From a virus: a stretch of 52,324 nucleotides of DNA. Below are positions 1-52,324 of this stretch, in pieces. Numbering within the stretch: the first letter of the stretch is position 1; each line of letters begins with the position of its first letter. A program made the position numbers and the translations under genes. The stretch spans positions 1-52,324 of the IMG/VR virus record IMGVR_UViG_3300006802_000129; one strand, given 5' to 3'. The notes under the pieces are model-generated. The model did no database searches. It was not told the DNA's origin and saw only the letters and a program-made list of their open reading frames with translations.

Positions 1-150
1 CGTCACCACCCCACCACTCTCACTCAAAACAGCAGTAGTTCCATCGCTTTTTGTGATCGAATTCCCAGAGGATTTTAGTTTTGCTCCGTCCAGAGTAATT
101 TCAGTAGCACTGACTAAACTGCTAGAGCGTTTGCTGCCGATATAGCTCAT
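1..150 (-). CDS. Tail fibre protein, N-terminal part (gene split by window ends)
   Basis: The first 50 codons of a virion protein starting MSYIGSKRSSSLVSATEITL. The ATG at 150-148 overlaps the stop of the upstream gene by one base (TGATG), the usual coupling in this late operon. The frame stays open to position 1. If position 1 is joined to 52,324 it continues in phase through FVVDFS into the frame at 51,497-52,324, giving a 325-aa protein. The Ser/Thr/Gly-rich beta-type sequence and the position among fibre genes suggest a tail fibre or baseplate part. Function is inferred from position only. The circular join is inference but fits frame and gene order. Confidence 0.7.
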   Translation of the reverse strand, partial: MSYIGSKRSSSLVSATEITLDGAKLKSSGNSITKSDGTTAVLSESGGVVT

Positions 151-485
151 CAGGTAATCTCCAGATAGCTGAGATGTACATCTACTGCTGATGCCGAATC
201 TGCTGTGACTGTCAGGTTTTCATTCGGCACAAGTACCAGCTTTCCACCGTCTAAAAGATTTACTGAAGATCCCACTGGAATTGGAATATTTGTGATGTAG
301 CTTGTATAAGTAGGACTTCCGGTATCGTACTTAATTTCAACAGTTAGTGTACGAGACGCAGAAGATTTGTTTGAGGCTATCAGTCCGATACAAACAACTT
401 CTGTGGCTGAAGCAACATCTGACGCTAAAACATCAGTTCTTGATGTTCCTGCGGTTACTGTCTTTCGGAGGAATGCGTTTGCCAT
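150..485 (-). CDS. Small beta-rich virion protein
   Basis: 111 aa, starting MANAFLRKTVTAGTSRTDV. It resembles, from memory, a family of short all-beta proteins found next to tail fibre genes in marine and freshwater phages, where an N-terminal MAN-F-RK segment is followed by VCIGLIASNKSS and an IPIPVGSSVNLLDGGKLVL segment. Role in the virion is not known; a fibre-associated or decoration protein is likely. It lies between the collagen-like fibre gene and the split fibre gene and overlaps the latter by one base. The 3-nt gap upstream and the same strand show it is part of the late operon. Confidence 0.7.
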   Translation of the reverse strand: MANAFLRKTVTAGTSRTDVLASDVASATEVVCIGLIASNKSSASRTLTVEIKYDTGSPTYTSYITNIPIPVGSSVNLLDGGKLVLVPNENLTVTADSASAVDVHLSYLEIT

Positions 486-488
486 ATT

Positions 489-1829
489 TTAACCTAGTGC
501 TATTGCGAAAGGTATTGGATCAGCACCTGCTGCGCCAGTAGCGCCACGAAGATCTCCTGTGCTAAAACCTAACCCGTCGTTACTCGTAAAAGTAACAATA
601 CCTGTGCTTGAATTATAACTACCTCCAGTAAAGCCAGTACCATCTGTGCCGTCTATGCCATTGGTTCCGGCTGGGCCTGTTGCTCCTGTTGCACCTGTTG
701 CTCCGGTAGCACCCTGTGGGCCTGTTGCTCCTGTTGCACCTGTTGCTCCGGTAGCACCCTGTGGGCCTGTTGCGCCTGTAGCCCCTCGTAAATCGCCCGT
801 ACTAAAGCCTAGTCCGTCATCACTCGTAAAAGTAACTATGCCTGTAGCGGAGTTGTAGCTTCCCCCAGTAAATCCAGTTCCGTCTACTCCAGCAGCACCA
901 GTAGCACCCGTAGCTCCCTGTGGGCCTGTTGCGCCTGTAGCTCCCTGTGGGCCTGTTGCGCCTGTAGCTCCCTGTGGGCCTGTTGCGCCTGTAGCGCCTC
1001 TAACGTCTCCGGTACTAAAACCTAGCCCGTCATCGCTAGTAAACGTTATAACTCCAGTAGAACTATCGTAGCTCCCACCCGTGAACCCATCTCCGGTAGA
1101 ACCTGTAGCTCCTTGTGGGCCTGTAGCTCCTTGTGGGCCTGTTGCGCCTGTAGCTCCTTGTGGGCCTGTAGCTCCTTGTGGGCCTGTTGCGCCTGTAGCC
1201 CCCTGTGGGCCTTGTGCTCCCTGTGGGCCTGTAGCACCTGTAGCGCCATCTACTCCATCACTTGGTTTGGCAAAGGTTACTTCGGTAGATGTACTATCTG
1301 TAAATTGAAACGTGATCCCGTAAGCAGCAGTGGGGTTTTGGGTGCTATTGCCTAGCGAAATACTACTAACTCCTCTACCTGCTGGGCCGGTAACCGAAGG
1401 GATCGTCAGGTCAAAGTTTGTAGTATTGCCTTGGTAGTCAGTAGTCGTGAAACGAGCCTGACTGTTTCCTAGGTTCGTGATGCTCGTTACCGAAGTCCCG
1501 TCATTCCCTGCGTCTCCTTGATCCCCCTTGATCCCAGCAGGTAGTGTCAGTGTCTGATGGTACGCATTGTTACCCCAGGTGACCGTAAACTGAGAACCAT
1601 TCTGAACAATGCTATCAATTCCGTAGCCTCGTGGCCCCTGAGTTGCCTGAGCTACTATATGAGCCAGTGCACCGGAAACCGTAGTTGACGAGTAGGCTGT
1701 CTGATCTGTACTCGACAGAGGGATGTGACTAGCATTCAGCTCATCCGCAACGGTACTTAGGTCGTCACCGACAATTGGCCTTGAGGTGATAGTAAAAGTA
1801 TTTCCTAGTGTATCTTTAAAACTAGCCAT
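489..1829 (-). CDS. Collagen-like tail fibre protein
   Basis: 446 aa if started at the ATG at 1829-1827, which has a strong GGAGGTGGAGA ribosome binding site and overlaps the upstream stop as TAATG. A longer form from 1844 would add MEVEI and has no such site. The N-terminal ~190 residues are beta-type. The rest alternates Gly-X-Y stretches ([10 protein letters not shown] units) with three copies of a non-collagen block, [25 protein letters not shown]. Gly-X-Y repeats form triple helices in phage fibres, so this is a trimeric fibre. The DNA repeats make it prone to recombination and copy-number change. Receptor contact is likely but unproven. Confidence 0.85.
640..1260. repeat. Internal repeats of collagen-like fibre gene
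   Basis: Three blocks of short near-identical DNA repeats encode Gly-X-Y (about 660-800, 895-1000 and 1098-1250). They are built from units such as CCTGTGGGCCTGTTGCGCCTG. Between them, a block of about 95-100 bp encoding GFTGGSY...GDLRGATG recurs three times (about 540-640, 780-885 and 1000-1095). Confidence 0.85.
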
Positions 1830-2674
1830 TATCTCCACCTCCAACCGACACGGATTCGTTTCCTCGATGCGCCTGAGTTTCTAGTCATTGAATTCGTAGA
1901 CTCTGATTGGGTAGCATAGCGCACCATCTCTAGGAATCTCTGTCTAAAAACCCCTGATTTCTCTACGTTCCGTAATTCGTTCTCTTTCAAGTATGCCCGC
2001 TCAGCTACGCCAAAAACTAGCGCCTCCTGGTACATAGAACCAACTAGCGGAACGTCAGTATCCGCCTGAGTATTGTTGTAGGTCAACCGATCTCTTGGAG
2101 GGTCGATCACTCCGTCAAACTTAATCACGGAAGTATCTACAATTGCAGTGATAATCCCTGTGGTTGTAGAGAGAACATCGGTAGAGCTGTCGCCCGTCAC
2201 ATCGAATACAGGGATCTGAGAGACTAGCGTAGCACTAAAGAGGTGATCGGAGGTCGTCGGAGTCGGATAGACTCGGAAGGTAGGACTTGAGTTGTGCTCG
2301 ATGACGATTGCTCGGATCGGGCCTGACTGACTCTGCCAGTTTGAATCTACAATCTGACCACTGACTACTCGATTCTCGTCTAATACGCTAGAGGTAACAA
2401 TCGGAATCTCAACGGAAGTATTCTCGATCCGAGCACGCTTGAGGTTCATCAGTGGCGGATTGGACGGACGATTAAAAGAAGAAGTAGCTTCTACAATCGT
2501 TACATCGGAAGTGACTATTGGAAACTCAGTAAGCCGGATGAACTCATGCTGAGCGTCATAGAGATACTGACGCAACTCCGGTGCAGTCCACCGCTTACTA
2601 GTATTAGAACTGTAACTCCCATCCTGTAGTAGAGTAGTTACTCTATCCAGAATTTGTGCTTGAGTCAGGCTCAT
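1829..2674 (-). CDS. Head-tail adaptor protein (DUF6682-like)
   Basis: 281 aa. The N-terminus [19 protein letters not shown], followed by [20 protein letters not shown], is the pattern of phage adaptor proteins (DUF6682-like) that sit below the portal. The middle is beta-rich. The C-terminal helices ([20 protein letters not shown], then RFLEMVRYA) fit the same family. The start overlaps the previous gene by 32 nt, and the stop overlaps the fibre start as TAATG. Position after the capsid gene and before the fibres fits a connector role. Family assignment is from memory of the N-terminal motif. Confidence 0.7.
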
Positions 2675-3158
2675 TCTCCCCTACGTCTAGAGAGTGTTTT
2701 GTCTTTCTAGGTGCTCGTACTATTTTAGCTTTTGCTTCTGCTTGAGCTTCCATACCTGTAGCGGTATCGATAATTGTACCTTGAGCATCCTTAACAGGCA
2801 TAATTACAGTAATCGGAAAACGTGGCCTCTGGTATCCTTCGGGTGGCTTGTAATACTGGGTCTGTGTGTACTCAGTAATTACACACTCTAACAACCTATT
2901 TATATGGACACCACTTACAATTCTAGCAGATCCTCTAGGAATTACTGTTGGAAACCCATTAACCGATACACTAACTGCTTCAGTCTCGTGGTGATCCCGA
3001 CCCATTTCCACACGGATTACTCCGAAACCTGGGGGTACGGATTCCGGCTTGCCATCCCACTCAGGGGCAAGGTTGTGTCGGCTATTGACTGTATGATAGC
3101 GACCAGTGCCTGAGTTGTACTCACTCGAAGTCTGGTTTGGTACGTATGTATAATTCAT
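2643..3158 (-). CDS. Late-operon protein of unknown function
   Basis: 171 aa. I do not recognise it. The sequence is polar, has a Tyr/Pro-rich middle (TQYYKPPEGYQRPRFPITVI) and ends in a basic then acidic tail ([19 protein letters not shown]). It lies between the UUCG hairpin at 3176-3199 and the adaptor gene, with a 32-nt 3' overlap with the latter. It is probably a head or head-completion protein. Confidence 0.6.
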   Translation of the reverse strand: MNYTYVPNQTSSEYNSGTGRYHTVNSRHNLAPEWDGKPESVPPGFGVIRVEMGRDHHETEAVSVSVNGFPTVIPRGSARIVSGVHINRLLECVITEYTQTQYYKPPEGYQRPRFPITVIMPVKDAQGTIIDTATGMEAQAEAKAKIVRAPRKTKHSLDVGENEPDSSTNSG

Positions 3159-3175
3159 AGCTCCACTTTAGAATC

Positions 3176-3199
3176 AGAGGACTACCGAAGTAGTCCTCT
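3176..3199 (-). other. UUCG tetraloop hairpin after capsid genes
   Basis: A perfect 10-bp inverted repeat (AGAGGACTAC / GTAGTCCTCT) whose loop reads TTCG on the minus, transcribed strand. This gives a C(UUCG)G tetraloop, the most stable RNA hairpin cap. It lies directly after the gene at 3206-3646, in the short gap to the next gene. No T run follows, so it may be an RNA processing or stability element, or a partial terminator that keeps capsid transcripts abundant. Confidence 0.75.
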
Positions 3200-3205
3200 T
3201 AGTTA

Positions 3206-3646
3206 TTATACGTAGCTCGTCACCTTTGTCGGGTGGACGTTCGCATCAAAGCGATAAACTACATAAGCATAGACTGCTCCGGTAGAAGCAGATCCAGCCG
3301 TGTTAATAAATGTGAATCGGATCGTTCGATCCGGTAGTGAGGCTACCGGAACCCACTTCGTTTCCATCTCATAGATTGTTTCACTGTTAGCAGCGTTAAG
3401 ATCTACAGGATTTGTTGGAGTAAAGTAGTCTTCATCCGCAGCTACGCCTACACCTGCAAGGTGTCCTGCGTCTACGGTAACTACTTGGTCGAAGTCATTC
3501 TTCACAACATAGACAATCTTCTCGACAATCGATTCGGGCGGAACCGTAATGTCGAAATATTTTGTCTCGTTAGCCGTCATAGCTGTCACAGCAATGTGTT
3601 CCGTACACTGTGGGACATAGCTCATTTGCATCTTGTCAGATCGCAT
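3206..3646 (-). CDS. Capsid-adjacent small protein, possible head decoration
   Basis: 146 aa, starting MRSDKMQMSYVPQCTEHIAV, with AGGAG eight bases before the ATG. The rest is beta-rich (TKYFDITVPPESIVEKIVYV, then RTIRFTFINTAGSASTGAVY). It directly follows the major capsid gene and is bounded by hairpins on both sides (3176-3199 and 3669-3689), which suggests a transcript kept at a level like that of the capsid gene. A decoration or head-stabilising protein is the best guess, from position and size only. Confidence 0.6.
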   Translation of the reverse strand: MRSDKMQMSYVPQCTEHIAVTAMTANETKYFDITVPPESIVEKIVYVVKNDFDQVVTVDAGHLAGVGVAADEDYFTPTNPVDLNAANSETIYEMETKWVPVASLPDRTIRFTFINTAGSASTGAVYAYVVYRFDANVHPTKVTSYV

Positions 3647-3668
3647 AGTCTTCTCCTAAGAGCTGGTA

Positions 3669-3689
3669 GCTAGTGCTACTAGCACTAGC
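3669..3689 (-). other. Intergenic hairpin after major capsid gene
   Basis: A perfect 9-bp inverted repeat (GCTAGTGCT / AGCACTAGC, 3-nt loop) between the capsid stop and the next start. It has no T tract on the transcribed side, so it looks like an RNA processing or stability element rather than a terminator. Confidence 0.6.
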
Positions 3690-3701
3690 TTAATAATAAA
3701 A

Positions 3702-4856
3702 TTAGACGTTGGTACTATACGGAGCAGGAGGATTGTACCAGTTGGTTGCTGAAGTCGTTCCGGTAGTTACCTCAGGGGTAAAGGCCGAAGCAGCAGTCTC
3801 AATGGAAACCATCCAATCTTCGTTTAAGATAATAGAACCAAACATAAACGTATACCCCACCGTACCACGCTGGCCTAGAGGGTCAGTACCGCTAGGAGTA
3901 GGTCGTACTACCTTTGGTACAATGCTATCCATCCCGCCAATCGTTGCTGTCCCTACAGAGTCTCTAGCAAAGATTACAATCGGGTAAACATCTGTTTTAC
4001 CATTATTAGTCAATACAGGGGTGTTTGCATGTGGAGTAGCACCAGCACCCTGAGAAGTGTCACCGTTTCGGTCAAACGGAACTGCTTGGGTAGTGGCAAT
4101 AAAACGAATTCCGTTGTAGGAACCCATCTCAAAGTCCATCACATCTCCGCTAGCATACTTCTCAACTGGTACAAACCCTTCAATGTTCTCCAGGTCGTAG
4201 CGCAGATTCGGATGACAGATTGCAATGAATCCAGCACGGATCGGCTCAGTCGCTACATCAGGACTAGCAGCTAACATTTCGGTCATCTTCACGGCGTCAT
4301 TGTTCTCTAGGAATCGAATAGCCTGATCGAACTCTTTACCCGTAGTAGATAAGATTCCGTTAACATTATCTCGTCTAGTTACTGCAACAGCAGGGCTAGA
4401 GTTAGATCCATCATTGGTGTAGATCACGTTAGCAGGGGAACGGAAATGCTTATAAGCTAGCATGTCCATTGTCTCGGCTGCTTGGATCGCTTGTCTGTCA
4501 CTAATGATACTGATGTAAGGATCTTGTCCTAAAAGTTCCATCAAGTCTGTCACAGGCGTGTAACGTCCGTACTGACGGATAGAATGTGAAATCACTTCAG
4601 ATTCTAGCGTGTCGAAATCAGGAGTTACACCCTCGCCTAGTGGGGTAGTATTGATCGGGAACTTCTTATATCTACGATGTCGAATCGTGTTGCCCTCTCC
4701 TGTACCCTTTGAATCCTTCTGAGCGAAGCGAGCAAAGGTTAAATGTTTTTGGGCAATCGGTAACATCTTTGACTGAATCGTCAAAGCATCCTCGGTGCTC
4801 AGATCTCCGTAAAGAGATCCAGCTACCGTTGTATAATTAGTAGCTGTAATAGCCAT
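3702..4856 (-). CDS. Major capsid protein, N4-gp56 family
   Basis: 384 aa. It has the hallmarks of the N4 gp56-type major capsid family: an N-terminal region with KHLTFARFAQKDSKGTGEGN, then TIRHRRYKKFP, the segment RQYGRYTPVTDLMEL, and a C-terminal part where GFIAICHPNLRYDLENI and YNGIRFIATTQAVPF occur in order. The HK97 fold is expected for this family. It lies directly after the scaffold gene (8-nt gap), which is the usual order. A ribosome binding site (AGGAGA) precedes the ATG. Confidence 0.88.
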   Translation of the reverse strand: MAITATNYTTVAGSLYGDLSTEDALTIQSKMLPIAQKHLTFARFAQKDSKGTGEGNTIRHRRYKKFPINTTPLGEGVTPDFDTLESEVISHSIRQYGRYTPVTDLMELLGQDPYISIISDRQAIQAAETMDMLAYKHFRSPANVIYTNDGSNSSPAVAVTRRDNVNGILSTTGKEFDQAIRFLENNDAVKMTEMLAASPDVATEPIRAGFIAICHPNLRYDLENIEGFVPVEKYASGDVMDFEMGSYNGIRFIATTQAVPFDRNGDTSQGAGATPHANTPVLTNNGKTDVYPIVIFARDSVGTATIGGMDSIVPKVVRPTPSGTDPLGQRGTVGYTFMFGSIILNEDWMVSIETAASAFTPEVTTGTTSATNWYNPPAPYSTNV

Positions 4857-4864
4857 GTCTTCTC

Positions 4865-5818
4865 CTATGCACTTGCACTAGTTAATTTGCTCCAAAACGC
4901 TAGTTTGTCGTCCTGCGACTCCACTCGTCTTGGAGCTTGATTACGTACAGGTGGCTTTGAGGGCATGGGCCGACTAGCAGCTACTCGCCTAGGATTAACT
5001 GCCGGAGCAGGAGCTTCTTCGGGAGGGCTAGGTCGGTGCGCCTGATCAGGGTAGTCGTATAAGTAAGATCTTACTAGATCCACAAAACCTACCGGATTCT
5101 CAAAGTCCAACACTGCATTCTTACGACTCGCACTACTTAGCACCCACTGAGCAAAGTCTGGATCATCCAGATCTAGCTGAGCAGAGTTGGTAATGCCTAG
5201 TTCTTTGTTTGCTATTGCATGACGTTCGTTGAGCTTTTGCTGTACGTACTTCTCATGCTTCGCTTTGCGTACTTCTTGAAGATCTCCTTCTATCGCTTGG
5301 TTCGCTCGACCTAGCCTATGCTGGATCAAAGCGTCGATTCCTTGAAACAATTCGGGAAATGTCTCGACTTCTTCTCGAACAGTTGGTGATAGCTGATCCA
5401 TAATGTCGGAAAAGATCGCATCCGCATTTGGTTCTGCAGTATTCTTACTACTCTCACTAGTAACTGGTGCTTGTTGAAGCTGAGCTACTTGTGCTTTTAA
5501 CTGTTCAATACTATCAGCAAGCTGCTTATTCTCCCCTTTGAGGGTTGAAATGAACTGCTGTGAGTCTCGGAATCGCTTTACTAGTTTCGGGTCGTTAACT
5601 AGTGGATCTGGAGTCTCTGGTTCTACTTTGGGCGGAGGGTCTGGCTCCCGCTCAGGTTCGGGTTCGCTAGTTTCAGCTACCTCTTCAACTGGTGTCGCAG
5701 GAATAGGTGCACTAGCTTCTTGACCTGTGAGCTTGGCCCATAATTCATCTCGATCTAGAGGGGTTTCCTCTGTAGTTTCCTCCGGCTGAACCGGATTCTG
5801 GTCTGTTTTAGTAGCCAT
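4865..5818 (-). CDS. Scaffolding protein
   Basis: 317 aa. It is acidic and Pro/Glu-rich for the first ~85 residues (EPEPEREPDPPPKVEPETP), then a coiled coil of about residues 90-120 (LKGENKQLADSIEQLKAQVA), a helical middle and a basic C-terminal tail (NPRRVAASRPMPSKPPVRN). Low complexity, high helix content, a basic C-terminus and a position between portal and capsid genes are typical of phage scaffolds, whose basic end binds capsid protein. No protease motif was seen. Assignment rests on composition and order. Confidence 0.75.
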   Translation of the reverse strand: MATKTDQNPVQPEETTEETPLDRDELWAKLTGQEASAPIPATPVEEVAETSEPEPEREPDPPPKVEPETPDPLVNDPKLVKRFRDSQQFISTLKGENKQLADSIEQLKAQVAQLQQAPVTSESSKNTAEPNADAIFSDIMDQLSPTVREEVETFPELFQGIDALIQHRLGRANQAIEGDLQEVRKAKHEKYVQQKLNERHAIANKELGITNSAQLDLDDPDFAQWVLSSASRKNAVLDFENPVGFVDLVRSYLYDYPDQAHRPSPPEEAPAPAVNPRRVAASRPMPSKPPVRNQAPRRVESQDDKLAFWSKLTSASA

Positions 5819-5827
5819 AAGGTCTAC

Positions 5828-6076
5828 TTAGCTCCGTTTGGTGTGACGTTCGGGGTAATCTAGCAGTTCTTTGAACGCTTGGATCTTCCCAACCCGTAAA
5901 TTGTGGTCAGATAGCTGCTCCGGTGTCACCGGATGGGCTAATCTGTCCAGTTCTTGCTGCATTCGTAGCCTCAAATACCCGCTCAGGTGCTGCCACAGTC
6001 TGCTTTGAGCGAGGATTTGCAGCTCTTCCGGTGACAGGGGGTGATCCTGCCATTGGTAGTTGTTCGGGTGCTCCAC
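5828..6076 (-). CDS. Small protein overlapping the portal gene
   Basis: 82 aa, starting at GTG (6076) with GGAAGG just upstream. Sequence MEHPNNYQWQDHPLSPEELQ, then a helical part (LWQHLSGYLRLRMQQELDRL). About 170 nt at its 5' end lie inside the 3' end of the portal gene in another frame. The rest runs to ten bases before the scaffold gene. Its well-formed helices and the lack of other genes in 5828-5906 argue that it is real. Function unknown; small genes between portal and scaffold are common. Confidence 0.6.
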   Translation of the reverse strand: MEHPNNYQWQDHPLSPEELQILAQSRLWQHLSGYLRLRMQQELDRLAHPVTPEQLSDHNLRVGKIQAFKELLDYPERHTKRS

Positions 6077-8174
6077 TCATCCCTTCCATTTGCTGACTTT
6101 GTAGTAATCTTTGGCGAACTTGCGCCATTTCTTCCTTAATTAGCACGCTCAAGTCGCTAAAATCGCTAGGCTGACCTGGATCTACGCCCATTTCTAGCAT
6201 TTTTAGCACTTTCTGGATTTCTAGATCCCGTCTCTGCTCTCCAATGGAGAGTCTTTCGTCTAAGCTAGCTTTCAATTTGACCTGCTGCTGCTCGATTTGA
6301 GCTTCTAGACCCTTGACTTTCGCCTCCATTTCTAGTTTTTGCTGCATAGCAGCCTGTTGCTGCTGCTGATCTCGCTGTAAATCCTCTGCAGTTTTTAACA
6401 TTTCGTCAGGATCTAGCGAAAATGCACGTAACATCGGCTTGGCAAAACGATCAATCTTCATCAAGTTGACTAGTGCCGGAACATTCATCACGATTTGCAG
6501 GAATTGCAACATCTGCTGGTTATGAATCTCCTCTGCTACAAACCTCTCATAGCCTGTACAGATCGCTTCGGCATCACAATGCAGGTTTGGATCGTCGCTA
6601 TCGACTAGTATCCAGCGGTATATCCCATCAATAGATCCTTGAAGTATCCGAGAAATGCTCTGAATGACAGAAGCTGTCTGCTTCTGGGAATTTGTATTGA
6701 GCAGGGACATCCCTGTGGCTGTTTTAGTCTGATAGCTAGCAGACTGACCTATCCCGATTGGGCTTTGACCACTAGAAAGATTGGCCTCTTTTTGCAGGAA
6801 GTTCATCATGTCCATCAAACCATGCGTCACATCCGGTATTACAATAGAACGGAAAGCACTATTGATGTCTGTACCTGGCAAGAAAGTGATCGGTTTCCCA
6901 GGTTCTAGGTTCTGGAGGTCAACTTCATGTCCGATTTGCGAAGGATCTACGGCTAGTAGCGGCATAGAAGAGATCTGTTTGCCTTCCACATACATAGCCA
7001 TTGTAAAGTTTAGTAGGCTTTGAATGTCCCTAATAGACCAGAAGATCCCATCACCCCAAATACTGTGTGGAACTTGCTGCCAGTAGCCAAAATGATACGG
7101 TAGCATCCCATCGTAAGGGCTGATTGTAGCTTTGACTGTACGATCTCCTAGTACATATACACATACCGGAATGATCGTGAGGTCGCCAAAGTCAGACTTG
7201 TCAATAAATCCTTCCAGATCGTCTGCATCCAGAGTTCCCCAAAATTCTAAAAGCTCGTACTCCTTCTCCTCTTCCCCACCTGTTGTCTCCTGATGCGGAT
7301 TGAGAGGCTGAGCAACCTCTGTTGTTTTGGTAAATACTCTGCGACCTAGTACATCGGAGATAGCATCCTGATCAAAACCTGTGTCTAGCGTAAGTAGCTG
7401 ACGAACTTGTACGGAAGATAGTTGCTTGCGTTCAATAATATAGCTAACGTCGTTAATATTCTCCGCTTCTGGAGAGGGATAGATATCAAAAATAGAGACG
7501 AATTTTGCAGAGGGAACTAGTTCTTCCTCGATTGCTGATTCGATTCGCTGTAGACGATTAGCGTATTTACCTTTATATACTGGGTAGTTTCGATGTTGTA
7601 GTACTGGGGACTTCATGACCCCAGTCCCGTGTAGTATCAGCTCGTGAATACTCTTCGAGATCTCAGAAGTAAATTGGGTCTTGTCTAGTATATCTCGAAT
7701 TCTATCTTCTATATTGTGTGCACGGTCTTCTAGAATTTCATCAATCGGTAGTTCTTTGCGGAGTTCAGCCAGATAAGTCTGCCTCTCCCTGTCCGTCATC
7801 TCAGCCATTCCCTCTGCAAACTGATGAATATCGCTAGGAATAAAGCGTGGGTATCGGGTCGGCTGGATAGTAAAAGGGATCTCGCCATTGCGGAATAGCA
7901 TAGCGTTGATCTTGATGTGAGCAGAGGAAACCTCTCGTCGAGTAATCTGCATAAACGGCGGACGGTTCGGTGCACTATCCGTATCATAGGGCGTACTATC
8001 GAATTTTCCGTTAAACGCATCTTCTCCCGGTAACCATCGATCCGCCTCTATATTCTTGCGATAAGTACTAGCCGACTCAAACTTCTCTCGTACTAGCGTA
8101 GCAAGAGTATCACTGCGGGTTAGTGACTCGTCCACACTGGGTTCTGTGTTTTCGTCGTAGGGATTGTATGCCAT
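5907..8174 (-). CDS. Portal protein
   Basis: 755 aa, in the size range of podovirus portals (P22 and N4 types, about 700-760). The order is an N-terminal clip/wing region with PPFMQITRREVSSAHIKIN, a stem/crown region around YWQQVPHSIWGDGIFWSIRD, the helix with GQSASYQTKTATGMSLLNTN, and a C-terminal Gln-rich coiled-coil barrel (DLQRDQQQQQAAMQQKLEME). Sits 2 nt after the terminase gene. The portal is the dodecameric ring through which DNA enters and leaves the head. The extreme C-terminus is encoded over the start of the next gene. Confidence 0.88.
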   Translation of the reverse strand: MAYNPYDENTEPSVDESLTRSDTLATLVREKFESASTYRKNIEADRWLPGEDAFNGKFDSTPYDTDSAPNRPPFMQITRREVSSAHIKINAMLFRNGEIPFTIQPTRYPRFIPSDIHQFAEGMAEMTDRERQTYLAELRKELPIDEILEDRAHNIEDRIRDILDKTQFTSEISKSIHELILHGTGVMKSPVLQHRNYPVYKGKYANRLQRIESAIEEELVPSAKFVSIFDIYPSPEAENINDVSYIIERKQLSSVQVRQLLTLDTGFDQDAISDVLGRRVFTKTTEVAQPLNPHQETTGGEEEKEYELLEFWGTLDADDLEGFIDKSDFGDLTIIPVCVYVLGDRTVKATISPYDGMLPYHFGYWQQVPHSIWGDGIFWSIRDIQSLLNFTMAMYVEGKQISSMPLLAVDPSQIGHEVDLQNLEPGKPITFLPGTDINSAFRSIVIPDVTHGLMDMMNFLQKEANLSSGQSPIGIGQSASYQTKTATGMSLLNTNSQKQTASVIQSISRILQGSIDGIYRWILVDSDDPNLHCDAEAICTGYERFVAEEIHNQQMLQFLQIVMNVPALVNLMKIDRFAKPMLRAFSLDPDEMLKTAEDLQRDQQQQQAAMQQKLEMEAKVKGLEAQIEQQQVKLKASLDERLSIGEQRRDLEIQKVLKMLEMGVDPGQPSDFSDLSVLIKEEMAQVRQRLLQSQQMEGMSGAPEQLPMAGSPPVTGRAANPRSKQTVAAPERVFEATNAARTGQISPSGDTGAAI

Positions 8175-8176
8175 AG

Positions 8177-9928
8177 TTAACTAGGAGCTACGTGCCTAAA
8201 TAGGTTTCTTCTAGTACTAGTAGTGAGAGGAGATGTTTCAAAGCTATGTCGGTACGGGTGCTTCACTACTCCCCAGGCTGCTAGTGCGAGTGCCATCACA
8301 CAGTCATCGTGACTTCCATGATTTGCTGCCTCTTTTCCATTTGCTAGTATAACAAAAGTCATCAACTCGTCAACTATTCTAGGTGAGTGAACTAGTAGCT
8401 CTTCAGTACGTAATAGCTCACGTAGTACATCTATTAGTTGTGGCCTAGTACGAATCGTTGTCAGGAAGCCTACTCGTTTTGTACGTTTAGCTGTTTTCTC
8501 GTCCTGCTTGATCTCGTTATATAATTGAGTGTAGTGATGCTTATCGAGCAATGCTCTCAATGTTACTAGTCCGTGGTTGTTTCGTTCTACTACTAACATA
8601 GCTTCATTATAGTATTGTGCTAGTGTTGTCAACTTCCAACCTAATAAATCAGGGTCAGTCTTTGTTCGCAGTAGGGCTACCTGCTCCATGCTATGAGCAT
8701 CTAGTACTGTTGCTACTGACCAGTCTGTGTCCCGATCATTTATTTCTATCCCTCCGGAAACATCAACACCGATCCGGTAAGCTACTCCAGAAGTGGGTGG
8801 TCTGAAGACCTCAAGCTCCCCGAATTTATCCGGTTCCATTTTATAAATATAACTACCAGCCTCTGTGTAACGATTGACTTCTAGGTTATAGCGTTCCGGC
8901 TCACGCTCTAATTCTACTCTTTGGCGTATTCTTTCTAACAGATTTCGGTCAAACACCATCCTACCGCTGGCAAGGAAAGCTTCTCTAGCACTGGTAGGGT
9001 AATCTTGGTGAAAGTCTTCTAGCCTACCTTGACAATTGATATCGATAGCCTGTCTGCGCCAGTACAAGTTTTCTAGAGTTACTTTGAAACTGAAGTGACC
9101 TTCGTCTCCTAGGTCGTAGACAATCGTCTCATCAAGTAAACGTACTTCCTCTTCTCCTCCGTACCTGGGATCTTTGCCAAGCGATTCAACAAACTCTTCT
9201 TTTGCCGCTTTATTAGGAAACTTTTTCGAGTAGCTTTCAAAAACAAACCACGGGAAGAAATCCGCTTCGTATCCTGTGCTAGTGCTGTCATGGGCGTCCC
9301 AAAACATCTGATAAAAGAAACCGCCTACCCCTCGTGCAGTAGACTCAAAGATCACTTCCGTATTATCCGCTATTGCTACGTTTTTCAATAGTGCACTAGC
9401 ATAATCTTTTGCGCTATTACCCCACCGAGACACTTCGGAGCAGTGGAGGTAGGAGATTTGATCTCCGACGATCTCTGAGCCTCCTGCTGTACCTAGTCGG
9501 AATCTAGTATTCAATTGCTCCCAGTGTAGCTCTCGTCTGCCGCTATACCCCACTTTAGGTTTGAGAGCAGACGGGTGGTTCCGCTCCATCGTCCTTACCA
9601 TATTAAATAGGGTCAGATTTGTTTCATCATCGTGCGCTACAATTGCGATTCTTTTCTGCTTAGCAAAAGTGCTAGCTCGATAGTATCTTGCGAGGCAGTA
9701 AGTGGAGAGTCCACTTCGTCGTGGTTTGAGTACTACTCGACGTACAAAGCCTGTCCGTTTTAACTGCTCTTGGCACTTATGATGTAGTATTTTTTGTACG
9801 TTATTTAGCTCAAAAGGTATCAATTGACCTGAGCCAAAAGCCTCTATTTTAATAATAGTTTTATAGTAGAAAAGAGGATCATCTTTTAATTTCTGTATAA
9901 ACTTTTGATAGTCTGCTTCTTTTGCCAT
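8177..9928 (-). CDS. terL: Terminase large subunit
   Basis: 583 aa, normal length. It packages DNA into the prohead using an N-terminal ATPase and a C-terminal nuclease. Visible: a Walker A variant KPRRSGLST at about 68-76, Walker B region ISYLHCSEVSRW at about 158-169 with the catalytic Glu, coupling motif IFESTARG at about 193-200, first nuclease Asp in YRIGVDVSGG at about 384-393, and a late acidic pair in HDDCVMALALA near 546-556. It is the first gene of the late operon, read away from the intergenic control region at 9929-10247. No small-subunit gene precedes it. Confidence 0.93.
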   Translation of the reverse strand: MAKEADYQKFIQKLKDDPLFYYKTIIKIEAFGSGQLIPFELNNVQKILHHKCQEQLKRTGFVRRVVLKPRRSGLSTYCLARYYRASTFAKQKRIAIVAHDDETNLTLFNMVRTMERNHPSALKPKVGYSGRRELHWEQLNTRFRLGTAGGSEIVGDQISYLHCSEVSRWGNSAKDYASALLKNVAIADNTEVIFESTARGVGGFFYQMFWDAHDSTSTGYEADFFPWFVFESYSKKFPNKAAKEEFVESLGKDPRYGGEEEVRLLDETIVYDLGDEGHFSFKVTLENLYWRRQAIDINCQGRLEDFHQDYPTSAREAFLASGRMVFDRNLLERIRQRVELEREPERYNLEVNRYTEAGSYIYKMEPDKFGELEVFRPPTSGVAYRIGVDVSGGIEINDRDTDWSVATVLDAHSMEQVALLRTKTDPDLLGWKLTTLAQYYNEAMLVVERNNHGLVTLRALLDKHHYTQLYNEIKQDEKTAKRTKRVGFLTTIRTRPQLIDVLRELLRTEELLVHSPRIVDELMTFVILANGKEAANHGSHDDCVMALALAAWGVVKHPYRHSFETSPLTTSTRRNLFRHVAPS

Positions 9929-10073
9929 AGGAGTCCCAAAAAAGTTACCGTACCCCGTGTAATATCAGAAAGTTATCAGCCTAACCTAAACGTGTGTGAA
10001 AATCTACTAGGGGAGGTAATAATATAATAGTACGTATGCGTGTGTGCCCCCAGGGGTATGCTAGGTAGGGAAA

Positions 10074-10121
10074 GCCCTAGCAGACCAGCAGCCCTAGCAG
10101 AACTAGTCCCTTTAGGGACTA
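10074..10121. repeat. Direct repeats and palindrome upstream of early promoter
   Basis: GCCCTAGCAGA occurs at 10074-10084 and 10091-10101 (17-bp period), followed by the inverted repeat TAGTCCC-TTTA-GGGACTA at 10104-10121. The set ends 12 bp before the -35 box, a usual place for regulator sites. Which protein binds is unknown. Confidence 0.55.
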
Positions 10122-10133
10122 ACGGAAACAAAC

Positions 10134-10162
10134 TTGACACTTTTCGTTGGTTGGCGGATAAT
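10134..10162 (+). promoter_or_regulatory. Strong sigma70-type early promoter
   Basis: TTGACA (10134-10139), 17-bp spacer, GATAAT (10157-10162). The perfect -35 box, optimal spacing and 5/6 -10 box make this the best promoter seen in the window. It reads into the gene at 10248 with a leader of about 80 nt. Confidence 0.85.
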
Positions 10163-10247
10163 AGTGGCAGATCGAGCAGGTCGGCTTGATCACGGCTAGT
10201 AACTAGTACTAGTCGCACTACCTACACGCCATTACTATGAGGTACTT

Positions 10248-10619
10248 ATGGCTGCTAAGAAAACCACCGCTACGTCACCAGCTCAGCAAATTCTCGCCAA
10301 CCCTAACGCCCTCGCTATGATAGAGGCGCTACTAGCGCAGCAGGGCAAGGTAGCTGCTCCGGCTGGTAAGACCGTGATAGCTACGCTGGAGGATAGGGGA
10401 GCTACGGCAGAAATCATCGCAGATCGGCCCCTAGAGGCCGATGAGCAGGGAGCTTTCGACCTAGCTATGGCGCACGGTAAGACTACCACCTGGGCGCTTA
10501 ACGGCCTCCAGCTCACTAGGCTGATGAGCTACGAGGTCAAGCGTAGCGACGGGACTACCGTACGCTACGAGCGGATGGGTGGGAAGATGGGTAGGTTCTT
10601 CAAGAACATGTCCAAGTAA
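10248..10619 (+). CDS. First early protein, unknown, highly expressed
   Basis: 123 aa. I do not recognise it. It starts MAAKKTTATSPAQQILANPN, has an Ala-rich helical N-terminus and a C-terminal beta part (LMSYEVKRSDGTTVRYERMG) ending basic (GKMGRFFKNMSK). It is the only gene between the strongest promoter and a strong intrinsic terminator (10632-10669), so it should be made in large amounts soon after infection. GC content is visibly higher than in neighbours. Small basic early proteins often bind DNA or host enzymes; that is only a suggestion. Confidence 0.75.
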   Translation: MAAKKTTATSPAQQILANPNALAMIEALLAQQGKVAAPAGKTVIATLEDRGATAEIIADRPLEADEQGAFDLAMAHGKTTTWALNGLQLTRLMSYEVKRSDGTTVRYERMGGKMGRFFKNMSK

Positions 10620-10631
10620 CCACGCCTACTA

Positions 10632-10669
10632 GCTAGTGGGAGTCTCACGACTCCTGCTAGCTTTTTTTT
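10632..10669 (+). terminator. Rho-independent terminator
   Basis: A 13-bp stem (GCTAGTGGGAGTC / GACTCCTGCTAGC, two G-U pairs), TCAC loop, followed by a run of eight T. It ends the transcript of the gene at 10248-10619. Confidence 0.9.
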
Positions 10670-10758
10670 ATTCACGTGGCTACTACTAGGCGATTAGGTG
10701 AAACCTAGCTCAAAGTTTTAGCCTCTTACGTAAACGATTAAGCGAATTTGGAGCGATT

Positions 10759-11049
10759 ATGTCCTACGGTTTAGGCTATGTAGAGGGTACTACCCTAGTG
10801 ATGACAGACCACGATTTCTGCTCGTTGTGGCGTAGGTTTAGCCTTGAGCGGCCTACCCATACTACTAGCATACTTCACCCAACTAAGGAGTTGCGTGGAG
10901 TAGATAACCCTACGTGGGTGCAGCTAGCACCCAAGGACGGATGGGAGCCAGTTAAGATCGAGCTAGGTAGAAACTACCGAGCTAACGATGACGGACGGCT
11001 AGCCATCCACGATCAGCTACAGATAACTGGCACTGAACAGTATATGTAG
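10759..11049 (+). CDS. Small early protein of unknown function
   Basis: 96 aa, starting MSYGLGYVEGTTLVMTDHDF, with GGAG upstream. Not recognised. It is rich in Thr, Trp and Tyr with no membrane segment. It follows the terminator at 10632-10669, so it needs read-through or its own promoter in 10670-10758, where no good boxes are seen. First of a run of small genes separated by related hairpins. Early phage genes of this kind often inhibit host enzymes or defences. Confidence 0.6.
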   Translation: MSYGLGYVEGTTLVMTDHDFCSLWRRFSLERPTHTTSILHPTKELRGVDNPTWVQLAPKDGWEPVKIELGRNYRANDDGRLAIHDQLQITGTEQYM

Positions 11050-11056
11050 CATAACC

Positions 11057-11083
11057 GTGCGGCTTTACTAGTGAGAGTCGCAC
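11057..11083 (+). other. Intergenic hairpin, GAGAGTCGCAC family
   Basis: A 10-bp stem GTGCGGCTTT / AGAGTCGCAC (two G-U pairs) with loop ACTAGTG, between two small genes. No T run follows. The right arm is nearly the same as that of the hairpin at 11746-11772. Confidence 0.7.
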
Positions 11084-11099
11084 TAGCATAGAGGTTAGT

Positions 11100-11480
11100 A
11101 TGTTGAAGGATAGATACATCACCTACAGTACTGGCGATATACGGTTAGCAGCCGAAGTCGCTAGTCAGCAAGAGACCGTGAACTGCTCAGCTACCTACCG
11201 TGATGATGAGGAAACAGGTAGGGATACAGGCTGGGTACGGTGGACGTGTACTAGCAAGCGAGAGGCGTTGAGCCTTGTTAGGTACAAGCTACGAGACCGA
11301 GAAGTCTGGGAGCGACCTTGGGAGTACGAGTACTTAGGTACGACTAAGTTCGTACGTAAGAACTGGACTGATCCGGCTACGGGCTACCCCGTGGCTAACA
11401 TTAACCTTGTTACTGCACGTAATGCTAACCTGAGAAGGTCAGGCTATACAGTAGCAATTCATATAGGGGAATATGCCTAA
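11100..11480 (+). CDS. Small early protein of unknown function
   Basis: 126 aa, starting MLKDRYITYSTGDIRLAAEV; GAGG lies upstream of the ATG. Not recognised. It is rich in Arg, Trp and Tyr (DTGWVRWTCTSKREALSLV, then REVWERPWEYEYLGTTKFV). The last eight bases overlap the next gene, so the two are translated together. Confidence 0.6.
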   Translation: MLKDRYITYSTGDIRLAAEVASQQETVNCSATYRDDEETGRDTGWVRWTCTSKREALSLVRYKLRDREVWERPWEYEYLGTTKFVRKNWTDPATGYPVANINLVTARNANLRRSGYTVAIHIGEYA

Positions 11481-11736
11481 GAAAATTCGCATCGATCATC
11501 GTCGCAAGACAGTAGGCAACGCAGCTAGTATGAAAAGCTGGCTACGTACGGCTAAGGTAGTAGACACCGACCGAGACAGGTCAGGTAAGATACACTCTGC
11601 TATCTACGAGGTGGAGATGGGTAGACTGAGGCTGGACAAGGACGTTACCTTACCAAGTGATTTGGTAGGTAATGCTAGGTCTGGCCCTGTTGACCAGTTA
11701 ACGTGGGTAGATCCTAACTACAGGTTCTACCGCTAA
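11473..11736 (+). CDS. Small basic early protein of unknown function
   Basis: 87 aa, starting MPKKIRIDHRRKTVGNAASM. Strongly basic at the N-terminus, which suggests nucleic-acid binding, then IYEVEMGRLRLDKDVTLPSD and an aromatic end (VDPNYRFYR). AGGGGAATATG gives a ribosome binding site inside the end of the previous gene. Function unknown. Confidence 0.6.
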   Translation: MPKKIRIDHRRKTVGNAASMKSWLRTAKVVDTDRDRSGKIHSAIYEVEMGRLRLDKDVTLPSDLVGNARSGPVDQLTWVDPNYRFYR

Positions 11737-11745
11737 TCAATAACT

Positions 11746-11772
11746 GTGCGATTCTCCTAGCGAGAGTCGCAC
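11746..11772 (+). other. Intergenic hairpin, GAGAGTCGCAC family
   Basis: An 11-bp stem GTGCGATTCTC / GAGAGTCGCAC (one G-U pair) with loop CTAGC. It is followed by ACATAGGAGCAGAGTATGA, which carries the ribosome binding site and start of the next gene and is repeated at 12160-12178. Confidence 0.8.
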
Positions 11773-11788
11773 TACATAGGAGCAGAGT

Positions 11789-12133
11789 ATGAGATGGTTT
11801 GATCCACGAACATGGTGGCATTTGCTAGCAGATATGAAAAATCTACCGTGGGATATGCCGAATGATTGGTACTGGTTGTCCCACCCTGACTACGATGACG
11901 AGTTTATATCTGCGCCATTAGATAGCCAGTTCTCCCTGATAGAAAACCACGCTAGCTTTAACGAGGAGGAATACCTCTATCGAGACCGTCAAGCTAGCCT
12001 TTGGTTTATGGGCATGGAGCTAGAGGAGCACGTAATAGATAACGACAAGTACCTCGATTGGCTATTCGGAGGTGAGGCGGACGATGTACTAGAGCCACCT
12101 ACAGAGGTGACAGTCGTATACGTACAGAACTAG
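11789..12133 (+). CDS. Acidic Trp-rich early protein, unknown
   Basis: 114 aa, starting MRWFDPRTWWHLLADMKNLP. It has about nine Trp and a strong excess of Asp/Glu (YDDEFISAPLDSQFS, NEEEYLYRD, GGEADDVLEPP). The ribosome binding site AGGAG is in a leader nearly identical to that of the next gene. Very acidic, small early proteins include DNA mimics that block host nucleases or RNA polymerase; that is a possible role, not shown here. Not recognised as a family. Confidence 0.6.
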   Translation: MRWFDPRTWWHLLADMKNLPWDMPNDWYWLSHPDYDDEFISAPLDSQFSLIENHASFNEEEYLYRDRQASLWFMGMELEEHVIDNDKYLDWLFGGEADDVLEPPTEVTVVYVQN

Positions 12134-12140
12134 CAACCAA

Positions 12141-12158
12141 GCGGCCCCTAGGGGTCGC
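12141..12158 (+). other. Short intergenic hairpin
   Basis: GCGGCCCC-TA-GGGGTCGC, an 8-bp inverted repeat with one G-U pair and CTAG in the tip. It takes the same place, just before the repeated leader, as the hairpin at 11746-11772. Confidence 0.6.
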
Positions 12159-12175
12159 ATACATAGGAGCAGAGT

Positions 12176-12454
12176 ATGACTAACTACTTAAACATAGAAG
12201 TAACTGACACCTACCAAGACCGATGGTCTGGTAACTACTGCTGGGTAGAGCGCAAGCAGGTCGAGCTACCTCCTAACGTACGAAGCCAGCACAGCATCGT
12301 CAGGCTAGCGAAGAAAGCGATAGGCTGGACGGGTATGCGGTGTGACGTAGTTAACTACGGTGACGAGTACCACATCGTACCTGTTAATGCGGCTATGATT
12401 GCCTACGTTCAATTCGGTTTCAGCTTTGAGCCAATCAACTGTGATTGCGAGTAG
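12176..12454 (+). CDS. Small early protein of unknown function
   Basis: 92 aa, starting MTNYLNIEVTDTYQDRWSGN. Not recognised. Mixed alpha/beta with Tyr and Trp, ending CDCE. It shares its leader and start region with the gene at 11789. It is the last plus-strand gene before a minus-strand gene, with a tandem 14-bp repeat between the two. Confidence 0.6.
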   Translation: MTNYLNIEVTDTYQDRWSGNYCWVERKQVELPPNVRSQHSIVRLAKKAIGWTGMRCDVVNYGDEYHIVPVNAAMIAYVQFGFSFEPINCDCE

Positions 12455-12481
12455 TTTAGTGCCGCTCGTTTAGTGCCACTC
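12454..12481. repeat. Tandem 14-bp repeat between convergent genes
   Basis: GTTTAGTGCCRCTC occurs twice head to tail (12454-12467 and 12468-12481, one difference). It lies exactly where the plus gene at 12176 and the minus gene at 12480 meet. Role unknown. Confidence 0.6.
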
Positions 12482-12956
12482 AGTCCTCACTCATCAGCTT
12501 ATCTAGCTGATCCTCAAACGAGATGACTTCCTTGATAGAGTTACCATGCTTATTAAGGGAGTCAGCCATCCTAGCTACCAAAGCAGTGTCGCCTACTGAT
12601 ACACCATGCTTAGCTAAGTCTAATTGTATCTGACGTACATCGGATAAACTCCACTGCTGTGCCTTTAGGGTTAGCTGCTCGGCACTGACCCTTTCAAATA
12701 GCTTTAACTTATCGAATAAGGAGTTCAGCGCATGGATAGCCCCTCTAGTATCGTTCTCTTCGTCAGCTTTGTCGTACTGTTTTCGATACTGTTCCGCCGC
12801 CCATAACGTATCCATCTCTTGTAAAAGCTCTTGTCTACGTTGGGTAACTCGATTGATTAACTCTTTTTTGCTCTCTTCTAACTTGCTAATATTACTAGGC
12901 ATTTCTAAAGTATTAGAGGTGGGAAGAAAATTTATTTTACGTCGTGACTCTAACAT
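12480..12956 (-). CDS. Helical protein, candidate small terminase or regulator
   Basis: 158 aa, alone on the minus strand inside the plus-strand early region. Mostly helical: coiled-coil-like residues about 24-60 (LEESKKELINRVTQRRQELL), then GAIHALNSLFDKLKLFERVS, which loosely recalls the linker helix of small terminase subunits, and a C-terminal Asp/Glu-rich end. No other small-terminase candidate was seen, but the match is weak; a regulator is equally possible. The ATG at 12956 lacks a good ribosome site; an internal ATG at 12902 (MPSNISKLEE) may be the true start. Confidence 0.55.
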   Translation of the reverse strand: MLESRRKINFLPTSNTLEMPSNISKLEESKKELINRVTQRRQELLQEMDTLWAAEQYRKQYDKADEENDTRGAIHALNSLFDKLKLFERVSAEQLTLKAQQWSLSDVRQIQLDLAKHGVSVGDTALVARMADSLNKHGNSIKEVISFEDQLDKLMSED

Positions 12957-12966
12957 AAGGAATAGT

Positions 12967-13371
12967 ATGTATAGATTACAGTGTATTGAAAAGACTTACA
13001 ACAATAGAGCTACTGAATTAGGTAGTGAACTGTTAGGTGAGGACTGTATCGTAGATAAAGTAACTAAGTCAATAGACTATTTAGTAACAGTAGCTGCTAA
13101 GCTATGTAAGAAGTACCATATAGATTCTACTTTTAAAACAGATGGCAGTGGATACTTATTCAATTTAAATACGATTAACTATGGCCCACTATGTATAGAA
13201 AAGTTTTATAGTCTAATCATAACTAAGGATGATAAACCCTTGGATACTTATGCCAATCAAAACCTTAACTTTAAAATACTGAAAAGATCTGGTGTCCAAC
13301 CAGTTGGAAGGAAGTTCCAGAAACTCCTCGCCAGACCAGCAACCATCAGGGATGAAAGAAAAAAGTCTTGA
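12967..13371 (+). CDS. Early protein of unknown function
   Basis: 134 aa from the ATG at 12967, which has AAGGA eight bases upstream. Open codons further upstream lie antisense to the minus-strand gene and are not used. The sequence begins MYRLQCIEKTYNNRATELGS, with SLIITKDDKPLDTY in the middle and a basic end (GRKFQKLLARPATIRDERKK). It is more AT-rich than its neighbours. Starts of the two divergent genes are only 10 bp apart, so their promoters must overlap coding sequence. Function unknown. Confidence 0.6.
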   Translation: MYRLQCIEKTYNNRATELGSELLGEDCIVDKVTKSIDYLVTVAAKLCKKYHIDSTFKTDGSGYLFNLNTINYGPLCIEKFYSLIITKDDKPLDTYANQNLNFKILKRSGVQPVGRKFQKLLARPATIRDERKKS

Positions 13372-13396
13372 CAGTTTTTTGTGATCATGTTGTAAT
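13368..13396 (+). promoter_or_regulatory. Sigma70-type promoter
   Basis: TTGACA (13368-13373), 17-bp spacer, TGTAAT (13391-13396). It overlaps the stop of the preceding gene and reads into the gene at 13466. A second TTGACA lies at 13408-13413 without a good -10 box. Confidence 0.75.
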
Positions 13397-13410
13397 GGTC
13401 GAGTCATTTG

Positions 13411-13427
13411 ACAGAAATTTATTCTGT
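13411..13427. promoter_or_regulatory. Operator-like palindrome near promoter
   Basis: ACAGAA-ATTTA-TTCTGT, a perfect 6-bp inverted repeat of operator size just downstream of the promoter at 13368-13396, where a bound repressor would block transcription. The right half, ATTCTGTTT, also occurs at 20354-20362 in the iteron region. Confidence 0.55.
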
Positions 13428-13465
13428 TTAAACATTAAGTAATACTACTCTCACTAGGAGTTGAT

Positions 13466-13915
13466 ATGGAATTCAAGGACTACCAAGTAGCAGTAGAAAA
13501 GTACCTAAAGATTGTCGGTGAAGATGCCGAGTACATCAGCAAACGCCTAGCGTGGCAGATATATAAGCTGGTTGAGCCACGGTTTAGTGAGCTTGACTAC
13601 GCATTAGATGTACGAGTAACAGACTCCATCGTAGATGAGTTTGCCAAGAAAGATCCTAACTACGATTGGTCTTTCCCGAACGAGCGAAAGGGTGACCTGT
13701 ACCCTATATTACATCAGGGATTAGTAGGCTCGGCTTACTATTCTAGTAGTGCGAGTAGCACTCCTAGTATGTGTCTTGCGTATTACCTTCTGCCTCGTAC
13801 TTCGACAGGCTGGTACATACTGAAGCGCACAATCTACCAGGACTATGTTATCAAGGAGCAAGATGGATTGGCAACAGATACGGGACGAGTCGAAGGTAGT
13901 AGATCTGCGGCCTGA
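13466..13915 (+). CDS. Early protein of unknown function
   Basis: 149 aa, starting MEFKDYQVAVEKYLKIVGED, with AGGAG before the ATG. Not recognised. The N-terminal half is helical and acidic (VRVTDSIVDEFAKKDPNYDW); the middle has a Ser/Tyr cluster (GSAYYSSSASSTPSM). The leader carries the ACTCTCACTAGGAG motif seen before other genes. The last 53 bases overlap the next gene in another frame. Confidence 0.6.
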   Translation: MEFKDYQVAVEKYLKIVGEDAEYISKRLAWQIYKLVEPRFSELDYALDVRVTDSIVDEFAKKDPNYDWSFPNERKGDLYPILHQGLVGSAYYSSSASSTPSMCLAYYLLPRTSTGWYILKRTIYQDYVIKEQDGLATDTGRVEGSRSAA

Positions 13916-14183
13916 GCAGATCGAGACGGAACATGAGTTACCGTTCCCTGTTTATGTAAACGGGGAGATGGTATCGAGAGAGTATAGCAACGCTTACACC
14001 GGACAGTCCGTGCTACTCAATCCTGAGTGTGCTGCTGTCTACGAGGTGACGATGGCGTGCTATAACCTAGCAATGGCTGAAGCACGAGATGATCCTAGTC
14101 ATTGGGGCTATGAGTACTACCGAAGAGGTGTTAAATGGATGCAGGAGTACTATATAGCTGAGTATATGGTACTCCTCGACTGA
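13863..14183 (+). CDS. Conserved-looking phage protein of unknown function
   Basis: 106 aa from the ATG at 13863, chosen because AAGGAGCAAG precedes it; an upstream in-frame ATG at 13845 has none. After an acidic N-terminus it carries VYVNGEMVSREYSNAYTGQS and VLLNPECAAVYEVTMACYNL, then an aromatic C-terminus (HWGYEYYRRGVKWMQEYYI). The LNPEA-AVYD pattern is familiar from marine phage hypothetical proteins, without known role. Ends six bases before the structured non-coding element at 14189. Confidence 0.65.
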   Translation: MDWQQIRDESKVVDLRPEQIETEHELPFPVYVNGEMVSREYSNAYTGQSVLLNPECAAVYEVTMACYNLAMAEARDDPSHWGYEYYRRGVKWMQEYYIAEYMVLLD

Positions 14184-14188
14184 CTTAC

Positions 14189-14346
14189 GGGGGGCAGAAA
14201 GCAGCCAGCAATAGCAGTTTTCGTAATTTTCCTGCTAGCTGGTAAGGGATGTTGAGACCCAGTGCTAAGCAATACGAGTGGTGTAGTGATACCAGCAACC
14301 TCTATGGGATTCACTACTCTGGAAACACTCTACGCTGCTGCCCTCC
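14189..14346 (+). ncRNA. Candidate structured RNA A
   Basis: In the 204-nt gap before the ATPase gene. The ends pair as GGGGGG (14189-14194) with CCCTCC (14341-14346). An alternative end stem pairs GGGCAG (14192-14197) with CTGCCC (14338-14343). Inside are an 11-bp stem with a 2-nt bulge (14205-14217 with 14232-14242, loop rich in T) and a 7-bp stem GTAGTGA (14283-14289) / TCACTAC (14311-14317), itself inside GAGTG / CACTC (14276-14280, 14326-14330). Such nested helices are more than expected by chance in a short gap. It shares its ends with candidate D. Confidence 0.55.
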
Positions 14347-14387
14347 CCTCCTACTATTTTTACTAACTTAATTTAATAGGAATTATT

Positions 14388-15911
14388 ATGGATCAGACTC
14401 CTAACTACAATCTTATGTCCTGCATGGCTCTGAAAAAGATTATTTCTCAGAGAAAACTATTCACCCCGCTTACTTATCTTCAACGGATACGTAAGGAGGA
14501 GTGCATCGAGATGTTAGAGCAAGCGGATCGAGGGGAGCAGGTAGTCATACCTCAACGGTTGATTGAAGAGTACCGCAAGATACGAGAGCAGCCACCGAGA
14601 CCTGCTACCGAAGAGGTAACCGAGGAAGAGGGTGGATTAGATGGTGAGGCGCTACTCGCTGAGATACTAGCTGGTAGTGGTACTCAGGAGGGTACGCAAG
14701 AGGAGGTCGATGGGGAGTTCGATGCGGAAGCTGAGCTTGCTGATATCTTTGGGATGGCTAAGCCCGAAGCGGTAGAAGCAGGTGAGTATACACCAGCACC
14801 GGAAGACGTAGAAGAAGACGACCTCCCCTACATACCTGTCGAGGCTACTACGGAAGCCGAGGATGACGAGACTCCAGCACCTAGTGAAGAGGAGTTGGCT
14901 AAGGCTAAGCAGGGTCAGCAGACTCTCAATGATATCTTTACTACGATTCTCAATAGCATTCAGCAAGTATCCGATAGAGTAGACACACTGGAAGCTAAGC
15001 CTGGTGTAGATACCGATGAGCTAGAAGCTAAGTTTGAGAAGGTAATGGAGAAGATGAAGGGTGCAGGTGGTGGTGGTGTTAAGCCACTAGTAATCGAGCA
15101 GCCGGACATCCCACCCGTAACTATTAAGACTCCTCATGCTAAGTTTCCTGAGTTGTTAAAGCTAGTCAATGCCAAGGTCAACTGTTATCTGGTTGGCCCA
15201 GCAGGTAGCGGCAAGACTCAGGCTGCTGCTCAGGTAGCACGTAGCTTATTCCCTGGGGAGAAGGGTAAGTTTGGAGCAATATCTCTGTGTAGACAAACAT
15301 CGAAGGGTGACCTCCTAGGGTACAAGGATGTCAATGGTGTCTATCAGGAGTCGGAACTCGTCCGTATTTTCACCAATGGCGGAGTGTTCTTGTTCGATGA
15401 GGTAGATCAAGCTACCGATAGTATCATGAAGTTGTGTAACATGGCTATCGGCAACGGTGCTATTGCTACACAAGACGGACTAAAGCAGAGGCATCCAAAG
15501 TTCTACTGTATAGCTGCTGCCAATACATATGGGACAGGAGCTGATAGGATGTACTGTGGAGCAAATCAGTTGGATGCTAGTACCTTGAACCGATTCTGCT
15601 TCATCGAGTGGCCTTACGATCACGAGTTAGAAAACCAGATGATTGGTGTAGCTCAGCCTGATTCGCAGAAGTGTCCGCTCAAGAACGTTCCGTCACCTGC
15701 TCAGTGGCTACACGTAGTGCGAGTAGCACGAGCTAATATTCAGAAGAACCGTATGAGGATGGTCGTCTCTCCTCGTACTAGCTTGATGGGGGTACATGCT
15801 ATCAGTGCAGGTAGCTCATTGGAAAACATGCTGGAGGGTTTCATCTATCAGGGTGCGGCTGAAGATAAGAAGAAGGTGGTCTTCGATCCAGCACGTGACT
15901 TTGCTGCTTAG
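14388..15911 (+). CDS. MoxR/CobS-like AAA+ ATPase
   Basis: 507 aa. The N-terminal ~240 residues are a long acidic, low-complexity arm with a coiled coil around 175-225 (FTTILNSIQQVSDRVDTLEA). The C-terminal AAA+ domain shows Walker A GPAGSGKT at about 270-277, Walker B GGVFLFDEVDQA at about 331-342 and sensor 1 region FYCIAAANTYG at about 372-382. This is the MoxR/CobS type, chaperone-like ATPases that usually act with a VWA-domain partner; such a partner is encoded at 16946. CobS-like ATPases are frequent in large marine phages with unknown target. The acidic arm is unusual. Confidence 0.85.
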   Translation: MDQTPNYNLMSCMALKKIISQRKLFTPLTYLQRIRKEECIEMLEQADRGEQVVIPQRLIEEYRKIREQPPRPATEEVTEEEGGLDGEALLAEILAGSGTQEGTQEEVDGEFDAEAELADIFGMAKPEAVEAGEYTPAPEDVEEDDLPYIPVEATTEAEDDETPAPSEEELAKAKQGQQTLNDIFTTILNSIQQVSDRVDTLEAKPGVDTDELEAKFEKVMEKMKGAGGGGVKPLVIEQPDIPPVTIKTPHAKFPELLKLVNAKVNCYLVGPAGSGKTQAAAQVARSLFPGEKGKFGAISLCRQTSKGDLLGYKDVNGVYQESELVRIFTNGGVFLFDEVDQATDSIMKLCNMAIGNGAIATQDGLKQRHPKFYCIAAANTYGTGADRMYCGANQLDASTLNRFCFIEWPYDHELENQMIGVAQPDSQKCPLKNVPSPAQWLHVVRVARANIQKNRMRMVVSPRTSLMGVHAISAGSSLENMLEGFIYQGAAEDKKKVVFDPARDFAA

Positions 15912-15958
15912 CCGCAAGGCTAAGTGGTGGCTTACTAAACACAAATTAAGGAGTAGCT

Positions 15959-16222
15959 ATGACACCGAAGCCAAGAGATTGGGATGACGTAGTACGTAGG
16001 CGAACAGCGAAGAGTGAGGAGGCATACCAGCGCAAGATGGATGCAGTGTTTAAAGCGTTAGGGATTGACCCGACAAAAAGTACTCCGATGAAAGAACTCA
16101 AGCTATTCACTGATCCGCCAGAGGTTCTAACGGATAAGGAGATCAAGGCATTGATCATAACAGGGCAAGCGAGCCAAGTATACGATGAGTACTATGAAGC
16201 CAAAATGAAGGAGAAGATATGA
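15959..16222 (+). CDS. Small protein of unknown function
   Basis: 87 aa, starting MTPKPRDWDDVVRRRTAKSE; AAGGAG upstream. Helical and charged, with an EAYQRKMDAVFKALGIDPTK segment and a Lys-rich end. Its stop overlaps the next start (ATGA), so it belongs to an operon of coupled genes between the ATPase and its likely VWA partner. Not recognised. Confidence 0.6.
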   Translation: MTPKPRDWDDVVRRRTAKSEEAYQRKMDAVFKALGIDPTKSTPMKELKLFTDPPEVLTDKEIKALIITGQASQVYDEYYEAKMKEKI

Positions 16223-16446
16223 ATAAATACCGATGTGTACTCCAGTGTACGTTCAAAGATCGAAGAGAAGGCGTGCCACTAATGGATGCGAAAGTGGAGG
16301 CGACAGTAACTATACACGGACACGATGAAGATGAAGTGAAATCGCTATTAGTTAGGGATGTTGCTTTCTATTTTCCTGAGTTAGCGGGCGAAACGTTACT
16401 TAATCCGGTAGTAACTTCAGTCACGAAAATAGAGGAGCAAGTATGA
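16219..16446 (+). CDS. Small protein of unknown function
   Basis: 75 aa, starting MNKYRCVLQCTFKDRREGVP. Probably a small alpha/beta protein, with alternating hydrophobic strands (AKVEATVTIHGHDEDEVKSL). It overlaps both neighbours by 4 nt (ATGA). Function unknown. Confidence 0.6.
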   Translation: MNKYRCVLQCTFKDRREGVPLMDAKVEATVTIHGHDEDEVKSLLVRDVAFYFPELAGETLLNPVVTSVTKIEEQV

Positions 16447-16949
16447 ACGTATTTTATGTAGACCATGACCCGGCACAGGCTGCTCGTGACCTGTGTGATA
16501 AGCACATACCCAAGATGCTAGTCGAGACATGCCAGATGCTATCGACAGCTCATCGAGTATACCAACCAGACAAGGAGCACACCCAACGGTTATACAAGGC
16601 TGCCTACATGAACCACCCATGCAGTGTGTGGGTACGGGAAGCTAAGGACAACTACTACTGGGCGTACTTCCATGCTGTCGAATTGAACAAGGAGTTCACC
16701 CGTAGGTACGGAGGTACTCATGCTTCCGCTAGATTACTCGATGCACTAGCCGAGGTTCCCTTTGATCGAGAAGGTAGTACTCCGCCAGCATTGGCTATGC
16801 TGGATGGCATCAAGGCACTGACCTCTGACCCCGTAGAAGCCTACCGTCTGTACTACGTAATTGCTAAGCACAAGATAGCAAAGTGGAAGATGACAAAGCC
16901 ACCAACGTGGTACGTAGAACTACACAATTATTTTATAGGAGGCGAATGA
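16443..16949 (+). CDS. Conserved phage protein (MNxFYxDxDP family), unknown role
   Basis: 168 aa. The opening MNVFYVDHDPAQAARDLCDK, then HIPKMLVETCQMLSTAHRVY, is a pattern I recall from many marine phage genomes, where the proteins remain uncharacterised though some are annotated as DNA-glycosylase-like. Conserved Asp, Cys, His and Lys residues in the first 30 positions could form an active site. The C-terminus is helical (VEAYRLYYVIAKHKIAKWKM). Coupled to both neighbours. Family recollection is fairly firm, function is not. Confidence 0.7.
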   Translation: MNVFYVDHDPAQAARDLCDKHIPKMLVETCQMLSTAHRVYQPDKEHTQRLYKAAYMNHPCSVWVREAKDNYYWAYFHAVELNKEFTRRYGGTHASARLLDALAEVPFDREGSTPPALAMLDGIKALTSDPVEAYRLYYVIAKHKIAKWKMTKPPTWYVELHNYFIGGE

Positions 16950-17908
16950 CGAAGATTATCTACGAAGGGTATCCGGCTGAAGGTATCTATGTGCAGCAGG
17001 GTACTCAGCATCTGGTAGTTAAGGCTGAGACTACAATGGATTGGCTGAACTTCACTAGGAAACCAGGCTACCAACCTGTCGAGGATAAGAACAACTGGCT
17101 ACACGGAGAGGATCATGGGCAGAACTCCTCGGCAGAGATGGGCTACGACGGGGACGCTTGGTATGGTACAGAAGACTACGACGCATGGATGGGGTTACTA
17201 GATAATGGCTGGGCTGAAGGTGCTGACCTAGCTGCCAAGCTAGCAGATGAAGTAGCTCCTTACATACAGGGTATGAAGATCGTAGACGAGCCGAAGCGGG
17301 ACTACGAGGGCGACGAAGTAGACATAGATATGTACTTAGAGGGTGACCCTGAGTGCATGATTAACTATGAAGAAGCAAAGGTACACGGCAAGGCTAAGTT
17401 CCTGACAGTAGCTATAGATATCGGAGCGCTGTGTGATGTCAGGAAGGAGGCAATGATGTGGCGAGGGATCATAGCAGCAGCTCTAGTAGATACACTAGAG
17501 TCCAACGGGTTCCGGCTAGAGATCTTTGGCTACAGTTATGACCGAGGTAGGCGAGCGAGAGGTGCAGCATTTCATCGGGATAATTTAATTATCCTACCTG
17601 TCAAGAATGAGGATCAGCATATGGAGTTGGAGCGGCTAGCTTCCTTGATTGGACATAGCTCTTCATTCCGTAGGGGGATCTTCAGTGGCTTCGAGAAGTA
17701 CCCTAAGCATATCTTTCAAGATTATCTAACCTTGTTTGGCTACGGTGCTAGTCAAAGCGGATGGCCTACTCACTTCCCTGCGGATGTATTCATTGGTAAG
17801 GAGTGCTTGGCCCATGATGCTAAGAGTGCAGTTCAAACCTTCCGGCAAAAGCTCAGTGAGCTACCGGATTTTTATGAGTACCTACAAGAAGAGCGAGGTG
17901 AGCTATGA
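16946..17908 (+). CDS. VWA-like partner of the MoxR ATPase
   Basis: 320 aa from the ATG at 16946, preceded by GGAGG; open codons upstream lack a ribosome site. The N-terminal half is acidic and Trp-rich. Residues about 150-260 look like a VWA fold: a strand and acidic turn (FLTVAIDIGALCDVRKEAMM), a helix (GIIAAALVDTLESNGFRLEI), then a strand (FGYSYD). The usual metal site DxSxS is replaced by DIGAL, so metal binding may be lost. The pairing with an upstream MoxR/CobS ATPase parallels CobS-CobT and MoxR-VWA systems. Assignment is by fold pattern and context. Confidence 0.6.
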   Translation: MTKIIYEGYPAEGIYVQQGTQHLVVKAETTMDWLNFTRKPGYQPVEDKNNWLHGEDHGQNSSAEMGYDGDAWYGTEDYDAWMGLLDNGWAEGADLAAKLADEVAPYIQGMKIVDEPKRDYEGDEVDIDMYLEGDPECMINYEEAKVHGKAKFLTVAIDIGALCDVRKEAMMWRGIIAAALVDTLESNGFRLEIFGYSYDRGRRARGAAFHRDNLIILPVKNEDQHMELERLASLIGHSSSFRRGIFSGFEKYPKHIFQDYLTLFGYGASQSGWPTHFPADVFIGKECLAHDAKSAVQTFRQKLSELPDFYEYLQEERGEL

Positions 17909-18102
17909 CCCATCAGGAAAAGATAACTGCGGATGCTATGGTTGTTCGGCTTAACTACGATCAGTCTAGCCCGTTCTACAAAATGACGGATATGAGGGAG
18001 TTCTGGAGTAAGCCCATCGAATACAAAGCACAAGTAGCTGAGTTATTGCCTAGCGAAATCGTTACTCATATAGAAAACCTCTATGCGAAAGGTGAGCTAT
18101 GA
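17905..18102 (+). CDS. Small protein of unknown function
   Basis: 65 aa, starting MTHQEKITADAMVVRLNYDQ. It begins inside the stop of the VWA-like gene and ends inside the start of the next gene (4-nt overlaps). Not recognised; coupling suggests it acts with, or is made in step with, the VWA-like protein. Confidence 0.55.
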   Translation: MTHQEKITADAMVVRLNYDQSSPFYKMTDMREFWSKPIEYKAQVAELLPSEIVTHIENLYAKGEL

Positions 18103-18560
18103 CATTAGATACACAACTAAAAAAGTTCTGGCGTTTTGGTGTACTCGATCTCGACCCAAAGGTGGGTAAGTACTTAACGTGGGCTACTTGGGAAAAAGTA
18201 CCTGAGTCTTACCGGAAAGATTTCCAGAAGCTGATTGATAGTGCGAGGACGGATTGCTGTAGCGCTAGTAAGTGGATCAACGGTAAAAATTACTCATTGC
18301 ATAGGATGGGTGACATCAGGGAAGCAATGGATCTGCAACCTTTGACTAAGAATGGTGAGATGATTATGTATATTTTTCGGGACGTATGGAGAGGAGTTCA
18401 CCCGTCTAGCATGTTGGGTAGGTGGACAGAACCTATCGAAACAAGGCCAGCAGTGCAACCGACTCCTGTAGTAAAGGCGAAACCAAAGGCTAGACGCAAA
18501 AAGAAAGAGGATACCGTGCAGGTAGCAGAAATGATCTCTGATTTTGCTGATTTACTATAG
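18099..18560 (+). CDS. Protein of unknown function with basic linker
   Basis: 153 aa, starting MTLDTQLKKFWRFGVLDLDP. A globular N-terminus with several Trp, then a Pro/Ala/Lys linker (VKAKPKARRKKKEDTVQVAE) and a short acidic helix at the end (MISDFADLL). The linker-plus-helix tail looks like a docking peptide for a partner protein. Not recognised. Confidence 0.6.
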   Translation: MTLDTQLKKFWRFGVLDLDPKVGKYLTWATWEKVPESYRKDFQKLIDSARTDCCSASKWINGKNYSLHRMGDIREAMDLQPLTKNGEMIMYIFRDVWRGVHPSSMLGRWTEPIETRPAVQPTPVVKAKPKARRKKKEDTVQVAEMISDFADLL

Positions 18561-18569
18561 GGGTGTTGT

Positions 18570-18953
18570 ATGCAAGTTAATAAGGTTAGAATCCGAATAC
18601 CTAGCGAAGTCATTAAGCAAAAGGTAGACAAGCAGATCGAAGTGAAGATGGTAGAAGATGCTTGCGATATGGAGTTTGAGTATCGGCTACCGATCTCCAG
18701 TTTCCACAAGCTAGTCAATGACCACGAGGCGGACGATGATTCGGAGATGCTGGTTCGTAAGCTATCCCATGACGAGATCGAGCTGCTCTCCCGTATGCTA
18801 GAGATGTTACCCCTGGTAAGTGAGGATCGTTTTGCTGCGTTCCAGACTAGGGAGCACATCTACCAGATCGTACTGGAGCGCAAGGATTTGGAGTGGATGT
18901 ATGAGTACATCAAAGCTCAGAAACAACTGGAAGAATCCGAAATGTATAACTAA
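18570..18953 (+). CDS. Helical protein of unknown function
   Basis: 127 aa, starting MQVNKVRIRIPSEVIKQKVD. A strand followed by long charged helices, with ELLSRMLEMLPLVSEDRFAA and a C-terminal helix (YEYIKAQKQLEESEMY). AGGGGTGTTG lies before the ATG. Not recognised. Confidence 0.6.
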   Translation: MQVNKVRIRIPSEVIKQKVDKQIEVKMVEDACDMEFEYRLPISSFHKLVNDHEADDDSEMLVRKLSHDEIELLSRMLEMLPLVSEDRFAAFQTREHIYQIVLERKDLEWMYEYIKAQKQLEESEMYN

Positions 18954-18963
18954 AGGAGCAGGT

Positions 18964-19293
18964 ATGAGTGAGAAAGTTATTAAGTTCCACCCAAAGATTC
19001 ACAAGAAAGGGGAGCTACCTGATAAAATAGTACCTGATGGTAGCGAACCTTCCGGTGGTGACCCGTTTCACTTGCCGATATCAGATACTGAGTACTTGTA
19101 TGGGTATACTCAGGTGATTGACTCCCAACTGCACATCTACGTGGAAACATTTCACGGGTACGAGCCGATCATTACGGTAGGTGTGGTCGATAATAGTCTA
19201 TGTACTACCACTCACGCTTTAGTTTACGGGATGCCTGAGCCGCAGACAATTACTAGACACCTGTTTACTAACTACAAGGAGAGCAAGAAATGA
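18964..19293 (+). CDS. Small protein of unknown function
   Basis: 109 aa from the ATG at 18964, which has AAGGAG upstream; further upstream open codons overlap the previous gene and lack a ribosome site. Begins MSEKVIKFHPKIHKKGELPD and continues as a probable beta-rich domain (YGYTQVIDSQLHIYVETFHG). Its end overlaps the dCTP deaminase start by 4 nt. Not recognised. Confidence 0.6.
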   Translation: MSEKVIKFHPKIHKKGELPDKIVPDGSEPSGGDPFHLPISDTEYLYGYTQVIDSQLHIYVETFHGYEPIITVGVVDNSLCTTTHALVYGMPEPQTITRHLFTNYKESKK

Positions 19294-19859
19294 TTTTATC
19301 CGATACCCAACTAGGACAGTTCGTATTAAATGACGGAGTACAAGGGAATGTAGGGGTGTTCCACCCGACACCTCCTTACGTGCCACACATCGGCCCTGCG
19401 TCTATCGACCTGACGTTGCATGAGAAGGTTCAGTTTATCAAGCCCAACCCCGTAGTCCAGTACCAGCGAAGGCCGCAGCCTCAGTACAAGACAGTAAAGC
19501 TGGTAGATTCTAGCGAAGATGATAGGCTAGTCTACCTCGAACCTGGAGAGTTTTGCCTAGCGAGTACCCACGAAAAGATAGATCTCAGCAATGAGTATGC
19601 AGGGTTTATCGTAGGACGTTCTAGTTGGGGGCGACTTGGGTTGCAGGTAGAAAATGCTGGGTTTATAGATCCAGGGTTTATGGGTAGGGTAACGTTAGAG
19701 TTGATTAACTTTGCGCCTTACCCAATCCCCTTGATACCCAATACTCGTATCTGCCAACTAGTACTATTCTCATTAGATAAACCTGCGGTGCAAGGATATA
19801 TCGGGAAGTACCAAGGGCAAATGGCAGCTACGGTTTCTAGGATTAGTGAGGAGTTATGA
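19290..19859 (+). CDS. dcd: dCTP deaminase (Dcd/DUT family)
   Basis: 189 aa, the usual length for Dcd. It deaminates dCTP to dUTP, feeding dTTP synthesis by ThyX encoded downstream. Visible: RSSWGRLGL at about 110-118 (the nucleotide-binding RSS motif), AGFIDPGFMG at about 123-132, and TLEL with Glu-137 in the place of the catalytic Glu of Dcd. The loop after ID resembles bifunctional dCTP deaminase/dUTPase enzymes (GFIDPGF), so dUMP may be made directly; this cannot be decided by eye. Also possible: a plain dUTPase. Confidence 0.85.
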   Translation: MILSDTQLGQFVLNDGVQGNVGVFHPTPPYVPHIGPASIDLTLHEKVQFIKPNPVVQYQRRPQPQYKTVKLVDSSEDDRLVYLEPGEFCLASTHEKIDLSNEYAGFIVGRSSWGRLGLQVENAGFIDPGFMGRVTLELINFAPYPIPLIPNTRICQLVLFSLDKPAVQGYIGKYQGQMAATVSRISEEL

Positions 19860-20125
19860 CGACGAACCCCTTTGTAAACAGGGTAGAGCGGGATACGAAC
19901 CCTGCGTTCTATGCTGTATTGAATAGTGGTGGCGTACTATGCCGTAGTTGTGTGATCGGTGAACAGCATCTAATATTAGAAGCTACTGAAAACTATTTAC
20001 AATCAGGGTGGGATCAGAGTGGGTATTTTGTTCTGAATATAGAAGAGAATACCGAGGACTATAGCCTACGTTGCAGTCATTGCAGTGATCTTATCCCCCG
20101 AAATAAGGGGTGGCAGAAAGGGTGA
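19856..20125 (+). CDS. Small zinc-ribbon-like protein
   Basis: 89 aa, starting MTTNPFVNRVERDTNPAFYA. Two Cys pairs, CRSC at about residue 29-32 and CSHC near 73-76, could bind one zinc ion. It begins in the stop of the dcd gene. Its stop codon TGA lies inside the first GGTGACA iteron (20121-20132). Function unknown; a small DNA- or protein-binding factor is likely. Confidence 0.6.
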   Translation: MTTNPFVNRVERDTNPAFYAVLNSGGVLCRSCVIGEQHLILEATENYLQSGWDQSGYFVLNIEENTEDYSLRCSHCSDLIPRNKGWQKG

Positions 20126-20408
20126 CACTTCTCCGATGGGTGACACTTCTTTTCCAAGCTCAGTCTAACGTTCAGTGTCTTGGCTTTTGTTGTCGTCTGT
20201 TTTTGTAACGTTGTTGTCACGAGATGTGTCACCTTTTCGAGATCTGTCATCGAAGTGTCACCCCTTCCAGCCCAGTGTTTCTCTGGCCTTGAGGGAAAAA
20301 GGTGACAGATGACAGATCTTTCCAGAAACTCTTCATGCAACTTGAAAGAATATATTCTGTTTCAAAGGTTATATAGAAACCTTTCCCGCAGAAGTGTCAC
20401 CTGTCACC
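20121..20408. repeat. GGTGACA iteron array, candidate origin or operator cluster
   Basis: GGTGACACTTCT occurs exactly at 20121-20132 and 20139-20150 (plus) and at 20390-20401 (minus), with an 11/12 copy at 20251-20262 (minus). Shorter TGTCACC/GGTGACA sites lie at 20227-20233, 20301-20307 and 20402-20408, with TGTCAC at 20215-20220. A 12-bp inverted repeat (AGATCTGTCATC) pairs 20240-20251 with 20308-20319, and a 7-bp one (AAAGGTT/AACCTTT) pairs 20364-20370 with 20378-20384. No convincing gene lies in 20126-20537. Iterons plus palindromes beside an AT-rich promoter fit a replication origin or a multi-site operator. Confidence 0.75.
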
Positions 20409-20444
20409 GACCCCCCATTTCTGCAATGAAGTGTATTTGTACTG

Positions 20445-20474
20445 TTGACTTATTCCGTCAAGAGAATGTATTAT
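20445..20474 (+). promoter_or_regulatory. Sigma70-type promoter after iteron array
   Basis: TTGACT (20445-20450), 18-bp spacer, TATTAT (20469-20474). It reads toward the rusA-like gene at 20538. The nearest iteron ends 36 bp upstream. Confidence 0.7.
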
Positions 20475-20537
20475 ATGTGTACTTTATCTTTCCTCGTGTA
20501 ATCGTCTACAACTCCTAGTTTTATTCTCACTACTGCG

Positions 20538-20912
20538 ATGCTTAGCTTTACGTTGGGGTTCCCCCCATCTTTGAATAGTTATTATAAAAAATATAACAAT
20601 CGAATAATAATATCCAAAGCAGGGAAAGACTACCAAGAACAAGTAAAGTTACTAGCAATGGGTAGGCCAATGTCTTTTGTATCAAAAGACAGATTGCGTA
20701 TGGATATGCTGGTCTACCCTCCCGACTTACGTCATCGTGACCTAGATAATTTACTTAAATGCACCGCTGATTCTTTACAGAACGCAGGGGTATTCCCCAA
20801 TGATAGCCAATTAGATTGCCTCCATGTCGTACGTTGTAAGAAAGACAAACATAATCCTAGAGTCGAGGTGACCCTATCCTTATTCGAGATGGAGGATGTA
20901 CTTTGCAGCTAG
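20538..20912 (+). CDS. rusA: RusA-like Holliday junction resolvase
   Basis: 124 aa, normal for RusA (about 120). It cuts four-way DNA junctions made by recombination and replication, which helps resolve DNA before packaging. Visible: N-terminal GFPPSLNSYYKKYNNR, basic patch, and the catalytic acidic set with Asp-68 and Asp-70 in LRHRDLDNLLK and Asp-89 in GVFPNDSQLD. First gene after the iteron/promoter region; the ATTCTCACTA motif is just upstream. Confidence 0.88.
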   Translation: MLSFTLGFPPSLNSYYKKYNNRIIISKAGKDYQEQVKLLAMGRPMSFVSKDRLRMDMLVYPPDLRHRDLDNLLKCTADSLQNAGVFPNDSQLDCLHVVRCKKDKHNPRVEVTLSLFEMEDVLCS

Positions 20913-21313
20913 ACACCATACTGGTTCGAGTACTTACAAAGTATCGTGAGCGAGCTACCAAAGGACAGGAAAAATACGGAACAACTCTAGATAGAACAGA
21001 CCTAACAGCCCAACAGTGGCTCCTCCACCTGCAAGAAGAGCTAATGGATGCCACCCTATACTGCGAGAAATTGATGAGTCCTAGTGAAAACCTACAGAAT
21101 GCTATCAAACAAGAGATCGATTCTTCTCTAGAAGAACACCTGACTAGGGCCAACACCCTAGCTGTAGTTCACCAACGTCTTTGGCTACGAATCCTAGATA
21201 AACCAGGAGATCCTAGTAGCTATCAGTACACCCCCGACGAGATGAACCTACTTAAAGAGACTGCCTTGAGCTACCTGAGTGGAGATATGTTGGGAAAGTC
21301 AACCACGAGTTAA
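20903..21313 (+). CDS. MazG-like nucleotide pyrophosphohydrolase
   Basis: 136 aa, probably starting at TTG (20903), with GGAGG eight bases upstream inside the rusA-like gene. RATKGQEKYGTTLDR at about 17-31, then WLLHLQEELMDATLYCEKL at about 39-57, is a pattern of short phage all-alpha NTP pyrophosphohydrolases, with EExxD-type metal ligands in EELMDA. These hydrolyse (d)NTPs to monophosphates and fit beside dCTP deaminase and ThyX. The second half is helical and less typical. Family call from motif only. Confidence 0.7.
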   Translation: MQLDTILVRVLTKYRERATKGQEKYGTTLDRTDLTAQQWLLHLQEELMDATLYCEKLMSPSENLQNAIKQEIDSSLEEHLTRANTLAVVHQRLWLRILDKPGDPSSYQYTPDEMNLLKETALSYLSGDMLGKSTTS

Positions 21314-21345
21314 TAGAGTGTAGTTTCAAGAGACTATTAACTGCA

Positions 21346-21816
21346 CTGGAGTATGCAGTTGAGCCACTTTTCACGACAAAAGAAGTAGCCGATCTCGTAG
21401 GATGCTCACATCTGCTCATACGCCGATGGATTTCCAGAGGTAGTTTACCCTACGTCGAACTAGGAAAGTGGAACTACGTCCGTCTGAAGGATCTGGAAAT
21501 CCTATTGAAGACGGGCCGACCTCCGAACCAAACAGACCGTAGACGTAGCACCTACTCCCAGTTATCTGGTAATTCCCCTGCGGAATTACGAACAATGCTA
21601 TGGACACGGTACGTATATACTATGCGTAAGGAAGAGGATCGGAGGAGAACAACAGGGTCGACCGAAAACGAATACCCTACTTTTTTGGAATGGCTCCAAA
21701 CAGGTGGGAGAGAAACTCGGAGGGCATTACGCAAGCTGGAGTCCCAGCTTAATGGCGTACCCCTGTCAACTTTTTTAGAATCATTGGAGGACAAAGAGTA
21801 TACCCAGACTCTCTGA
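21346..21816 (+). CDS. HTH_17/excisionase-like DNA-binding protein, start unclear
   Basis: Residues encoded from 21361 read FTTKEVADLVGCSHLLIRRW followed by ISRGSLPYVELGKWNYVRLK, a clear excisionase/MerR-type winged helix-turn-helix, then a GRPPNQTDRRR basic linker and a helical C-terminus. The open frame runs from 21256 but has no ATG, GTG or TTG before the domain; the first is TTG at 21505, after it. CTG (21346) or ATA (21313, touching the previous stop) must serve, or the DNA-binding part is dead. It could be the recombination directionality factor for the integrase. Its stop lies in the left arm of candidate RNA B. Confidence 0.6.
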   Translation: MEYAVEPLFTTKEVADLVGCSHLLIRRWISRGSLPYVELGKWNYVRLKDLEILLKTGRPPNQTDRRRSTYSQLSGNSPAELRTMLWTRYVYTMRKEEDRRRTTGSTENEYPTFLEWLQTGGRETRRALRKLESQLNGVPLSTFLESLEDKEYTQTL

Positions 21817-21927
21817 CAGGTCGATAGCTAGAGTTTTAATTAGCGTTGTGGACTCACGGTAAATAGTAGACGGAAGCTTGAGGGAGCCTCCATTATTTTA
21901 TTTACGGCTATCGACCTGTCAGAGAGT
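21808..21927 (+). ncRNA. Candidate structured RNA B with 21-bp perfect end stem
   Basis: 21808-21828 is the exact reverse complement of 21907-21927 (21 bp, no mismatch). The 78-nt interior holds GTAAATA (21859-21865) pairing TATTTAC (21899-21905), which encloses GGAAGCT (21872-21878) / AGCCTCC (21885-21891, one mismatch), and a small GTG-GACT-CAC hairpin (21848-21857). Together these make a branched fold in the gap between the HTH gene and thyX. No T run follows. No flanking target duplication or second copy was seen, so it is not an obvious small transposon. Confidence 0.65.
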
Positions 21928-22033
21928 CGAGCAGGCAGACAGGCGTTACCTGCTTTAAAATCCTTATGCCTAGACGGTTTCAATTACTCTGTCGTCTTTA
22001 AACTTAATCGAGTGCTGAATACCTAGGAGCAAG

Positions 22034-22651
22034 ATGCTTAGCCAAAACCAAGTTCAACTACTATCTTTTAGTGGAGGTGACGAGTCACACGCCCGAGCAG
22101 CATGGGTATCTACTTCAACAGATCTTACCCAACACAGACATCGAGTACCAGAGCTATTATCTTTCCTTGCAGCAAACGATCACGGCTCACCCTTTGAGCA
22201 CAGTTCGTTTACCTTTCATATCCGTAGCGATCTAGCTACCCACATCCAGTTTCTCAAGCATCGGGCTGGAGTCAGTATCAATACGGAATCCGCTAGATAC
22301 AAGGAGTTAACAGACGATAGCTTTTACTTACCAGGCGATTGGCCTGACGAGGCGAAGCACAGGGCTGCCAGGCAAATAGAAGACTGTATGAGCGGATACC
22401 ACAAACTAGTAGACGAGCTGACTCCCGACATTGGTAGGAAGCGTGCGAAAGAAACAGCTAGGTTATTGATACCTTATGCACACCAGTTGAGTTACATAGC
22501 CACCTTTAACTTCCGTTCTTTTATGCACTTTCAGAAACTACGCAATAGTGAACAGGCCCAAGACGAGATCGCTACCATAGCAGACGAGATGCTTGAACTA
22601 CTGCGTGCTACTGGGATGTATGAAGATTCCCTTATGGCTTTTGGTTACTGA
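22034..22651 (+). CDS. thyX: FAD-dependent thymidylate synthase ThyX
   Basis: 205 aa, usual length. It makes dTMP from dUMP with FAD, NADPH and methylene-tetrahydrofolate. FEHSSFTFHI at about 54-63 and the signature KHRAGVSINTESARY at about 75-89 identify it. The consensus is RHRxxSxNxxSxR; here the first Arg is Lys and one extra residue lies between HR and S. The C-terminal NFRSFMHFQKLRNSEQAQ segment is normal. A start with AGGAGCAAG upstream is clear. Its stop overlaps the end of the convergent integrase gene by 7 bp. With Dcd and the MazG-like protein it forms a dTTP-supply set. Confidence 0.9.
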   Translation: MLSQNQVQLLSFSGGDESHARAAWVSTSTDLTQHRHRVPELLSFLAANDHGSPFEHSSFTFHIRSDLATHIQFLKHRAGVSINTESARYKELTDDSFYLPGDWPDEAKHRAARQIEDCMSGYHKLVDELTPDIGRKRAKETARLLIPYAHQLSYIATFNFRSFMHFQKLRNSEQAQDEIATIADEMLELLRATGMYEDSLMAFGY

Positions 22652-23742
22652 AGACAAGCTAAGGCTGCTCTCATATCGGATTGATCCGAGTAGGCGTAGC
22701 GTTCAGTCGTAGACGTTTTGCTATGCCTACAGATCTCAGCAATCACCGGCAGAGGAACCTTTGCCCTCATCAAGGTAGTCACTAACGAAGCACGGAATCC
22801 GTGTAGTGGCTTAACTTTACCCTTGAGTCCCAACTCTTTTACTACTGGACGGACGAGTTTAGTCATTGCCGAGACATCGCAAAAAGCTGGATGACCCGAA
22901 CCTGTGTCCAAGTAGTACGTCTCTTGAGCATCACGAGCCGCCAGATCCTGTGCTAGAAACTCCTGTAATGGTTTCGGTACAGGAAGTATTGCAGCTTTGC
23001 CCTTCTTTGGAGACCAGTTTAGTTCCGGTACATGACGGATTAGGATTTCCGATTGGCTCAGAAATATATGACGAAGCGGCAGCGTCCGCACTTCCGAAGC
23101 TCGCAATCCTAGATAGCGCAACATCATTACCATGCGTAGTCCATTACGGTTTCGCTCCGACATGGCAGCTTGGATATGCTCAAGATCCGTGAGGCTATAC
23201 ACCCCTCGTACCCGATCTTCTTCTGCTACATTTTTCAGAGTGATCTTCGGGATGAGTCCCTGACTATGCAGATAGTTTAGATAGATCCCGACCATCCGCA
23301 GATAGCTTCTCGTTGAGTTACGGCTCAGTCCGTCTGCGTCACAGCGTTTAATAAATTCACTGCTACTATTATCCGCTAGACTAGCGAGTTTTAGATCTCC
23401 GACAATCTCAATGAACTTGAGAACCGAAGATCGATACTCTTTCCTAGCTTTCTCTGTTCTAACCGTTAGCTGATTGATCCAGATTTCTACCCATTCACTC
23501 ATGCGTAGGTTAGCAACCGCCGTATTATTATTTAATGAGGCCTTTACTTTATTAGCTATTTCTTCCAGCAGACAATCGATCTCTAGCTGAGAGCGTCTGC
23601 GTCTGCCGCTACGTGTGCTTTTGAACTGGATGTCATCGTCGTCGGCTAGCTTTCTAAAGAGCAAACTATTTTCAGTATGTACTCGTAGATACCAGGCCTG
23701 ACGATCTTTTCTATAGAAAATCTCCTGTCGTTTACGTGGCAT
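22645..23742 (-). CDS. int: Tyrosine-type integrase
   Basis: 365 aa. It recombines attP with attB during lysogeny. Basic N-terminus (arm-binding), core-binding domain about 75-165, catalytic domain from about 180. Catalytic set is complete: Arg-214 in GLRASEV, Lys near 249 in KKGKAAILPV, His-314 and Arg-317 in LHGFRASL, His-340 in CRHSKTSTTERY and nucleophile Tyr-349. AGGAG precedes the ATG. It is downstream of the XRE repressor gene (7-nt gap), so the two form one minus-strand unit. Unusually, the likely attP lies about 11 kb away, at 34450-34499. Confidence 0.93.
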   Translation of the reverse strand: MPRKRQEIFYRKDRQAWYLRVHTENSLLFRKLADDDDIQFKSTRSGRRRRSQLEIDCLLEEIANKVKASLNNNTAVANLRMSEWVEIWINQLTVRTEKARKEYRSSVLKFIEIVGDLKLASLADNSSSEFIKRCDADGLSRNSTRSYLRMVGIYLNYLHSQGLIPKITLKNVAEEDRVRGVYSLTDLEHIQAAMSERNRNGLRMVMMLRYLGLRASEVRTLPLRHIFLSQSEILIRHVPELNWSPKKGKAAILPVPKPLQEFLAQDLAARDAQETYYLDTGSGHPAFCDVSAMTKLVRPVVKELGLKGKVKPLHGFRASLVTTLMRAKVPLPVIAEICRHSKTSTTERYAYSDQSDMRAALACLQ

Positions 23743-23749
23743 AGGACTC

Positions 23750-24085
23750 CTATAGACTCTGAGATTTTAAGTATTCGATATCCACTGCAATCTGATTCAG
23801 CTTTGCCATGATATCCTCGTTTGTAATGCTCCTTCGTGGAACAGTGTACGTGCTCTCTCGCTCAATCGTTTCGATCTCTCGCATCATGTGCTGAATATTC
23901 TGAGGATCTAGCGAAGACACCTTGGCTAGCATAAGAATGTAGTCTTCATCAGGAAACTGTATCCCACGCTCTAGCCGACTAATCCGCTTTGGATCGGTAC
24001 GGAATCTCTCAGCTAACTGCTCCTGAGTCAAGCGTGATTCATGTCTAGCTTCTTTTAACTTAATACCCAATTGAATCCGGTTCAT
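23750..24085 (-). CDS. XRE-family repressor
   Basis: 111 aa. An N-terminal helix-turn-helix, IKLKEARHESRLTQEQLAER, then FRTDPKRISRLERGIQFPD, is typical of Cro/CI-type proteins. The C-terminal ~45 residues are helical and may dimerise (NEDIMAKLNQIAVDIEYLKS). There is no S24 peptidase domain, so control would not be by RecA-stimulated self-cleavage. It is divergent from the replication operon, over a 49-bp gap, and co-directional with the integrase gene. This suggests the lysogeny repressor, or a Cro-like switch. GGAG precedes the ATG. Confidence 0.85.
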   Translation of the reverse strand: MNRIQLGIKLKEARHESRLTQEQLAERFRTDPKRISRLERGIQFPDEDYILMLAKVSSLDPQNIQHMMREIETIERESTYTVPRRSITNEDIMAKLNQIAVDIEYLKSQSL

Positions 24086-24134
24086 ATTTGCTCCAATAGT
24101 TTTTACTTATAAATACATAGGTTCAGCTTTCCAA
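24086..24134. promoter_or_regulatory. Divergent switch region, repressor versus helicase
   Basis: Only 49 bp separate the starts of the repressor (minus) and the SNF2-type helicase (plus). It is AT-rich with -10-like boxes on both strands (around TTATAAAT, 24108-24115), so the two promoters must overlap. No perfect palindrome was found. The plus-strand replication operon has no ribosome site before its first ATG. Confidence 0.55.
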
Positions 24135-25409
24135 ATGAAGCCTTTTCCTTATCAACTACGAGTAGCCCAGCACCTTGTCGCTAACAAGCGAGTGATGCTG
24201 GATGCAGATATGGGTGTGGGGAAGACCATCATGTCCCTAACAGCCCTCAAGCTATTGCAACCGGAGAGGACACTAATCCTCTGTCCGGCAGTAGCAGTAG
24301 CAAACTGGAATGCAGAGATCAAAAAGTGGGGCTGCTTCCACCTATCGATTCGGGTTCTCTCGTATGACAAAGCTCGCACGACTAGCACTCTCTCCACTCT
24401 AGTAGAGTGGAGGCCAGAAGTACTCGTGCTGGACGAAGCACACTACTTAAAGAATCCCGAAGCCAAGCGCACCTTAGCCATCTATGGCAAGGGAGGTCTG
24501 GCGCATGTTGCAAAAAGGGTATGGCTATTGAGCGGTACGTTTGCACCCAACAACGCTGCGGAATATTATCCGCATCTGCATTGCCTCTTCAGCCATCTCC
24601 TTCCCGATAAGGTGGAGAGTTACAATGCATTCCTAAACTACTTCTGTGTAGTACGGCATGATCGTATCCAGGCCAGAGGCCGGACAATCACGATACCCAG
24701 AGTCTTAGGCAATGCAAATGTAGCGGAGATGAGGGATATCCTAGCACAAACAGGCGTGAGGATTCGTGCTAGCGAAGTTCTTCCAGAGTTGCCGAAACTA
24801 ACGTGGGCCACTCTCATGCTCGAAGGTTCTAACTTAAAAGGTTTGAGAGAACTGACTCGTGAAGCGGAGCGCTATCTGGAGTTAGTACAGCAAGGTATCC
24901 CAATCCCTCCCGACTCTCACCTTATGCAACTAAGAAGGCTACTGTCTGAGGCCAAAGCCACAGCAGTTATAGAATGGTTACACGATTACACTCAGCATAC
25001 AAGAAAAAAGCTAGTAATATTCTCACAACACATCAACCCCTTATCCAAAATCCACCAAGCTTTTAGCAGTAGTTCGTGCTTACTAAATGGAAGTACTCCT
25101 TCCAAAAAACGAGGAGAATTGGTAACTCGATTCCAGAATGATCCTGACTGCCAATTGTTTCTTGGACAACTCATAGCCTGTAACACTGCCATCACCTTAA
25201 CGGCAGCAAGTCGTATCCTCTTCCTCGACCTATCCTTTGTACCAGGAGAGAACGCACAAGCCGCCGCCCGTTGCCATCGAGTAGGGCAACACCAGCCTGT
25301 CTTAGCACAGGTCGTCACGCTACCTCATAGCCTAGATGAAAAGGTAGCTGAAGTTCTTGTACGTAAAACGCAAATGCTAAAGGAGCTAGAATATGCAGAA
25401 CCATGCTGA
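24135..25409 (+). CDS. SNF2-type DEAD/H-box helicase
   Basis: 424 aa, short for SNF2 proteins and lacking accessory domains. Visible: Walker A DADMGVGKT at about 23-31, motif Ia LILCPAVAVANW, motif II DEAH at about 99-102, motif III SGT near 132, and C-terminal lobe motifs IV (KLVIFSQHINPL) and VI (AAARCHRVGQHQPV at about 375-388). Phage SNF2-like helicases are common beside DUF2800/DUF2815 replication genes and probably remodel DNA or replication complexes. First gene of the replication operon, divergent from the repressor. No Shine-Dalgarno sequence is visible. Confidence 0.88.
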   Translation: MKPFPYQLRVAQHLVANKRVMLDADMGVGKTIMSLTALKLLQPERTLILCPAVAVANWNAEIKKWGCFHLSIRVLSYDKARTTSTLSTLVEWRPEVLVLDEAHYLKNPEAKRTLAIYGKGGLAHVAKRVWLLSGTFAPNNAAEYYPHLHCLFSHLLPDKVESYNAFLNYFCVVRHDRIQARGRTITIPRVLGNANVAEMRDILAQTGVRIRASEVLPELPKLTWATLMLEGSNLKGLRELTREAERYLELVQQGIPIPPDSHLMQLRRLLSEAKATAVIEWLHDYTQHTRKKLVIFSQHINPLSKIHQAFSSSSCLLNGSTPSKKRGELVTRFQNDPDCQLFLGQLIACNTAITLTAASRILFLDLSFVPGENAQAAARCHRVGQHQPVLAQVVTLPHSLDEKVAEVLVRKTQMLKELEYAEPC

Positions 25410-25476
25410 CGATTTAGAAGAAGAGCTGCTAGCGATCAAAGCCTTATTGGATGAGATCAATCGGCGCAAAAGGTAG
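25393..25476 (+). CDS. 27-aa microprotein
   Basis: MQNHADDLEEELLAIKALLD followed by EINRRKR. It starts inside the helicase 3' end with AAGGAG seven bases before the ATG, a better ribosome site than most genes here. The sequence is one amphipathic, acidic helix with a basic tail, likely a coiled coil. Could bind the helicase or a replication partner. Real but unproven; Leu/Glu pattern and ribosome site are the evidence. Confidence 0.5.
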   Translation: MQNHADDLEEELLAIKALLDEINRRKR

Positions 25477-25508
25477 TACTATTCTCACCACAAACGGAGT
25501 ATACTGTC

Positions 25509-26228
25509 ATGCAACTACACGCCTTATCCAAAGAGCTGGAACTGGAACCGACGAAAGCCTCACGGTTACTGACCAAGTTAGGCTACGGCAACAGTTTCCC
25601 CAATGAACTAGACGGAGACATGGAACTACATTTACGTACCGTCAATGACATGCTCAACCGAGGCTTCACGATCAACGATGCCGTAGGGGTCGTCAAGCGT
25701 CAGATCGACGGACTAGATGCAGACGATCCCGAAGAACCACCACCTCCTCCGGTTAGATTTAAGAAACGAGGCAGACCCAAGGGGTCTAAGAACAAGAGTA
25801 AAGACCCAAACGCTAATAAAACTTGGGATGAAGTCTGTTGGGAGGCTCAGTTACGTAGGTGGGAAGATAACCCAAGCTACCCAATCGGAGTAAAGATTAA
25901 CTACTTACAGAATAAGGTTGTACGAACTGAAGAACAGGAGCAATGGCTAAAGAAGTTACAGGCCGAGGCTCAAAGAGAAGAGCGTAAACGGTTATCTAGT
26001 AAACCAATACCAATATGGGAAGCTATGAACAAAGCAGTCGAAGAGACAGTAGACAAAGCACCAAAGGATGCACCGGAAGATACGAAGGAAGGACTCAAGC
26101 AATTGCTTTTAGACATTTGCCTCAATCTAGTTTCCCAACAAGATGCTAGAGCCTTTGAAGCAAACAAGGAACGCTGCCTTTCCTTGCTACGTAGAAACAA
26201 TGCAGGTCAACCACTAACAGTAAACTAA
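25509..26228 (+). CDS. AT-hook-like DNA-binding protein, unknown
   Basis: 239 aa. The N-terminus (LSKELELEPTKASRLLTKLG) resembles a small helical DNA-binding unit. A Pro-run linker (EEPPPPPVRFKK) leads to RGRPKGSKNKSKDP at about 88-101, an AT-hook core (RGRPKGSK) that binds the minor groove of AT-rich DNA. The C-terminal half is charged and helical. AT-hooks are rare in phage proteins. In the replication operon it may organise DNA or regulate the operon. Not recognised as a named family. Confidence 0.65.
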   Translation: MQLHALSKELELEPTKASRLLTKLGYGNSFPNELDGDMELHLRTVNDMLNRGFTINDAVGVVKRQIDGLDADDPEEPPPPPVRFKKRGRPKGSKNKSKDPNANKTWDEVCWEAQLRRWEDNPSYPIGVKINYLQNKVVRTEEQEQWLKKLQAEAQREERKRLSSKPIPIWEAMNKAVEETVDKAPKDAPEDTKEGLKQLLLDICLNLVSQQDARAFEANKERCLSLLRRNNAGQPLTVN

Positions 26229-26238
26229 GGAGCACTCA

Positions 26239-26496
26239 ATGATACCTGTCATTAAAGATAAAATACTCGATAAGGTTTGGGATCTCTACCGGGATCACTT
26301 ATTCTACCAACTCAATAATCCCGATACAGGTGATTTCGGAGAAGAAAATAGTTGTCCTAAGTGTGCACTGGAACATGCAGTAGGGAGAACTGCCTTCTTT
26401 TTTGAAGCGGAAGACGTAGTACTAGAGGACATCTACAACATCGTCAAAACTCTAAGGGAGCAGCCTGATGAAACTAGCACAGACGACAACGGATGA
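26239..26496 (+). CDS. Small CPxC-containing protein of unknown function
   Basis: 85 aa, starting MIPVIKDKILDKVWDLYRDH. It has ENSCPKCALEHAVGRTAFFF, a CPKC pair that could be part of a metal or redox site. Acidic C-terminus. The last 29 bases overlap the start of the DUF2800 nuclease gene. Not recognised. Confidence 0.6.
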   Translation: MIPVIKDKILDKVWDLYRDHLFYQLNNPDTGDFGEENSCPKCALEHAVGRTAFFFEAEDVVLEDIYNIVKTLREQPDETSTDDNG

Positions 26497-27799
26497 CTTT
26501 GTTAAACGATTACACCACTACAATGAGAGTGAACACTCATACTTGTCCGCTAGTAAGATGGAGATCTGGGGTAACTGCCCTGGAGCAGTGGAGCTAGCGG
26601 AACGTATCGTGTTACCCAACCAGCCCAGCAGCTACGCCATCGAAGGGACGATGGCCCACAAACTAGCAGAGCAGACTCTTCGAGGGGACATCGAGATACC
26701 GGAAGACGGACTCGAAAAGCTAACGCAAGGTGATCCGGTTGCCAACGACTTCCTGCCATCTGTGGAATACTACGTAGATTATGTGATGGAGAGAGTACGG
26801 GAGCTACGGGCCGAGTATCGTAGAAAGAAAGTCAAGGACGAACCTAAAGTAGCAGTAGAGCAGCGAGTTGGCCTTAACCCTCTGCTAGATCGTGACCCTT
26901 CTGGTCATACCTTGATCAACATGGTCAGCATGTACGGAACCGTGGACTGTGTGATCCGTGCAGACAAGGGAACATGGGGGTTGCCGCTTGATATAATCGA
27001 CTACAAACACGGGGCTGGAGTACCAGTAGAGATCTGTGATGACTCAGGCTTCGGCCCGAACCCACAACTTATGTACTATTTACTAGGAGTACTCGCTGAT
27101 GATTTTAGAATTCCTGCCGACTACGGCTTCACCGAGGCATACCTCAAGAAAAGGTATAGCCGCTACACTATTCACATTGTTCAACCACGTGTACCGGGGA
27201 AAGGAGGTAGCTATGAAGTAACAGTAGATCAAATACTACAGTTCTATCAGGAGCTAGTTGACAAGAGCGCAAGAGCGTTGAATCAACACTTAGCCCAAGA
27301 CATCGATGAACTCAGCCTTAACACAGGAGAATGGTGTCGTTGGTGTCGGGTAAAAGACTATTGTCCTAAGTTTTTAATGACGCAAATACAAGAGAGCATG
27401 GAGGACTTTATGCAGTTCGATATGATGGAGACTGGAAAGATCGGTAAGAACGTCGATGATCTTGACAATGGTCAGCTTTCTGATATACTGACAAAAGCTG
27501 AAAGAGTGGAGCGAATGATTCGCTTAGTGCGGAATCATGCAGAAGCTAAACTATATGCCGGAGATAACATCCCTGGCTTTGGACTAGTAGACAAACGAGC
27601 TACAAAGAAATGGTCAGACGAGAAGCTAGTACTTGGGATTATGAAGCGTCTCAACATCGACCCGTTCAAGTTCCTCAACCTGCCTTCTCCGAGTGCTTTA
27701 CTGAAAGTACTACCGAAGACAGTAAGTACGGAACTGAATGACTTAGTAGTCAAAGAGTCTAGTGGTAAACGCTTAGGCAAACTTCGAGAGGAAGGATGA
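26468..27799 (+). CDS. DUF2800 PD-(D/E)XK nuclease (Cas4/RecB-like)
   Basis: 443 aa. Starts YLSASKMEIWGNCPGAVELA, the opening of DUF2800 proteins. Nuclease motifs follow: His in EGTMAHKLAEQT at about 58-69, Asp in YGTVDCVI, the D-x-K pair in DIIDYKHGAG near 176-184, and NPQLMYYLLGVL with the Gln/Tyr. The Cys cluster WCRWCRVKDYC at about 289-299 with an earlier Cys recalls the iron-sulphur cluster of Cas4/AddB. DUF2800 proteins pair with DUF2815 and polymerase genes in phages, and probably act as recombination exonucleases. Start in the previous gene's end. Confidence 0.85.
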   Translation: MKLAQTTTDDFVKRLHHYNESEHSYLSASKMEIWGNCPGAVELAERIVLPNQPSSYAIEGTMAHKLAEQTLRGDIEIPEDGLEKLTQGDPVANDFLPSVEYYVDYVMERVRELRAEYRRKKVKDEPKVAVEQRVGLNPLLDRDPSGHTLINMVSMYGTVDCVIRADKGTWGLPLDIIDYKHGAGVPVEICDDSGFGPNPQLMYYLLGVLADDFRIPADYGFTEAYLKKRYSRYTIHIVQPRVPGKGGSYEVTVDQILQFYQELVDKSARALNQHLAQDIDELSLNTGEWCRWCRVKDYCPKFLMTQIQESMEDFMQFDMMETGKIGKNVDDLDNGQLSDILTKAERVERMIRLVRNHAEAKLYAGDNIPGFGLVDKRATKKWSDEKLVLGIMKRLNIDPFKFLNLPSPSALLKVLPKTVSTELNDLVVKESSGKRLGKLREEG

Positions 27800-28155
27800 C
27801 CAAGAAAGAAGTATCGATCAAACTCAACGTAACGAGTGAGACAGTCAGAAACTGGATACGTGATGGCGTGCTAGTTCCTGACGAGAAGGGAGAGTTCAAG
27901 GCCGAGGACGTTATGGCTTTGGATACCTCCAAGTACGAAGATAGTTTCCGATGGTGTACAGTCCAGCAAGCAGCACACTTACTGGGACTCACCCGTGCAA
28001 CTATCTTTACCTACTGTTCTAGCGGCACTCTGGTTAAAGAGAGTATGCGAGGACGTAGTTTCATTTCCCTTGCCAGTATCCGTGACCATCTGATGATGGA
28101 GAGCAAGCAGATCACTGGTAAACTTAATAATGTTGTCGCCTTAATGGAGCAATGA
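27796..28155 (+). CDS. Tandem helix-turn-helix protein
   Basis: 119 aa with two MerR/HTH_17-like units: MTKKEVSIKLNVTSETVRNW (about 1-20, plus wing) and WCTVQQAAHLLGLTRATIFT (about 53-72), followed by RGRSFISLASIRDHLM. Two HTH units in one short chain can bind a direct repeat or act as a replication or excision accessory factor. Coupled to both neighbours (ATGA overlap before; 1-nt gap after) within the replication operon. Function unknown; a second candidate directionality factor. Confidence 0.7.
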   Translation: MTKKEVSIKLNVTSETVRNWIRDGVLVPDEKGEFKAEDVMALDTSKYEDSFRWCTVQQAAHLLGLTRATIFTYCSSGTLVKESMRGRSFISLASIRDHLMMESKQITGKLNNVVALMEQ

Positions 28156-28156
28156 T

Positions 28157-28777
28157 ATGTCAGACTTTATCAAAACCCGTGAAAAACTAACTACTCCCCG
28201 TGGCTTTACCTACTGGGTGACCATCACTGATCCACTTCCGTACAATGAGAAGTTCAAGAAGCAGGAGGATCAGTACAACCTGCAATTTATGATTGAAGAT
28301 GGGCAGGATCTCAGCAAGCTACAGGAAGCGATTCTTCGTGTAGCCAAGGCGAGTTGGCCCAAAGGCGTGAAGGACGCTCGCCAGCATAGCGAGACGAAAG
28401 GCCAGACCTTTACCGTAGCGCAAGCGTTCAAGAAGCGCATCCTCCACAACCCCTTGTTTACTGATATCTCAGAGACAAGCTACCCCGAAGGGTCTGTGTA
28501 CTTACGAGCCAAGTCCTACCGCAAGCCGGTCTGTGTAGATCACAACCGTAACAAGATAGACAATAGCTCTATCGGTATCGGAGACGAGTGTATCCTCAGT
28601 CTCTCCATCTATAGCTGGGAATTCTCTGGAAACGTAGGGATCAGCTTTGGTCTGGAGGGTATCCAGAAAGTCGGGCAAGGTCGTGGCATTGAGTACGATC
28701 CGACCAAGGATTTTGAGAATCAGGTAGTAACCGAGGTTACTCCTGCAGAGCAAGGCGAAGAGTACATGGTTGCCTAA
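28157..28777 (+). CDS. DUF2815 single-stranded DNA-binding protein
   Basis: 206 aa. The start (MSDFIKTREKLTTPRGFTYW), followed by NEKFKKQEDQYNLQFMIEDG, and the central VYLRAKSYRKPVCVDHNRNK segment match the DUF2815 family, OB-fold proteins thought to be the SSB of phages with a family A polymerase of this type. The acidic C-terminus (TEVTPAEQGEEYMVA) resembles SSB tails that dock replication partners. Immediately follows the HTH gene and is followed by the structured gap at 28792-28915. Confidence 0.85.
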   Translation: MSDFIKTREKLTTPRGFTYWVTITDPLPYNEKFKKQEDQYNLQFMIEDGQDLSKLQEAILRVAKASWPKGVKDARQHSETKGQTFTVAQAFKKRILHNPLFTDISETSYPEGSVYLRAKSYRKPVCVDHNRNKIDNSSIGIGDECILSLSIYSWEFSGNVGISFGLEGIQKVGQGRGIEYDPTKDFENQVVTEVTPAEQGEEYMVA

Positions 28778-28791
28778 CTACTAACTAGTAC

Positions 28792-28915
28792 GACTCTCAC
28801 TACAATAGGGCTATTTGGTGTAGGCCAGCATCCATTACTCTATTGCGGGGCTGAACCACAGGCTAGCTATGCTTCACGAGTTTGTAGCGTTTGTACCCTG
28901 CATGTAGTGAGAGTC
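28792..28915 (+). ncRNA. Candidate structured RNA C, three-way junction
   Basis: A 13-bp perfect end stem (GACTCTCACTACA, 28792-28804, with 28903-28915) closes two helices that follow each other with almost no unpaired bases: AATAG/CTATT at 28804-28808 with 28840-28844, and GCGGGG (28845-28850) with CCCTGC (28896-28901, one G-U). This is a compact three-way junction in the 156-nt gap between the SSB and exonuclease genes. No T run follows, so it is not a simple terminator. Class unknown; it does not match any riboswitch or phage RNA I can recall. Confidence 0.7.
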
Positions 28916-28933
28916 TACTTTCTTTAGGAACAT

Positions 28934-29506
28934 ATGATCTCTTTCGACTTAGAGACTAGAGGTGTTGTTGACCTACGGAAATGTGGATCGTATCGCTATG
29001 CTATCGACAGTCTGACTGATGTCTGGTGTCTCTGCTATCACGACAGTGAGACCGATGAGTACCATACGTGGCTGCCTAACGATGACGTACCTCCCTGCTT
29101 TCTAAAATCAGACAATACCTACTGCGCTTGGAACGCACAGTTTGAGCGCAACATTCACCAGCACATCCTCCAACCTCGCTACGGTTTCCCTGCTATCGAG
29201 ATCGAGCAATGGCACGATACGGCTGCTTGGGCTAGGCAACTCGGACTACCAGGAGCACTAGGCAAAGCAGGTCAGGCGCTAGGTCTACCTCTCGATCAGC
29301 AGAAGGACAAGGAAGGTAGCAAGGTAATGATGCGGATGGCTAGGCCACGCAAGTGGTCTGACCGTGGCGTACCGATTTGGTGGGATGAGCAAGAGAAGCT
29401 AGATGTCCTCATAGACTACTGCCTCCAAGACGTAAAGACAGAGAAGAGTATTCGCAATCTCTTAATCGAAATCGCTAAGTACTCTGACATAACACTACTT
29501 ACCTAG
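28934..29506 (+). CDS. 3'-5' exonuclease domain of DNA polymerase as a separate gene
   Basis: 190 aa. DnaQ/DEDDy exonuclease: motif I FDLET (Asp-5, Glu-7), motif II WNAQFE (Asn-67; the usual Asp is replaced by Gln-Phe-Glu spacing), motif III YCLQDVKTE with Tyr-162 and Asp-166. In related phages this is the N-terminal proofreading domain of one family A polymerase; here a stop codon and a frame change separate it from the polymerase gene seven bases downstream. AGGA precedes the ATG. Also homologous to stand-alone exonucleases. Confidence 0.85.
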   Translation: MISFDLETRGVVDLRKCGSYRYAIDSLTDVWCLCYHDSETDEYHTWLPNDDVPPCFLKSDNTYCAWNAQFERNIHQHILQPRYGFPAIEIEQWHDTAAWARQLGLPGALGKAGQALGLPLDQQKDKEGSKVMMRMARPRKWSDRGVPIWWDEQEKLDVLIDYCLQDVKTEKSIRNLLIEIAKYSDITLLT

Positions 29507-29513
29507 GTATCCC

Positions 29514-31001
29514 ATGCAGGAAATTGAAGTGTTTCACTTCAACGAACTGCTCAACGACAGGGGTGTAGGGGTAGACCTCAAAAGTATAGACAAGCTAGTA
29601 TCCGTATGCGACGAAATCCGTAATGACTACGAGGATAAAGTCCGTGCGCTTACTGGTGGTATGGTGGATTCTGCGAAAGCAGTAAGCCAAGCTATGAAGT
29701 GGATCGCTAAGCAAGGCAAGCCTGTACCGGACTTGACTGCAAGGACGATTGACCAACTCTTGTCTCCTGAGATTGCCGCTACCTTTCCCCCTCAAGTTGT
29801 GCAGTTCTTGGAGTATCGGAAGATTGTTTCTAGGTCTTCCATTGCTAAGTTCAATGCCTTCCAAGAAACCGTCAGCCCTGACGGTAAGATCCACGGCATG
29901 ATGTTCTACCACGGAGCACATACCGGACGCTGGACTAGTAAGCTCGTGCAGCTACAGAACTTCCCTCGTGGTAAAGCCAAGCTAGACGATACAGAGGTAG
30001 AGCTAATCCTCACCAGCCTACACAACAACGACCCTAGAGAGTTTATCGAATGGTTGGAATACAAGTGTGAGCAGGAGAAGGGCTGGATCTCTCCGATTGA
30101 AGTCATCTCTACCCTGCTTCGTTCGATGATCGTTCCTGATGAAGGCAGGGTCATGTTGATCTATGACTACGCCAGCATCGAGTCTCGTGTACTAGCTTGG
30201 CTAGCAGACTGTAAGGAACTCCTCGATGCGTTCAAGAAGACCGATAGCGGTGAGGTTAGCTGGGATGTCTACATGCTGATGGCATCCAAGATCTACAAGG
30301 ACGATGTGGAATCCTATACCAAGAGCGATCCGAAGCGGCAGCACGGTAAGGCTGTTGTTCTAGGGTGTGGCTATGGGATGGGGCCAGCAAAGTTCCACGA
30401 GACTTGTGCTAGTCAAGGACTCACGCTTACCGAAGAGGAGGCTAACAACATGGTCTATAGCTTCCGTGACTCTTTTTCTGAGATTCCGCAGCTTTGGTAT
30501 CGGATAGATTCCGTGATGAAAGAGGTAGCCAAGAAGGTGGATAGCTCCCCGATAAAAGCTACCGATAACATCTCCTTCTACCGAACCAATAGCTTTGTGT
30601 TTTGCCGACTCCCTAACGGCAGAGATCTAGCTTACCCCATGATGGAAGTTAAGAATGAACTTAACCCCTATCTAGGTAAGACCGTTGAAGCGCTCTCCTA
30701 CATGGGATCGGATGTCCAACATCCTTGGTGTCGTAAAAAAATCTACGGTGCTAAGGCAGTAGAGAATATCGTTCAAGCAGTTGCTAGAGACCTGATGGTT
30801 GATGCAATGCTCAAGCTAGAGAAGGCAGGATTCGAGGTACTCTTCAGTGTCCACGATGAGATCGTCTGCCAGATCGACCAAGAGGACTATAGCTCCGAAC
30901 GTGTCGCTCAGTTTGAAGAGATTATGACTACTGTACCTGAGTGGGCTACCGGACTACCAATTCAAGTAGAAGGAACGGCAAGTGCTAGATATAGGAAGTA
31001 A
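29514..31001 (+). CDS. polA: Family A DNA polymerase
   Basis: 495 aa, polymerase domain only. It begins at a point (QEIEVFHFNELLNDRGVGVD) where homologues continue from the exonuclease. Motif A LIYDYASIESRVLAW at about 215-229, motif B with Arg-275, Lys-279 and Tyr-287 in KRQHGKAVVLGCGYGMG, and motif C FSVHDEIV at about 444-451 are intact. The catalytic Asp residues are present (DYAS, HDE). Residue Y287 in the Phe/Tyr selectivity position is Tyr. AGG before the ATG is a weak ribosome site, so translation is probably coupled to the exonuclease gene. Confidence 0.92.
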   Translation: MQEIEVFHFNELLNDRGVGVDLKSIDKLVSVCDEIRNDYEDKVRALTGGMVDSAKAVSQAMKWIAKQGKPVPDLTARTIDQLLSPEIAATFPPQVVQFLEYRKIVSRSSIAKFNAFQETVSPDGKIHGMMFYHGAHTGRWTSKLVQLQNFPRGKAKLDDTEVELILTSLHNNDPREFIEWLEYKCEQEKGWISPIEVISTLLRSMIVPDEGRVMLIYDYASIESRVLAWLADCKELLDAFKKTDSGEVSWDVYMLMASKIYKDDVESYTKSDPKRQHGKAVVLGCGYGMGPAKFHETCASQGLTLTEEEANNMVYSFRDSFSEIPQLWYRIDSVMKEVAKKVDSSPIKATDNISFYRTNSFVFCRLPNGRDLAYPMMEVKNELNPYLGKTVEALSYMGSDVQHPWCRKKIYGAKAVENIVQAVARDLMVDAMLKLEKAGFEVLFSVHDEIVCQIDQEDYSSERVAQFEEIMTTVPEWATGLPIQVEGTASARYRK

Positions 31002-31003
31002 CT

Positions 31004-33481
31004 ATGCAAGCGGAAAAACTATTTCAGAACGGGTGGGCCGAGATCATCCCAATGGCTCCCCCTACTGCAACTGCTACGTGGGATGTGAAACCTGGCAAGC
31101 TAGGAAAGATACCTAGTGCACCTAATGGAGATGGGACATGGCATCTGATCCGAGGCCTAGACTACAAAGCAACGCTTCAAGATGCGAGAGAATGGGACAG
31201 ACTTGGCGCTAACTTAGCACTTAGAACCAAGCACTATCCCGTCATCGACATAGACATCCTAGACGGTGAGCTAGCTGACCTCATACATAAGTATGTAATC
31301 AGTTTCCTTGGTGAAGCCCCATGTAGGTGGGGCAAGCGGCCCAAGTTAGGTTTAGTATATCGAACCACTAATCCTTTTGCAACGAAAGTCATTAGCTTTC
31401 GCTATAAAGATCAAATACATCACGTTGAGATCCTAGCAGATAAGAAGAACTTCAATATCGCAGGTGTACATCCCGAAGGATACACGTACGAATGGAGTAC
31501 TCCCCTTACTGTACCGGAAGAACTAACGGAAGTTACTGAAGCGGATGTAGCAGAATTAGTGGTAAGTCTGGAGGAGAAGCTAGCACAGTACGAAGGGGTC
31601 GAACTCCTTAGCACTATGCTAGAGAAAATCCCTCAAGGTGGTGATCTGTCTGCACCAAGTGAAGCGGCAATCGTCAAGGCGTTGGCTCACATACCGAATA
31701 CCTCACAGCTATTCCCTACTCGCAACCACCTAGTAGGGATGGCATGGAAGATCGCAGGGGCATTCGGTGCTAAAGAGCCAATGGATTATGAAATGCACGA
31801 AAACCCTGAGAAGTTTGAGCGTGCCAAGGATCTATTCACCGAGTTTGCTGGACGCTATGAGGATGGCTACAACTCACCGGAAGATATCGAGCACATCTGG
31901 AATTCTCTAGGTGCACCGACAACAGGCTGGGCTAGCTTAGAATTCTACGCAAAGCTCAACCCTGACTATATGTACGATGAGGTAGTGCAAGACTTTGAGG
32001 TAGTCGAGGTTGAGCCGAAGCCCCCTGTGCTATTCAAGGAATCTGAGAATGCTGCAATCTACACAACCTCTGGGTTATCTGAGCAGTTCATCCGAGACTT
32101 CCGAGGCCTAGTACGGGTACTCAATGCTACAAAAGGTATTGATAGACGCTACCTGATTCGTAAGTCTACTGAAGATAGCATGTGGGTACTCGATGAGAAG
32201 AACGAGATGCGGGATGCTATCCGTAACTACTGTGTTGCTCAGAGAGACGCAATCTTTCGGGCTATCCCTGACCCTGAGAAAGCAGCCTCTACTTTTCAGA
32301 AAGTCTGTGGTCACAAGTTCCAAGAGGATTTCCTCAAGCAGCTTACCTCCTATGCACGGATCAATGTACTACCCAAGGAGTGCAACACTGACCCTGACGT
32401 ACTGAATACTCCTGCTGGATTAATCAGCCTCAAGACAGGTAGACCTGTAGCAGCCAGAGATTCACCTACCTACCACACCAAGGCCACTAGCGTAGCGCCT
32501 GACCCACGGTGTCCCATCCCCCTGTTTCAAGAGTTCCTAGAGTTCGTCACCAACAAAGACAGGGCCATGCAGGACTACCTACAGAAGTTTATTGGCTACT
32601 CGGCAACAGGTAGAACCAATGAGCAGCTATTCCTAATGGCCTACGGTGACGGTAGTACGGGTAAGGGGATGTTTGTTCGGATCATGGAGGCTATCTTTCA
32701 TAGCTACCTGACGACCATCCCCTCCAATACTTTCTTAATGCGTAGAGGAGAACCCCACCCTACAGAACTCACCGAGTTTCAAGGCTATCGCCTAGCGGTA
32801 GTACAAGAGTTTCCAGACGATGCTGTCTGGAATGAGGCTATCCTCAAAACTCTAACAGGTAGCGATACCATCAAAGCAAGGAGGATGCACCAAGACTTCT
32901 ATCATTATGCTCCCACCCATACCGTGTTCATGGTTAGTAATCGCAAACCCTCTATCCGTACCCTCGACTTTGCAATGAAGCGGAGGATACGCCTGATTCC
33001 TTTCAAAGTTAAAGCACCACCTGAGCTAATAGCTAAAGACATTGAGAAGCAAATAAAGACGCAGGAGTTACCAGGAATCCTAGCATGGGTTATTGATGGG
33101 GCTATGCGTTGGTACAAAGAAGGGCTAGGTACTCCACCCAAGGCAGTACTAGATGAGACGGAAGCGTACTTTGAGGCTGCTGATGACTTAGCTATATGGC
33201 TCAACGACAATACGATTGCCGATCCAGAAGGCTTTGCTCCAATCTCAGCGATGCACAAGCGATGGGTAGGCTATCAAAAAGAAGCTGGTGTTGCTGCTAC
33301 CGATAGCGTCCGAATCTTTGGAGATAAACTAGAGTCTAGAGGTTTCCCTAGGAAACATACTAAGAAAGCTAGAGGACACGTAGGCCTACGTTTACGTGAT
33401 CCAACCTCTGAAGATTCGGTGTTATGCCCCCACTGCTTAGGGATTGGTCACATACCTATAGACAAAGGAGATAAGATATGA
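31004..33481 (+). CDS. Primase (prim-pol) fused to SF3/D5-type helicase
   Basis: 825 aa. N-terminal half is an AEP-type primase (prim-pol): YPVIDIDILDG at about 79-88 with the metal-binding Asp pair and a PCRWGKRPKLGLVYRT region. A linker leads to a D5-N-like region and the C-terminal superfamily 3 helicase: Walker A GDGSTGKGMFVR at about 547-558, LTGSDTIKARRMHQDFYHYA, and HTVFMVSNRKP (sensor). A winged helix at the end has Cys/His pairs (LCPHCLGIGH) that may bind zinc. It both primes and unwinds DNA in one chain. A 2-nt gap follows the polymerase gene. Confidence 0.9.
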   Translation: MQAEKLFQNGWAEIIPMAPPTATATWDVKPGKLGKIPSAPNGDGTWHLIRGLDYKATLQDAREWDRLGANLALRTKHYPVIDIDILDGELADLIHKYVISFLGEAPCRWGKRPKLGLVYRTTNPFATKVISFRYKDQIHHVEILADKKNFNIAGVHPEGYTYEWSTPLTVPEELTEVTEADVAELVVSLEEKLAQYEGVELLSTMLEKIPQGGDLSAPSEAAIVKALAHIPNTSQLFPTRNHLVGMAWKIAGAFGAKEPMDYEMHENPEKFERAKDLFTEFAGRYEDGYNSPEDIEHIWNSLGAPTTGWASLEFYAKLNPDYMYDEVVQDFEVVEVEPKPPVLFKESENAAIYTTSGLSEQFIRDFRGLVRVLNATKGIDRRYLIRKSTEDSMWVLDEKNEMRDAIRNYCVAQRDAIFRAIPDPEKAASTFQKVCGHKFQEDFLKQLTSYARINVLPKECNTDPDVLNTPAGLISLKTGRPVAARDSPTYHTKATSVAPDPRCPIPLFQEFLEFVTNKDRAMQDYLQKFIGYSATGRTNEQLFLMAYGDGSTGKGMFVRIMEAIFHSYLTTIPSNTFLMRRGEPHPTELTEFQGYRLAVVQEFPDDAVWNEAILKTLTGSDTIKARRMHQDFYHYAPTHTVFMVSNRKPSIRTLDFAMKRRIRLIPFKVKAPPELIAKDIEKQIKTQELPGILAWVIDGAMRWYKEGLGTPPKAVLDETEAYFEAADDLAIWLNDNTIADPEGFAPISAMHKRWVGYQKEAGVAATDSVRIFGDKLESRGFPRKHTKKARGHVGLRLRDPTSEDSVLCPHCLGIGHIPIDKGDKI

Positions 33482-33759
33482 GTCAAAAGTATGATTGGAC
33501 GGAAGAGTTTCGTAAAAGTTGCATAGAGACAGGGAAACGGGTACGAGAGAATAGTGTCAAGAACACGAAAGAGAAGTCTACGATAGATGGTGAGAGCCTG
33601 TTTCTAGAAGAGATTAAAAAGTACCTAGCTGATGGTGGAACGATTAAAGTACACCCTACTCTAAGTTCTATCCCTAGTTACGATCTGCATAAAGATGATT
33701 CAGAATACTCAGCCCGACCAGAAAGAGGTTACGTATTTAATTCTGCTATGCAATACTAA
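33478..33759 (+). CDS. Small protein of unknown function
   Basis: 93 aa, starting MSQKYDWTEEFRKSCIETGK, coupled to the primase-helicase gene by a 4-nt overlap. Charged, with a helix around LFLEEIKKYLADGGTIKVHP. Not recognised. Confidence 0.6.
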   Translation: MSQKYDWTEEFRKSCIETGKRVRENSVKNTKEKSTIDGESLFLEEIKKYLADGGTIKVHPTLSSIPSYDLHKDDSEYSARPERGYVFNSAMQY

Positions 33760-33766
33760 AATAAAT

Positions 33767-33889
33767 GGAGGGCAATTCGGTACTGAGGGACTTTAAGTTT
33801 TTCCCCCTTAGTTGCGTCTGGCAGAGATGCGGTATACCGTTATGCAATATGGATTACTTTTCATACGCTATCGATCCTACGCACCCTCC
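33767..33889 (+). ncRNA. Candidate structured RNA D
   Basis: In the 158-nt gap before the gene at 33918. Ends pair GGAGGG (33767-33772) with CCCTCC (33884-33889). Inside, ACTGAGGG (33782-33789) pairs CCCTTAGT (33805-33812, one G-U), and the palindrome CGGTATACCG lies at 33830-33839. The ends match candidate A: both begin GGRGGGCA and finish TACGC..CCCTCC, and the one differing pair is A-U here and G-U there, which keeps pairing. Weaker than B and C. Confidence 0.45.
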
Positions 33890-33917
33890 TTCTCTCACTA
33901 CTCTCATTAGGAGCACC

Positions 33918-34130
33918 ATGTCTTTTGAAGATCCGTGGGGAACTTATTTCCAAGCTGATGAGCAGATAGACTACATTCAAGCAGCCCTAGCACGTAACGC
34001 CTACGGTTCATCTTACGTGTACCGAGAGAAAATAAAAGAGCTGCAATCACTTAAAAACGTTAGGTATCAGTGTGCTATGCTAATCGGAATACCGATATCT
34101 GAGAATGCGGAGCATGAACGTTATGGGTAA
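33918..34130 (+). CDS. Small protein of unknown function
   Basis: 70 aa from the ATG at 33918, which has AGGAG upstream; upstream in-frame codons cross the structured gap and are not used. Begins MSFEDPWGTYFQADEQIDYI and continues helical (LARNAYGSSYVYREKIKELQ). Preceded by ACTCTCATTAGGAG, a variant of the recurrent leader motif. Not recognised. Confidence 0.6.
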   Translation: MSFEDPWGTYFQADEQIDYIQAALARNAYGSSYVYREKIKELQSLKNVRYQCAMLIGIPISENAEHERYG

Positions 34131-34389
34131 CTGGAGATCTGGTAGATACGGTTGGAGGGCAGAAGATCTTTCTGGTCAACGGTTTGGATCTTGGCTAGTA
34201 AAAAGCCGATCAAACAATAACCGATGGGATCAGATAATGTGGAACTGCATCTGCGACTGTGGATGGGAAGCTAAAGTCGCCGGAAAGAGTTTACGAGGAG
34301 GCGGGTCTACTAACTGCGGTTGTATTGCTCGTGAGAAACTTAGTAAACGAATGAAGCAAGAGTGGGCGAACAAAAAGCGGGCTGGTTAG
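34123..34389 (+). CDS. Zinc-ribbon-like protein (homing endonuclease-associated type)
   Basis: 88 aa from 34123 (GGAG ten bases upstream; ATGs at 34105 and 34114 are alternatives). Contains DLSGQRFGSWLVKSRSNNNR, then WNCICDCGWEAKVAGKSLRG and STNCGC. This order (D-L-x-G-Q-x-F-G, C-x-C-D-C-G, S-L-R, C-G-C) is seen in small phage proteins and at the N-terminus of HNH/AP2 homing endonucleases. It probably binds zinc and DNA; no nuclease motif is present. Last plus-strand gene before the attP region. Confidence 0.75.
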   Translation: MGNWRSGRYGWRAEDLSGQRFGSWLVKSRSNNNRWDQIMWNCICDCGWEAKVAGKSLRGGGSTNCGCIAREKLSKRMKQEWANKKRAG

Positions 34390-34418
34390 GATTCGGTTGT
34401 GATTCAAAGCAAAGTATA

Positions 34419-34445
34419 CCTAGTAGACGAGGCTTGTCTGCTAGG
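34419..34445. terminator. Hairpin between convergent operons, possible bidirectional terminator
   Basis: CCTAGTAGAC / GTCTGCTAGG, 10 bp with one G-U, loop of seven. It lies between the ends of the plus replication operon and the minus virion operon. On the minus strand it is followed by TATACTTTGCTTTG (T-rich but broken). A terminator for either direction is likely; it could also take part in integration. Confidence 0.55.
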
Positions 34446-34449
34446 TTGA

Positions 34450-34499
34450 TGGCGCGCCCACCAGGACTTGAACCTGGAACCTACTGATTAGAAGTCAGT
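34450..34499 (-). other. attP: attP core: 3' half of tRNA-Arg(UCU)
   Basis: On the minus strand this reads, in order, anticodon stem ACTGA, loop CTTCTAA (anticodon TCT), stem TCAGT, variable AGGTT, T stem CCAGG, loop TTCAAGT, stem CCTGG, acceptor strand TGGGCGC, discriminator G and CCA. All stems pair exactly. The 5' half (acceptor GCGCCCA and D arm) is missing, so it is not a working tRNA. A tRNA 3' half in a phage with a tyrosine integrase is the standard form of attP: integration restores the host tRNA gene. The 3' end matches, from memory, argU-type genes, known phage integration sites. Confidence 0.88.
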
Positions 34500-34579
34500 C
34501 TTCTAGCATCTGTTTGAGCAATGAGATCAGTGAGTTAGGATTTCTGGTTGAGTTATGGTTCTGTTATTACGAAAAGGTA

Positions 34580-37500
34580 CTACTCAAAATTTTCTTCAAT
34601 TCTAGATAAACTTCCTCCTGTTAATCGAGCCATCTCCTCATAGATATCTTTGGCCTTCCTCTCATAGTCCTCTTTGATCCTCGCTAGCTTTTCATCATCA
34701 AGATTCCCGATCTTAGAGTAGCGTTCTACTTCACGGTTCATGGCTTGCTTTGCTTTTCTCAAGCGGAAGTTCAGCGTATTCATGCGCTTGCTCTGCTCCT
34801 CGCTCAGCTTAAAGCCGTAGGCGTTGAAACCTGCTGTCTTCGATAGCGCTTGCCAGATATTGTTGCGGATATTCCCTCTGCTATCATACATCAGCGAGTC
34901 ACCGACAAGGGATTCCTTGTAGCCTAGCTCGTGCAATCCTGCATCTAATAGATTCATAGCTGTTCCATTCGACGCTAGCATTGCTGGCATCACGGAGTCG
35001 TAATAGAACTTAGCATAGGCTAACCACTTATCTGTCTCTGAGATGTCTGGATCATCTACAATCTCCCTTTGCTTAAACGGATCATAGCCGGATGCTGCCG
35101 CTACCGTCATGCTCCAGAAGGGTGAACTGAATGCACCCATTGTCTTTGCGGCATTGGAGAACTCAAGGCTGAGTAGTTGTTCGATTGCCTGAGCGTGACT
35201 AGCATATGGCAGGAGGTACTGCATATCGACCATCAATACATTTCCATTCTCGTCCTTGTAGGGGAACGGGAACATGAATGGCCCCTTCTTCTGTACCCAA
35301 TCCGGCATCAATGCCTTGAACTGCTCTTCGTCCTCGTCCTCCAATCCTCTTGTGATGTACTGTGCTAGTCCATAATTTAATGCTAGCGGTACTGCTAGAC
35401 GATGCCACTTGCTCGGAGACTTAATGATGTCTGCAAAAAACGGAGTAGCTTTGTATGTCCAGGTTACAAAAGGCATTCCGAAAGCAGAGCGTCGTACCCA
35501 CCGAATTCCTTGACTGACTTCTGAGTAGTCAAAGAGTGGCTTGTTCGCCTCGATCAGTGCATCTGCTGCACTCATCCCCTTCTGATCCTGCATGTACATT
35601 GCAAATGCTAGCTTATTCCAGACCTCAATCCCTTGGTACAAATCCCCTGTAACTTCTCGTAACCAAGTGTACTTGCGATCTAGTTGTGACCCAGGTTCTG
35701 CTAGTGACTTCATCAACTCTAGGATATCTTTTGGCTCATCTCCTCGTGCTTCCCGTTCTGCTCGTGCAATCCGTGCTAGCGACTTACGGTCTAGTTGTCG
35801 TAGCTCATTGGCACTGAAGGTAGTCTTGACTAGCCCTTCTCGTTTGAATTCATTGTAGCGATCTCCTTTGTTTCTAATTTCTGATGCAGCTTTCCACAAA
35901 TAGTCGAGCCGATGCAGAGGCATTCCTGCTAGGTGCATCATGATCAGGTTTGATACGATGTTCCTACCCCATGACGGGATGTTCGCTACAACCTTGCCCC
36001 ACTTCCAGAAGTCTATGAACTTATCCTGCCGGACTGCCCACTCGTCATTCATCTTCTTGTATAGCTCAACGTCTCCTAGAATATCTTGATAGATCTCCTT
36101 CCTCAGTAGCATACCCCGAAACGCTCCGTACCGAACATCATCCGGCACAGGAACCCAAAGGCTAGGGTCGTAGTCAAAGTCTAGGTTTTCATTAGCCCGA
36201 TCCTCCATCGACCTTGCCACTCTGCGGTAGAGATCTGCTTTATCCCCACTACTATTGTCCGCTAGATTTCTGATGCGCTCAGCCTCTGATCTTAGGAAGG
36301 AAGCGGATACCTGCTTATCATCCTGCTGGAGTACTGGCCCACCTAGTACATCTTGGGCGTTTAGGTTGGCATCATCTAGGGCTTGCTGAATAAACTCTGC
36401 ATAGTTTACGGTGATGAATGAATCTCTATGTACAAAATCAAACTGAATGTCATCATCTAGCCTGATCCCTGATAGCGGCAACTCTTGGTTACGCATACTA
36501 TCGATCCTAGTCTCCGGTGTTCGGCTAACCTGGGCTAGTAGCTGGAACATCTCCAGCATGGCTAGGTCACGGTTCGGTTGGATCAGTGCTCTAGCTGTCA
36601 GGAACATTGGATCTTTGACCTCACCCCAGAAGCTACGTAAGGCTTGGTCGATATCTTTTCTGCGGCTCAAGTAATCTAAGTTGGACACTGCTTTGCCGCT
36701 AGAGAAAGCGATCCGGTCATCCTCGTTGAGCAAGTACATTAGATACTTACGTGGCAGGTAATTGCCATCGTACTTGTCAAAGGACTCAGGAGATAGTAGT
36801 CCTGCTCGGACTAGGCTTAGTCCGGTCTGACTAATCTTCTCTCTTGCCTTAATGACATTGGCCTGTACATCCGGTGCTAGCCCGTCAATGATCTCCTGCC
36901 GCTCTGTTGCATTAGTAGCAGTGAAGGCATCAAATACCTGTTGGATCTCTTCGGTATCCAGATTCTCAAAGGAGGATGCTAGTGTACCGTAGGTCTCCTC
37001 AATCTCTCCAACTACCCCAGCAAAACGATTCTTTACCTGACGATAGAACTGAGCCATCTCAGGACTCAACCCTGCAAAGGGGTCGAAGAACTGGTGGATT
37101 TTAGCCCCTAGTTTCCGTAGTCCATTCTCCTGACTCATGTGTGTAGGGCCAAACTCTCCGGCTCTTTCACTCAATAGTACTTGTTGCTGTACCTCTGGAT
37201 CGTAGTCGTCAAAGACGGTGTAGCCTTCCTCACTGACTGTACCTCGAACTCCGCTACGTAGCATAGCCTGAGCTACTGCCGTGGAGTCTCCTAGCTCTTG
37301 CATCAGGGAGTCGTGCTCGTCCTTAATCTCACTGAATGGTACAAACTCTTCTACTCTACCTCGTGTAACCAGCTCCGTAGGAGTTGCAGGAACTAGTTCG
37401 TTGTTCGCCAGAAACTCTTGGGTCAGGTAATTATTGATGAGCTGCTTCTGTACTATTCGAGCTGCATCCGTGTTGTTATCCGCATTGTACTTGTTGAGTG

Positions 37501-40500
37501 CCGCACTGAGTTGTACCTGCTCTGCTTCATATAGCTGACTCAACTCGGCAAGGGTAACTCCGGTAGTCGCTAGTCGATGATTGATGTCACGTAATGCTAG
37601 CTCATGATCCTTACGTTCCAGGGGTGTATCTGTAGTGTAATACTCCTGAGTCCCACCTAGGTTTTCCGTTCGATTGTAGAAATCTACTACGTCTTCGTAG
37701 GTGTCAAAATGTTTTCCGGTTACACCCTTGGCATTTGTAGTACTCGGTGCATAGTTCTCGCTCATTACAGTGTACGCTTCCGATAAACCAGACTCCGGTG
37801 TGACCACTTCTCTGAAGGGTGCAACGTAATCTACAGCAAAACGGTCAGGGATCTCAAAGCCCATCCGTCCATCGGCTAGTTCTTCCAAACGGAACCCGTA
37901 AGATTTGTAAGGTTCTAGCGAGAACAGCTTCCTCAAGGTAGCAGGAGTACGGGCATCCCCAGTATCTACTGCAACCCTAGGTTCTCCGGCATCTGCATAG
38001 TCCATTATGTGCTCTGAAAACAACTGGATACTTGCACTTTCATCTATTGCTTTTTGTTTATCCGTCAGGTTATCTTCCGCCTTTTTAGTTTCTTGGGGGT
38101 TCTTCTCCTCAGACTCTGTGGTTTTTGCTGGCTTTGCGACTTTAGGTGCAGTCTTAGTTACCGTACTAGCAGCCTTCTGTTTCTTCTTCGTAGCTCGTAG
38201 CTCCTTGTTGATATCCGAGTACATCCGAATCACAAACGCATCGGTAATCTTCTGCTTGTCTCTACCCTGTAACTTGTCACGTAGGTAAAGGTGCACCCGA
38301 TCTATCAGGTTTAGCTCTTGAATCCCATCCTCTGTGAAGTTCTGTGCTAGCCACTCGTGTGCTCGGATAGCGGCATCCTGATGGTGGTTCTGGCTATTCG
38401 GTACAGCAGTAGTACCAGAAGGTTGTCGATATCTATTGTTGTACCAAGCATCGATCTCCTTCCGTCGATCCGTGTAGACTCGTTTCGCAAAATCATCATA
38501 GGATTTCTGGCTACCAAAGGTCTTACGTAATCCATAGTGTCCGATTGCCTCATGGTAGAAAACTCCAAGTCCTCTGCGAATCAAAGGCTTTAGGTCAGAT
38601 AGTTTGAACTGGTCTGCAATGAAGATCACCTTCGGCCCATCTGCTCCTGGTACTACAGCGCCCTCGATCTTTGAGCCTTCCATTGTGCCGCTCTCTAACT
38701 TATCGGCAACCGCATCATTCTTGCCACGGTAGGCAGCTACTGCTTCTGCACGGTCTTTGAAGACTACGAAGTCATCTGCATTCAGACCCTTGAAGACACT
38801 CTTAGTCAGCCAATCTACTAGGTGTCTAAGTACATCGTACTGGTGTGGCTTATCTGTCCGGTCAAGTTTTGCCTTCTCAGTAGTGGACTCCTCACTCATT
38901 AACACAGAACCTTGATCCCCGTCTGCCTCTTTCTTTGCTTCCTCAAGTGTCGTCAGGTTGACAGTCCTAGGCTTGCCTCCGGTAGTAGAATTTAGCTTTG
39001 CTTTTGCAACTCCTTTGGCATTTGTTGATATGTTTTCAACTACCCAGTCCTCACCCTTGTATTTTACTGTGTCACCTACTTCTACTGTTGTTTCTGTAGT
39101 ATCTACCTGATCTTCTGCTTTCGCCTGTTCCGTGAGACTGTTTTCGTACTGCTCCTGTAATCGTGCTAGCTCTTCGTCTACTGAAACAATAGGTACATCG
39201 GAAGCAGGGATAACGGTTTCCGTATCGGGTACGGAAGTGCTCATAGCCTGTTGAATCAGTTCTTCCTGCTGTCTCAGGAGGATCGGGTAGACCTCAGACT
39301 CGGCTAATTCTTCTGGAGTAAAGTCTCGTTGTAGGTCTCGAATCGCCCGATCAATCTGCCTACGTTGTTCAATCAGTGGCTGAGCTAGTTCCTCTTTGGT
39401 AGCAGGATCGTTCACCCGGTTGATCAGTTCTAGTATCCTGAGTTCTTTCTGCTGGAAGGTCTCTCGTCGAGTAGGTGTTGCCTCCTCCACAGGTGCTACA
39501 AAATCAAACTCGGAATCAACCCACTCACCAAATTCGTTAGCGGTAAAGTCGTTATCATCGAAAAGAACAATCGGCTGAAGGATACCATTGTCATCCAGCA
39601 TTGCTGTCATAGCCTTAACGGTCTTGCGCTCTCCGGTCTTTCGGTTAACCGCAATACCCCCTACCTTCAGATGGGATGCTCGGACTTCTGAATAGCCTGT
39701 CTCGGCCTCTCGTTTTCTACGGATCGCATCGGCTGAGAGATCCGGTGAATCCTCGTAAGCTTCCTCTCGCCTACGTGCGGCTAGCTCTGAATCTCTCTTG
39801 CTAACCGTAATTGGATCGTAACTTTCACGGGCAGTCAGGGCAGCTACATCGGCAGCAGAGAACTCCTGACCAAGCACCGTAGCCATAATCCCTGCTATTT
39901 CTTCATTGGTTATCTTGGCGTAAGCACTCTTTTCCGATCTATCTATTCTAACACCTAATGGTAACAGCCCACCTGTCACCCCTGCCGTCGTACCCCCAAC
40001 TTGTGCTGCCTGTGCCTCTCGGTTCTGTTGGGCTGCTAGCTGGTTCCTCCTAGTGACTAACCTACGAGCATAGGTCTGTGCCTGTCGAGGAGTGTCTGCT
40101 TCTTCTAAGGCTTTTGCTAGCCGATACATCTCGTCATCTTCTCGCAGTCCTCGGTACTCTCCTTCACCGATAGGTCGGCCCTGCTCATCGTACTCACCTG
40201 TCCATATATTGATGTCCTCGTCCGTAGGTGCGTCATCTCCTCGCCAACGAGTACGAATTGCCTCATCTGCTTCGGGAGTGATACCAGGATCTTCACTGCG
40301 CCACATCGTACCTGTTCGCTCTCGTGGCCCTGTAGTAGCGGGTGAGGCAGCCGTGGTAGTAGCTGCTAGTGGAGCAGGACTAGCAGTTGGGATCGTACTA
40401 CTCGGTGTTGCCTCACGGGGATCTGGTGTTGTGGGGATATTTGCTTTCTTCTGCTCAAGTTTCTGGTAGGTGTTGAGGGTACTCCACTGGATCTTACTAT

Positions 40501-43500
40501 CCTTGTCTGCCCCATCCATCCTCCAGTTGACCTGCTTGTCTGTAGCGTCAATAAAATAGAAGAGCTTGCCCTTGTGCATGATCGGCTGACCCTTCTTGAG
40601 AACCTGTTGTGCAAGTTCCCGTGTCAGGTTACGTGAGTCAATCGGTGCTACATTTCTCTTGGGAGGGGCAGGTGCGGCCTTGGGCTTTTCTGCGGCTGGA
40701 GGTGCAGGGGTAGGTGTAGCAGGAGCTTCTGTCTGTGCAGCTAGTAACTTTTCTAATGCTCGCTCGACAGGTGATACAATCTTTCCGTTCTTGAAGGTAA
40801 GTTCTTTCCCGTTTTCATTGGTAGCTTTTACGTCATTACCGTTAATTTCCTTGATAGTGTAGTTAACGATTTTCTTGTCGGCTTTTTCGTACGGAACTAC
40901 TGCACCTACTTTGATTGCAGGAGGAAGTTCCGTGGCTTTCGGCTGAGCCGGAGTCTCCCCCTTGTCAATACTCTCTGCCTTCTGGATTCCTGCTTCTAGT
41001 GTAGCGGGCTTGTAGGGCTTGGGATCTTCTCCCTCCTTCTTCATCAGGTACATGCCCTTGTCGTTCTTGCCTGTAACTTCTAGCTCAAACGGAACCGCAT
41101 TCTTTACCCTAGGTGATGCGTACCTAATCTTAGTGCCTGGCTCATACTGGAGGTTATCCTCAAGTACTTCTGTTTCCTTCGGCTTACTTTCTTTGACCTC
41201 TGTTCCCTTCTCTTTCTTTGTATCAACCTGCTTGACTAGATCTTCGGCTACCCCGTCTACTGTTTTCTTCTCAGCCTCAACAGGTTTCTGGGTAGCCTTT
41301 GCTTTCTTGTCCTCTGTTCGCTGAATCCCTGACCGTATTCCTTCCAGCGTAAAATACCGATAGGTCTTCTCTCCTTCCTTCTGAACTTGAACAGGTTTCT
41401 TTCCGCCTTTGCGTACTTTGATAATCTTGTACTTACTAGTAATTCCGTTTTGAGTTGTGTACTCAAAGACCGTCCCTTCTACACCACTTGTAGTCGTCTC
41501 CTCGGTTGCAGGAGGTGTAGGGATAGGGGTAGGTGTAGGTGTAGCTTTTTCTGCTTTCTCTTCTTTCTTTGCAGTCTTACGCTCTTGTAGCTTCTGAGTC
41601 TCTGTCTTTGCAGGTTTGCCATCAAAAGCGTCAGCAGTGAACCAGTTGAACTTCCCTTCCTCTTTGTGCAGACCCTGCACTTTCCACTTACCTTTGTTCT
41701 TACCCTCGGCTTGTTCTACCTCAACAAACTTCCACTGCTGCGGAGTCTTGCCCTTGGAGTTTGTCAGGATAGTACCTACTTTCGGAGGAGTGATCTCACT
41801 AGTAGCAGTAGTAGTTTCTTTCTTCGGTGCAGGAGAGGGAGTAGGAGGGGGAGTAGGAGGGGGAGTAGGAGAGGGAGTAGTCTTAACAGTAGCTCCTTGC
41901 TCCTTTGCGTCCTGCTTTGCTTTCCTCTTTGCTGCTAGTTTTTGGGTCTCAGTTGGCCCCTTCTGGATACGTGCAATTTGCTCAGCCGCTCGGTTACGGA
42001 TAGCATCCAGTGCGTTTGCGTCATCGTAAGACACACCCTCATAGCCTAAAATCTTTTTTAGTGCTTTCTCTAACCGTTGCTCCCCTTTACGTTCGCTAGT
42101 GTAACGTACCCTTGGTGCATTTTTTATAAGTGGGTCGGTCACAGGGAAAAGCTGGTCTAGCCTTTCCGCCATCTCCTTGAGTTCTGGGCTACCGTAGTAA
42201 TTATTTATGTCCTCTTCTGTAGTTTTATTGAGCCACCCATCTATCATTGGGTCTTCATTTTTCCCTAACCCCCAGACTGGATACCACTTATGTTTTGCTA
42301 CATTCTCCTTCCCTCCTGCTCCGGTAGAATTATAAAATAAAACAGGTACTCCGTTAACAGGAACTACAATCATCGGCCTTCCGCCAATGCGAACTATTCG
42401 ATCTTCCCCTATTTTTACATACTTTTTATTCTCAGAATCTAGTTGAAGCGCACCCCACTTTAGTGGGCGGGCTTGAAGATCGTCTAGCCGAGAGTCCTGT
42501 TGTGTAGTTGCAGCTTGTGCTTCTGGAGCTACCTGTACTCCTTCAGTTAACGGAGCTTCTAGATCAACATCTCTTTCTGTAACAATAGTGGGAGTAGTAC
42601 TAGTAGTAGGTTGTGCATCGGTAGCAACAGGAACTGGAACTTCTGCTGGAGCTTTCTCCATCTTGGAGATATCCGCCCACTTTACGACTCTTACCTTTTT
42701 CGTTACTTCATCTACTAAGCGAACCCCCCGTTTACTCAGCCCTGCATAGATGTAAGTCTTCTCGTTATCTCGAATAAACGTTGGCAAGGCTGGAGGGTTG
42801 TAGGTCTTACCGTCCCAGGTTGCAGGGGAGAATTGTTTAGTAATTTCTTTTGTTAAGTCTGCTAGGTCATAGGTTTGTTCTGCTCTCCTCTTCTGTGCTT
42901 CTACATCCTGTAAAATCTTAGCGGCCTCTGCTTCTCGTTGCCTCTTCTCCTGCTCACGGGCTAGCCTCTCATCTTTTATTGCTTTATCAACGGCCTTCGC
43001 CCCTGCTTCTGCCTCTGCTTCTAGCCGATCTTCCGCCTCTTTCTTCTGTTGCAGTTTCGTCTGTGGATCTAGTGCTACTTCTGCGGTACTGATTACTCCA
43101 CTAGTCATACCTCCAGCAATTGCACCTACGTATGCACCGTGGAAGGCTTGGTTCCTGTTCTCCGTCTTATCCAGCCATGATAAGTAATCAGTAGCTAACT
43201 CATCCGAATTGGCAATCGCATCAAAGCCTTGCTCCTGTGCGTGCTCCTTGAGGATCTGGTTGACGGAGTAGCCTTGAACTACTACATCAGAAAACTCACT
43301 AGCCGCTTCGGTTGCTGCGTCAAAACCTATATTAGCTACAATCTTAGTTCCAATTGCTGCGCCCTTAGCTACTGGAATCCCTGAAAGAGCATCCGTTACT
43401 GCGGCAAGGCTAGTCATTCGATTGTTGTAGGCTCGCCTCGCAATCTTTGTAGTTAAGTCCCGCTCAATATCCGGTAGCTCTTGAGACGTATACTTCCCTT

Positions 43501-44353
43501 TCATCTCCTGCCACATCGGATGATTCTTCCAGCTATCCATTGTCTCGCCAGCAGCTTGCAAAGCAGCATAGGTCTGCATCCCTGCTTGGCTACCCAAGAT
43601 CCCACCCCAAACAAATCCTGCTTGAGAACCAAATGGAACAGGGGAGGCTAATCCTAGTGTGCCACCTGCTCCTGCACCGACTGCTCCGGTAAACAAACCA
43701 AGCAATAGTTCTCCAGGTAGGGTTGTGACATTCTCAAATGCCTGACCCCAAGGAGTCTCAGGAGGAGTGTAGCCACTAGCTGCTAGGCTAGCTTGTGCTT
43801 CTGCTTTGCGTTGTGCTCCGGCTTCGGCTGACCCACTAGGGGTAATGTAGCTGATAAGATCTTCAAAAAACTCAGGACTATTAGCATCAGCATTAGGATC
43901 ACGAAGCTTATCAGCCACAAACTGGTCATTGTAATCCGAGATAGTTCCGGCTGCCTGTTGAGCAGCCCCATAACGTACATCGGCTATGTCTCCAAAGTTA
44001 GAAATGGTTTGCCAAAGTTCCTTACCCACTTGAAGCGCATAGTCGATCCCTTCCTTCTCGTCCTGAGCCGTAACAGGTTTGATCTTAGGTCGTTGCGGTG
44101 CTTGGTTTAGTGCTTGATGTCCTAGGATCTGCGCCTTGACTGCAGGACTCGTCACTCCAGCCGTATCTGCTAGGCTTTCTACTAGAGAATGCAACTGAGC
44201 TTTGTTGATATTCTCCTTGTTGTACTCGTCCAATAGCCTAGACAACTCAAAGCGATACTGGACTCCGGCTGCTTCGTCGGGAGTAATGATGTCGCTAAAT
44301 TGCCTAGAATAGTTAAACGGACTAGGCATCGAATAGGAACGTGGATCTGCCAT
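34580..44353 (-). CDS. Giant 3,257-aa polyvalent virion protein with zincin motif and LPD38-like region
   Basis: Last gene of the virion operon. N-terminal ~500 residues include a Gly/Ala-rich hydrophobic stretch (about 214-260) and charged helices (about 430-500). Then about 560-1320 holds repeated ~50-residue beta modules (such as VEGTVFEYTTQNGITSKYKI, KVGAVVPYEKADKKIVNYTI) joined by Pro/Thr-rich linkers; a further module lies near residues 1730-1780 (VEVGDTVKYKGEDWVV). HEAIGH in FYHEAIGHYGLR near residue 1930 is an HExxH metallopeptidase motif. A C-terminal region from about 2780 (WGKVVANIPSWGRNIVSNLI) is like LPD38. Size and place fit an ejected internal protein. Confidence 0.75.
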   Translation of the reverse strand: MADPRSYSMPSPFNYSRQFSDIITPDEAAGVQYRFELSRLLDEYNKENINKAQLHSLVESLADTAGVTSPAVKAQILGHQALNQAPQRPKIKPVTAQDEKEGIDYALQVGKELWQTISNFGDIADVRYGAAQQAAGTISDYNDQFVADKLRDPNADANSPEFFEDLISYITPSGSAEAGAQRKAEAQASLAASGYTPPETPWGQAFENVTTLPGELLLGLFTGAVGAGAGGTLGLASPVPFGSQAGFVWGGILGSQAGMQTYAALQAAGETMDSWKNHPMWQEMKGKYTSQELPDIERDLTTKIARRAYNNRMTSLAAVTDALSGIPVAKGAAIGTKIVANIGFDAATEAASEFSDVVVQGYSVNQILKEHAQEQGFDAIANSDELATDYLSWLDKTENRNQAFHGAYVGAIAGGMTSGVISTAEVALDPQTKLQQKKEAEDRLEAEAEAGAKAVDKAIKDERLAREQEKRQREAEAAKILQDVEAQKRRAEQTYDLADLTKEITKQFSPATWDGKTYNPPALPTFIRDNEKTYIYAGLSKRGVRLVDEVTKKVRVVKWADISKMEKAPAEVPVPVATDAQPTTSTTPTIVTERDVDLEAPLTEGVQVAPEAQAATTQQDSRLDDLQARPLKWGALQLDSENKKYVKIGEDRIVRIGGRPMIVVPVNGVPVLFYNSTGAGGKENVAKHKWYPVWGLGKNEDPMIDGWLNKTTEEDINNYYGSPELKEMAERLDQLFPVTDPLIKNAPRVRYTSERKGEQRLEKALKKILGYEGVSYDDANALDAIRNRAAEQIARIQKGPTETQKLAAKRKAKQDAKEQGATVKTTPSPTPPPTPPPTPSPAPKKETTTATSEITPPKVGTILTNSKGKTPQQWKFVEVEQAEGKNKGKWKVQGLHKEEGKFNWFTADAFDGKPAKTETQKLQERKTAKKEEKAEKATPTPTPIPTPPATEETTTSGVEGTVFEYTTQNGITSKYKIIKVRKGGKKPVQVQKEGEKTYRYFTLEGIRSGIQRTEDKKAKATQKPVEAEKKTVDGVAEDLVKQVDTKKEKGTEVKESKPKETEVLEDNLQYEPGTKIRYASPRVKNAVPFELEVTGKNDKGMYLMKKEGEDPKPYKPATLEAGIQKAESIDKGETPAQPKATELPPAIKVGAVVPYEKADKKIVNYTIKEINGNDVKATNENGKELTFKNGKIVSPVERALEKLLAAQTEAPATPTPAPPAAEKPKAAPAPPKRNVAPIDSRNLTRELAQQVLKKGQPIMHKGKLFYFIDATDKQVNWRMDGADKDSKIQWSTLNTYQKLEQKKANIPTTPDPREATPSSTIPTASPAPLAATTTAASPATTGPRERTGTMWRSEDPGITPEADEAIRTRWRGDDAPTDEDINIWTGEYDEQGRPIGEGEYRGLREDDEMYRLAKALEEADTPRQAQTYARRLVTRRNQLAAQQNREAQAAQVGGTTAGVTGGLLPLGVRIDRSEKSAYAKITNEEIAGIMATVLGQEFSAADVAALTARESYDPITVSKRDSELAARRREEAYEDSPDLSADAIRRKREAETGYSEVRASHLKVGGIAVNRKTGERKTVKAMTAMLDDNGILQPIVLFDDNDFTANEFGEWVDSEFDFVAPVEEATPTRRETFQQKELRILELINRVNDPATKEELAQPLIEQRRQIDRAIRDLQRDFTPEELAESEVYPILLRQQEELIQQAMSTSVPDTETVIPASDVPIVSVDEELARLQEQYENSLTEQAKAEDQVDTTETTVEVGDTVKYKGEDWVVENISTNAKGVAKAKLNSTTGGKPRTVNLTTLEEAKKEADGDQGSVLMSEESTTEKAKLDRTDKPHQYDVLRHLVDWLTKSVFKGLNADDFVVFKDRAEAVAAYRGKNDAVADKLESGTMEGSKIEGAVVPGADGPKVIFIADQFKLSDLKPLIRRGLGVFYHEAIGHYGLRKTFGSQKSYDDFAKRVYTDRRKEIDAWYNNRYRQPSGTTAVPNSQNHHQDAAIRAHEWLAQNFTEDGIQELNLIDRVHLYLRDKLQGRDKQKITDAFVIRMYSDINKELRATKKKQKAASTVTKTAPKVAKPAKTTESEEKNPQETKKAEDNLTDKQKAIDESASIQLFSEHIMDYADAGEPRVAVDTGDARTPATLRKLFSLEPYKSYGFRLEELADGRMGFEIPDRFAVDYVAPFREVVTPESGLSEAYTVMSENYAPSTTNAKGVTGKHFDTYEDVVDFYNRTENLGGTQEYYTTDTPLERKDHELALRDINHRLATTGVTLAELSQLYEAEQVQLSAALNKYNADNNTDAARIVQKQLINNYLTQEFLANNELVPATPTELVTRGRVEEFVPFSEIKDEHDSLMQELGDSTAVAQAMLRSGVRGTVSEEGYTVFDDYDPEVQQQVLLSERAGEFGPTHMSQENGLRKLGAKIHQFFDPFAGLSPEMAQFYRQVKNRFAGVVGEIEETYGTLASSFENLDTEEIQQVFDAFTATNATERQEIIDGLAPDVQANVIKAREKISQTGLSLVRAGLLSPESFDKYDGNYLPRKYLMYLLNEDDRIAFSSGKAVSNLDYLSRRKDIDQALRSFWGEVKDPMFLTARALIQPNRDLAMLEMFQLLAQVSRTPETRIDSMRNQELPLSGIRLDDDIQFDFVHRDSFITVNYAEFIQQALDDANLNAQDVLGGPVLQQDDKQVSASFLRSEAERIRNLADNSSGDKADLYRRVARSMEDRANENLDFDYDPSLWVPVPDDVRYGAFRGMLLRKEIYQDILGDVELYKKMNDEWAVRQDKFIDFWKWGKVVANIPSWGRNIVSNLIMMHLAGMPLHRLDYLWKAASEIRNKGDRYNEFKREGLVKTTFSANELRQLDRKSLARIARAEREARGDEPKDILELMKSLAEPGSQLDRKYTWLREVTGDLYQGIEVWNKLAFAMYMQDQKGMSAADALIEANKPLFDYSEVSQGIRWVRRSAFGMPFVTWTYKATPFFADIIKSPSKWHRLAVPLALNYGLAQYITRGLEDEDEEQFKALMPDWVQKKGPFMFPFPYKDENGNVLMVDMQYLLPYASHAQAIEQLLSLEFSNAAKTMGAFSSPFWSMTVAAASGYDPFKQREIVDDPDISETDKWLAYAKFYYDSVMPAMLASNGTAMNLLDAGLHELGYKESLVGDSLMYDSRGNIRNNIWQALSKTAGFNAYGFKLSEEQSKRMNTLNFRLRKAKQAMNREVERYSKIGNLDDEKLARIKEDYERKAKDIYEEMARLTGGSLSRIEENFE

Positions 44354-47300
44354 TATAAGACCTTAGCGTTATTTGCAGCAGCTACTACTTGTGGATCAGG
44401 TTGGGGAAAATCTCCGCTATTCACGGCTTGCTCTAGGTACTCTAGGAACTCTCCGACTGTCAGATCCTTCCATGTTTTCTGGTTGATCTCAGCCGCACTA
44501 TTGATCCAAGGATTCGCATTGACTTCTCGTTGTTGGATCAGCGGAGTGTCCTTCTTGCTTACTACATTATAGTACTTGACATCTTTTACTAGTGTATCTG
44601 AATCGGCATCCAAAAGCTTCTTCCCACCTGCGCCAAAGTGATGGAGTACGTACATATTGAGTGCGTTAATTGAGTAGCCATTGCGTTCCAAGAGGCTAGA
44701 ATTTTTAGTAAATAGTTTAACTGCGGCGGCTACATAAGTGTCATCATCACTAGCGTCTGCGTCTTTGCCCATCAGTTGTTCTACTGTACCTGGCATCAAT
44801 TGTAGTATTCCGGTAGCCCCTGCCGCACTCTCCGCAGTTTCGTCCCCATCGCTTTCTAGCGCAATGATCTGTTCCATGATGCCTGTGAGGTTATCCCTCT
44901 CGGTAGCAGGGAAGCCTTCAATAATAGCATCTCGGAGACTCTTCTCTTCGGGTGGTGCTACAGGTAATCCCTCGTCCTGATATCTATTTGGTACGGTAGG
45001 GGGTGCTTTCCTAAATTCAGATGCTCTATCCTGTCTTGGGTCGTATCTCAGGTCATCTGCTGCGTCCATCCTTGCCTCAGTAGCATTGTCCCGATCTTGG
45101 GCCGCCTTTACTTTTTCAAGCTCACCCGGTCTGAAGCGTCCACCTTTGGTGTAGAATCCGTCTCCTAAAGTAGTCCGTGTTGTTCCTCTGTCTTGAATAG
45201 GTTCTTCTGGACGAGCCTCCCCTTCTTGGATCGGCTGAACCTTTGCCCTCTCCTTACCTATAAGCTCAGCTTTCCGCTTTTGGTATTCGTTCCATCGATC
45301 TGCCGCTTTTCTAGACCGATCTTCCTGACGGGCATCCATCGTCACATCTCGGTTAGCCTCGTCAATCAGACCTTGAGTAGTTCGTACCTGTCTCCCCGTA
45401 GTTCTAGTAGGCTTAGCTTCTAGAGGATCTGGGGCAGCAGGAGGAGGTGTGTTTTCTATGAGATTTCTTAGCGTTGCATTAGTAGGGGCCGCAGGTGTAC
45501 CTACCGACTCAGGGAGTGGCCCTGCTGCTTTAGCATCTCTCGCTCTTTGCCGTGCACCTTGTCGATCTGAAGTAGCTACAAAGTCATCTTGCTTTTGATA
45601 GTCTCCAACACTTTCAAAGTACTCTTCGCTTGTAGCTTTCTTGGGATTAACTGGGCCTTTGTAGTCTTCTCTCCCTAAGTATTCACTACGTTGAATAGCA
45701 CCTTGAACTGCCTCTTCTTCTGTCTCAAAAACAGGTAGTCGCTTGCCCGTATTGAAATCTCTTGGGTCTTTAAAATCTACCATAGCGGCAGCTTCCTCAT
45801 TCGTGAGGATCTGGCCTGTCTCATTAACTACTGTAGGAATATTGATGTAGAGAATATCGTCTGCGTTTTCCTCTTGCATAGGGATGGTGATCGTTAGTTC
45901 AGAGAACTCCCGACCATATTGATCTACCCAGACCTTCTGACCTTCTTTGGTCTCCCCGACCTGTGCTACTGCTTGAACTTCTCCGGCTGGAGATCCATCT
46001 TGCTCTGCGTCTGCTAGACTTTGAGCCGTAGCTCCCGAACTAGCAGCCACAGCTTCCAGATCTCCTGCTCTGCGTTGACTAGCTTCTCGTCTCAGAGCCT
46101 CACGCATGTTTGGATCTAGTTGATTTAACTCTGGAGTCGATAGCTCTTGAATCTGTGAGAGACTCGGTGCGCCTGTAGTTTCTTGGCCTACTGGTCTAGC
46201 TACTTGGTTGAACTGTTGAGGCGTTACCGCATTAGTAGTTTCATCAGGCTTAGGCTGTCTTTTAGCTTCAGCAACTTCGGGCGCATCTTGTTTAGTTTCC
46301 CTAGTAGCCTGATCGCTAGCAAACTGATCGTAGAAACCTTTTAGACTGCCAGTTCTCTTAATATAGTCTTGTTTATCTTGGAAGGTGTACCCCTGCATTC
46401 TTTCCTGAGCTTTTCGAGCAGCTTCTTCGGGGGTCTCCCCACCAATACGATTCCCGAAAACATCAGTTTTGCTAAAGGATTGATACGGAGTTTCGAGGTA
46501 TTGTTCTAATTCTTTTTGTTGATCTAGGCTCAGGCTTTTTCTTGCAGATTCATTTATAAGTGGCTTACCTGTCGGACTAGTTTCTTCTGAGCTAGTACTA
46601 CTATTTGGGGTAGCAGGGGTAATCGTATCCGTTTGCTGAGCTACCTCACCTTGTGGTGTGCTAGGTTCTTTCTTACTAGTAGCACTACTTTGATCTTGTG
46701 CGACTCCACCTGTCTGAGAGAAAAGTACTCCGGCCTGTTCTTGAGATAGGAATAGCTGATAGGCTTGTTGAACCTTCGGGTTGGTACTCGTACTAAAGTA
46801 GTCCTGTGCATCTCCCCCTGCATATCTACGTAACACATCGTAGTACATCTCAGGCCGATTCCCTGAGCTTAGTCCGTATTTTCTATCGTAGATCTGAGTA
46901 AAGACATCAGCGTTCATTTCTTTATCTATAAAACCCTCATACCCCTTCATCCTCATTTCAGTAGGGTTGTTGAGGATATCATCCCATGTCCGCATTACGC
47001 TATTGTATCGACTGTCGATCTCTTTAATACGTGCGTCTCGGTTCTCCTTTTTTAGTTCTGCAATCGCTTTCCTCTGCTCTTCTAATGTAGCATTGCGTAA
47101 TTCTCGACCTTTAGCCCAACCCTGATTGATTAACCAAGTCGGCTGCTCGGCTATAGATCGCAGGTGAGGGTTGTCAATCCCTTGCTCTTCTAGGTACGCC
47201 ATCCTTTCTTTTGCAGTTTTCCTGAGCGTCAGTTCCCGTATGTGATCTAGCCCGACATTGCCCATTGTCTCGCCTACCATTGCTACATCGTTCAGAATGT

Positions 47301-47982
47301 CTACCTTGGCAGTCTGTCCAATAGGCGCAATTGTCTCGTTAAAAGTAATGTACTGCTCGTTCTGGAGATTAACGATGTCATCTTCAGAGATATACCACGG
47401 CAGGTTATCCGCATTGTACCCTGCGTCTATCATAGCCTGAGAGAACTTGCTACCCTCTTGCGGACTCATGTACTTTTGAGTAGCAGCTACATCCCCACCT
47501 TCTTGGAAATGTTTATACGTATTAGTCTTAGTGGCGTTACCTGCTTTACGTAGCCAAGGCTCACGGATCTGGTTCTCGTAGGTAGACCAGACTTGTAGCC
47601 CACTTTGTAATGCCGTAGCTCCACGTTGCAGGTCGGATGCTGGTTGGTAGTACGGGTTGCTTGCGTCTGGTTGCGTCCCACCGATGTTCGGTGCTAGCGC
47701 CATTGTGCCACTAGCTAGTGCGCTACCAAGGCCAGCACCTGCTGCTGCACCTGTTGGCCCACCTATAAATGCCCCTGCTATAGACCCCCCAATCGTACCG
47801 AGTGCTTGCAGGTTTGCACCGAAGGCACTGTGCTTGTTGGCTTGCTCCTGCTGTCTGCGCTGACGCTCCAGTTCTCGCTTGCGCTCTTCTTCTGCTTCCT
47901 TTTGTAAACGCAGTTGTTGCTGATACTGCATGGCTGAGTATAGTTGACCCAACCCATCTCGATTTTTAGCACCGTAATACAT
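44353..47982 (-). CDS. Internal virion protein with lytic transglycosylase domain
   Basis: 1,209 aa. N-terminal Gln/Arg coiled coil (about 15-50), then a glycine-zipper stretch (IGGSIAGAFIGGPTGAAAGA, about 60-79) that may insert in membranes, a long low-complexity middle, and an SLT-type lytic transglycosylase near residues 1025-1140: catalytic Glu in IIALESDG, then AAGATGILQLMPGTVEQLMG and LNMYVLHHFGAGGKKLL. It probably opens the cell wall during DNA entry, as T7 gp16 does. Start and stop overlap or touch neighbours (1-nt overlap with the giant gene). No other peptidoglycan enzyme was seen. Confidence 0.85.
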   Translation of the reverse strand: MYYGAKNRDGLGQLYSAMQYQQQLRLQKEAEEERKRELERQRRQQEQANKHSAFGANLQALGTIGGSIAGAFIGGPTGAAAGAGLGSALASGTMALAPNIGGTQPDASNPYYQPASDLQRGATALQSGLQVWSTYENQIREPWLRKAGNATKTNTYKHFQEGGDVAATQKYMSPQEGSKFSQAMIDAGYNADNLPWYISEDDIVNLQNEQYITFNETIAPIGQTAKVDILNDVAMVGETMGNVGLDHIRELTLRKTAKERMAYLEEQGIDNPHLRSIAEQPTWLINQGWAKGRELRNATLEEQRKAIAELKKENRDARIKEIDSRYNSVMRTWDDILNNPTEMRMKGYEGFIDKEMNADVFTQIYDRKYGLSSGNRPEMYYDVLRRYAGGDAQDYFSTSTNPKVQQAYQLFLSQEQAGVLFSQTGGVAQDQSSATSKKEPSTPQGEVAQQTDTITPATPNSSTSSEETSPTGKPLINESARKSLSLDQQKELEQYLETPYQSFSKTDVFGNRIGGETPEEAARKAQERMQGYTFQDKQDYIKRTGSLKGFYDQFASDQATRETKQDAPEVAEAKRQPKPDETTNAVTPQQFNQVARPVGQETTGAPSLSQIQELSTPELNQLDPNMREALRREASQRRAGDLEAVAASSGATAQSLADAEQDGSPAGEVQAVAQVGETKEGQKVWVDQYGREFSELTITIPMQEENADDILYINIPTVVNETGQILTNEEAAAMVDFKDPRDFNTGKRLPVFETEEEAVQGAIQRSEYLGREDYKGPVNPKKATSEEYFESVGDYQKQDDFVATSDRQGARQRARDAKAAGPLPESVGTPAAPTNATLRNLIENTPPPAAPDPLEAKPTRTTGRQVRTTQGLIDEANRDVTMDARQEDRSRKAADRWNEYQKRKAELIGKERAKVQPIQEGEARPEEPIQDRGTTRTTLGDGFYTKGGRFRPGELEKVKAAQDRDNATEARMDAADDLRYDPRQDRASEFRKAPPTVPNRYQDEGLPVAPPEEKSLRDAIIEGFPATERDNLTGIMEQIIALESDGDETAESAAGATGILQLMPGTVEQLMGKDADASDDDTYVAAAVKLFTKNSSLLERNGYSINALNMYVLHHFGAGGKKLLDADSDTLVKDVKYYNVVSKKDTPLIQQREVNANPWINSAAEINQKTWKDLTVGEFLEYLEQAVNSGDFPQPDPQVVAAANNAKVL

Positions 47983-47983
47983 A

Positions 47984-50470
47984 TTAAGTTCCTATGCCTA
48001 ACATTTGTTTTTGTTCTGGGGTTAGGAAATTTAAAGCTTCGGGGTCATCTGCAAATTGAGTTTGTAGAGCAGTTCCGAAAAGTTTCATATCTACATTGTT
48101 ATCAATTAAACCTTGTAGCCAACCCATGCCCCTCCAGTACTCATCGGTAGCATTCTGGGCTGCGTTTCCTGCAGTGGTTGCGGCGGTTGTAGCGGTGTTC
48201 TGGGTATTTTGATTAAGTCCAGTGCGTAGGTCTAGCTCCTTAAAGAATGTTTCTTTATTGGTATCAATAATGCTTTGTTTCTGACCTGCTACTGTATTTA
48301 ACCCTTGTATGCCAATGTTCGCCTGATTCTGTTTGCCTTGGTAAATCGTGCTAATCATGTCCTTATCTACTTCTAGCCCACTAATCTTCACATCATAAAG
48401 CCCACCCAAAGCATTCATGCTATTGCCGATTCCGGTCTGAGCATTCGAGAGAGTGCTACTGCGATTCTGTAGCATATTGTTCCCTAACGAATAACTATCT
48501 AGAATAGCCTGTCTGCGAGAAGAAACCAGATCATCCGACCGTTTTTTCTGCAAGTCCATCATTGCTGCAGTATAGGCTGGGCTTGAAGGATCTAGCCCTG
48601 CATTTGCATACATCGAATTTAAAGATTCCTGCGCTCCTCTGGAAGCCCTATTGACCTCATCTCTTGATTGCTCATAGTATAGATTTGAAAGTTTATTATA
48701 GTAGTCCGTACTGCCAGCGTCCTTGGCTACATCCATAAGAGCGTCAGTAATCCCCTGCTGTTTTTGCAGTAAGGGTTCTAGCCTACCTTCATACTCGTCA
48801 AAAGTCTGTTCGTACTGACCACGCAGACCCGTCATCTGCTTAGTGTACTCCTCGGCTGCTCCTTCTAGGTCAGATTGATAGTCGATAAAGCCGAGGGATC
48901 TCTCAATCGGTACACCGTTCTCGTCTTGGAGTTGCCCTCCTACATCTGTGTAGACTGTACCATCAGGACTAATATACTCTTTGGTATCTTTATTATAACT
49001 AAATCCATATTCCTGTGCGTTCTCTGGAGTTACCTGAGCACCATATAGAAACTCATTGATAAGAGTTTCGGTCTGTCCGGCAAAGTCGTTCTCGTCAAGG
49101 TTGATCAGACCTTGAGTTGTTGCTGCTTGAGTAGGATCTGCTTGATCTACTAGGTTCCCGTCATCCCCTATTATGTAAGTAGTACCTGGGCTACTAGGAT
49201 CAGTAAAAGAGCCATCAGGATTCTTTATCCAGCCCAAGGCGTTTGCCGCTTCGGGACTAACATTTCCTCCTAAGTACGCATTCTCAATTCCTGCTGCCGT
49301 ATCTATTGCCTGACCTGTTGTCTGAACGGCTTTATCGACTACATCCTTAGCCTTTTCAGCAGAGTCTTCAGCTTTATCAATCTTAGCTCCCATCCCACCC
49401 TCATTAAAGGGTGTACCGTCTGGGTACTGATACTGTCCGTTTACATAATCTAATTGGTTGCCTTCTGGATCAGTGTAGTCGTACCATTCTTCTTCTGGTG
49501 TATCGCTTGTTAATCCTCCTAGCCACGCATCTAAATTAGCTTGATCAATATTGTCGCTATAGACATCAGAAGTATCTGCATCAACAATGCTATAGTTTTC
49601 TGGATTATTTGGATCTCGAATTATTGTAAGATTTTGCCCATCATATTCATTACCTTGAACATTGTTTAAAGTAACCTCGTCTTTCAGAGTTTTAGTAACA
49701 TCCGTTCTCGGTGTTCCTACTATAGCCTCATCAAGAGTATCCTTGACTACATCGATAGTTGGTTTTGGTGGCTGAGTGCCTAAAGAGAAACTTTTCGAGT
49801 CCCCTGTACCACCGGCTGCCGTGTTGGTTTCTGAAGTGCCGCCACCCCACTCCGTTAAACCTGCAGATTCCATTTTTTCACGGAACCAAGTATTTTCTGA
49901 CAGTAATGGTTGTCGGTCTATTTCTGCAATAAAAGCATCAAAGTCTTCAAGCGCATTGAGATTTTCTTTAGCAAGAATGCTAGAAATTTGTTCAACGGTT
50001 CCTCCACCGTCAATTAACTTTTGTACAATAGTTCTGTGCTTGTTAAACGCATCAATTTGAGTGTTAAAATTATCGAAATCTCTGCTTCTTGTGACCCAAC
50101 TTTTAGCGCCATTGGCTTTAATAAACGAAAGCGATGCTGCTATATCAAACAATTCTTCTTGTGATGCGGTTTCAATGTCTGGATAAGTATAGGAATATCC
50201 GTTATACTTAAAAGTACTACCATCAAAAGCATCTGAATGTTTTGAAAAATTAGCTTTAAGAAATGAACGGAGTTCAGCTTCTGACCAATCGTTCATACCT
50301 TTTTCGGTTGCTTTTCTTCGTGCGTCACTTAATTTATTATAGCTATCAGTGTCTACTGCATTTTGGGCATCAGCTAGACGCATTGCCCAGTACTTAGGGA
50401 TACTGTTCTTACCCTTTACGAACTTGGATTCGTAGCTAGTTTGTGAATAATAATCTTCTACTGTTGCCAT
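47984..50470 (-). CDS. Large virion protein of unknown function
   Basis: 828 aa. N-terminal part helical (MATVEDYYSQTSYESKFVKG). The middle has repeated short beta motifs of the form YxxPDGTxY (EYISPDGTVYTDVGG, YQYPDGTPFNEGG, SFTDPSSPGTTYIIGD), followed by a long helical region with Met/Gln/Asn (AILDSYSLGNNMLQNRSSTL). The third largest late protein, just upstream of the transglycosylase gene; likely an internal or tail-tube protein. Not recognised. AT-rich 5' end compared with neighbours. Confidence 0.7.
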   Translation of the reverse strand: MATVEDYYSQTSYESKFVKGKNSIPKYWAMRLADAQNAVDTDSYNKLSDARRKATEKGMNDWSEAELRSFLKANFSKHSDAFDGSTFKYNGYSYTYPDIETASQEELFDIAASLSFIKANGAKSWVTRSRDFDNFNTQIDAFNKHRTIVQKLIDGGGTVEQISSILAKENLNALEDFDAFIAEIDRQPLLSENTWFREKMESAGLTEWGGGTSETNTAAGGTGDSKSFSLGTQPPKPTIDVVKDTLDEAIVGTPRTDVTKTLKDEVTLNNVQGNEYDGQNLTIIRDPNNPENYSIVDADTSDVYSDNIDQANLDAWLGGLTSDTPEEEWYDYTDPEGNQLDYVNGQYQYPDGTPFNEGGMGAKIDKAEDSAEKAKDVVDKAVQTTGQAIDTAAGIENAYLGGNVSPEAANALGWIKNPDGSFTDPSSPGTTYIIGDDGNLVDQADPTQAATTQGLINLDENDFAGQTETLINEFLYGAQVTPENAQEYGFSYNKDTKEYISPDGTVYTDVGGQLQDENGVPIERSLGFIDYQSDLEGAAEEYTKQMTGLRGQYEQTFDEYEGRLEPLLQKQQGITDALMDVAKDAGSTDYYNKLSNLYYEQSRDEVNRASRGAQESLNSMYANAGLDPSSPAYTAAMMDLQKKRSDDLVSSRRQAILDSYSLGNNMLQNRSSTLSNAQTGIGNSMNALGGLYDVKISGLEVDKDMISTIYQGKQNQANIGIQGLNTVAGQKQSIIDTNKETFFKELDLRTGLNQNTQNTATTAATTAGNAAQNATDEYWRGMGWLQGLIDNNVDMKLFGTALQTQFADDPEALNFLTPEQKQMLGIGT

Positions 50471-50471
50471 G

Positions 50472-51308
50472 TTAGTTTTCTTCCTGCTGGGGTAGCATGG
50501 TTCTCTGTTCTAAATCCGCTAAAGTGACATCTGTTTCTACGATATAAATTTTACCACCGTCTTCGGGATTCGTATGAGTGTACTGTAGCACATGGCCTAT
50601 TGTACCTGATTGAAAATAGGCTTTCTCTGTCACAGTATTCGTACTGTTAAAATTGTAGTTTCCAATGCTTATACCATCTAAGTACCATTCAATATCTACA
50701 TCACCCTTGTAGGTAATCTGAAACTCTGCATGTGTGCGAATCCCTCTATAAAATCGTGGTGGTAGCGCCACAGGTCTGGCCCAGAGGATTTCTACATCTA
50801 GTGGAGTAGAGTACGGGTTTCCGTTAGTATCTGTCGGTAATGTATGCTCATGATGAATGTGTGGAATGTATCCATACGCTAACGGATTAAAATAGCATCG
50901 AATCGTGTCTGTCGGTTGCGAGGTTTGAATTTCGTAGGTCTGAGTTTGCTGAGTACCATCTAGATAAATCTTTGGCGCAAACTTGGAAAACACATCTGTA
51001 TCTATCGTGCGAAATCCGATGTCGTAAAAGTGAAACAGTTGCTGCTGGCTAAAGTTTTCAATTGGAAATGCTTCAAATTGATGATTTTGTAGTAGGGTAG
51101 CAGAGGAATTGAGGTCACCAATGTATCCTGAGTAGGGGAGCAGTGCGTCATTAGCATCTCGTACCGGAAGGGTTACTCGTCTACCCCGAAATGTGGAATG
51201 ATACGGTAGTTTTAGATCCGATAGAACGGCAACCCCGTCCAGACTAACCGTAATCTGTGGATCTCCTGCGTACTCCACCCGTACTGCTTGAAAAATATTA
51301 CGATTCAT
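50472..51308 (-). CDS. Beta-rich tail protein of unknown function
   Basis: 278 aa. Starts MNRNIFQAVRVEYAGDPQIT, is almost all beta with aromatic strands (AEFQITYKGDVDIEWYLDGI), and ends acidic. Similar composition to the split fibre gene: VQVYLDGKPAYQDYLYEYDL there and VSLDGVAVLSDLKLPY here, both parts probably tail fibre, nozzle or receptor-binding. Overlaps its neighbour by 4 nt (ATGA). Not recognised. Confidence 0.6.
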   Translation of the reverse strand: MNRNIFQAVRVEYAGDPQITVSLDGVAVLSDLKLPYHSTFRGRRVTLPVRDANDALLPYSGYIGDLNSSATLLQNHQFEAFPIENFSQQQLFHFYDIGFRTIDTDVFSKFAPKIYLDGTQQTQTYEIQTSQPTDTIRCYFNPLAYGYIPHIHHEHTLPTDTNGNPYSTPLDVEILWARPVALPPRFYRGIRTHAEFQITYKGDVDIEWYLDGISIGNYNFNSTNTVTEKAYFQSGTIGHVLQYTHTNPEDGGKIYIVETDVTLADLEQRTMLPQQEEN

Positions 51309-51496
51309 TGAAACTCGCTAGAAACCGTAGATTGCAGATTCGCTAAATCCGTTGCGTTTACAATTAGATCTACTAGCTTTTCTACCTGTGCCTGTAAATC
51401 TCTAGTATTGTTATAGATCTGTTGAAAACTGTCCCGAATCTTAGGGTCTTCAATCAAATAGTACTGGTCAAAGTCTGCGTGTCTTTGCTGTGCCAT
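51305..51496 (-). CDS. Small coiled-coil protein
   Basis: 63 aa. MAQQRHADFDQYYLIEDPKI is followed by a helix with heptad-like spacing (YNNTRDLQAQVEKLVDLIVN). No transmembrane segment, so not a holin or spanin of the usual type. The stop overlaps the next gene start. It may be a fibre chaperone or connector; function unknown. Confidence 0.55.
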   Translation of the reverse strand: MAQQRHADFDQYYLIEDPKIRDSFQQIYNNTRDLQAQVEKLVDLIVNATDLANLQSTVSSEFQ

Positions 51497-52324
51497 CTAG
51501 CTACTCAAAATCTCATAGTCGGTGTCAATCCAGTCGATGTCTCCGTTTTCCCAATCGGTAATTTCTACTGACCAAACATCTGCTACCGATAGCCCATACG
51601 GATTGTTAGTTCGTGAAGCAGGAAGGTAGATTCTTGCAGGTTCGTCTGTCCCAAAGGTCGAGTCGATAGAGACTAGTTTGGGCGAGGACGAAAGTACTAG
51701 GTTATTCCTAACGGAGTAGTATTGCTCGTAGAAGTTAAAAGTAGAATTTGTCACTACTGTCTGCTGAACTGTATTCCCAAAAGTAACATTCCAAGCAGGG
51801 GCGTTCGCATCAGGTTTAGCGCCAGCATCAATTGACCAAGTGTTTCCTTCTGACATAGTGCCTGACTCGTTAGCACCAGTATTTGGGACATAGTATCCTT
51901 GTACAGTATTGACTAAGACTCCACCATAATAAAATCGGTATGCTGTGCCTGTCCCGTCTACTGTCTTTTTCAAATAGGTCTGCCCTGCAAGGTCGTACTC
52001 GTAGAGGTAATCTTGGTATGCAGGTTTACCATCTAAGTAGACTTGCACTTTCCCATTGCCTGATCCGTTAATCGTCACACTTTTGACTAGCTTTAGCGAT
52101 CCAAACGCACCACCATCGAATTCCCGTGTTTTATAGCTAAACTTATTACGAGTAGTTCCTGCTTCAATGACTCCTCTTCGTGAATAAAGTTTATTTTCAG
52201 ATGGGCGATACACTAGTACGGGAGACAAAGTGTTTCCGCCTGAGTTGGTCAATGCGCTTGTGTGATCTTCTACTAGATCCACTTCGGAAATTGGAAAGCC
52301 TTCCATGCTGAAATCAACTACAAA
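51497..52324 (-). CDS. Tail fibre protein, C-terminal part (gene split by window ends)
   Basis: The frame enters at 52324 as FVVDFS and continues through MEGFPISEVDLVEDHTSALT to a stop at 51497. The ATG at 52306 has no ribosome binding site and is most likely an internal Met of the protein that starts at position 150. The sequence is beta-rich with a lectin-like middle (VKSVTINGSGNGKVQVYLDG) and a Trp-rich end (VADVWSVEITDWENGDIDWI). Joined to 1-150 it gives 325 aa. A receptor-contacting tail protein is likely. Role from context. Confidence 0.65.
   Translation of the reverse strand, partial: FVVDFSMEGFPISEVDLVEDHTSALTNSGGNTLSPVLVYRPSENKLYSRRGVIEAGTTRNKFSYKTREFDGGAFGSLKLVKSVTINGSGNGKVQVYLDGKPAYQDYLYEYDLAGQTYLKKTVDGTGTAYRFYYGGVLVNTVQGYYVPNTGANESGTMSEGNTWSIDAGAKPDANAPAWNVTFGNTVQQTVVTNSTFNFYEQYYSVRNNLVLSSSPKLVSIDSTFGTDEPARIYLPASRTNNPYGLSVADVWSVEITDWENGDIDWIDTDYEILSS

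Follow-up and report, generated by a model that had tools for sequence, protein, structure and literature searches.

Introduction

The closest described systems are the replication origins of P4 and of the SaPI and PICI satellites. In P4 alpha, a winged helix binds the protein's own repeats (PMC4234260), SaPI Rep and Cch2 bind their iterons with C-terminal domains (PMC7581432), and PICI origins carry two iteron sets, placed on either side of an AT-rich region (PMC6092414). The P4 iteron consensus is GGTGAACA (type 1, 16 annotated sites read from NC_001609), and the iterons are located in crr, just 3' of the alpha gene, and in the distant ori1.

The window analysed here is the whole of IMGVR_UViG_3300006802_000129 (positions 1 to 52,324; 52,324 nucleotides), an IMG/VR virus record and linear fragment of an uncultivated temperate phage. 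Its gene content includes an SU10-type portal and adaptor, DNA polymerase A (PolA), a single-stranded DNA-binding protein (SSB), a DUF2800 nuclease, an SNF2 helicase, RusA, ThyX, a dCTP deaminase, an XRE repressor, a tyrosine integrase and a D5_N/DUF5906 primase-helicase. A repeat array upstream of rusA had been read in a first-pass annotation as an iteron origin or a multi-site operator, and comparison with other phages now supports the origin. We consider it probable (roughly 0.77, judged from sequence comparison) that the array is the replication origin of the phage, that this origin is of the P4 / SaPI-PICI satellite kind, and that it is bound by the phage's own D5-type primase-helicase.

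Methods

All coordinates are those of the window, and strand is given for features that have one. Close relatives were searched for in IMG/VR via the zinc protein, DUF7192, MoxR and PolA. Distant relatives were gathered with a primase alignment, followed by an unbiased search for clustered 6- to 8-mers. A strict test required a 7-mer with two or more forward copies followed by two or more reverse ones within 400 bp. A weight matrix was derived from 54 sites in ten other phages, where the sites were chosen by TGAC[AG] within arrays found independently of the window phage.

Anatomy of the repeat array

The array (20121-20408, 288 bp) is located between the stop of the gene for an 89-aa cysteine-pair protein and rusA, and no convincing ORF or gene was found in it, as had been annotated. 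It contains ten TGACA half-sites, which read in a single orientation as AAGGTGACACTTCT (GGTGACA seven times, GATGACA twice and CGTGACA once). The earlier count of at least eight GGTGACA/TGTCAC sites in both orientations was confirmed, with eight GTGACA/TGTCAC sites and seven exact GGTGACA, and so were the three exact copies of a 12-mer (GGTGACACTTCT, at 20121, 20139 and, in reverse, 20390-20401) and the inverted repeats, for example AGATCTGTCATC/GATGACAGATCT at 20240-20251/20308-20319. In the 52-kb record, GGTGACA occurs 14 times against 5.1 expected, with 7 of the 14 within 20121-20408, and TGACA/TGTCA occurs 10 times in 321 bp against ~0.5 expected (Poisson p ~5e-11).

The half-sites form five direct-repeat pairs, 20121/20139 (+), 20215/20227 (-), 20245/20256 (-), 20301/20308 (+) and 20395/20402 (-), with spacings of 18, 12, 11, 7 and 7 bp in that order. 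The order of pairs on the + strand, ++ -- -- ++ --, corresponds to two '++ spacer --' modules in tandem. Module A (20121-20262) consists of the first ++ pair, a 64-bp spacer and two -- pairs, and module B (20301-20408) of the second ++ pair, a spacer of ~80 bp (20317-20394), which contains AATATATT and a 7-bp hairpin, and the last -- pair. AT enrichment of the spacers is modest, at 0.59 in module A and 0.65 in module B against 58% in the surrounding 1-kb bin. AT content over 50 bp reaches its highest value in the whole window (84%) at 20570-20619, ~160 bp from the array and inside the start of rusA, and this stretch is a candidate unwinding element. No DnaA box was found near the array, the nearest match being at 22474; P4-type origins do not need a DnaA box.

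Several other repeats were seen in the record. Denser word clusters at 0.7-1.2 kb were evaluated as a second array and rejected, as they are collagen-like coding repeats. A 13-mer copy of the array word (GGTGACACTTCTC) is isolated in the major capsid gene (4052-4064) and scores high with the array matrix; it was not counted as a member of the array, since unrestricted self-comparison gives about a dozen such matches, i.e. the level of chance. A perfect 22-bp inverted repeat with arms 78 bp apart is located before thyX (21807-21928) and includes TGACAGG half-sites. It ranks second in the cross-species iteron matrix and is possibly a second origin element or a terminator. Its left arm overlaps the end of an HTH_17 (Xis/AlpA-like) frame (21283-21816, +), in which the domain begins upstream of any ATG, GTG or TTG (first at 21505). 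This frame also overlaps the end of 20903-21313, in a different frame, and a programmed frameshift, an unusual start or decay are possible. Palindromes containing CTAGT are dispersed in intergenic DNA (~10204, 10622, 11069 and 28785), for example TAGTGAGAGTCGCACTAG and its near reverse complement, and are possibly repressor operators.

The primase-helicase

The first-pass annotation recognised no initiator in the phage, and proposed one of the small zinc or helix-turn-helix (HTH) proteins as a binder of the array. This overlooked the 825-aa D5_N/DUF5906 primase-helicase (31004-33481, +), our proposed initiator, whose family is homologous to P4 alpha (hhalign 98.3%, E 1.2e-14) and which is also homologous to SaPI5 PriRep1. 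Because primase-helicases of this family are proteins that bind their own iterons, a small zinc or HTH binder is not needed. Directly before the primase gene lies the replication operon (24135-31001, +), with genes for the SNF2 helicase, the DUF2800 nuclease, an Enc34-type SSB, an RNase H-like protein and DNA polymerase A, which is syntenic with relatives. The SNF2 gene follows 3.7 kb after the array and the primase gene 10.6 kb after it, and no array was found 3' of the primase gene in the window phage.

A model of the last 395 residues of the primase (pLDDT 83) matches D5/P4-alpha-type helicases. The C-terminal end is predicted to be a winged helix (33185-33394, +, approximately residues 728-797), and this domain is proposed to bind the iterons. 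When residues 704-804 were modelled (101 residues, pLDDT 79), the top hit was the winged-helix DNA-binding domain of RFX, with a TM of 0.74 on the target, an rmsd of 1.9 and E 5e-3. No sequence match was found between the C-terminal domain alone and the origin-binding domain of P4.

Repeat arrays at primase genes of other phages

At many viral loci with homologous primases, an array of four to five sites is present 24-102 bp past the primase stop, in the order ++ then --. These arrays consist of two direct repeats, a spacer of ~80 bp and two inverted repeats, which is the layout of module B, and their words are TGACGGAT, ATGACGG, GTGACGG, TCTGACGG, TGTGACGCA and TGACAGAT. The array of AcaML1 was missed at first, as its copies were below the search threshold, and is present too on direct reading. 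Several relatives share the whole SNF2-DUF2800-SSB-RNase H-like-PolA-primase operon at ~30% identity; in the contigs of several of these module-sharing relatives, some of which are fragments, no clear array was found.

Of 41 dereplicated primase ends, 9 passed the strict test; among control windows taken from the same loci, 19 of 2,389 did so, and none of the 820 shuffles. A TGAC core was present in 8 of the 9 passing ends. Fisher p was ~2e-10, and 6e-9 when the one non-TGAC locus was left out, values that are somewhat generous because the 41 primase loci are partly still moderately similar (e.g. L114/L128). In the record of the window phage, only the array passed the same test among 1,039 windows. 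When the record was scored with the cross-species matrix, the interval 20101-20400 ranked first with 9 of 64 hits, the runner-up having 4 (p ~5e-7 after window correction). The word TGACAGAT, which is the iteron of L142 and L090, is found as an exact half-site at 20245 (reverse) and 20308 (forward).

In one relative (G059, IMGVR_UViG_3300042299_000305), a TGACGGAT array of 273 bp is located ~10.0 kb upstream of the primase gene and 4.2 kb ahead of the SNF2 gene. Displacement of the array to the head of the replication operon is seen twice, in the window phage and in this relative.

Arrays of other types were also observed. A phage with replication genes of the same kind as the window phage (L079, IMGVR_UViG_3300020057_000100) has a large GTGTGTC-GAAAT-GACACAC palindrome array in repeated ~150 bp units at 1017-1395, and a TGTGAA array is present 1.2 kb after the primase gene in L074 (IMGVR_UViG_3300017951_000004), separate from the attP of that phage. 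A GGTGAC cluster in L163 was rejected as an array, as it is coding.

BLASTN of the array region against INPHARED (50,697 phage records) gave no match. The sole close relative in the collections was the near-identical contig IMGVR_UViG_3300025889_000530 (99.95% identical), with 9 differences from the window record, all of them outside the array. The near-identical contig adds 3 kb to the left of the record (L063, 1-3039), with small tail-fibre-like genes and without a copy of the array. Relatives of RusA showed no synteny, except for this twin contig, and no GGTGACA array. Nothing close was found with the integrase (phages and genomes) or with the terminase (52 genomes of the host class), and nothing relevant was found in the literature on GGTGACA with phage.

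Attachment site and lysogeny

An attP core was located at 34450-34499 (-), where a host tRNA-Arg(TCT) gene is matched without a difference over 50 bp of its 3' half. The match is to the tRNA-Arg(TCT) of two uncultured (delta)proteobacterial MAGs, runs through the encoded CCA and gives a hint of the host. It lacks the D arm and the 5' acceptor strand, as is typical of an attP core. Arm-like repeats (GTTAGGATT and variants, with ~11-bp spacing) were found on both sides of the core between 34384 and 34570, with arms at ~34384-34404 and 34531-34570, and are unrelated to GGTGACA. With this core and these arms, the arm sites of the integrase are accounted for away from the array. The int gene is ~11 kb from the core.

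The suggestion of a plasmid-like prophage in the first-pass annotation finds no support here, as the attP core matches a host tRNA-Arg gene; integration, rather than plasmid-like maintenance, would be the expected lysogenic state. Origins of the P4/SaPI kind serve lytic or satellite replication after excision, which also counts against a plasmid prophage. An attP was also seen in L074 (2143-2412), immediately ahead of an integrase-like ORF; its tRNA-Met-like core is flanked by GCCGACA arm sites with 11-bp spacing.

Alternative explanations

The position of the array, directly upstream of a promoter-like site and rusA in a phage that encodes several HTH proteins, is what a multi-site operator for the rusA-thyX promoter would have, with the XRE repressor (23750-24085), the HTH_17 protein (~21350-21816) or the MerR/HTH_17 protein (27796-28155) as the phage regulator that binds it. 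The nearby promoter leaves room for such a role. The annotated TTGACT-N18-TATTAT promoter does have a match before rusA (20445-20474, +), but matches of this type are at the level of chance in the record (2 found against 2.0 expected). An operator with ten sites over 288 bp would also be a large one, the divergent region between XRE and SNF2, where a repressor would be expected to act, lacks the motif, and a rusA operator does not predict the same motif type and layout beside primase genes elsewhere, so that we regard this explanation as unlikely. Cumulative GC skew, which had been proposed as a check for an origin, is lowest near 9.5 kb and highest at 34577, with a local maximum at the array (20228). 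Third-position GC skew in + strand genes is +0.146 at 10-20 kb and -0.054 at 24-34 kb, and its sign flips at the array (20000-20500), which is the wrong sign for a simple bidirectional origin. Raw and third-position skew therefore do not support an origin at the array and are counter-evidence, which is weak because phage skews are largely set by gene direction, broadly followed here. The local maximum and the sign change would instead suit a replication terminus or fork barrier. We hold a terminus to be very improbable, since the global maximum follows gene direction, a Tus-like protein was not found and the recurrent association with primase genes points to initiation rather than termination.

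Arm-type sites for the tyrosine integrase (22645-23742) were considered on account of the paired repeats of L074, as arm sites can also be short paired direct repeats (e.g. the GCCGACA pairs around the tRNA-Met core beside int). This reading was dropped when the tRNA-Arg core was found with other arm-like repeats, no tRNA-like core being present in the array, and is now largely refuted. The predicted folds of the array are very stable, far above shuffles on both strands (z -6.0 and -7.0), and would be in keeping with a structured non-coding RNA or a MITE. The stability is explained by the inversion of the iterons, and equal folding of both strands is what inverted DNA-binding sites predict; with no Rfam family, no similar DNA in 50,697 phage records and no other copy in the record, an RNA or MITE has very little to recommend it. 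Short-repeat arrays also mark centromeres, and the 13-bp copy in the capsid gene at 4052 could be taken to point to a partition or packaging site. Counted among all inverted matches of the record, that remote copy does not exceed chance, no ParA/ParB-like or terminase-small-subunit-like gene was recognised near the array, and we give such a site hardly any weight.

Proposed mechanism and meaning

SaPI Rep, Cch2 and P4 alpha (PMC7581432, PMC6092414, PMC4234260) suggest how initiation at the array might proceed. The C-terminal winged-helix domain of the primase would bind the GGTGACA/GATGACA iterons as direct-repeat pairs, and opposed pairs flanking an AT-richer spacer would load two helicase hexamers face to face. 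The hexamers would then open the spacer, or the nearby downstream AT-rich DNA (20570-20619), and primers would be extended by the phage PolA and SSB.

An uncultivated temperate phage gains a specific candidate origin and initiator from this analysis. It is also conceivable, though we hold it only tentatively, that D5/P4-alpha-type initiators of free phages and satellites keep one slowly changing TGAC-core word (GGTGACA, TGACAGAT, TGACGGAT, GGTGAACA). In that case, sequence alone would suffice to find origins, an origin would be free to part from the gene of its initiator and settle at the front of the replication operon, and a phage initiator might fire satellites or be competed for by them. 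With the shared word, phage contigs could be scanned for origins, and it could be asked whether origins are cross-recognised between phages and satellites.

Comparison with known systems

A theta iteron plasmid origin of the RepA/TrfA/pi type was rejected, as the sites of the array are in both orientations and irregularly spaced and the DnaA-box match at 22474 is the nearest one. No Rep initiator family (Rep_3-type) was found among the early and replication proteins scanned. Three features of P4/SaPI-type origins are present: the phage encodes a helicase-primase of the D5_N/P4-alpha/PriRep type, the short iterons are in two sets around a spacer that is richer in AT, if modestly so, and the iteron word is related to those of homologous initiators, as seen with the matrix, with the P4 iterons and with TGACAGAT in L142 and L090. 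A location directly 3' of the initiator gene, as in PICIs and in P4 crr, was not found. As P4 ori1 and G059 tolerate distance, this bars the array as a strict PICI rep-ori and not as a P4-like origin.

P4 and the window phage have in common a D5-family helicase with a C-terminal winged helix (predicted in the window phage), and related iterons in both orientations with an irregular spacing of 9-18 bp and in two clustered blocks, GGTGACA being the P4 word minus one A. One of the P4 clusters, ori1, is far from the initiator gene, as is the array. P4 differs in that it also has crr directly 3' of alpha, where the window phage has nothing, and the C-terminal domains of alpha and of the window primase have no significant match by sequence alone. 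The P4 primase is of the Toprim type, which is another difference. The SaPI/PICI rep-ori systems (SaPI5 PriRep1, E. coli PICIs) have a homologous primase-helicase, but their origins are immediately 3' of rep, whereas the array is upstream of its primase gene, has two modules and is found in a full-size phage.

The post-primase arrays of AcaML1 and of L069, L090, L097, L099, L114, L124, L129, L130 and L142 have the same core word and the ++...-- order. Unlike the array of the window phage, with its ten sites, AT-richer spacers and displaced position, they mostly have four sites in ~110 bp, a CG-alternating or mixed spacer and a place beside the primase gene. G059 has the same replication operon with the array at a similar place, ~10 kb upstream of the primase gene and ~4 kb upstream of SNF2, but its proteins are just ~30% identical, and a RuvC-like resolvase and a serine recombinase replace RusA and the tyrosine integrase. 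Most likely, the array joins the already known P4/SaPI kind of origin, at an unusual place, displaced from the initiator gene.
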